A stretch of DNA of 21,069 nucleotides from a virus: positions 1-21,069 of IMG/VR virus record IMGVR_UViG_3300042351_000223; one strand, 5' to 3'. Shown here one piece after another: positions 1 through 21,069 of this stretch (position 1 is the first letter of the stretch; the number at the start of each line of letters is the position of its first letter). The notes under the pieces are model-generated. The model ran no database searches. It had not been told where the DNA came from and saw only the letters and a program-made list of their open reading frames with translations. The position numbers and the translations under genes are program-made.

Positions 1-19
1 GTTTTGGGTAGGGAGTCAT
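1..19 (-). CDS. Start of next gene, cut by window edge (possibly small terminase)
   Basis: An ATG at 19-17 follows the HNH stop (TGA, 31-29) by nine bases and opens a frame that reads M-T-P-Y-P-K before the window ends. Position suggests a terminase small subunit, because short HNH proteins commonly sit directly before terminase genes in tailed phages. Only six codons are visible, so the identity rests on gene order alone. Confidence 0.3.
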
Positions 20-28
20 TTTACTTTT

Positions 29-325
29 TCACAGCCCCCCCATTCCGAGGATTTTATTTTCCTCTTCAGGCCATCCATCCAAACCGATTCGCGGTTTAGG
101 CTTGAACCCCATATCATCAAGTGTTTTGATGTGATGGCATTCCTTACAGAGCATTTGGAGGTTGGTCGGATCGTTATCGCCACCCTTTGACAAGGGCATG
201 ATGTGATCCAACTCCTCTCCTAGCCTGACTATTCCCTTGGCTTGGCAATGCGTACATAGCGGAGACTCCATCATTCTGAGATGACGAACCTTCTGAAGCC
301 GCCATCCGCTTATGCGTTTAGAGAT
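29..325 (-). CDS. HNH endonuclease, terminase-adjacent type, probable AUC start
   Basis: Small HNH nuclease. With the start proposed here (98 aa) the zinc ligands are C24/C27 (LCTHC) and C60/C63 (CKECHH), and the HNH core is D40-H41 with N55 and H64. Such proteins next to terminase genes assist DNA packaging or cleavage in several phages. The first ATG is at 274, but the family's N-terminal block (SKRISGWRLQKVRHLR) is encoded upstream in the same frame. No ATG, GTG or TTG lies between 274 and the in-frame stop at 358-356. A strong GGAGG (337-333) sits 7 nt before an ATC codon at 325-323, which would give an I/M-S-K-R-I-S-G-W start. If only canonical starts are allowed, the gene is 29-274 and lacks that block. 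Nuclease identity is firm; the start is inferred. Confidence 0.85.
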   Translation of the reverse strand: MSKRISGWRLQKVRHLRMMESPLCTHCQAKGIVRLGEELDHIMPLSKGGDNDPTNLQMLCKECHHIKTLDDMGFKPKPRIGLDGWPEEENKILGMGGL

Positions 326-337
326 GATGAAACCTCC
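323..337 (-). promoter_or_regulatory. Strong Shine-Dalgarno before a non-AUG (AUC) start
   Basis: On the minus strand GGAGG occupies 337-333, followed by 7 nt and ATC at 325-323 in the HNH frame. It is among the strongest SDs in the window yet has no canonical start codon at the right spacing in this frame. This is what decides the proposed HNH start. Confidence 0.5.
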
Positions 338-385
338 GCAAAGATAGTGGTCAACTTATGCGTATGCGCTCTTGACGATTGCATT

Positions 386-757
386 CTAGATCACTTCCAC
401 ATAACTTTGCAACTGTTTTCTACCACTACTTACATAATTTTTTAATGTATGTAGGTTGATATCTAATATTTTGCATACTTTAGTTGGCGATGTGTTCTCA
501 ACATAGAACCATTTGATTGCGATTCTATTCACATTGGACAGATGACGCATTGCCCCCTCAAGTAGCTCGGCATCAGGCAAATCAAGGGAAAAGCTGTTCG
601 GATTGCCATTCCATACTTCTGTCGGACGATACCAACGGAACATTGGATGTACTGACCCATAGCCCCTGCGAGGTCGGACATACACAGACCAATTCTTTAG
701 TCTTGCATCTATCTTGTGCTCACCCTCTTGTAGGGCAAAGAAGTCAACATAATCCAT
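386..757 (-). CDS. Q-like late regulator with C-terminal HTH
   Basis: A 123-aa basic protein. The N-terminal part has the RLKNWSVYVRPRRGYGS and FRWYRP motifs that I associate with short antitermination/late-regulator proteins of proteobacterial phages. The C-terminal third (about residues 75-120) looks like sigma-70 region 4 or a Q-type helix-turn-helix (VCKILDINLHTLKNYVSSGR). The ATG at 757 begins eight bases after the TET/JBP stop; the open frame extends upstream into that gene but lacks a better start. Its place after the nin-like genes and before HNH/terminase is where lambda-like phages carry Q, so it probably switches on late genes. It could instead be a RinA/ArpU-type activator. I recognise the family by pattern only. 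Confidence 0.6.
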   Translation of the reverse strand: MDYVDFFALQEGEHKIDARLKNWSVYVRPRRGYGSVHPMFRWYRPTEVWNGNPNSFSLDLPDAELLEGAMRHLSNVNRIAIKWFYVENTSPTKVCKILDINLHTLKNYVSSGRKQLQSYVEVI

Positions 758-764
758 CTTTAGC

Positions 765-1562
765 CTATTGTTTCCAATGGTTGGCAAATGCTTTGAGTGG
801 ATAGAAGACCAAAGAGTTCCTGTATCCACCTTCTATTATCGGATGGATTGGTGTTACTCCATGCACATTACGCCATGCAGGATACACCAACATTGAATTG
901 TCCCTGCTGTCAACAGTTGCCCCATAGTCAGGAACAGTTGTATTGCCGCCTCTAGCGTTCTTCTTCTTGGCAATAATCACATTGACGCATCCTTCTAGAT
1001 TAGCGGCATCTCTGTGGAAAGGTGCGGAGATATTGAAGTTGCTGATACTTGATGTGAACAACTCTCCAAAGCGGAATTCAGGCGGGACTTGTTCTGTGAT
1101 GATTCTTTTCTGCGTTTCATAAAGCTCAGGAGCGATCTCTTGCATGAGCTTCTCAGATTCTTTGCATAGCAGGAGCATGGCTTTGACAAATGTCTGCGCT
1201 GACTTAACCTGATGTACGCTAGAGATCGCAGGATACACCCTCTTCATATGTGGCTTGGGTGCTATTGATCCAAGTATTGTGCTGTATTGCCGAATGATCT
1301 GGTACTTGTTCTTGCCATTCTCATCTTGACCCATTGGCTTCTTCCTGTCCATGAAAGACTTTGGCACTCTCTCAGATAGGAATTCAGCATTGGCAACATC
1401 AGCAAGCTGTTTGACACGCCCTGTCATCTCTTTGATGTAGAAGCCAACAATCTTATCGTCTGACAGAAATATTGTGTCCTCTGTGACATTTGGCTCAATA
1501 TCACCGCATACATCGCCAATCTTTATGCTGTGCTTGACCTGTTTGAGTTCCACATAGTTCAT
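765..1562 (-). CDS. TET/JBP-family 2-oxoglutarate/Fe(II) DNA base dioxygenase
   Basis: A 265-aa protein whose C-terminal half carries the double-stranded beta-helix signature of the TET/JBP family: H183-x-D185 (FHRDAANLEG) and H234 (NVHGVTPI) bind Fe(II), and R248 (GYRNSLVFYPL) would bind 2-oxoglutarate. Family enzymes oxidise the 5-methyl group of 5-methylcytosine or thymine in DNA, and phage members act before glycosylation of the resulting hydroxymethyl base. Residues 1-150 are a helical and mixed N-terminal region I cannot assign. The ATG overlaps the glycosyltransferase stop (ATGA), so the two are translationally coupled. All visible catalytic residues are intact. Substrate is open: no methyltransferase gene is in the window, so the mark may come from elsewhere in the phage, from the host, or the target may be thymine. 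Confidence 0.85.
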   Translation of the reverse strand: MNYVELKQVKHSIKIGDVCGDIEPNVTEDTIFLSDDKIVGFYIKEMTGRVKQLADVANAEFLSERVPKSFMDRKKPMGQDENGKNKYQIIRQYSTILGSIAPKPHMKRVYPAISSVHQVKSAQTFVKAMLLLCKESEKLMQEIAPELYETQKRIITEQVPPEFRFGELFTSSISNFNISAPFHRDAANLEGCVNVIIAKKKNARGGNTTVPDYGATVDSRDNSMLVYPAWRNVHGVTPIHPIIEGGYRNSLVFYPLKAFANHWKQ

Positions 1563-2287
1563 AACTGTTCTTTCACAACATTCTTGGCCATTTGAATCTC
1601 TGTGTATTTAGATTTTCTATTCTCATTGATAGAAAAAATATCGGGATATAACTTACAAAGCATCAGAGAGGCTTGTCTTTCAAGGGTTGCTCTATCTGCG
1701 ATCTCTTGCATACCGCCTTTATTGGTGTAGTTGTTTGTCAGGCAAGATATGAAATTGAAACGCGCAATATTTCCCATGTGCTTATAAAACTTTACGCTTC
1801 TCTCATAGTCCGTCTTTGTTTTCAATTGGCACAGAACCCTATGGTCTTTGGTTGATTTGAAGCCAAAAAGATTAGCAACAATGTATGTTGCACCTATATC
1901 GATTGTCTTGCTCATAAAAAATTTGTTTGAGCTTGGATAGACACCAAAAGAATTGATTTGTTTATTATTGCAATAATTTGTTATGAATCCAAACAGCTTC
2001 TTCAAATCCTTTGTCATCAAAGACTGTATCTGCTTGATGTCATCTTCAATGACAATTACAAAAACTCCGACATCGAAATAATTTTGAATGTAATTAAATT
2101 TATCAGTTGCGTTATCTGTTTGGCACATAACAAGGTTGTACTCTGGGCAAATTTGCTTATAAAGAGCCATATCTTGCTCATCGCTTATGAATAAATAAAT
2201 ATCTTTCTTATCGAAATCAGATAGCAAACTCAAAGTAAGTTTGTTTATTGAATCTGATCTCCGATGAGTTGGTATTGCAATCTTCAT
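1559..2287 (-). CDS. TET-associated glycosyltransferase (TAGT-like)
   Basis: A 242-aa GT-A-like glycosyltransferase predicted to add a sugar or similar group to hydroxymethylated bases in DNA. The N-terminus MKIAIPTHRRSDSI fits the first strand and nucleotide loop of GT-A folds. E81-D82-D83 in VIVIEDDI is the expected DxD-like metal site. The C-terminal block around 158-200 (KTDYERSVKFY, ARFNFISC, NKGGMQEIADRA) is the pattern I associate with the TET-associated glycosyltransferase family. It sits between the HAD-kinase and the TET/JBP gene, overlapping both by ATGA junctions, which matches the predicted order of activated donor, transfer and base oxidation. DNA here is clearly AT-richer than in flanking phage genes. 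The donor cannot be read from sequence. Confidence 0.8.
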   Translation of the reverse strand: MKIAIPTHRRSDSINKLTLSLLSDFDKKDIYLFISDEQDMALYKQICPEYNLVMCQTDNATDKFNYIQNYFDVGVFVIVIEDDIKQIQSLMTKDLKKLFGFITNYCNNKQINSFGVYPSSNKFFMSKTIDIGATYIVANLFGFKSTKDHRVLCQLKTKTDYERSVKFYKHMGNIARFNFISCLTNNYTNKGGMQEIADRATLERQASLMLCKLYPDIFSINENRKSKYTEIQMAKNVVKEQL

Positions 2288-3222
2288 ATCAAATCCGTCA
2301 TGTTGTTAACAACAGAAATGTATTTGCTGTTGTATTTGCAAACCCGCAATCCTTCTGCAATGGCATATCTGATTACATCTTGGCCATACTTATCTGAAAT
2401 TATTTTTGCCTGTGAATAACTTTGCTCGTATGCAAGCAAACTGAAAAAAGCCTTCCCTGCATCCGTCAGATAGCTTCCAAAAATACCTTTGTAGTTCGGA
2501 TCGATGCAAAATAATTTATTGTCTTGGACAAGAATATTAGTTGTTGAAAGATCGCCATGAAAGAAAGATGATTCATGTTCTTCTAACCCATCAATGATGG
2601 TCTGCACTTTGGCTGTCGCGTATTCAATTCTTGGCAAATTCCGTTTGTAGCTGTCAAAAGAATAATTTTTAATTGATTTATTCTTGTACGACTCAATCAA
2701 ATCAATAATTTCATGCGCTGTTGGCTTCTTGTGTTCTTTCACTCTTTCAAGAATGATCATCTCATCGTTGCAGAATAATATTCTCGGTGTCTGCACGATG
2801 CTATCTGCCGCCTGATACCAAGCGTATTCCAATTCTGCGTTTTTTGTTTTCTTGATTACTGTGCTGTCTGTGAAGATTAGCTTATTTTTTGTGAAAGGAC
2901 TCAATAGGCTTGTAAAATCAGCGTCTTGGCTTACAGTCATGTCATCAATGTAGATCGCGCCATATTCTTTGTTGAAAGAAATGCAATCATGCGGAACATT
3001 GTGCAAATTGAGCCAAGTTTGAATATCTTTATGATATTTTTCAATCTTTTGACTCTCTGACAAACCGAATCTTGAGCCACGCGCTGTCACAATTTTGATT
3101 GTTGGATTGATTGTGCTTTTCAAATCCTGCAAGCGTTTTATCAACGCAAGATTAGGCATCCTGTCCATGATGCGCGTATTTCCAATTGCCAATGTCCCAT
3201 CAAAATCAACAACAACGATCAT
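2284..3222 (-). CDS. Fused HAD phosphatase and APH/choline-kinase-like kinase
   Basis: A 312-aa two-domain protein. Residues 1-110 are a small HAD phosphatase: D6-F-D-G-T10 (motif I), T46 in IVTAR (motif II) and Y-I-D93-D94 (motif IV). Residues 115-312 form a compact aminoglycoside-phosphotransferase/choline-kinase fold: a hinge-like MIILERV segment, catalytic loop H222-G-D224 with N229, and I-D241-P as the metal-binding DFG equivalent. The family phosphorylates small hydroxyl compounds (sugars, amino sugars, choline, ethanolamine). The HAD part, with WLNLHNVPHD and AIYIDD, resembles small HAD proteins of capsule loci as I remember them. The gene overlaps both neighbours by ATGA. I infer that it prepares a phosphorylated substrate for the nucleotidyltransferase encoded just upstream. 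The substrate is unknown. Confidence 0.75.
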   Translation of the reverse strand: MIVVVDFDGTLAIGNTRIMDRMPNLALIKRLQDLKSTINPTIKIVTARGSRFGLSESQKIEKYHKDIQTWLNLHNVPHDCISFNKEYGAIYIDDMTVSQDADFTSLLSPFTKNKLIFTDSTVIKKTKNAELEYAWYQAADSIVQTPRILFCNDEMIILERVKEHKKPTAHEIIDLIESYKNKSIKNYSFDSYKRNLPRIEYATAKVQTIIDGLEEHESSFFHGDLSTTNILVQDNKLFCIDPNYKGIFGSYLTDAGKAFFSLLAYEQSYSQAKIISDKYGQDVIRYAIAEGLRVCKYNSKYISVVNNMTDLI

Positions 3223-3740
3223 AGTGCCTCGTAATAATCTTCCACATCACCTAATTTGATAAATGTGTTTTCTTGGATAACTTTCGCGCCAATCATTCCT
3301 GATGCCAAACTGTTCACATCTCTCATGTTGTCTAATAAATTAGACATGGATTTGACGAAATAAATTCCACTACATTTATTTTTTGAAATGTTGTCTTTTT
3401 CATTCACAGCAATCAATCTTGAATCCTCAATCAGAATTGAGCCGTATTTAGGCTTCTCGCTATTGAAGAAAAATAGTGTGTCGCCATCAAAATTCAATTC
3501 TGGCAAACCAAACGGGATGATGTCACAGTCAACAATCAAGCAATCTTGCTCATGCGCTATTTCTGTCAGCGTATCTTTCCTGCTGTTTGTTTTTGCGTTA
3601 CCTAGCAGATTTGCATAAGGGAAAATCTTAAAGATATGCTCAATGATGCGTTTGTCCCTGTAATAAATAAATTGTTTATCAACAGGACTGATTTCCTTCA
3701 TCCTTGTGCCAGAGCCGCCAATGGTTACAAAGATTTTCAT
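3219..3740 (-). CDS. Short sugar/alcohol-phosphate nucleotidyltransferase
   Basis: A 173-aa protein with the signature loop of nucleotidyltransferases, G8-G-S-G-T-R-M14, then K22 and D71-C-D73 (metal-site region), SGIYF near 124-128 and a C-terminal GDVEDYYEAL. The family joins NTP and sugar-1-phosphate, or phosphocholine-type substrates, to form an NDP donor. At 173 aa it is well below the 230-300 aa usual for the family, so it is a minimal form without the usual C-terminal extension. Its ATG begins one base after the ParB-like stop, and its stop overlaps the HAD-kinase start (ATGA). Paired with an APH-type kinase it recalls AmgK-MurU and capsule activation pairs. Function is inferred from motifs and context. 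Confidence 0.75.
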   Translation of the reverse strand: MKIFVTIGGSGTRMKEISPVDKQFIYYRDKRIIEHIFKIFPYANLLGNAKTNSRKDTLTEIAHEQDCLIVDCDIIPFGLPELNFDGDTLFFFNSEKPKYGSILIEDSRLIAVNEKDNISKNKCSGIYFVKSMSNLLDNMRDVNSLASGMIGAKVIQENTFIKLGDVEDYYEAL

Positions 3741-3741
3741 T

Positions 3742-4347
3742 TCAAACTTTATCTTTTTGTTTCCGCAGGAAATCTAAGATCATGTACCCGACATAAGCGT
3801 TCTGACCACGCCAATATTTGACCAGTTCTTGCGCCTCTGAATAGTGTTCAGGCTCAAATTCAATTTGTATTGCCTTTCTGACACCATCAGCCATGTCTTG
3901 AATCTTGTCATCAACATCCTCGTCATCAAGGACAGAATAATCAATTGCGCTTTTAGCCAGTTCTGATTCATCAAAACCGAGCAATTCAATTTCAAAGTCA
4001 CAATTTTTCAATTCTTCAATTTCAAGGCCAAGGATATCCATGTCCCACCCTGCATTCAGAGCCAATTTGTTGTCAGCAATGACATAGGCCTTTTTCTGAG
4101 TTGCTGTCAGATGTGAAATTTCAATAGTCGGAACGCTTTCCAACTTCAACAATCTTGCCGCCATTACCCGCCCATGCCCTGCCAAGATGCCATTCTCTCC
4201 ATCCAATAGGACAGGATTCGTGAACCCGAACTCACGGATACTTGCGGCTAATTGTGCAATCTGCGATTCAGAGTGTGTGCGGCTGTTGAGTGCATAGGGA
4301 ATCAACTGTTCAGTTGCCTTATATTTGATTGCCAATTTGTTTGTCAT
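3742..4347 (-). CDS. ParB/sulfiredoxin-fold protein without a methyltransferase domain
   Basis: A 201-aa protein with a ParB-N-like domain at residues 10-100: LIPYALNSRTHSESQIAQL, G57-H-G-R60 (nucleotide-binding loop) and ADNKLAL. In phages this domain is usually fused to a DNA methyltransferase. Here the methyltransferase is absent and is replaced by an acidic linker (D141-D147) and a short C-terminal segment with YWRGQNAYVGYMI. It is first in the modification operon, directly behind the predicted promoter at 4372-4400, with an SD (AGAAGG) 6 nt before the ATG. The family includes DNA-binding and NTP-using members, so it may guide the modification enzymes to DNA or act as an enzyme itself. 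ParB-like proteins next to TET/JBP genes are a known association. Its exact role is unknown. Confidence 0.75.
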   Translation of the reverse strand: MTNKLAIKYKATEQLIPYALNSRTHSESQIAQLAASIREFGFTNPVLLDGENGILAGHGRVMAARLLKLESVPTIEISHLTATQKKAYVIADNKLALNAGWDMDILGLEIEELKNCDFEIELLGFDESELAKSAIDYSVLDDEDVDDKIQDMADGVRKAIQIEFEPEHYSEAQELVKYWRGQNAYVGYMILDFLRKQKDKV

Positions 4348-4371
4348 ATACGCCTTCTGATTAGATAAGGA

Positions 4372-4400
4372 ATCTTAGCATATACCTTATATATTCCCAA
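4372..4400 (-). promoter_or_regulatory. Predicted promoter for the DNA-modification cassette
   Basis: On the minus strand TTGGGA (4400-4395) and TAAGAT (4377-4372) are separated by 17 bp, and the -10 carries an extended TGC just upstream. It lies about 25 bp before the ParB-like ATG, inside the widest gap (4348-4453) of the left gene block. The cassette may therefore be expressed apart from the nin-like genes. Found by eye; no other support. Confidence 0.45.
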
Positions 4401-4453
4401 ACAAGACACCCCCTAATTTTTTTTTCTGTATGCCTTACCACCACCCCCCCCAC

Positions 4454-4801
4454 TCATCGCTCTTTTTCAAAATAATTTTGCAAATCAGGGACTTCAATGT
4501 TGTGAGGCCACAATTGAAGCATCACCAAACGCTGAACAGTCTTGCGGTGAGCCTTCTGCCAGAGTATTTGCCTTTCCTCCTTAGACAAGTTGCTACCTTG
4601 GTCGATCTCCATGTGGCATCTGTAGCAAAGGCTTGCAATCAGGTTGTCATCAGCTTTGATAGAACGCCCTTTGCCGCCTCCAAAATTAGTATGTGCCGCA
4701 ACTACAGTTCCGTCATCAGCACCACAATTCTGACAAGCAATTTCTCTTGCATTGCGGAGCAAAGTGGTGCTACGGATGTATTGATGTTTAGGGAATTTCA
4801 T
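4454..4801 (-). CDS. YbcO-like HNH nuclease (DUF1364 type)
   Basis: A 115-aa protein with C23-x2-C26 (ACQNCG), H37 (AAHTNF), N53 and C59-x2-C62-H63 (LCYRCHMEID). This matches the compact zinc-bound HNH nuclease of the YbcO/DUF1364 family found in nin regions of lambdoid phages, where it sits beside NinB and is thought to act in recombination or resolution. The ATG overlaps the preceding gene's stop (ATGA). The C-terminal 40 residues are helical and basic. A second reading, as a general HNH restriction-like nuclease, is less likely given the neighbours. A large open frame on the opposite strand here is a shadow. Confidence 0.75.
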   Translation of the reverse strand: MKFPKHQYIRSTTLLRNAREIACQNCGADDGTVVAAHTNFGGGKGRSIKADDNLIASLCYRCHMEIDQGSNLSKEERQILWQKAHRKTVQRLVMLQLWPHNIEVPDLQNYFEKER

Positions 4802-5256
4802 GCTATTTCAACAACTTTGTCGTTCCTAGATTTAATGTAGTTTTTGGTTTTCTGAATCATTTTTTCAAAATCGCATCTAGGAATACTTGCCTGTTGAAGA
4901 TCGGCATATTCAAGCAAATCTCTAATCGCCTGAATCCCGATTCCACTCAGTCCCATTTTTTTTGTTTTCTCATAGCGTATTGCCGCCTCATGCAAAGCTG
5001 TCTGAGCTAAATTACAACTTTGTAATGCTTCGTTTCCTATGCCATTGCTTGCCATCATCTCAGTTAGATTCAAAACATCCACCAGAGTACGCCAATCCTG
5101 AACAGTACCCATTCCGCGAATCATAGCGTCCAAAGCCGTCAGTTCTGATAAACGCAATTTGTTCAAATCTTTTCGCTCAATAAATGCGACACCTGTGATG
5201 GCGTGTTCAATTGGGTTAACTAATCCCCAATGCTTTCTTTTTGTTTTCTTTCGCAT
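4798..5256 (-). CDS. Conserved phage protein of unknown function, helical
   Basis: A 152-aa protein, strongly basic at the N-terminus (MRKKTKRKHWG), then predicted to be nearly all helical (LRLSELTALDAMIRGMG, ALHEAAIRYEK, AIRDLLEYADLQ). I recall similar proteins of this length in the replication/nin regions of Burkholderiales phages, but no function. It lies between the small membrane protein gene and the HNH nuclease gene and is coupled to the latter by ATGA. The N-terminus follows an AAAGAAAAAC purine tract, a weak ribosome site. No catalytic motif is visible. Confidence 0.65.
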   Translation of the reverse strand: MRKKTKRKHWGLVNPIEHAITGVAFIERKDLNKLRLSELTALDAMIRGMGTVQDWRTLVDVLNLTEMMASNGIGNEALQSCNLAQTALHEAAIRYEKTKKMGLSGIGIQAIRDLLEYADLQQASIPRCDFEKMIQKTKNYIKSRNDKVVEIA

Positions 5257-5259
5257 GAT

Positions 5260-5421
5260 TTAATTGTTTTTCTTTGAAGCATTGACCATCCCAAAAACTA
5301 CAAATCCAAACAAGATCAATCCAAAACGCGCAAATTCACTCCACTCAGATGGGTCATATTGCCAATTGATAAATGCCGCAAAAAAATAAGATACGCCAAA
5401 AGATATTGCAAGACTCTTCAT
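5260..5421 (-). CDS. Small two-helix membrane protein
   Basis: A 53-aa ORF (MKSLAISFGVSYFF...NASKKNN). Two hydrophobic stretches, about residues 4-18 and 33-47, are separated by a polar loop (NWQYDPSEWSEF), and it ends with a lysine-rich tail. The ATG overlaps the stop of the RHH gene (ATGA), and it fills the otherwise empty 5257-5417 gap exactly, which supports it as real. Function is unknown; small inner-membrane proteins in early regions are often host-takeover or exclusion factors, but nothing specific shows here. Confidence 0.6.
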   Translation of the reverse strand: MKSLAISFGVSYFFAAFINWQYDPSEWSEFARFGLILFGFVVFGMVNASKKNN

Positions 5422-5588
5422 TTGATTGCCCTCCATTGTGTTTTTGGCTGTGCATTTTTTGATGAATAAGAATGAATCAAAATATTAAATACTTGCGAGT
5501 AAGTTAATTCAATTCCTAAATCTGCTTCAAGTTGATTTTTTATTTCATCAAATTTTTCTGAGATTGGTAATGTTATTCTTTTAGACAT
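5418..5588 (-). CDS. Ribbon-helix-helix-like small DNA-binding protein
   Basis: A 56-aa protein starting at the ATG 5588 (MSKRITLPISEKFDEIKNQL...). A short N-terminal strand (RITLPIS) followed by two helices with a turn at GIELTYSQV fits the Arc/MetJ ribbon-helix-helix fold, which binds DNA as a dimer. The longer open frame upstream runs inside the preceding gene and is rejected: the ATG at 5588 overlaps that gene's stop, as elsewhere in this block. It could be a local repressor. The C-terminal QPKTQWRAIK is basic. Confidence 0.6.
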   Translation of the reverse strand: MSKRITLPISEKFDEIKNQLEADLGIELTYSQVFNILIHSYSSKNAQPKTQWRAIK

Positions 5589-5811
5589 TACGATCTCCGC
5601 GAGCAATCTCTGCCATATAAAGATCAGCACCCTTCTTAGCAAGATCGTCTAGCACTTCAGCCGTAAAGCATCCGCTAATTTCTGTCTGACCCAATTTAAT
5701 TGAAACGATACTTCTATCAAATGTTGAATCTTCATCTCTGTCAAATTCAATTGCAACATAAACAGGCTCCAAGCCCTCACCAATCGTTGTGTAGTAAGTA
5801 TAGTTATACAT
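5581..5811 (-). CDS. Small hypothetical protein
   Basis: A 76-aa acidic protein (MYNYTYYTTIGEGLEPV...). Two ATGs are possible: 5817, which overlaps the NinB stop, and 5811. AAAGGGG lies 7 nt before 5811 but only one base before 5817, so 5811 is preferred. Predicted as beta strands first (VYVAIEFDRD, IVSIKLGQTEIS) and helices at the end (EVLDDLAKKGADLYMAEIA). I do not recognise it. It lies in the nin-like run between NinB and the RHH protein. Confidence 0.6.
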   Translation of the reverse strand: MYNYTYYTTIGEGLEPVYVAIEFDRDEDSTFDRSIVSIKLGQTEISGCFTAEVLDDLAKKGADLYMAEIARGDRNV

Positions 5812-5813
5812 AA

Positions 5814-6230
5814 TCATTCCCCTTTTGTTGAAAAAATAATTCCGTTGGTTGCACCCCATGCTTCCAACCATTCTATAAATTCGCTTGCATCTTCTTTCGT
5901 GAATTTGCGCGACTGCATCCCAAGCTGAACAATACGCTCTCCGTCTAAACTTTGAACGAGTCGCCCAATCTTGCGATCTGTTTCATTTGCCCATTGGTCA
6001 ATCAATAAGCGTTTGAAATCTTCGGAACTCCATTTGCTTCCGATGTGCTGTGCTTGCTTGGCAACTTCGCCAATCATGGCGTGATATTTTTCTTCTTGGT
6101 CGCGGCTTTTTTTCTCAGGCTTTATTTCAAGGGAAAGTTTTCTTCCCGCTTGCAATGCTGTTTTGACTTTTGGCCATAAAGATTGCATCAAAGATGTTGC
6201 CTGTTCACTTGTTTCAAGGTGATACATCAT
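5814..6230 (-). CDS. ninB: NinB-like recombination protein
   Basis: A 138-aa protein beginning MMYHLETSEQ. The central motif LSLEIKPEKKSRDQEEKYHAMIGEVA and the following DFKRLLIDQWANET match the NinB family (lambda NinB is about 146 aa), which binds single-stranded DNA and acts with Orf-type recombination. The start at 6230 (or 6227) overlaps the preceding gene's stop; a longer open frame to 6419 lies wholly inside that gene and is rejected. It sits between a PD-(D/E)XK nuclease gene and the small RHH block, typical of a nin region. Confidence 0.8.
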   Translation of the reverse strand: MMYHLETSEQATSLMQSLWPKVKTALQAGRKLSLEIKPEKKSRDQEEKYHAMIGEVAKQAQHIGSKWSSEDFKRLLIDQWANETDRKIGRLVQSLDGERIVQLGMQSRKFTKEDASEFIEWLEAWGATNGIIFSTKGE

Positions 6231-6493
6231 TTTGCTACTCCAATCATACGCAAAGCCGATTCCACACCATCCACTCGGCAAACTGTGCCACCATTCCAGT
6301 TGAGAAAAAAATCGCTCTGCAAGTCTGTTAAACGCTTCTTTGAATTTGTTTTGATTTCTATCAAGAATGAATGGCCTCTGTAGCCAACGAGCAAATCCAC
6401 AGGCAAACCAATAATCCAAACAAATGCGCCAACATCACGCAAGGCTTTGACTATCTCTGCTTGATTTGCATCCACTCTTGCGGCATATCTCAT
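6227..6493 (-). CDS. VRR-NUC / Holliday-junction-resolvase-like nuclease
   Basis: An 88-aa protein with the minimal PD-(D/E)XK core: E13 in the first helix, P-V-D33 at the start of the beta hairpin, E46-I-K48 in FLIEIKTN, and a following helix with Q59. Phage proteins of this size are often annotated as VRR-NUC or endonuclease-like and probably cut branched or replication-intermediate DNA. The ATG at 6493 overlaps the stop of the 58-aa gene upstream, and its stop overlaps NinB's start. Catalytic residues look intact. Confidence 0.75.
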   Translation of the reverse strand: MRYAARVDANQAEIVKALRDVGAFVWIIGLPVDLLVGYRGHSFLIEIKTNSKKRLTDLQSDFFLNWNGGTVCRVDGVESALRMIGVAK

Positions 6494-6666
6494 TTGTCTT
6501 TCCTCGCAATCAAAGCATCAATACATTCTTTTACCGCCTCATTGTGTGTGACAGCATCGCGGGATGTTGGCATCTGATCAGTTGTGACAAAGCATCTGAG
6601 CAATTCAATTACACATTGTTCTCGCTCCTTCATCAACAATGCTTCAATGTCAATGTCTTGTTGCAT
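6490..6666 (-). CDS. Small hypothetical helical protein
   Basis: A 58-aa ORF (MQQDIDIEALLMKEREQCV...IARKDK) with a good AAAGGA site 8 nt before its ATG at 6666 and an ATGA overlap with the nuclease gene. It is charged and helical and contains three cysteine or methionine pairs but no zinc motif. Its 5' end overlaps the end of the 68-aa gene by 17 bases. Not recognised. Confidence 0.6.
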   Translation of the reverse strand: MQQDIDIEALLMKEREQCVIELLRCFVTTDQMPTSRDAVTHNEAVKECIDALIARKDK

Positions 6667-6856
6667 TTTTTTTCCTTTGAATATTCATTCTTTTTCTCAA
6701 ATCATCAGCGGCAGACTGACCACGCCTCTTTGCTATGTCCGACAATATCTTGCGCCACCACTCTAATGCTTCGCCCTTGCCTTCTTCCAGTTGCTTCTTT
6801 CTGTATCTGGCAATCCATTCCCTCGCTTCGCTGTCTTTTAGGTGTTCCTTGTCCAT
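6650..6856 (-). CDS. Small conserved phage protein (DKEHLKDSEAREW type)
   Basis: A 68-aa protein, highly charged, with MDKEHLKDSEAREWIARYRK, a WWRKILSDIAKRRG segment and a terminal DDLRKRMN. I recall such short proteins in proteobacterial phage replication/nin regions; function unknown. AGGGG lies 6 nt before the ATG at 6856. It lies largely inside the 3' half of another open frame (6705-6959); its protein-like composition suggests that this is the true coding frame here. Confidence 0.6.
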   Translation of the reverse strand: MDKEHLKDSEAREWIARYRKKQLEEGKGEALEWWRKILSDIAKRRGQSAADDLRKRMNIQRKKNATRH

Positions 6857-6959
6857 CTAAGTCCCCTGTTGCTTCAAGAGCTTTGTCAATAATATTCTCA
6901 GGATAAATGGCTCCGTCATAAACTTTGTCCAAGATTCGCATTGCATCAAAATAATTCAT
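6705..6959 (-). CDS. Small phage protein whose 3' half overlaps the next gene
   Basis: An 84-aa ORF. The first 37 residues (MNYFDAMRILDKVYDGAIY, PENIIDKALEATG) look like a genuine phage protein. From about residue 35 on, the translation (Q/R/S-rich, no clear pattern) looks like a shadow of the 68-aa frame, with an overlap of about 150 bases. Either the true product ends in a non-conserved tail, or a +1 shift near 6860 joins it to the 68-aa frame. Its ATG at 6959 follows the preceding stop by one base; the upstream ATG at 6983 lies inside that gene. Confidence 0.4.
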   Translation of the reverse strand: MNYFDAMRILDKVYDGAIYPENIIDKALEATGDLDGQGTPKRQRSEGMDCQIQKEATGRRQGRSIRVVAQDIVGHSKEAWSVCR

Positions 6960-6960
6960 T

Positions 6961-7191
6961 TTAGAATTCATCCTTTTCTTCATACCATTGAGCTACTGTC
7001 TTTGGCTTAAGGTCTGGTAAAGATGAAAGAGCTTTTTTCTGAGGCTTACTGTTCTGCCATTGGTGGTACGAGCATTTAGGTTTTTCCCCATCACAATGAA
7101 CAGCCCATCTACTCCCGCAACCATCTACTGAGCAGTAAATAGAAAATTCAAATTCTTCTTTTCTTTTTGATTCTGGTTTAGCAAAGCTCAT
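6961..7191 (-). CDS. Small Cys/His (zinc-finger-like) protein
   Basis: A 76-aa protein with C20 and C25 in the motif YCSVDGCGSRWAVH, plus C33 and C40-x2-H43 (KCSYHQW), a likely zinc site. The C-terminal half is linker-like (PQKKALSSLPDLKPKT) and ends acidic. The ATG at 7191 overlaps the stop of the next zinc-ribbon gene. Two adjacent small zinc proteins suggest a nucleic-acid or protein adaptor role in early infection. Not recognised as a named family. Confidence 0.6.
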   Translation of the reverse strand: MSFAKPESKRKEEFEFSIYCSVDGCGSRWAVHCDGEKPKCSYHQWQNSKPQKKALSSLPDLKPKTVAQWYEEKDEF

Positions 7192-7382
7192 TGTTTAGCC
7201 TTTTGAGAAATTCGATTTTGCTTTAGATTTTTTCCTGTTATCTTTTTATTCCAACAGGATTGGCAAATCCATTTAGACCCCATATCGATGCCGCCCTCTG
7301 GAGGCTTGCTTGTGTCGCATCGTGAGCAAAGTTTAAATTTATGTAATGGCTGATTCGCGCCAAGTGCAATTGAATGCATCAT
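7188..7382 (-). CDS. Small zinc-ribbon protein
   Basis: A 64-aa protein with two CxxC knuckles, C19-x2-C22 (LCSRCDTSKPPEGG) and C40-x2-C43 (WICQSCW), a treble-clef/zinc-ribbon layout, followed by a lysine-rich tail. Its ATG overlaps the preceding stop (ATGA). Small zinc ribbons in phage early operons may act in transcription or recombination; nothing here decides which. Confidence 0.6.
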   Translation of the reverse strand: MMHSIALGANQPLHKFKLCSRCDTSKPPEGGIDMGSKWICQSCWNKKITGKNLKQNRISQKAKQ

Positions 7383-8101
7383 GTTTTCTTCTCCTTGAGT
7401 TTGGCTTCAATAACATAATCGTGGAACACAATACCCTTGGTCACATCGCCAACTTTATGCGCCTTGACCCAGCAAGTTTTGCCCGTTTTCAAACGCCTCA
7501 AATGCCCTCTACGGTCATGCAATCTAGGGCTTGCGTGTGTGCCCCCTTGATGCTCATTTTTGGGCTTAGAGGCTTCCACCACCACCGTAGTCCAGTCGTA
7601 AGTAGGCATTTTGCCTTCTTTAATTTTTCGTTGATTAGTAAATGTAGGTTTTGTAAAAGGTTGATGCGCTTGTACTGATTGCGTTAACGATTCAAGCCAA
7701 ATACCGCAAAAAGAAAGCATTGTTTCTGCCATTTCTTTAGATATTTCTTTGCCATCGTCTATTGGCCCGTAACGCAACATATTGCCATCAACCACATAAA
7801 CCATAGGCGGGAATTTAGTTGGCATACGCCCTGTTACACCTTTCCATGTAGATACCACAATGCCTTCTTCAGGGTTAGTACCAACCACCATAAAAATAGT
7901 GTCATAAGACGCATAAGTTTTGGTTTTACCGCGCCAAACCACAATGTTTTTTTCAAACGGAGGGCGGTACTTCATTAATGGTTCAGTAACCGCATGGCTT
8001 CTATCGTCAACATAACCCGACAAATCAAACCACTGAATTTCGGTAGGGTCAATGCCGCCGTCAAAAGCCATTTTGATAGTCTCGCGAATTAACGGGGTCA
8101 T
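7379..8101 (-). CDS. Conserved phage protein of unknown function
   Basis: A 240-aa protein starting MTPLIRETIKMAFDGG. The ATG at 8101 overlaps the previous stop (ATGA); the open frame extends 10 codons upstream with a start that is not preferred. The middle is beta-rich (IVVWRGKTKTYASYDTIFMVV). The C-terminal GGTHASPRLHDRRGHLRRL plus TCWVKAHKVGD block recurs in phage proteins from memory, often near replication genes. The histidine/arginine-rich block could bind nucleic acid. No enzyme motif is clear. Confidence 0.65.
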   Translation of the reverse strand: MTPLIRETIKMAFDGGIDPTEIQWFDLSGYVDDRSHAVTEPLMKYRPPFEKNIVVWRGKTKTYASYDTIFMVVGTNPEEGIVVSTWKGVTGRMPTKFPPMVYVVDGNMLRYGPIDDGKEISKEMAETMLSFCGIWLESLTQSVQAHQPFTKPTFTNQRKIKEGKMPTYDWTTVVVEASKPKNEHQGGTHASPRLHDRRGHLRRLKTGKTCWVKAHKVGDVTKGIVFHDYVIEAKLKEKKT

Positions 8102-8502
8102 CGATTCATCTCCTCGATCAATGCACCGCACAACTCTCTAGCCGCATCGTTGCCGCCCTTGACGCTGATCACCACGGTGTCACCCTCCACGCGCACGCCA
8201 CGCATCAGCCCAACCCATGTGCGCTGTGCTAAGAACTTTCCGCGAGGTGTGCAAGCACGCCAACAGGTTTGATATTCTCCGCAACACGGTTGTGCATCTT
8301 TCAGGCTCTCAATCAGTCCCACAGGCTCTTGCTCTGGCTCATAGTCCAGCCCCAACTCACGGGCGTTCTCTGCCTTCCTATCTAGGGCTTGTTGTGCCAA
8401 GGCTTCTTTGATGGCGGTGATGGCTTGCAATTGTTTTTGTTGCGGATACATAGATGTTTCCAACGCCTTCAGCGCCAGCTTCAATGCTTCGTCTTTAGTC
8501 AT
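8098..8502 (-). CDS. Phage accessory protein, TKDEALKLAL type
   Basis: A 134-aa protein whose N-terminal helix (MTKDEALKLALKALETS, AITAIKEALAQQ) is a widespread modular tag on accessory proteins of enterobacterial and Burkholderiales phages. The C-terminal part has four cysteines (C73, C74, C80, C84) and a beta-rich end (VRVEGDTVVISVKGG). It has ATGA overlaps on both sides. Function unknown. Confidence 0.65.
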   Translation of the reverse strand: MTKDEALKLALKALETSMYPQQKQLQAITAIKEALAQQALDRKAENARELGLDYEPEQEPVGLIESLKDAQPCCGEYQTCWRACTPRGKFLAQRTWVGLMRGVRVEGDTVVISVKGGNDAARELCGALIEEMNR

Positions 8503-8594
8503 AGCGGCGCGTCCTCAAAATTGTCGGGATTAAATTTCGGCTGACGCTGATCTTTATGTTTTGGATTTGGAAATGGAGGAAATGGCCATGTCAT
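8499..8594 (-). CDS. 31-aa proline-rich micro-ORF
   Basis: MTWPFPPFPNPKHKDQRQPK... ends DAPL. Start and stop both sit in ATGA overlaps with the neighbouring frames, so it and the 29-aa ORF before it fill the 8503-8676 gap without a spare base. Composition (six prolines in the first 11 residues) does not suggest a fold. Its reality rests on the overlap pattern. Confidence 0.45.
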   Translation of the reverse strand: MTWPFPPFPNPKHKDQRQPKFNPDNFEDAPL

Positions 8595-8680
8595 ATGTGA
8601 GTCCAAATAAGCCAATGAACCCAAGTCCAAAAGATAGTCAGCATTAAAAACAATGCTCCGAAAATATATCTATTTTTCAT
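8591..8680 (-). CDS. 29-aa single-span membrane micro-ORF
   Basis: MKNRYIFGALFLMLTIFWTW... is a positively charged start followed by one tryptophan-rich hydrophobic segment (residues 5-27). The ATG overlaps the stop of the DUF1376 gene and its stop overlaps the next ATG, both ATGA. A small membrane effector is possible; nothing more can be said. Confidence 0.45.
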   Translation of the reverse strand: MKNRYIFGALFLMLTIFWTWVHWLIWTHI

Positions 8681-9429
8681 TTCGCATATTTCCCATCAAT
8701 TATTTTTGCAAAATTTGAAGCTGTCGTTATCCACTCCAAATCAGGCAACCATGTTCTATCTTTGCTTTTGTATCCGTTAACCAAAGATGAATCATTGGCA
8801 ATGTAACTAAAAAAACTATCCCACCACTTCAAACCACTTTCTCGCGTCTTATATCCGTCAGGGGAATAATTGGATGGCTTTGAGGCTTGTATCCATCGGC
8901 TTTTCAAAACTGTCTGCCTATTCCCTTCCCAAACTCGCGGCTGTGTCAGGTGCGGCAAATGCTTCTTGTATAGCTGAATAATCTCTTTGTGTGGACAGGG
9001 TGGAAGACCCTCTTCCGCCAAAGATGCGTTAGCATCTAAATCCAATGGTTGTTGGTTGTTAGTTATTGGTTGTTGGTTATTGGTTGGTTGAACGCCCGTT
9101 GGACTGCCGTTGGCTCTGCGTTCAGCAGATGCCTTACCCGCCCTTGATGCCTGTTCAACTTTGGCCTTGTAGTGTTCAATTTCTTGCAATACCCTGTCGC
9201 TAATCCAACCATCATTGTGTCGCGTAAAGAACTCTTGCACTACTACTGCAATGCAATCCGTATGCGACCGCATCCGAATCAGTCTTGCGATCTGCTCGTA
9301 GTCCAAAGGCAATTCTTTTTCATGTAAGTAGCACCAATCAAGCATTCGGCGATAAGCCAAATCCTCCATCTCGTTCAGATGTAGTGTGTGCGTGTGGTAG
9401 TCACCAATATTGAACTGGTAATAGTGCAT
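8677..9429 (-). CDS. DUF1376 phage replication protein
   Basis: A 250-aa protein. Residues 1-85 (MHYYQFNIGDYHTHTLHLN, DLAYRRMLDWCYLHEKELPL) are the DUF1376/YdaU domain, which sits at the N-terminus of many phage replication-initiation proteins in place of lambda O. A low-complexity linker with a QP/TNNQQP repeat (about 117-132) leads to a C-terminal region with RWIQASKPSNYSPDGYKTRESG and KWWDSFFSYI, typical of the DnaT-like or replisome-loading half. ATG 9429 is chosen over 9444 because AAAAGGG lies 5 nt upstream. It is the first gene after Cro, as expected for a replication module. Confidence 0.75.
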   Translation of the reverse strand: MHYYQFNIGDYHTHTLHLNEMEDLAYRRMLDWCYLHEKELPLDYEQIARLIRMRSHTDCIAVVVQEFFTRHNDGWISDRVLQEIEHYKAKVEQASRAGKASAERRANGSPTGVQPTNNQQPITNNQQPLDLDANASLAEEGLPPCPHKEIIQLYKKHLPHLTQPRVWEGNRQTVLKSRWIQASKPSNYSPDGYKTRESGLKWWDSFFSYIANDSSLVNGYKSKDRTWLPDLEWITTASNFAKIIDGKYAK

Positions 9430-9448
9430 AGCCGCCCTTTTCAAACAG

Positions 9449-9480
9449 CCCCCTAAAAGAAACCTCGGCAGGAGAGGGGG
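9449..9480 (-). other. Inverted repeat in the cro-replication gap
   Basis: CCCCCT (9449-9454) and AGGGGG (9475-9480) form a 6-bp GC stem with a 20-base loop that itself holds CCT/AGG. It lies between the Cro-like stop (9529) and the replication gene start (9429). It could be an attenuator or an antitermination (nut-like) site; there is no U-run after it, so it is not a classical terminator. Confidence 0.35.
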
Positions 9481-9528
9481 AGAACTCTTTTCAGATGGGT
9501 AATTAATCCATCCTAGCCGTGTTTCAAA

Positions 9529-9684
9529 TTACAAAAACCATTCAGGTTTCAAAGCACGAAGTTGAAAGACACGCATCTTTGGCACATCCTCTTTCCACAT
9601 GGAAATCGCGGGTTGAGAAATGCCCAATAGAAGCGCAAGCTCTTTGATACTTCCTGCAAGTTTTATAGCATCATTTTTTTTCAT
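9529..9684 (-). CDS. Cro-like helix-turn-helix regulator
   Basis: A 51-aa protein, MKKNDAIKLAGSIKELALLL..., with a classical HTH (SIKELALLLGISQPAISMW, residues 12-30) and a short C-terminal strand region ending PEWFL, the size and layout of lambda-type Cro. The ATG at 9684 is chosen over an open frame to 9777 because TATAATGGAGAC immediately precedes it. It probably binds operators in the divergent region at its 5' end to control early transcription. No CI-type partner is seen on the other strand. Confidence 0.75.
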   Translation of the reverse strand: MKKNDAIKLAGSIKELALLLGISQPAISMWKEDVPKMRVFQLRALKPEWFL

Positions 9685-9690
9685 GTCTCC

Positions 9691-9696
9691 ATTATA
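9691..9696 (-). promoter_or_regulatory. -10 box of the cro promoter, near-leaderless
   Basis: A perfect TATAAT (minus strand, 9696-9691) is followed by six bases (GGAGAC) and the Cro ATG at 9684, so transcription would begin at or next to the start codon. No good -35 is present at 17 bp; TTGCGT occurs at a short 14-bp spacing. Lambda cI from PRM is a known leaderless precedent. Confidence 0.55.
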
Positions 9697-9849
9697 AGCA
9701 AGTTTAGCTAACGCAAATAAGTAGAAACCCTGAGTGGACAGCTGTAAACTGTGCCAAAAAAACAACGAAACATACAAAAATAAGGGAATTTATAAATATT
9801 TTTAGAATAAATACGTTTTTTATTATTTCTGATGCAAAATTCATTCATG

Positions 9850-9882
9850 CCGCAAACATCTTGTGGTCTTTTAAAAGGAAAT
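9850..9882 (+). promoter_or_regulatory. Leader element copy 1 (hairpin + GGTCTTTTAAAAGGAAAT)
   Basis: CCGCAA (9850-9855) pairs with TTGTGG (9861-9866, one G-U), followed by TCTTTTAAAAGGAAAT, which contains the palindrome CTTTTAAAAG and the SD AAAGGA. The ATG of the 71-aa gene begins 5 nt later. Copies 2 and 3 share the constant part and have a different 5' arm. Confidence 0.6.
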
Positions 9883-9886
9883 CAAA

Positions 9887-10102
9887 ATGTCAACTCAAGT
9901 TCAACTCACACCAAACAAAACTTACGCAACAGTTGCAAATGCAATCAAAGCTGTTGAGAAAGTTTTCCCTTCTGACAAATTTGATTTTAATCAATTGCGT
10001 TACATGGTTTTGACCCATACAGATGGCCGCTTCTTCCCTTGCTTCATCGGCACTAGTGCAATGCAATACGGAGTGCATTTCCACTTCAACATCGTTGCCT
10101 GA
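9887..10102 (+). CDS. Small early protein, unknown
   Basis: A 71-aa protein, MSTQVQLTPNKTYATVANAI..., with a helix-first then beta layout (YMVLTHTDGRFFPCFIG). I recall short phage proteins with the KTYAT.ANAIKA and RFFPCF pattern, function unknown. It is the first gene of the rightward operon, with its ATG behind leader copy 1. A minus-strand frame over the same bases is a shadow. Confidence 0.65.
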   Translation: MSTQVQLTPNKTYATVANAIKAVEKVFPSDKFDFNQLRYMVLTHTDGRFFPCFIGTSAMQYGVHFHFNIVA

Positions 10103-10114
10103 TTACATATCTTG

Positions 10115-10156
10115 AGGCTCATGCTGTGAGCCTTGAGATGTGCAATCTGTCACATC
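10115..10156 (+). other. Two consecutive RNA hairpins in an early intergenic leader
   Basis: AGGCTCA/TGAGCCT (10115-10121 and 10127-10133, 5-base loop) is a perfect 7-bp stem. GATGTG/CACATC (10137-10142 and 10151-10156, 8-base loop) is a perfect 6-bp stem. A third, CCC-CTCG-GGG (10165-10174), follows directly as the start of leader copy 2. The 10103-10195 gap is thus almost wholly structured. No U-run follows, so it is not a simple terminator. Confidence 0.5.
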
Positions 10157-10164
10157 ACAACAAT

Positions 10165-10190
10165 CCCCTCGGGGTCTTTTAAAAGGAAAT
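10165..10190 (+). promoter_or_regulatory. Leader element copy 2 (hairpin + GGTCTTTTAAAAGGAAAT)
   Basis: CCCCTCGGGG hairpin followed by the identical 18-base GGTCTTTTAAAAGGAAAT (10173-10190) seen at copy 1; the ATG of the 90-aa gene starts at 10196. Confidence 0.6.
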
Positions 10191-10195
10191 TGAAA

Positions 10196-10468
10196 ATGAA
10201 AAACGCAAGAATCAAACTGTCTGAAATCCGTGTCGGTCAATTAGTTGTCACTAGCGACTCTGCTGAAGCGCAAGTGAGAACAGTTGAAAGCATTGATGGA
10301 TTGATGGTTACTTTGACTTGGTACGAAGGAACAAGCCAATGTATTCAAGGTGTTGACTATTCATTGTTGCGCGTTCCAACGATTGCTCAAGTTGAATACA
10401 GCATCAACAACAATGGTCGCCTTGCAAATCTTCAAGATGTTGAAGATGTGACATTGCTGATCGGTTAA
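10196..10468 (+). CDS. Small beta-rich early protein, unknown
   Basis: A 90-aa protein starting MKNARIKLSEIRVGQLVVTS; the longer TTG-initiated frame (10133) lies in the hairpin region and is rejected in favour of the SD in leader copy 2. Predicted as mostly short strands (QVRTVESI, LMVTLTWYEG), like a small SH3/KOW barrel, with a C-terminal DVEDVTLLIG. Not recognised. Confidence 0.65.
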   Translation: MKNARIKLSEIRVGQLVVTSDSAEAQVRTVESIDGLMVTLTWYEGTSQCIQGVDYSLLRVPTIAQVEYSINNNGRLANLQDVEDVTLLIG

Positions 10469-10475
10469 TCAAATA

Positions 10476-10491
10476 GGGGGCGCAAGCCCCC
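10476..10491 (+). other. GC hairpin with GCAA tetraloop
   Basis: GGGGGC (10476-10481) and GCCCCC (10486-10491) flank GCAA, a GNRA tetraloop, eight bases after the 90-aa stop. It is very stable, but the 3' flank (GCCCTCAACT) is not U-rich. It may be an mRNA processing or stabilising hairpin, or a weak terminator. Confidence 0.5.
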
Positions 10492-10528
10492 GCCCTCAAC
10501 TCTGAAATTTAATTAAAGGAAATTTATC

Positions 10529-11500
10529 ATGGCACATTTAATCGAAACAAACGCAACGACAGGTATGGCAGAGATCGCTTATGTTGGTCAGAAGCCTTGG
10601 CATGGTCTCGGTCAGGAATTGAACCCTGACGCTGACATTGACACATGGTCAAAAATGGCGGGGCTTGATTGGGAGGCGAAAGTTTCACCAGTTCGCTTTC
10701 AACCATTCAATGAAGTACAGGACACCTTGCGCGTTCATGGCCAGAATGTTGTCTATCGTAGCGACACATTTGCCCCGCTCGGTTTGGTCACAGACCGCTA
10801 CAAGCTCCATCAGCCCAAAGATGTTCTGGACTTCTTCAATGTGCTGATGCAAAGCGCAGGATTCAAACTGGAGGTCGCAGGGGCGATTAAAGGCGGTAAA
10901 CGCATTTGGGCATTGGCAAACACAAACAAAGAGGCCTGTGTCCTTGGCGATGATGCCGTTCGCGGTTATTTGCTGTTGTCCACTAGCTTTGATGGCTCTA
11001 CGGCAACTGTTGGCCAATTCACTAGCGTCCGTGTGGTCTGCAACAATACGCTTTCAGCCGCTGACAATGAGTTTGCCCCTAGTCGGTTCAATATTACGCA
11101 TGGTCGCGAGTTTGATGCGAGCCTGATGCGTGACAGGCTCGGCCTAGTGGTTAGCGGCTTTGACGGCATGATGGACAAGTACCGCCATCTTGCCCGTCAG
11201 CAAGTCGGTGTCACTTTTGTCAAAGACTTCTTGACAAATTTATTCCCCGCAAACTTTGACCCAAAGACTGCCGAGTTCAAGCCATCTCGCGGCTACAACA
11301 AGGTACTTGAGTTGTTTGAGGGAAAGGGCATGGGCGCAGATTTGCAGGGCGCAGGGGGTACGCGATGGGGCTTGCTCAATGCTGTCACCCAATACATTGA
11401 CCACGACAAAGGCCACAATGTCGACAGCCGCATGAACAACGCATGGTTTGGCAATGGCAACCGCATGAAAAGCGAGGCCGAATCCCTGCTGTTGGCATAA
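10529..11500 (+). CDS. DUF932 phage/plasmid-like protein
   Basis: A 323-aa protein of the DUF932 family: MAHLIETNATTGMAEIAYVG then QKPWHGLGQELNPD, and later LLLSTSFDGSTATVGQFTSV and RVVCNNTL, are its characteristic blocks. Members occur in phages and plasmids near recombination or replication genes; no biochemical role is settled to my knowledge. Length is typical. The SD (AAAGGAAAT) is close to, but not identical with, the leader element. Base composition here is about 50% GC in a hand-counted block, higher than the modification cassette. Confidence 0.8.
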   Translation: MAHLIETNATTGMAEIAYVGQKPWHGLGQELNPDADIDTWSKMAGLDWEAKVSPVRFQPFNEVQDTLRVHGQNVVYRSDTFAPLGLVTDRYKLHQPKDVLDFFNVLMQSAGFKLEVAGAIKGGKRIWALANTNKEACVLGDDAVRGYLLLSTSFDGSTATVGQFTSVRVVCNNTLSAADNEFAPSRFNITHGREFDASLMRDRLGLVVSGFDGMMDKYRHLARQQVGVTFVKDFLTNLFPANFDPKTAEFKPSRGYNKVLELFEGKGMGADLQGAGGTRWGLLNAVTQYIDHDKGHNVDSRMNNAWFGNGNRMKSEAESLLLA

Positions 11501-11510
11501 GCAAGGGTTT

Positions 11511-11538
11511 CCCCTCATCAAAATAATTTGATGGGGGG
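11511..11538 (+). terminator. 12-bp hairpin after DUF932 (terminator-like)
   Basis: CCCCTCATCAAA (11511-11522) pairs with TTTGATGGGGGG (11527-11538) through 12 bp with one G-U, with ATAA as loop. It begins ten bases after the DUF932 stop. A U-run does not follow it on the plus strand, so termination would be atypical. A promoter-like sequence follows directly. Confidence 0.5.
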
Positions 11539-11540
11539 TG

Positions 11541-11569
11541 TTCGAATCCTAAATAATCTGGCTTATAAT
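11541..11569 (+). promoter_or_regulatory. Predicted promoter for the recombination operon
   Basis: Perfect TATAAT at 11564-11569 with a poor -35 (TTCGAA, 11541-11546) at 17 bp. It lies just after the 11511-11538 hairpin and before leader copy 3. It could drive the ERF/exonuclease genes independently; the weak -35 suggests an activator or low output. Confidence 0.4.
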
Positions 11570-11578
11570 TCTTCTATG

Positions 11579-11613
11579 CCCTGCAATTTCAGTCGGGGTC
11601 TTTTAAAAGGAAT
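11579..11613 (+). promoter_or_regulatory. Leader element copy 3 (hairpin + GGTCTTTTAAAAGGAAT)
   Basis: CCCTG (11579-11583) can pair with CGGGG (11594-11598, one U-G), followed by GGTCTTTTAAAAGGAAT (one A shorter than copies 1 and 2). The ATG of the 66-aa gene starts at 11618. Confidence 0.55.
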
Positions 11614-11617
11614 CAAG

Positions 11618-11818
11618 ATGTTCAAACAATTCAAAATCACAGAAGTTTACCTTCAAGCGGAATATTTCCATCACCGCCTGAACTGCACTATTCCTGCGGC
11701 TTGGATGGCTGTTTTCAACAATGGCCATGAGGTTGCAATCTGCCGCGAATGGGAAGCATCAACTGCTGAAGATGCTCAAGCCTACTACGAAATGCACCAC
11801 GAAGGAGCAACAGCATGA
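11618..11818 (+). CDS. Small early protein, unknown
   Basis: A 66-aa protein, MFKQFKITEVYLQAEYFHHR..., with a beta start and an acidic helical end (STAEDAQAYYEMHHEG). The ATG at 11618 is chosen because leader copy 3 supplies the SD; the upstream frame from 11528 covers the hairpin and promoter and is rejected. Stop and next start overlap (ATGA). Not recognised. Confidence 0.6.
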   Translation: MFKQFKITEVYLQAEYFHHRLNCTIPAAWMAVFNNGHEVAICREWEASTAEDAQAYYEMHHEGATA

Positions 11819-11982
11819 TTGAAGACCGCCCACACCACATTGTCCACAAAGACACTGATCAAATCATTGGAACTTATGCCAACTACGCAGAAGCCTATGC
11901 CGCATACGAAAAACTTGGCACAGGCAACGACGGCATGAGTGATCATGCCATTGGTTTAGTTCTTGAGGAGAGGACAGCATGA
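11815..11982 (+). CDS. Small early protein, unknown
   Basis: A 55-aa ORF, MIEDRPHHIVHKDTDQIIGT..., with an ANYAEAYAAYEKLG helix resembling the C-terminal half of the preceding 66-aa protein (both have an A.AYYE or A.AYEK pattern), so the two may be related. It has ATGA overlaps on both sides, which exactly fills the gap. Confidence 0.6.
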   Translation: MIEDRPHHIVHKDTDQIIGTYANYAEAYAAYEKLGTGNDGMSDHAIGLVLEERTA

Positions 11983-12185
11983 AAACAGAATACACACGAC
12001 ATGGCGGTGCATACGACAGAGGGTCAGCTGACAAATATTACGGACGCGATTTCAATCCGCATTATTTTGTTGGCGATTCATTGGCTTCTGAATATGTTCT
12101 TAATTTGAATGCAGAAGAACGAGCCGCCTATACACAGGGCTACAACGAACAAACCGACGCGAAAGAATGGGGAGATTTATTATGA
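11979..12185 (+). CDS. Conserved small phage protein (HGGAYDRGSADKYYGR type)
   Basis: A 68-aa protein with the HGGAYDRGSADKYYGR motif at residues 8-23, a following FNPHYFVGD and a C-terminal RAAYTQGYNEQTDAKEWGD. Small proteins with this motif are widespread in phages and some bacteria; I know no established function. Coupled by ATGA to both neighbours. Confidence 0.7.
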   Translation: MKTEYTRHGGAYDRGSADKYYGRDFNPHYFVGDSLASEYVLNLNAEERAAYTQGYNEQTDAKEWGDLL

Positions 12186-12385
12186 TTCGCTTCAGCAAAG
12201 AAAATTTACTTACTCAATTAGAAAACAAGATCAACCACATGGAGCAAGTGTGGGGATTTGTTTCTAATAATGGAACAAACCAAATTACAGACAAGACAGA
12301 TTTTGACAGAGCCGTTGCTTATGGCCAGTATGTTGAAGTAGTAGACATTTGGGAATCAATAAAAGACGGCAATTTTTTCATCTAA
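12182..12385 (+). CDS. Small hypothetical protein
   Basis: A 67-aa protein, MIRFSKENLLTQLENKINHM..., helical and polar. The ATG at 12182 overlaps the preceding stop (ATGA); an earlier in-frame start at 12167 lies inside that gene. Not recognised. A 19-base gap with the SD AAAGGGAAA follows before the next small ORF. Confidence 0.6.
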   Translation: MIRFSKENLLTQLENKINHMEQVWGFVSNNGTNQITDKTDFDRAVAYGQYVEVVDIWESIKDGNFFI

Positions 12386-12403
12386 TTTAAAAAGGGAAAT
12401 GAA

Positions 12404-12496
12404 ATGAAACAAAAAATTATTACTGCCTTAGTTGAATGTGTTTTAGCCATCGTCATCTTTGGCGGCATTGGCGTAATGCTTGCTTGGAGGGGCTGA
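12404..12496 (+). CDS. 30-aa single-span membrane protein
   Basis: MKQKIITALVECVLAIVIFG... has a basic start, one hydrophobic helix (residues 5-27) and a WRG end. AAAAAGGGAAA lies just upstream, and the next gene starts two bases after its stop. A likely small inner-membrane early protein; function unknown. Confidence 0.5.
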   Translation: MKQKIITALVECVLAIVIFGGIGVMLAWRG

Positions 12497-12498
12497 AG

Positions 12499-12690
12499 AT
12501 GAACTTGCTATACAAGATACAGGATTTGTGGCGTATGCCATCTCCGAATGAAATGGCGGCAAAGGAGCTTGAAGAAGCAAAGAGGCGTTTCCTTGATGCC
12601 CAATCAGGGATGGAATACGCTCGCCGTATGTCAGATTATCACGCTGACAGAATAAAACGATTGACTGCTTATTTAGAAAACGCAGAATAA
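12499..12690 (+). CDS. Small coiled-coil phage protein
   Basis: A 63-aa protein, MNLLYKIQDLWRMPSPNEMA..., then a continuous amphipathic helix (AAKELEEAKRRFLDAQSGMEY, ARRMSDYHADRIKRL). Proteins with this A..LEEA...LL.AQ...EYA....YH..RI.RL layout are common in phage early operons. The start at 12499 follows the upstream stop by two bases; the frame from 12436 is inside the membrane-protein ORF. Confidence 0.6.
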   Translation: MNLLYKIQDLWRMPSPNEMAAKELEEAKRRFLDAQSGMEYARRMSDYHADRIKRLTAYLENAE

Positions 12691-12709
12691 AAATTAAAGG
12701 AATTCTAAG

Positions 12710-12910
12710 ATGACTCAAGTTAACGCTGATTACATTATCGCTTCTATAGCGCAGGATTCATCTCGCCTCTTTGAAGGGGGCGAGCCAAGAGATAGGCTTT
12801 CCTATCAGGTCGGAATGTTGCAGGGCAAGATACGCGAGCTTTGCTACATCGTCAATCTCCACGAAGAATTGATCTCTGAAATTAAACAACAACTGGATGC
12901 CATCAAATGA
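12710..12910 (+). CDS. Small helical protein, unknown
   Basis: A 66-aa protein, MTQVNADYIIASIAQDSSRL..., with two helical stretches separated by GGEPRDRLSYQVG. The SD AAAGGAATT is 9 nt upstream. It overlaps the ERF start by ATGA, so it is translationally coupled to recombination and may be an accessory factor. Confidence 0.55.
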   Translation: MTQVNADYIIASIAQDSSRLFEGGEPRDRLSYQVGMLQGKIRELCYIVNLHEELISEIKQQLDAIK

Positions 12911-13461
12911 AACAAATAGCAACAGCTTTAGTCAAAGCACAAAAAGAATTCGGTCCTGCGCTCAAGAATTCAAAGAACCCGCATTTCAAATCTAAATATG
13001 CTGATCTGTCGGCTTGTATTGAGGCGGTTATTGATGCGCTGAACAATAACGGCATTGCCCTAGTTCAACAACTAAGCGAATGCGATTCAGGCGTGATTGT
13101 GGAAACATTGTTTATTCACGAATCAGGGGAAATATTAAATTGCGGCAAGATTCATATTCCCGCTGTGAAGCATGACGCGCAGGGCTTTGGTAGCGCGTTG
13201 ACATACGCTCGGAGATACAGCGTCATGTCGGCTTGCGGCATCGCCCCAGAGGATGACGATGGCAATGCGGCTGTTCAGAAAATTGATGAGTCAAAAATGC
13301 TTGATCATCTTGCCGCAATTGATGAATCTGCAACAGAAGAGGATTTGAAAACCGCTTTTACTGCGGCTTATCAATTTGCCAATGGCAACATTGAATCGCA
13401 GAAAAAATTTATTGCAAGAAAAGATGCTCGTAAAAAAGCTCTTGCAGAAAGTCAAGGTTAA
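12907..13461 (+). CDS. erf: ERF-family single-strand annealing protein
   Basis: A 184-aa protein. The ERF core spans about residues 5-120: FGPALKNSKNPHFKSKYADL, a DALNNNGIALVQ segment, and GSALTYARRYSVMSACGIAP, the strongest family signature. It anneals complementary single strands during phage recombination and end repair. It is followed by an exonuclease gene and an SSB-like gene, the standard recombinase/exonuclease/SSB set. The C-terminal third (residues 130-184) is lysine-rich and variable, as usual for the family. ATGA coupling to the gene before it. Confidence 0.85.
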   Translation: MKQIATALVKAQKEFGPALKNSKNPHFKSKYADLSACIEAVIDALNNNGIALVQQLSECDSGVIVETLFIHESGEILNCGKIHIPAVKHDAQGFGSALTYARRYSVMSACGIAPEDDDGNAAVQKIDESKMLDHLAAIDESATEEDLKTAFTAAYQFANGNIESQKKFIARKDARKKALAESQG

Positions 13462-13464
13462 ATC

Positions 13465-14094
13465 ATGGAACAAGGCACAGAAGAATGGTTTGCCGCGCGT
13501 CTAGGGCGGGTAACTGCTAGCAGGGTGCAAGACATTGTGGCTCGTACCAAAACAGGATATGCCGCGAGCCGCGACAACTACTTGGCACAGCTTATCTGTG
13601 AACGCTTGACAGGCAAGGGCGCAGAATCATTTTCGACTGCGGCAATGGCGCATGGCACAGAGACAGAGCCACTTGCTCGGGCGGCTTATGAGATGAAGAA
13701 CAGCATCTTAGTTGATGAGGTTGGATTTGTTCAGCACCCGACTATGATGGCGGGGGCTTCGCCTGATGGCATGGTTGGCCAAGATGGTTTGATTGAGATC
13801 AAATGCCCACAGACCAATACACATATTGAAACCCTGCTGAGTGGCAAGATTCCAAACAAGCACAAAGCTCAGATGACTTGGCAAATGATTTGTACTGGTC
13901 GCAAGTGGTGCGATTTCATTAGCTTTGACCCAAGGCTACCGCAAGAGTTGCAAATGTTCGTACAGCGTTATCCATACGATGCCGAATATGCAAACAAGTT
14001 AGAGACAGAAGTTCTGCTATTTTTGGCAGAAGTTGATGTGACGCTAACTACCCTTAACCAACTGAAAGAAAACAATGGCAAAGACAATTTATGA
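13465..14094 (+). CDS. YqaJ-type (lambda Exo-like) exonuclease
   Basis: A 209-aa protein with the YqaJ/lambda exonuclease core: WFAARLGRVTASR near the start, HGTETEPLARAAYE (E66/E68), GASPDGMVGQ with D101, and GLIEIKCP with E111 and K113, which form the metal site. It degrades one strand from a double-stranded end to feed the ERF annealing protein. It starts four bases after the ERF stop and overlaps the SSB-like gene by 20 bases. All motif residues are present. Confidence 0.85.
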   Translation: MEQGTEEWFAARLGRVTASRVQDIVARTKTGYAASRDNYLAQLICERLTGKGAESFSTAAMAHGTETEPLARAAYEMKNSILVDEVGFVQHPTMMAGASPDGMVGQDGLIEIKCPQTNTHIETLLSGKIPNKHKAQMTWQMICTGRKWCDFISFDPRLPQELQMFVQRYPYDAEYANKLETEVLLFLAEVDVTLTTLNQLKENNGKDNL

Positions 14095-14314
14095 AGTATC
14101 TGTTATTACAGGCACTTATGTTAACAAAGATGGTGTAAATAAAAATCGGTATCTGAGGGTTGGTTCAGTTATTGATACCAAGAAAGGACCGATGCTAAAA
14201 CTTGATTGCACCCCTCTAACAGATGCAGGGGGTTGGAATGGATGGGCATATCTGAATACCCCTAAAGGTGAGGATGGCTTGCCACAGCTTGAAGATGACG
14301 ATGTGCCGTTCTAA
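14075..14314 (+). CDS. Small SSB-like protein with acidic DDDVPF tail
   Basis: A 79-aa beta-rich protein (IYEVSVITGTYVNKDGV, RYLRVGSVIDTKKG) ending LEDDDVPF. That tail closely matches the conserved C-terminal peptide of bacterial SSB (DDDIPF in E. coli), which recruits replication and repair proteins. The core is shorter than a usual OB-fold SSB (about 110 aa). Position directly after the exonuclease supports single-strand binding or recruitment of SSB partners. Core identity is inferred; the tail is seen directly. Confidence 0.6.
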   Translation: MAKTIYEVSVITGTYVNKDGVNKNRYLRVGSVIDTKKGPMLKLDCTPLTDAGGWNGWAYLNTPKGEDGLPQLEDDDVPF

Positions 14315-14336
14315 AATTTAACCTGAGGGGAAAACG

Positions 14337-14350
14337 CGACAGCAATGTCG
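14337..14350 (+). other. Hairpin with GCAA tetraloop upstream of wHTH gene
   Basis: CGACA (14337-14341) and TGTCG (14346-14350) flank GCAA. It lies in the 73-base gap (14315-14387) between the SSB-like stop and the wHTH start. It is the second GNRA-capped hairpin in this operon. No U-run follows. Confidence 0.4.
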
Positions 14351-14387
14351 GACGAACGCCAGTACCCTTACCTTATTGGAGAAGATC

Positions 14388-14705
14388 ATGCATTACAAAA
14401 AAATGTTTGACAAGATATTTACTTCTTTCCCAAGAGTCAGAGCTAGTGACCCTGCTACTTCTTTTGAAGCGGCTGATTCAATAAGAGAGTATGCACCGCA
14501 ACATTACCAAAGAATTGTTGATTGCTTGCTTGCATTTGGACCTCTAGGGAAAGATGGCATAGCGCAATGCACCAATCTTGATGGTAATCAAGTGGCAAGG
14601 CGGCTCAATGAAATGCACGATCTAGGCTTGATTGAATTGACAGGGAATAAAGTTAAATCAAATGCCAATCGTAGCGAGAGAGAATGGAAAGCTGTTAAGA
14701 AGTGA
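14388..14705 (+). CDS. Winged-helix DNA-binding protein
   Basis: A 105-aa protein, MHYKKMFDKIFTSFPRVRAS.... From about residue 45 it has a winged-helix layout: VDCLLAFGPLGKDGIAQC (helix plus turn), NLDGNQVARRLNEMHDLGLI (recognition helix) and the wing LTGNKVKSNA. The ATG at 14388 has GGAG 6 nt upstream; a TTG at 14376 is rejected. It is the last gene of the operon and overlaps the endolysin gene tail-to-tail by 11 bases. A regulator acting at the early/late boundary is possible. Confidence 0.65.
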   Translation: MHYKKMFDKIFTSFPRVRASDPATSFEAADSIREYAPQHYQRIVDCLLAFGPLGKDGIAQCTNLDGNQVARRLNEMHDLGLIELTGNKVKSNANRSEREWKAVKK

Positions 14706-15309
14706 GGACGTCAATGGCGTGTGCGATATGCTTCTTGCGATCCTCTAATCCAATCGTGCCGCCATTGATTCTTTTTGTCAGCATCAGCCAATCTTCTTTG
14801 TCAGCGTACTGATTCAAATTGTGGGTTTGCCAAAACCATCCCGCAGTAAGACTCGCATATTTTGGTGTCCTTACCAAATCGGGATTGCGAACGAAGTCCT
14901 CACCCAATGCTTTTCCTGCATGGAAAAAATTTGCCGCGCCCGTCAACTGTAAAAATCCAGAGCCTCGGTACAAGAATCCATCTCCCGATGCCTCATCCCT
15001 GTTGCCCATACGAGAGCCGTAAATGCGATTGGCAATCTTAACTGGCTGACGCTCATACTGTGCCGCCGATTCAGGCGTGAAGCCCCATGCTCTCTTCGCT
15101 GTCAATGGAAACAGCTTTAGCAGGGTTGGCGCACGATAGTTCAGGTTCTCTTCAAGGACTCTAAAATTATTGCACTCATGGCCACATTGTCCGAGCCATG
15201 CGGCTTGCTGAACTGGAGTCAGAATTCCGAAGCGTTCAAATGTTTCATTGAATGGATCAGCCAACGATTGTTCAATCTTGAGTTGTCGTAATTGTTCAGG
15301 ACTCACCAT
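14695..15309 (-). CDS. GH19-family endolysin (chitinase-like peptidoglycan hydrolase)
   Basis: A 204-aa protein of glycoside hydrolase family 19. WLGQCGHECNNFRVLEENLN contains the likely catalytic E45; ANRIYGSRMGNRDEASG and DGFLYRGSGFLQLTGAANF are the conserved substrate-cleft blocks, and GTIGLEDRKKHI is the C-terminal motif. No signal peptide is visible, so it should need the holin for release, after which it cuts the glycan strands of the cell wall. It overlaps the Rz gene by 14 bases and ends the leftward late operon. Confidence 0.88.
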   Translation of the reverse strand: MVSPEQLRQLKIEQSLADPFNETFERFGILTPVQQAAWLGQCGHECNNFRVLEENLNYRAPTLLKLFPLTAKRAWGFTPESAAQYERQPVKIANRIYGSRMGNRDEASGDGFLYRGSGFLQLTGAANFFHAGKALGEDFVRNPDLVRTPKYASLTAGWFWQTHNLNQYADKEDWLMLTKRINGGTIGLEDRKKHIAHAIDVLTS

Positions 15310-15796
15310 TTAAAAGATTCCTCACTTCATTGTAAGCATCGATGCAAGCGTTGAGTTGCAAAGTATTTCTGTCACCCTGCGCGACTATTTCTGCGATGGC
15401 GATAAGGGTTTCTCGTTCGGCATCAGAAGCTTGGTCAGTCTTTCCGTCAGGTTGGCTTCCTGTTTCTTTGCTATCTGTGGCGGCAATGGCGGGACTTGAG
15501 GCGGCTTGCTGACAACTTGCGGTTGGGATGCGCACCCTGCCAGAACGGATAGCGCGATCAAGGGCAGACTGCTTTTGATTAATGACATTGGTTGCCTCCT
15601 GTAACTTTGTTGCATTGGTATTGAGTTGTTCACCGAGCTTCTGCTCAGTCGCCCTTGCTTCCTCATTCTTTTTTGCAATGGCAATCTTCATGTCATTATC
15701 GCGCTCAAGCCATCCGTAATGATGGCCAACTTGATAAGTTCCGAACAAGGAAATAATTACACCAACGATTATCCACGGCAAAGGAATTGGAAACAT
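15296..15796 (-). CDS. Rz inner-membrane spanin
   Basis: A 166-aa protein with an N-terminal membrane anchor (residues 7-24, PWIIVGVIISLFGTYQVG) and then a long charged helical region (NEEARATEQKLGEQL, ATNVINQKQSALDRA), the layout of the i-spanin that joins inner and outer membranes during lysis. Rz1 is encoded inside it in another frame, the strongest support. The start overlaps the preceding stop (TGATG). Length is near lambda Rz (153 aa). Confidence 0.8.
   Translation of the reverse strand: MFPIPLPWIIVGVIISLFGTYQVGHHYGWLERDNDMKIAIAKKNEEARATEQKLGEQLNTNATKLQEATNVINQKQSALDRAIRSGRVRIPTASCQQAASSPAIAATDSKETGSQPDGKTDQASDAERETLIAIAEIVAQGDRNTLQLNACIDAYNEVRNLLNGES
15385..15588 (-). CDS. Rz1 outer-membrane spanin lipoprotein, nested in Rz
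   Basis: A 67-aa lipoprotein encoded wholly inside Rz in another frame. The signal peptide ends in the lipobox LAGC with C19 (MSLIKSSLPLIALSVLAGC); the mature part is proline-rich (PPQVPPLPPQ), as in other Rz1 proteins. The ATG at 15588 is chosen because the longer frame to 15684 would bury the signal peptide. It pairs with Rz across the periplasm to fuse the membranes. Confidence 0.85.
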   Translation of the reverse strand: MSLIKSSLPLIALSVLAGCASQPQVVSKPPQVPPLPPQIAKKQEANLTERLTKLLMPNEKPLSPSQK

Positions 15797-16326
15797 CAGT
15801 CAGCCTCAGTTCTTGCTATAGCAATTTGTTCCCTCTCGGCATCAGATTCTAGATGCTCTGGGGGTGTGGTTGGAGGCGGTGGAGGTGTCCAGTTTTCATC
15901 CAGTTGCGGATTCGTGAATACAGGCATCGCCCCGAACGGCTGACTCGGCAAACCCCCATAAGCTGATGGCGGGTTATATCCTGAATTGTTTGACATACCA
16001 AAACCGACGCCCTGTCCTTGGTAGGTGTGACACATAGGTTGCGATTGTTGAGCAGGATTGAACGCCCTAGATACTGCCCCTGCCGCCCTTTTGGTCATAA
16101 CTCCGCCGATGCCGCCAACGATCAGCAGAACAATGTCGTTCAGCATCTTGGTATAGGCTTGGTCAATTGGAGCCATGCTCTTGATTGGCTGTGTCACGAA
16201 GGTGACAGAATACAAGAGTGCAATGACAATGAAGCAAAGGATGCAAGTCACGACTACGACAACAAAGCCCCAAACGCGAACTTCAAATTCTTCAGTTGTT
16301 AGGTTTGGCTTCTGGCTGTTGGACAT
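15796..16326 (-). CDS. Two-TM membrane protein with proline-rich tail
   Basis: A 176-aa protein: polar N-terminus, TM1 about residues 18-43 (FVVVVVTCILCFIVIALLYS), TM2 about 64-78 (NDIVLLIVGGIGGVMTKR), then a long Q/N/P-rich tail with NWTPPPPPTTPP. Two TMs next to lysis genes would fit a holin or antiholin, but the 100-residue low-complexity tail is unusual and another holin candidate is at 17525. It may be a lysis modulator. The function stays open. Confidence 0.6.
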   Translation of the reverse strand: MSNSQKPNLTTEEFEVRVWGFVVVVVTCILCFIVIALLYSVTFVTQPIKSMAPIDQAYTKMLNDIVLLIVGGIGGVMTKRAAGAVSRAFNPAQQSQPMCHTYQGQGVGFGMSNNSGYNPPSAYGGLPSQPFGAMPVFTNPQLDENWTPPPPPTTPPEHLESDAEREQIAIARTEAD

Positions 16327-16498
16327 CTGTTACTTTCTTTTCCAAGATTGGGGCGACTAAGTATTCAGGACAATGCTGAGTGAACAAGCACTTCGGCTTC
16401 TGACACTCAGGCAAGACAAAGTTATCAGGGTTCTGACATGGATAGCGGTAAACATCTTTGCATCCAGTAAGCAATAGCAGAAGCAGAATATATCTCAT
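16292..16498 (-). CDS. Small Cys-rich lipoprotein
   Basis: A 68-aa protein with a signal peptide and lipobox LLTGC (C13 after MRYILLLLLLTG), then a mature part with C22, C33, C38 and C44 in the pattern RYPCQNPDNFVLPECQKPKC, C-x5-C. I recall similar short lipoproteins in lysis or tail regions of aquatic phages; function unknown. The ATG at 16498 is chosen over 16531 to keep the signal peptide at the start and gives ATGA coupling to the 58-aa gene. It overlaps the two-TM gene by 35 bases. Confidence 0.65.
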   Translation of the reverse strand: MRYILLLLLLTGCKDVYRYPCQNPDNFVLPECQKPKCLFTQHCPEYLVAPILEKKVTDVQQPEAKPNN

Positions 16499-16671
16499 GC
16501 CATTACATCCACTTGATTGACCTTGACCCAATGTGATTTGATATCTTGAACCTTTTGCTGTTGATCAGCTTGTCGGTTCAGCTTCGCTAAATGTTCCATG
16601 TTCTGTTGATGGGTGAGTCTCTGAACTTCCCATTGCATCTTAGCATTTTGCTGATAAGCAGATATTTTCAT
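16495..16671 (-). CDS. Small Gln-rich helical protein
   Basis: A 58-aa ORF (MKISAYQQNAKMQWEVQRLT...). Glutamine-rich amphipathic helix (HQQNMEHLAKLNRQADQQQK) followed by DIKSHWVKVNQVDVMA. ATGA overlaps at both ends place it firmly in the chain. Its heptad-like pattern suggests a coiled coil. Not recognised. Confidence 0.6.
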   Translation of the reverse strand: MKISAYQQNAKMQWEVQRLTHQQNMEHLAKLNRQADQQQKVQDIKSHWVKVNQVDVMA

Positions 16672-16823
16672 TTGCCTAATCCTATGCGACCCAAAAATAA
16701 ATTAACGATCTTATCGCTAAGATCATCAGGAAGGAATTTCAAAAAGCCGAGCGCATATAAAGCCACGCACCCATAACAAAAAATCTTCAAGCATAAGTCA
16801 AAGGTCTTTTGATATTCATTCAC
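16668..16823 (-). CDS. 51-aa membrane protein with GTG start
   Basis: Starts at GTG 16823 inside a GTGA overlap with the preceding stop and ends in an ATGA overlap, with no alternative ATG of useful length. One hydrophobic segment (residues 13-31, KIFCYGCVALYALGFLKFL) is followed by an acidic helix (PDDLSDKIVNLFLGR). It fills the 16672-16819 gap exactly. A small lysis or membrane accessory protein is likely; function unknown. Confidence 0.55.
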   Translation of the reverse strand: MNEYQKTFDLCLKIFCYGCVALYALGFLKFLPDDLSDKIVNLFLGRIGLGK

Positions 16824-17314
16824 CGACCGCACCTTCTTGTTTGCTGACAGAACTCCATCAACTCATAGATACCGATTACCACTAAGAACAGAACAAACGC
16901 ACAGCCTCCAAGAATCACAGCCAACTCGTTTAACTCTGCTTCTTTTTCTTTGGCTTTCTTTTCTGCTCTCTCTAATGCGCGAAGCTCTCTAGCATCATCA
17001 ATGTCCATCTGATCTTGCCGAGCTTTAATTTTATTCCACACATCGATCTTGCCTGTGGTCATAAACAGCATCTTCAGTTCTTCCTCGAAGGCACGAGCTT
17101 GTTCCAGAGCCATCTCAATCTGAAGAGCAGTTCCCATATTGGAACCTTTAGACTTCTTCGTTTCAATCAGGGCTTTAGTTGCTGTTGACTTGGCGTCAAA
17201 TAATTTCCCAATCATTGGGGCTAAAGAACCAAGATCATTGGCTACGGCACTAGCCTTCTTGACCATCGAAATGGCCGACTGTATTCCCGCAAGGGCTGTC
17301 ATCGGATCAATCAT
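16820..17314 (-). CDS. Coiled-coil protein with C-terminal membrane anchor
   Basis: A 164-aa protein. The N-terminal MIDPMTALAGIQSAISMVKK and MIGKLFDAKS are followed by a charged coiled coil (residues 85-130, RALERAEKKAKEKEAELNEL) and a C-terminal TM (about 131-152, VILGGCAFVLFLVVIGIYEL). I recall short proteins starting with a DP.TA..G motif in lysis/tail regions of aquatic podoviruses; function unknown. The stop overlaps the GTG of the next small gene. Confidence 0.65.
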   Translation of the reverse strand: MIDPMTALAGIQSAISMVKKASAVANDLGSLAPMIGKLFDAKSTATKALIETKKSKGSNMGTALQIEMALEQARAFEEELKMLFMTTGKIDVWNKIKARQDQMDIDDARELRALERAEKKAKEKEAELNELAVILGGCAFVLFLVVIGIYELMEFCQQTRRCGR

Positions 17315-17436
17315 TTTCTCTCAACCTTTTGCCACTCAAGGCACACTACTTTTCGGTTATAGACATCTCCTGTCCATGCCCATCGGACACACCGATATTC
17401 TACTGAGGCAAAAAAAAAGATCATGACAAAAGTCAT
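17311..17436 (-). CDS. 41-aa membrane protein (WAWTGDVYNRKVVCLEW type)
   Basis: Starts at ATG 17436, within an ATGA overlap of the 30-aa ORF's stop. A short hydrophobic start (MTFVMIFFFASVEY) is followed by RCVRWAWTGDVYNRKVVCLEW, a motif I associate with small phage proteins beside lysis genes. Longer frames from 17517 read through the 30-aa ORF and look like a shadow. A run of nine T's on this strand (17418-17410) lies inside it and could promote slippage. Confidence 0.6.
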   Translation of the reverse strand: MTFVMIFFFASVEYRCVRWAWTGDVYNRKVVCLEWQKVERK

Positions 17437-17525
17437 GACCAGTACCAAATAAAAATTGAGACGCACCACAGAATAGTGGCGACTAATGTGACTGCCGCAA
17501 GGAAAGCGACAGCCCAATCTTCCAT
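17433..17525 (-). CDS. 30-aa single-span membrane micro-ORF
   Basis: MEDWAVAFLAAVTLVATILW... is one helix ending WYWS. The ATG overlaps the holin stop (TAATG) and its own stop overlaps the next ATG (ATGA). With the 41-aa protein it makes a tiny pair of membrane ORFs. Possibly a pinholin-like or antiholin element; unproven. Confidence 0.45.
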   Translation of the reverse strand: MEDWAVAFLAAVTLVATILWCVSIFIWYWS

Positions 17526-17743
17526 TACTCTTGTTCGTCAGCTTTCGCTGATTCTCTCGCGAGCTTCAAGTGCTGATGCTTGAAGTAGACGTTTACCAAT
17601 AGACCAACCAAAGCAATCACAACGCCAGAGATAGCGGCAAACTCATTGGCTGTTAAGCCAAATATTACGGCTACTCCTGAGCCGCCATAAGTGGCGGCTG
17701 TTGCGGCTTTGGTGACTATGGCTTCATTAACTGTTGAAGTCAT
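17525..17743 (-). CDS. Class II-like holin
   Basis: A 72-aa protein with two hydrophobic helices (about residues 18-32, TYGGSGVAVIFGLTA, and 35-53, FAAISGVVIALVGLLVNVYF) and a short charged C-terminus (KHQHLKLARESAKADEQE), the size and shape of HP1/LydA-type class II holins. It lies several small genes upstream of the spanins and endolysin on the same strand, as expected for a lysis cluster. The start overlaps the preceding stop (ATGA). Confidence 0.7.
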   Translation of the reverse strand: MTSTVNEAIVTKAATAATYGGSGVAVIFGLTANEFAAISGVVIALVGLLVNVYFKHQHLKLARESAKADEQE

Positions 17744-17979
17744 GATGAAACAAAAACTCGACCTGATTCTTTTGGAGTGCGATCAAAGTAAGTTGTATCA
17801 GTTGGATAAAACCAGATGACTCCATCATAAATTACAGGAGGCTTGGAATATATCCATCCCATTTTTGGATTGGATGATTCAGGAACATCAACAACAACAT
17901 CATGCTCCATGCTTCTATCAATGACACCATCTTTTTCAATTGAAACTACGATGTTCATTTTGAGTGCTACATAAGTCAT
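17740..17979 (-). CDS. Small hypothetical protein
   Basis: A 79-aa beta-rich protein (YVALKMNIVVSIEKDG, VIYDGVIWFYPTDTTYFDR) with no signal or membrane segment. It sits between a small helical protein and the holin, coupled by ATGA on both sides. It could be a fibre-assembly or lysis accessory factor; not recognised. Confidence 0.6.
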   Translation of the reverse strand: MTYVALKMNIVVSIEKDGVIDRSMEHDVVVDVPESSNPKMGWIYSKPPVIYDGVIWFYPTDTTYFDRTPKESGRVFVSS

Positions 17980-18182
17980 ACAGTATCCTTCTGATCTTCC
18001 TGTTCTTTTGCCATCTTCGATTCAAAATGCATAACTTGCGGTGCTGTTTGATTTTGAATATTCGTAATAAACTTTGCGCTCAAATGGAATGGCAAATGAG
18101 CAAGAGCCTCAACAAGAGCCTGCACTTCATCACCTTTGAATGCCAAAGTTATTTCTAATTTTTTCCATGCTTCATCAGTCAT
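17976..18182 (-). CDS. Small helical phage protein
   Basis: A 68-aa protein, MTDEAWKKLEITLAFKGDEV..., with a strand followed by a helix and the AHLPFHLSAKFITNIQNQTAP motif; short phage proteins with this L..LPF....I..I pattern are familiar but uncharacterised. ATG 18182 has AAAGGA 8 nt upstream and follows the tail-fibre stop by ten bases; the frame from 18209 is inside the fibre gene. Confidence 0.6.
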   Translation of the reverse strand: MTDEAWKKLEITLAFKGDEVQALVEALAHLPFHLSAKFITNIQNQTAPQVMHFESKMAKEQEDQKDTV

Positions 18183-18192
18183 TTTTATTCCT

Positions 18193-20556
18193 TTAAGATA
18201 TTTCAACAATTCCTGCTGTTGCCGCGCCAGTTACTAAGGATGCACTCAATAGAGTTGGTTGACTTATGCTGAAGTCAGTTGCGCTAGTTGTTGCCCTTAG
18301 TGCATTACCAACAACAATATTGTTTCCTGCACCTGTGTAAACAATGGCGGTGCAATTATTTGGACTGTAAAAAGTGCTATTGTTAATTTGTTTATTAGCA
18401 ATTGAAAGGCCTGTCCAAGTAAGCAAATCAGTTGATGAATAAATTACTCCTGCACCACCTATTAAATATGATCCATTGACATAAGCCATCCTACGGACAG
18501 AAACATGATCACCTAAATTTTGAGTTGTAGCATTTACAAAAACATCAGGACTTGTTCCTGCTGTGTATGTAATTCCTGTATTGGCTTTAATAAAAATATT
18601 ATTGGAATTGAGCGTGTACATATTTCCAATGTTCAATGGATTCCCCAACCAAGTTAAACCATCGGTTGAATAATAAACTCCACCAGAACTATCAAAAGCC
18701 ATCCAGTATCCATTTGAATACTGAAGTGATTTATTCCCACCAACATAAGTGAATGGAGAAAATGATGCAGAGATGCGAGATACATAAGTCCAAGTTACAC
18801 CTTGGTCTGTTGACGATGCAATATAACCACCCGCAGATATTGCCAGTATCTTGCTTTGGGATGTAGTGCCGCTTGGAGTTATTGCACACACAACTCCATT
18901 GTCAGGAAATGGTCTACCTCTTTCAACAGTCTCTGTTGAAGTAGGCGTTTCAATAGTCATCAGGTATCCACTATTTGTACCCATGATAAAACCCGCATGA
19001 TTAGGTCTGTGACAAGCTGAATATACACTTCCTAAAGATGGGATATACCAAGCATAGGCCATACCTTGCCCAACAGCACCATTAGATGCTGATGTACCTC
19101 GTAGCCATGCTCCGTAATTCGTATCATTTTGAAATGTAGCCGCAAAAATCCAAGTCCCAGTAGATGGACTTGCGGCCATCGCGCCATGTCCATATTGATT
19201 TGGTGCAATTATTTGAGCATTCGCCAGTAAGAACGAGAGCGTATCGGTGTAGACACCATTAGATGCTACTGTTCCAATTTGCAAAGCACCATATGTACTA
19301 GCTGTTCCACCAGTAAGGTATGACATCATATAGTTATATGTTGAACCAATGCCACCTGTTCCATTTATCGTGTACCAATTAGAGCTTGATGTTGCGTAAG
19401 TTCCTGTGAAACTTTGCGAGTTTATTGAGACTCCATCTGATGATGACAGATATGGACTAGTAGCAGGATGCGTAAACATCCAAAACACTTTTCCTCCATT
19501 ACCAAAAGCATGAGGGAAAACTGAATTTGTTGGCCTACCTGATAGACCACTTAAATCATAAGCCGTGAAAGTTTTACCAAGATCAGTTGATGACCAAATT
19601 GCAGTAGTAGCACTAGCGTTTGGACTTGTGCTTGTATTTCCAATATACATTTTCCCCGCACTATCCATAGCAAAGCCATTGATTCCACTTGCGACTGAAG
19701 CTGTGATTGGCTTGAAAAAATATGGTGCTGTGAAAGTTGTGAAATTAGATGTATAGCAATATGCACCAGTTGATCCAAAAGCCCAATTAGTTCCGATAGT
19801 CAGCACAGCATTTATATCTGCGGCAATCGGAGTTGTAGCTGTTGACCAAGAAGTCGGGGTTGTAGCATACCAAATAACACCGCTAGTACCACCCGCAACA
19901 AATCTACTATTTCCAAATGTGATGCAATTCATATCACTTGTATTTGGAGCCGCGACTTGAGTCCACGATGTTAGGTTGGTGCTGTAATAAAGAAAGCCTA
20001 CGCTACCCCTGCCAACGACTACATAATTAGTTCCGTCAAAAGCAATATCAGTAATCGTTAAGCCGAATGGGAAGTTTTGTTTTGTCCAAGTAATTGCATC
20101 TGTACTTGTGATCACTAAACCATTTCCGTTCGTTGCATCAAATCCAACTGCGATGTAAGTGCTGTTTAAATAGTGAATATTATTGACTCGCAAATTCGGA
20201 TGCGTTGTTCCATTCACAGAGGTTATAAATTTATATTGTGCGGATGTGGTTGTTGATATTGATAGAGACTCACCCGCAACTAAAGTGATTGGACTATCCA
20301 ATAAATTTACTGACTCTTTAGGAGGATAAGCAGTATATGTGCTTGATACAGATGGATAGCCAGTTGTTCTATTCTGAACAATAGGATAAGTAACACCACC
20401 TGAAACCTTATTGATTGTTACTGTGTCATAAGTAGTAATCAGAGAAGATGCCAAGACAGATTTAACAACGGCTGTTCTTGCCGATGGTACTGTATAGATA
20501 TTTGTTGGTGTTCTTGAATTGTAGATTACAGATGTTGAGATTGGAGTTTGTGCCAT
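18193..20556 (-). CDS. Tail fibre/spike with beta-propeller (BNR/Asp-box) repeats
   Basis: A 787-aa protein. Residues 1-110 form a separate N-terminal domain rich in S/T/V that probably attaches it to the tail. From about 120 to 720 it has a repeated unit of the type GxxYVxVGxxGxIxxSTDxxxWT, at least seven times: near 148-158 (ITSTDAITWTK), 190-199, 229-238, 321-330 (SSTDLGKTF), 580-590 (ASSTDQGVTWT, a canonical Asp box), 628-636 (YYSTDGLTW) and 706-715 (YSSTDLLTW). This is a sialidase-like beta-propeller, expected to bind or trim host surface glycans. No sialidase catalytic arginine triad was checked. AAGGAT lies before ATG 20556. It is AT-rich. Confidence 0.75.
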   Translation of the reverse strand: MAQTPISTSVIYNSRTPTNIYTVPSARTAVVKSVLASSLITTYDTVTINKVSGGVTYPIVQNRTTGYPSVSSTYTAYPPKESVNLLDSPITLVAGESLSISTTTSAQYKFITSVNGTTHPNLRVNNIHYLNSTYIAVGFDATNGNGLVITSTDAITWTKQNFPFGLTITDIAFDGTNYVVVGRGSVGFLYYSTNLTSWTQVAAPNTSDMNCITFGNSRFVAGGTSGVIWYATTPTSWSTATTPIAADINAVLTIGTNWAFGSTGAYCYTSNFTTFTAPYFFKPITASVASGINGFAMDSAGKMYIGNTSTSPNASATTAIWSSTDLGKTFTAYDLSGLSGRPTNSVFPHAFGNGGKVFWMFTHPATSPYLSSSDGVSINSQSFTGTYATSSSNWYTINGTGGIGSTYNYMMSYLTGGTASTYGALQIGTVASNGVYTDTLSFLLANAQIIAPNQYGHGAMAASPSTGTWIFAATFQNDTNYGAWLRGTSASNGAVGQGMAYAWYIPSLGSVYSACHRPNHAGFIMGTNSGYLMTIETPTSTETVERGRPFPDNGVVCAITPSGTTSQSKILAISAGGYIASSTDQGVTWTYVSRISASFSPFTYVGGNKSLQYSNGYWMAFDSSGGVYYSTDGLTWLGNPLNIGNMYTLNSNNIFIKANTGITYTAGTSPDVFVNATTQNLGDHVSVRRMAYVNGSYLIGGAGVIYSSTDLLTWTGLSIANKQINNSTFYSPNNCTAIVYTGAGNNIVVGNALRATTSATDFSISQPTLLSASLVTGAATAGIVEIS

Positions 20557-20565
20557 GATTTATCC

Positions 20566-21069
20566 TTAACCCATGAAATAATAAAGAAGTGCATTGTCTT
20601 GTGGAATCTCTGGAACTGGAGGTGTGATCCATGTTGGAGCTACTCCTGCACCATTGCTTTGCAAATACTGTCCCGCTGTTCCAACTGTCGCTTGTTTAAC
20701 TAGCTTACCAGTTGTTCCATCAAACAGAACAATTGTATTTGTTTGTGAACTAGCCGCACCAGTTACAAAGTCACCCGCAGGAACATAAGCCAGTTGCCAT
20801 GCTGTTCCGTCATATACCTTCATTCTATTTACTGTGGTACTGAAGTAAAGCGCACCAGTAAGAATGGGGTTGCCATCATTATCAAGTGTCGGGTCTGAAG
20901 CCTTCGCGCCTAGCATCCTGTCATCAAACAAATCCCAAGATTCAGATGCAGATGTTGCGCTTGCTGTTGAGATACCCGCCTGAGTGGTAGCAATACCCGC
21001 TTGGGTCGTTGCAATCCCCGCTTGGGTTGTCGCTATACCCGCCTGAGTTGTTGCGGTTGTCGCGGCTGT
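20566..21069 (-). CDS. Fibre/collar protein, N-terminus beyond window
   Basis: An open frame running off the right edge (168 codons visible). The C-terminal part (residues numbered from the edge) ends PEIPQDNALLYYFMG and contains GALYFSTTVNRMKVYDGTAW and VGTAGQYLQSNGAGVAPTW, patterns common in tail-fibre and collar proteins. Upstream, the visible N-terminal side is built of a seven-residue repeat (TTQAGIA/S). A TTG at 20931 is only an internal codon, since the frame stays open before it. Its stop precedes the 787-aa fibre by nine bases. Confidence 0.7.
   Translation of the reverse strand, partial: TAATTATTQAGIATTQAGIATTQAGIATTQAGISTASATSASESWDLFDDRMLGAKASDPTLDNDGNPILTGALYFSTTVNRMKVYDGTAWQLAYVPAGDFVTGAASSQTNTIVLFDGTTGKLVKQATVGTAGQYLQSNGAGVAPTWITPPVPEIPQDNALLYYFMG
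20973..21056 (-). repeat. Four tandem 21-bp repeats (TTQAGIA heptads)
   Basis: Four copies in register (20973-20993, 20994-21014, 21015-21035, 21036-21056), each near TACCCGC.TG.GT.GT.GCAA on the plus strand and differing mostly at silent or wobble positions. They encode TTQAGIA/S in the fibre protein. A fifth, degenerate unit begins at 21057 and runs off the edge. Confidence 0.85.

Follow-up and report, generated by a model that had tools for sequence, protein, structure and literature searches.

The question raised by this locus is what a compact run of five phage genes, combining a putative DNA-base dioxygenase with a glycosyltransferase and two enzymes of sugar-activation type, does during infection. 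The run lies within a 21,069-nucleotide stretch of viral DNA, referred to here as the window, and its features are collected in Table 1. We consider it probable that this cassette hydroxylates a base in phage DNA and then adds a phage-activated sugar, the three middle genes being an exchangeable trio within a frame made by the ParB-like and TET genes. This reading is built on the protein families, the folds, the conserved catalytic-type residues, the gene order, the exchange of modules and the grouping of the module TAGTs.

Table 1. Features of the cassette in the window
Feature	Position	Strand	Remarks
ParB-like gene	4347-3742	minus	201 aa; frames the exchange slot on the left
Short sugar-phosphate-type nucleotidyltransferase gene (predicted)	3740-3219	minus	173 aa
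HAD-APH fusion gene (predicted)	3222-2284	minus	HAD phosphatase-type, about 1-100; APH/choline-kinase-like, about 110-312
TAGT-type glycosyltransferase gene	2287-1559	minus	242 aa
TET/JBP-type 2-oxoglutarate/Fe(II) dioxygenase gene	1562-765	minus	265 aa; frames the exchange slot on the right
Putative exchangeable three-gene insert (nucleotidyltransferase, HAD-APH, TAGT)	1559-3740	minus	GC content and swaps elsewhere

The original prediction of a five-gene chain, four members of which are coupled by ATGA overlaps, is borne out: the frames lie on the minus strand where they had been placed, three 4-base overlaps (3219-3222, 2284-2287 and 1559-1562) couple four genes, and a single base separates the ParB-like and nucleotidyltransferase genes. 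All five frames are kept at 81-95% protein identity in contig L006, and at 31-71% identity L139, L141 and L051 keep all five and L142, a contig that stops past the TAGT gene, keeps four; this conservation indicates that they are not chance open reading frames. The promoter that had been predicted before the cassette was not recovered, as a sigma-70 consensus scan of positions 1-5300 gave 10 promoter-like sites in total, compared to 13.8 in shuffled sequences, and none upstream of the ParB gene.

Regarding the two frame genes, the TET protein scores 40.3 bits against PF12851 (Tet_JBP; cut-off 34.9), and its profile reaches human TET2 (E 0.004); a phmmer search of the protein against PDB sequences returned nothing useful. 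Residues H183, D185, H234 and R248, which we take to be the HxD...H iron ligands and the 2-oxoglutarate-binding arginine, are invariant in all 14 aligned TETs. The label "queuine tRNA-ribosyltransferase", attached to this family in both PHROG and RefSeq, was rejected, the Tet_JBP profile and the residues fitting instead. The ParB-like protein matches PHROG 15396 (E 2.5e-54) and ParB-like PHROG families with up to 185.8 bits, and remains under the cut-off of PF02195 (ParB_N; 22.0 bits versus 26.3). A relative in phage MED4-184 bears the label "DNA methylase", which was set aside, as that protein is 47% identical to the ParB of the window. A ParB-like gene lies upstream of TET in 105 of the 111 TET loci among the matches listed, a set that unites two pattern scans (from the second, the best 80 of 567) with L051, L139 and L141, includes near-copies and has module frequencies that are not to be read as natural ones.

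The glycosyltransferase scores 30.2 bits against PF20691 (cut-off 27.5) over residues 1-90 only, and matches PHROG 842 (beta-glucosyl-HMC-alpha-glucosyltransferase) over residues 1-235 with an E of 6e-8. Its Asp82-Asp83 pair is invariant in five of five sequences, whilst phmmer against PDB sequences and a search with the TAGT profile yielded nothing useful. Profile comparison, which could have placed the 765-1562 and 1559-2287 proteins outside TET/JBP and TAGT, thus keeps both in their families. The gene adjoins TET in the window and in all nine five-gene loci of the survey, among the matches listed; the earlier description of TAGTs as the usual partners of TET enzymes is nevertheless too strong here, with a TAGT present in 29 of the 111 TET loci among those matches. 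A TAGT tree was built with 17 of the 20 lone-TAGT loci. It unites the six module TAGTs in a single branch (SH-aLRT 100), separate from the 17 lone TAGTs, which group at a support of 93, not starred. The TAGT of Synechococcus phage S-CBWM1 falls outside the branch of six, in a tree where long branches meet.

The remaining two genes had been proposed to activate a sugar donor. Sequence profiles are weak for the nucleotidyltransferase (14.8 bits against PF12804, cut-off 27), a protein of 173 residues that is short for its fold. Its model (pLDDT 77.0, and low-confidence in residues 9-17, the signature loop) has RmlA as top Foldseek matches (E 1e-8), superimposes on 5z0a over 166 residues with a Z of 13.1 and an rmsd of 3.1, and gives Z values of 11-13 to GlmU, LicC (11.8), HddC and UDP-glucose pyrophosphorylases; the predicted fold is of the RmlA/GlmU/LicC type. 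The kinase half of HAD-APH stays under the cut-off of PF01636 (APH; 13.2 versus 23.2 bits), and its modelled structure (pLDDT 84.8 for the whole protein) adopts an APH/choline-kinase fold, with a Z of 15.3 and an rmsd of 3.4 over 204 residues to 3dxq and a Z of about 15 to LicA and APH(3')-Ia. From its sequence, the HAD half appears to be a relative, and not a member, of the TIGR01689 EcbF-BcbF phosphatases (E 7e-10, 39 bits versus a cut-off of 162); it also has a profile match to 1xpj, listed as a hypothetical protein (E 7e-12). The PHROG label "phosphoheptose isomerase" on this half is considered an annotation artefact, the profile and residues fitting a HAD phosphatase. Eleven positions of the fusion (D6, D8, T46, K85, D93, D94, K124, H222, D224, N229 and D241) are invariant in nine of nine sequences, and H222, D224, N229 and D241 presumably represent the HGD...N...D catalytic residues of APH/choline kinases. 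The predicted identities of the ParB-fold, nucleotidyltransferase and HAD-APH proteins, all below cut-off in Pfam, are therefore backed by PHROGs for ParB and by predicted folds.

HAD-APH directly follows the nucleotidyltransferase in all 23 contigs found. This adjacency and the single branch of six module TAGTs lend independent support to donor activation, as do S-CBWM1, in which HAD and APH are separate genes, and a distant HAD-APH (24% identity) in Agathobaculum phage AB434P2. Near the latter lie a gene whose annotation reads deoxyuridylate hydroxymethyltransferase and a different nucleotidyltransferase. No relative of either family appeared in two bacterial-genome scans with strict patterns.

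What the pair activates is less straightforward. Choline kinases, LicA among them, head the fold matches of the kinase half (Z 14.3-15.3), and LicC ties with the sugar enzymes among the matches of the nucleotidyltransferase; an amino alcohol may therefore be what is activated. In the manner of LicA and LicC, the two proteins would then make a CDP-linked alcohol resembling choline, ethanolamine or glycerol, and the TAGT-like enzyme would move the phospho-alcohol, or the CDP compound would be used elsewhere. The AB434P2 nucleotidyltransferase is nearest to heptose-1-phosphate and glycerol-3-phosphate nucleotidyltransferases and also matches glycerol-3-phosphate cytidylyltransferase, which fits such a product. 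We regard this as improbable, however. The transferase that accompanies the pair is a TAGT and belongs to a TAGT group that goes with these genes; the best matches of the S-CBWM1 nucleotidyltransferase, though below cut-off, are sugar-1-phosphate models; and in L143 the pair has a GDP-mannose dehydratase as a neighbour, a fragment of such an enzyme also adjoining HAD-APH in L052. In addition, we know of no evident role for a HAD phosphatase in CDP-choline synthesis. A sugar donor is the reading that we retain, and its supply may be independent of the UDP-glucose of the host.

The sequence comparisons further indicate that the nucleotidyltransferase/HAD-APH/TAGT trio is an exchangeable insert in the ParB-TET frame, a point that the original prediction had not seen. 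The neighbourhood search it had called for recovered the five-gene order in 9 of the 111 TET loci among the matches listed, and all five genes in contig L140. In other loci the middle of the frame holds ADDT sets (amino acid:DNA transferase family), an FkbM methyltransferase, a lone TAGT, another glycosyltransferase-like gene, or nothing; ADDT and aGPT-Pplase matches, present in sister loci, were absent from the nine scanned proteins of window positions 29-5256. The GC content of the trio is 0.361, compared to 0.426 for ParB, 0.445 for TET and 0.435 for the near-complete relative genome G001; modules were compared with their flanks in this respect at 21 hand-picked loci. The trio is the lowest-GC stretch of G001, since only 5 of 3410 windows of equal length are lower and all five overlap its place. 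In its terminase, G001 shares about 61% identity with HK022-type phages.

L051 differs from the window far more in its frame (TET 25-31% and ParB 32% identical) than in its trio (nucleotidyltransferase 48-49%, HAD-APH 53-54% and TAGT 59%). A TET tree was built by a quick method after four of the 111 rows (short or unlabelled) and then 95%-redundant rows were dropped and three isolates were added, with L005 standing for the window and L051 on a long branch of unsure placement. On this tree the module label requires at least three gains or losses, even when starred branches alone are counted, the changes not separating gain from loss; the label is weakly clustered (27 of 500 shuffles as low).

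In 12 of the 23 contigs with the nucleotidyltransferase/HAD-APH pair, the stretch examined holds no TET, and several of these pairs lie in clusters that include a dehydratase, a 2OG-Fe(II) oxygenase or glycosyltransferase-like genes; the pair is thus not specific to DNA modification. The middle genes might accordingly decorate a virion protein or a host glycan, their adjacency to TET being a chance of operon building. This we judge very improbable, given that the trio, with its own TAGT branch, occupies the ParB-TET interval in TET lineages that are well apart from one another, that the same slot is otherwise often filled by ADDT genes, and that enzymes of these kinds also neighbour TET in S-CBWM1, differently arranged. 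Decoration of DNA by the cassette remains the favoured reading, and the base concerned may be considered next.

The original prediction had also left aside which methylated base the TET enzyme would use. A cytosine-C5 methyltransferase (PF00145) was found in none of the 13 TET records of at least 30 kb with TAGT, ADDT, GT300 or trio modules, in none of five isolate records with TET, and in neither the window nor G001. Five TET records on the ParB-TET frame do carry one, three without a module and two with FkbM (Fisher's test for 0/13 versus 3/8, p 0.042, with groups picked post hoc). Searches for the thymidylate-synthase family gave 0 of 16 and 0 of 22 records (36 of the 38 with TET) and none of the five TET isolates. 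The 0/13 count makes thymine, on these gene inventories, the likelier TET substrate, PF00145 being the sole 5-methylcytosine route looked at and the host a further possible supplier of that base. TET-dependent cytosine hypermodification occurs in phages, and the same cassette could act on 5-methylcytosine from the host or from a methyltransferase outside PF00145, leaving a sugar on 5-hydroxymethylcytosine; the five methyltransferase-bearing records and the likeness of the TAGT to the glucosyl-HMC PHROG agree with this. Besides the absence of PF00145, a reliance on host 5-methylcytosine would be expected to leave sparse modification, and the sister modules are of the ADDT type, which is known from 5-hydroxymethyluracil. 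We therefore hold the cytosine route to be unlikely, if less so than the two alternatives above.

In the proposed route, phage DNA would first be replicated with ordinary nucleotides. TET/JBP would then hydroxylate a pyrimidine 5-methyl group in DNA, thymine giving 5-hydroxymethyluracil, and the TAGT would attach a sugar to the new hydroxyl. The HAD half would strip the phosphate off a sugar phosphate and the kinase half would phosphorylate the sugar elsewhere, by analogy at C1, possibly before the HAD step; the nucleotidyltransferase would join the sugar-1-phosphate to a nucleotide to give the sugar donor. ParB may serve to direct the modifying enzymes to phage DNA or to arrange them there. 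That a DNA base is decorated at all, and with it the chemistry, the base, the sugar, the nucleotide and any protection from host nucleases, is what we infer from the genes.

If this is true, less than 4 kb of a small phage genome would encode every step that leads from a sugar phosphate of the cell to a decorated DNA base. Such a route would point to in-place thymine hydroxylation in phages, and relatives would have replaced it by other chemistries in the same slot. Such swaps would provide matched phage sets differing in decoration chemistry, with which one could ask which host nucleases each blocks, and the enzymes might be put to use in labelling DNA with unusual sugars. S-CBWM1, Baee, MED4-184 and Tonitrus are isolated phages with relatives of the set, which makes the question testable now.

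In a search of the open literature, mostly at listing level, no description of this five-gene set was recognised. A counterpart in an isolated phage is found in S-CBWM1, where TET, TAGT, HAD, nucleotidyltransferase and APH kinase (PF01636, 23.3 bits, cut-off 23.2) are likewise five neighbours, gp8-gp12 being annotated as SNF2 repair protein, hypothetical, phosphoheptose isomerase, glucose-1-phosphate thymidylyltransferase and hypothetical. There, unlike in the window, TET lies within a longer protein, the nucleotidyltransferase has 243 residues and no BLAST match to ours, and none of the neighbours is annotated ParB. Iyer and colleagues reportedly catalogued phage TET/JBP-TAGT gene neighbourhoods in 2013. 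Mycobacterium phage Baee resembles the window in having ParB-like, TET and TAGT genes in one run, but there a deacetylase follows TAGT and no donor-activation genes lie alongside; the window adds these, and its TAGT is on another branch.

Rhodococcus phage Tonitrus carries "thymidine hypermodification" genes with a predicted thymine target (PMC11955845). A ParB-like and a TET/JBP-like gene lie close to the start of its set, kinds that the window shares, whereas aGPT-Pplase2/ADDT-type, kinase and other genes take the place of the glycosyltransferase and its donor-activation enzymes. In RB69-type arabinosylation of T4-like phages, phage genes have a proposed role in making UDP-arabinose (PMC6024577), and for Shewanella phage Thanatos a cytosine that bears a pentose is reported, a further precedent (PMC12838424). 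The RB69 type shares with the window a phage glycosyltransferase and phage genes for a special nucleotide sugar; it differs in that hydroxymethylcytosine is incorporated at replication, TET is absent and the donor genes are of other families.

A biochemical parallel is offered by the MupP-AmgK-MurU pathway of Pseudomonas, in which AmgK is, as we take it, an APH-family sugar kinase and MurU a nucleotidyltransferase. MupP is the HAD phosphatase step of this sugar salvage (PMC5371407). Together these match the enzyme kinds of the window and lead from a sugar-6-phosphate to a nucleotide sugar, but they are separate proteins of bacterial cell-wall recycling with no DNA target, and we claim no membership for the window.

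Kinetoplastid base J, finally, is made by a JBP dioxygenase and a glucosyltransferase, and thymine in DNA is there hydroxylated in place and then glycosylated, as proposed here. That system is eukaryotic, draws on the UDP-glucose of the cell and is without donor-activation genes. It is conceivable, with a likelihood that we place a little short of even, that the cassette is the phage equivalent of base J, with a sugar supplied by the phage, and that the ParB-TET frame is a general slot in which one chemistry of the DNA coat is swapped for another (a sugar, an amino acid, a methyl group or none) while the hydroxylating step is kept.

The original prediction placed a ParB-like protein, a short nucleotidyltransferase, a HAD-APH fusion, a TAGT-like glycosyltransferase and a TET/JBP dioxygenase in one chain, and all five genes were found on the minus strand, with three ATGA overlaps and a single 1-base gap at their junctions (see table). 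The profile check agreed with its naming of TET/JBP and TAGT, as both proteins of the window score above the curated Pfam cut-offs; moreover, a profile built from 14 TETs matches human TET2 (E 0.004), and residues H183, D185, H234 and R248 are invariant in 14/14. Structure prediction supported both the nucleotidyltransferase and the APH-type kinase: in fold the kinase half resembles aminoglycoside phosphotransferases as well as choline kinases (Z 12.7-15.3 among the 50 top matches shown), and the nucleotidyltransferase resembles RmlA, GlmU, LicC and HddC, near ties at Z 11-13. The HAD half is related to the EcbF-BcbF phosphatases, with a score well under that family's cut-off, and the ParB-like protein was clearly assigned via PHROGs. 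Catalytic-type residues are invariant in 9/9 HAD-APH relatives and 8/8 nucleotidyltransferase relatives. The phage TET/JBP homologues H3, H7 and H28 and PHROG 6059 are labelled queuine tRNA-ribosyltransferase, apparently an error that has propagated between annotations. The small protein directly downstream of TET gives a weak sigma-70 region-4 match, below the cut-off; its listed GTG start is less plausible than a later one near 757.

Positions of the features discussed
Feature	Record	Positions	Strand
Five-gene set (order ParB-like, short nucleotidyltransferase, HAD-APH fusion, TAGT, TET)	window	765-4347	minus
TET/JBP	window	765-1562	minus
TAGT	window	1559-2287	minus
Trio (nucleotidyltransferase, HAD-APH, TAGT)	window	1559-3740	minus
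ParB-like	window	3742-4347	minus
Small protein downstream of TET	window	386-829	
GDP-mannose 4,6-dehydratase-like gene immediately preceding the nucleotidyltransferase/HAD-APH pair	L143	6759-7952	
GDP-mannose 4,6-dehydratase-like fragment adjoining HAD-APH	L052	1070-1255	

TET relatives were gathered from viral contigs with two pattern scans, the second limited to the best 80 of 567 matches; their neighbours were read and a profile survey was carried out. Among the 111 surveyed TET loci, a sample that includes these best 80 of 567, the commonest module between ParB and TET was a single FkbM-type methyltransferase (32 loci), followed by a P-loop kinase-GATase-ADDT set, ADDT being an amino acid:DNA transferase (20 loci, and 8 more with a partial set or variant), a lone TAGT (20), no module (13), the complete trio (9, including six that nearly duplicate the window's set) and a glycosyltransferase-like gene of about 300 aa (6), TET standing alone at or near a contig end in the last 3. 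The neighbourhood search recovered the predicted five-gene set beyond the window, and one further set was found when contig L140 was read whole. TETs 77-78% identical to that of the window, among the matches listed, accompany an ADDT set (L075), FkbM (L076) and a lone TAGT (L077). A tree of 66 TETs implies 29 changes of module label, against a minimum possible of 5 and 39 with shuffled labels; the window's module requires at least three gains or losses, even counting starred branches alone. The ParB-TET frame is thus conserved, and exchange of its module is frequent but non-random.

The FkbM module, seen in L021-L027, L031, L037 and others and in Prochlorococcus phage MED4-184, suggests O-methylation of a hydroxymethyl base. 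The protein of about 300 aa (L033, L034, L039, L040, L042, L137), glycosyltransferase-like in appearance, had no Pfam hit over the cut-off when three members were searched and no hit when one was compared with PHROGs; in L042 its gene follows TET rather than preceding it.

The insert is recognisable in the window by the low GC of the trio. A near-identical longer virus record, G001 (36,273 bases), contains a stretch 99.75% identical to the entire 21,069-base window, and its first and last 28 bases are identical, suggesting that the genome is complete; the G001 terminase shares about 61% identity with the terminases of HK022-type phages. The GC of the frame (ParB 0.426, TET 0.445) is near that of G001 (0.435), whereas the values of TAGT (0.339), HAD-APH (0.375) and the nucleotidyltransferase (0.366) fall below that range. 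Only 5 of 3410 windows of trio length in G001 have a GC below that of the trio, and all overlap it. The mean GC of module genes was below both flanks in 19 of 20 hand-picked two-flank loci (exception, L098). AT-richness may be intrinsic to some of these families.

TET requires a 5-methyl group, which thymine has and cytosine receives from a methyltransferase. The cytosine-C5 methyltransferase family PF00145 was detected in 2/44 records and then in 3/22 further records. Among 21 TET records of at least 30 kb, 3 were positive: 0/13 with sugar or ADDT modules, 1/4 with FkbM and 2/4 without module; it was not found in 5/5 isolate records with TET. Three of the five enzymes belong to ParB-TET loci without module (L110, L133, L138; records G053, G059, G070) and two to FkbM records (L026, L027). 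Hydroxymethylated precursors usually come from the thymidylate-synthase family, which was absent from 16/16 records, 22/22 records and the 5 TET isolates. These results, together with the ADDT sister modules, make thymine hydroxylated in place the better reading. A sugar on 5-hydroxymethylcytosine, with 5-methylcytosine supplied by the host or by a methyltransferase outside PF00145, is less likely.

Most probably, the HAD and kinase halves would convert a sugar phosphate to sugar-1-phosphate, the nucleotidyltransferase would yield a nucleotide sugar, and TAGT would transfer the sugar to the hydroxyl introduced by TET. The main rival is that a choline-type alcohol is activated instead, choline kinases and LicC being among the fold matches of the kinase half and nucleotidyltransferase, respectively. 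The GDP-mannose 4,6-dehydratase-like gene of contig L143 and the gene fragment of L052 hint at a GDP-sugar as possible donor.

The trio behaves as a unit. In locus L051 the frame is distant from the window's (TET 25-31%, ParB 32%) whereas the trio is closer (48-59%). Six trio TAGTs form one branch (support 100) separate from 17 lone TAGTs, as would be expected if TAGT matches the donor from its two neighbours and lone TAGTs use a host-supplied compound. HAD-APH directly follows the nucleotidyltransferase in 23/23 contigs, of which 10 hold all five genes, L142 ends after TAGT and 12 show neither ParB nor TET in the stretch available. Eleven of these 12 were read and showed glycosyltransferase-like, GDP-mannose dehydratase, DUF6065 and 2OG-Fe(II) oxygenase-like neighbours; with such varied surroundings, the pair looks like a general phage donor unit, here applied to DNA. 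In L066/L145, L147, L149, L150, L151 and L153, mostly larger phage contigs, the surroundings of the pair include a small 2OG-Fe(II) oxygenase-like protein together with glycosyltransferase-like genes and DUF6065 (L147 was checked for PF13640 and DUF6065, the rest assigned by eye), perhaps another hydroxylate-then-glycosylate system.

The same kinds of function appear in a different, independent assembly in Synechococcus phage S-CBWM1. Five genes in a row encode its TET, TAGT, HAD, nucleotidyltransferase and APH kinase, with TET, TAGT, NTP_transf_3 and, barely, APH above the Pfam cut-offs and HAD below; HAD and APH are not fused as in the window but encoded separately, the nucleotidyltransferase has no BLAST match to the window's, and the TAGT falls outside the six-TAGT branch, placed by long branches close to the TAGTs of Baee and Altadena. 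In Agathobaculum phage AB434P2, a HAD-APH only distantly related to the window's (24% identity) has two notable neighbours: a cytidylyltransferase-like protein, nearest heptose-1-phosphate adenylyltransferase but below that model's cut-off, and a gene annotated deoxyuridylate hydroxymethyltransferase, an annotation which suggests 5-hydroxymethyluracil as the decorated base of this phage. In Mycobacterium phage Baee (gene 4) and Arthrobacter phage Altadena (gene 64), an annotated glucosaminyl deacetylase after TAGT suggests N-acetylglucosamine deacetylated in place.

Steps of the same kinds as those proposed here are catalysed by AmgK and MurU in Pseudomonas and occur in bacterial heptose routes. 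MupP, of the MupP-AmgK-MurU route, performs another such step (PMC5371407), and there is a precedent in RB69, where phage genes are believed to contribute to a special sugar donor (PMC6024577). ParB-TET-TAGT neighbourhoods are already known, for example in Baee, as are TET-linked thymidine hypermodification gene sets (PMC11955845). In the open literature searched, no paper came up that describes the exchange slot or a ParB-TET frame holding the donor-activation trio.
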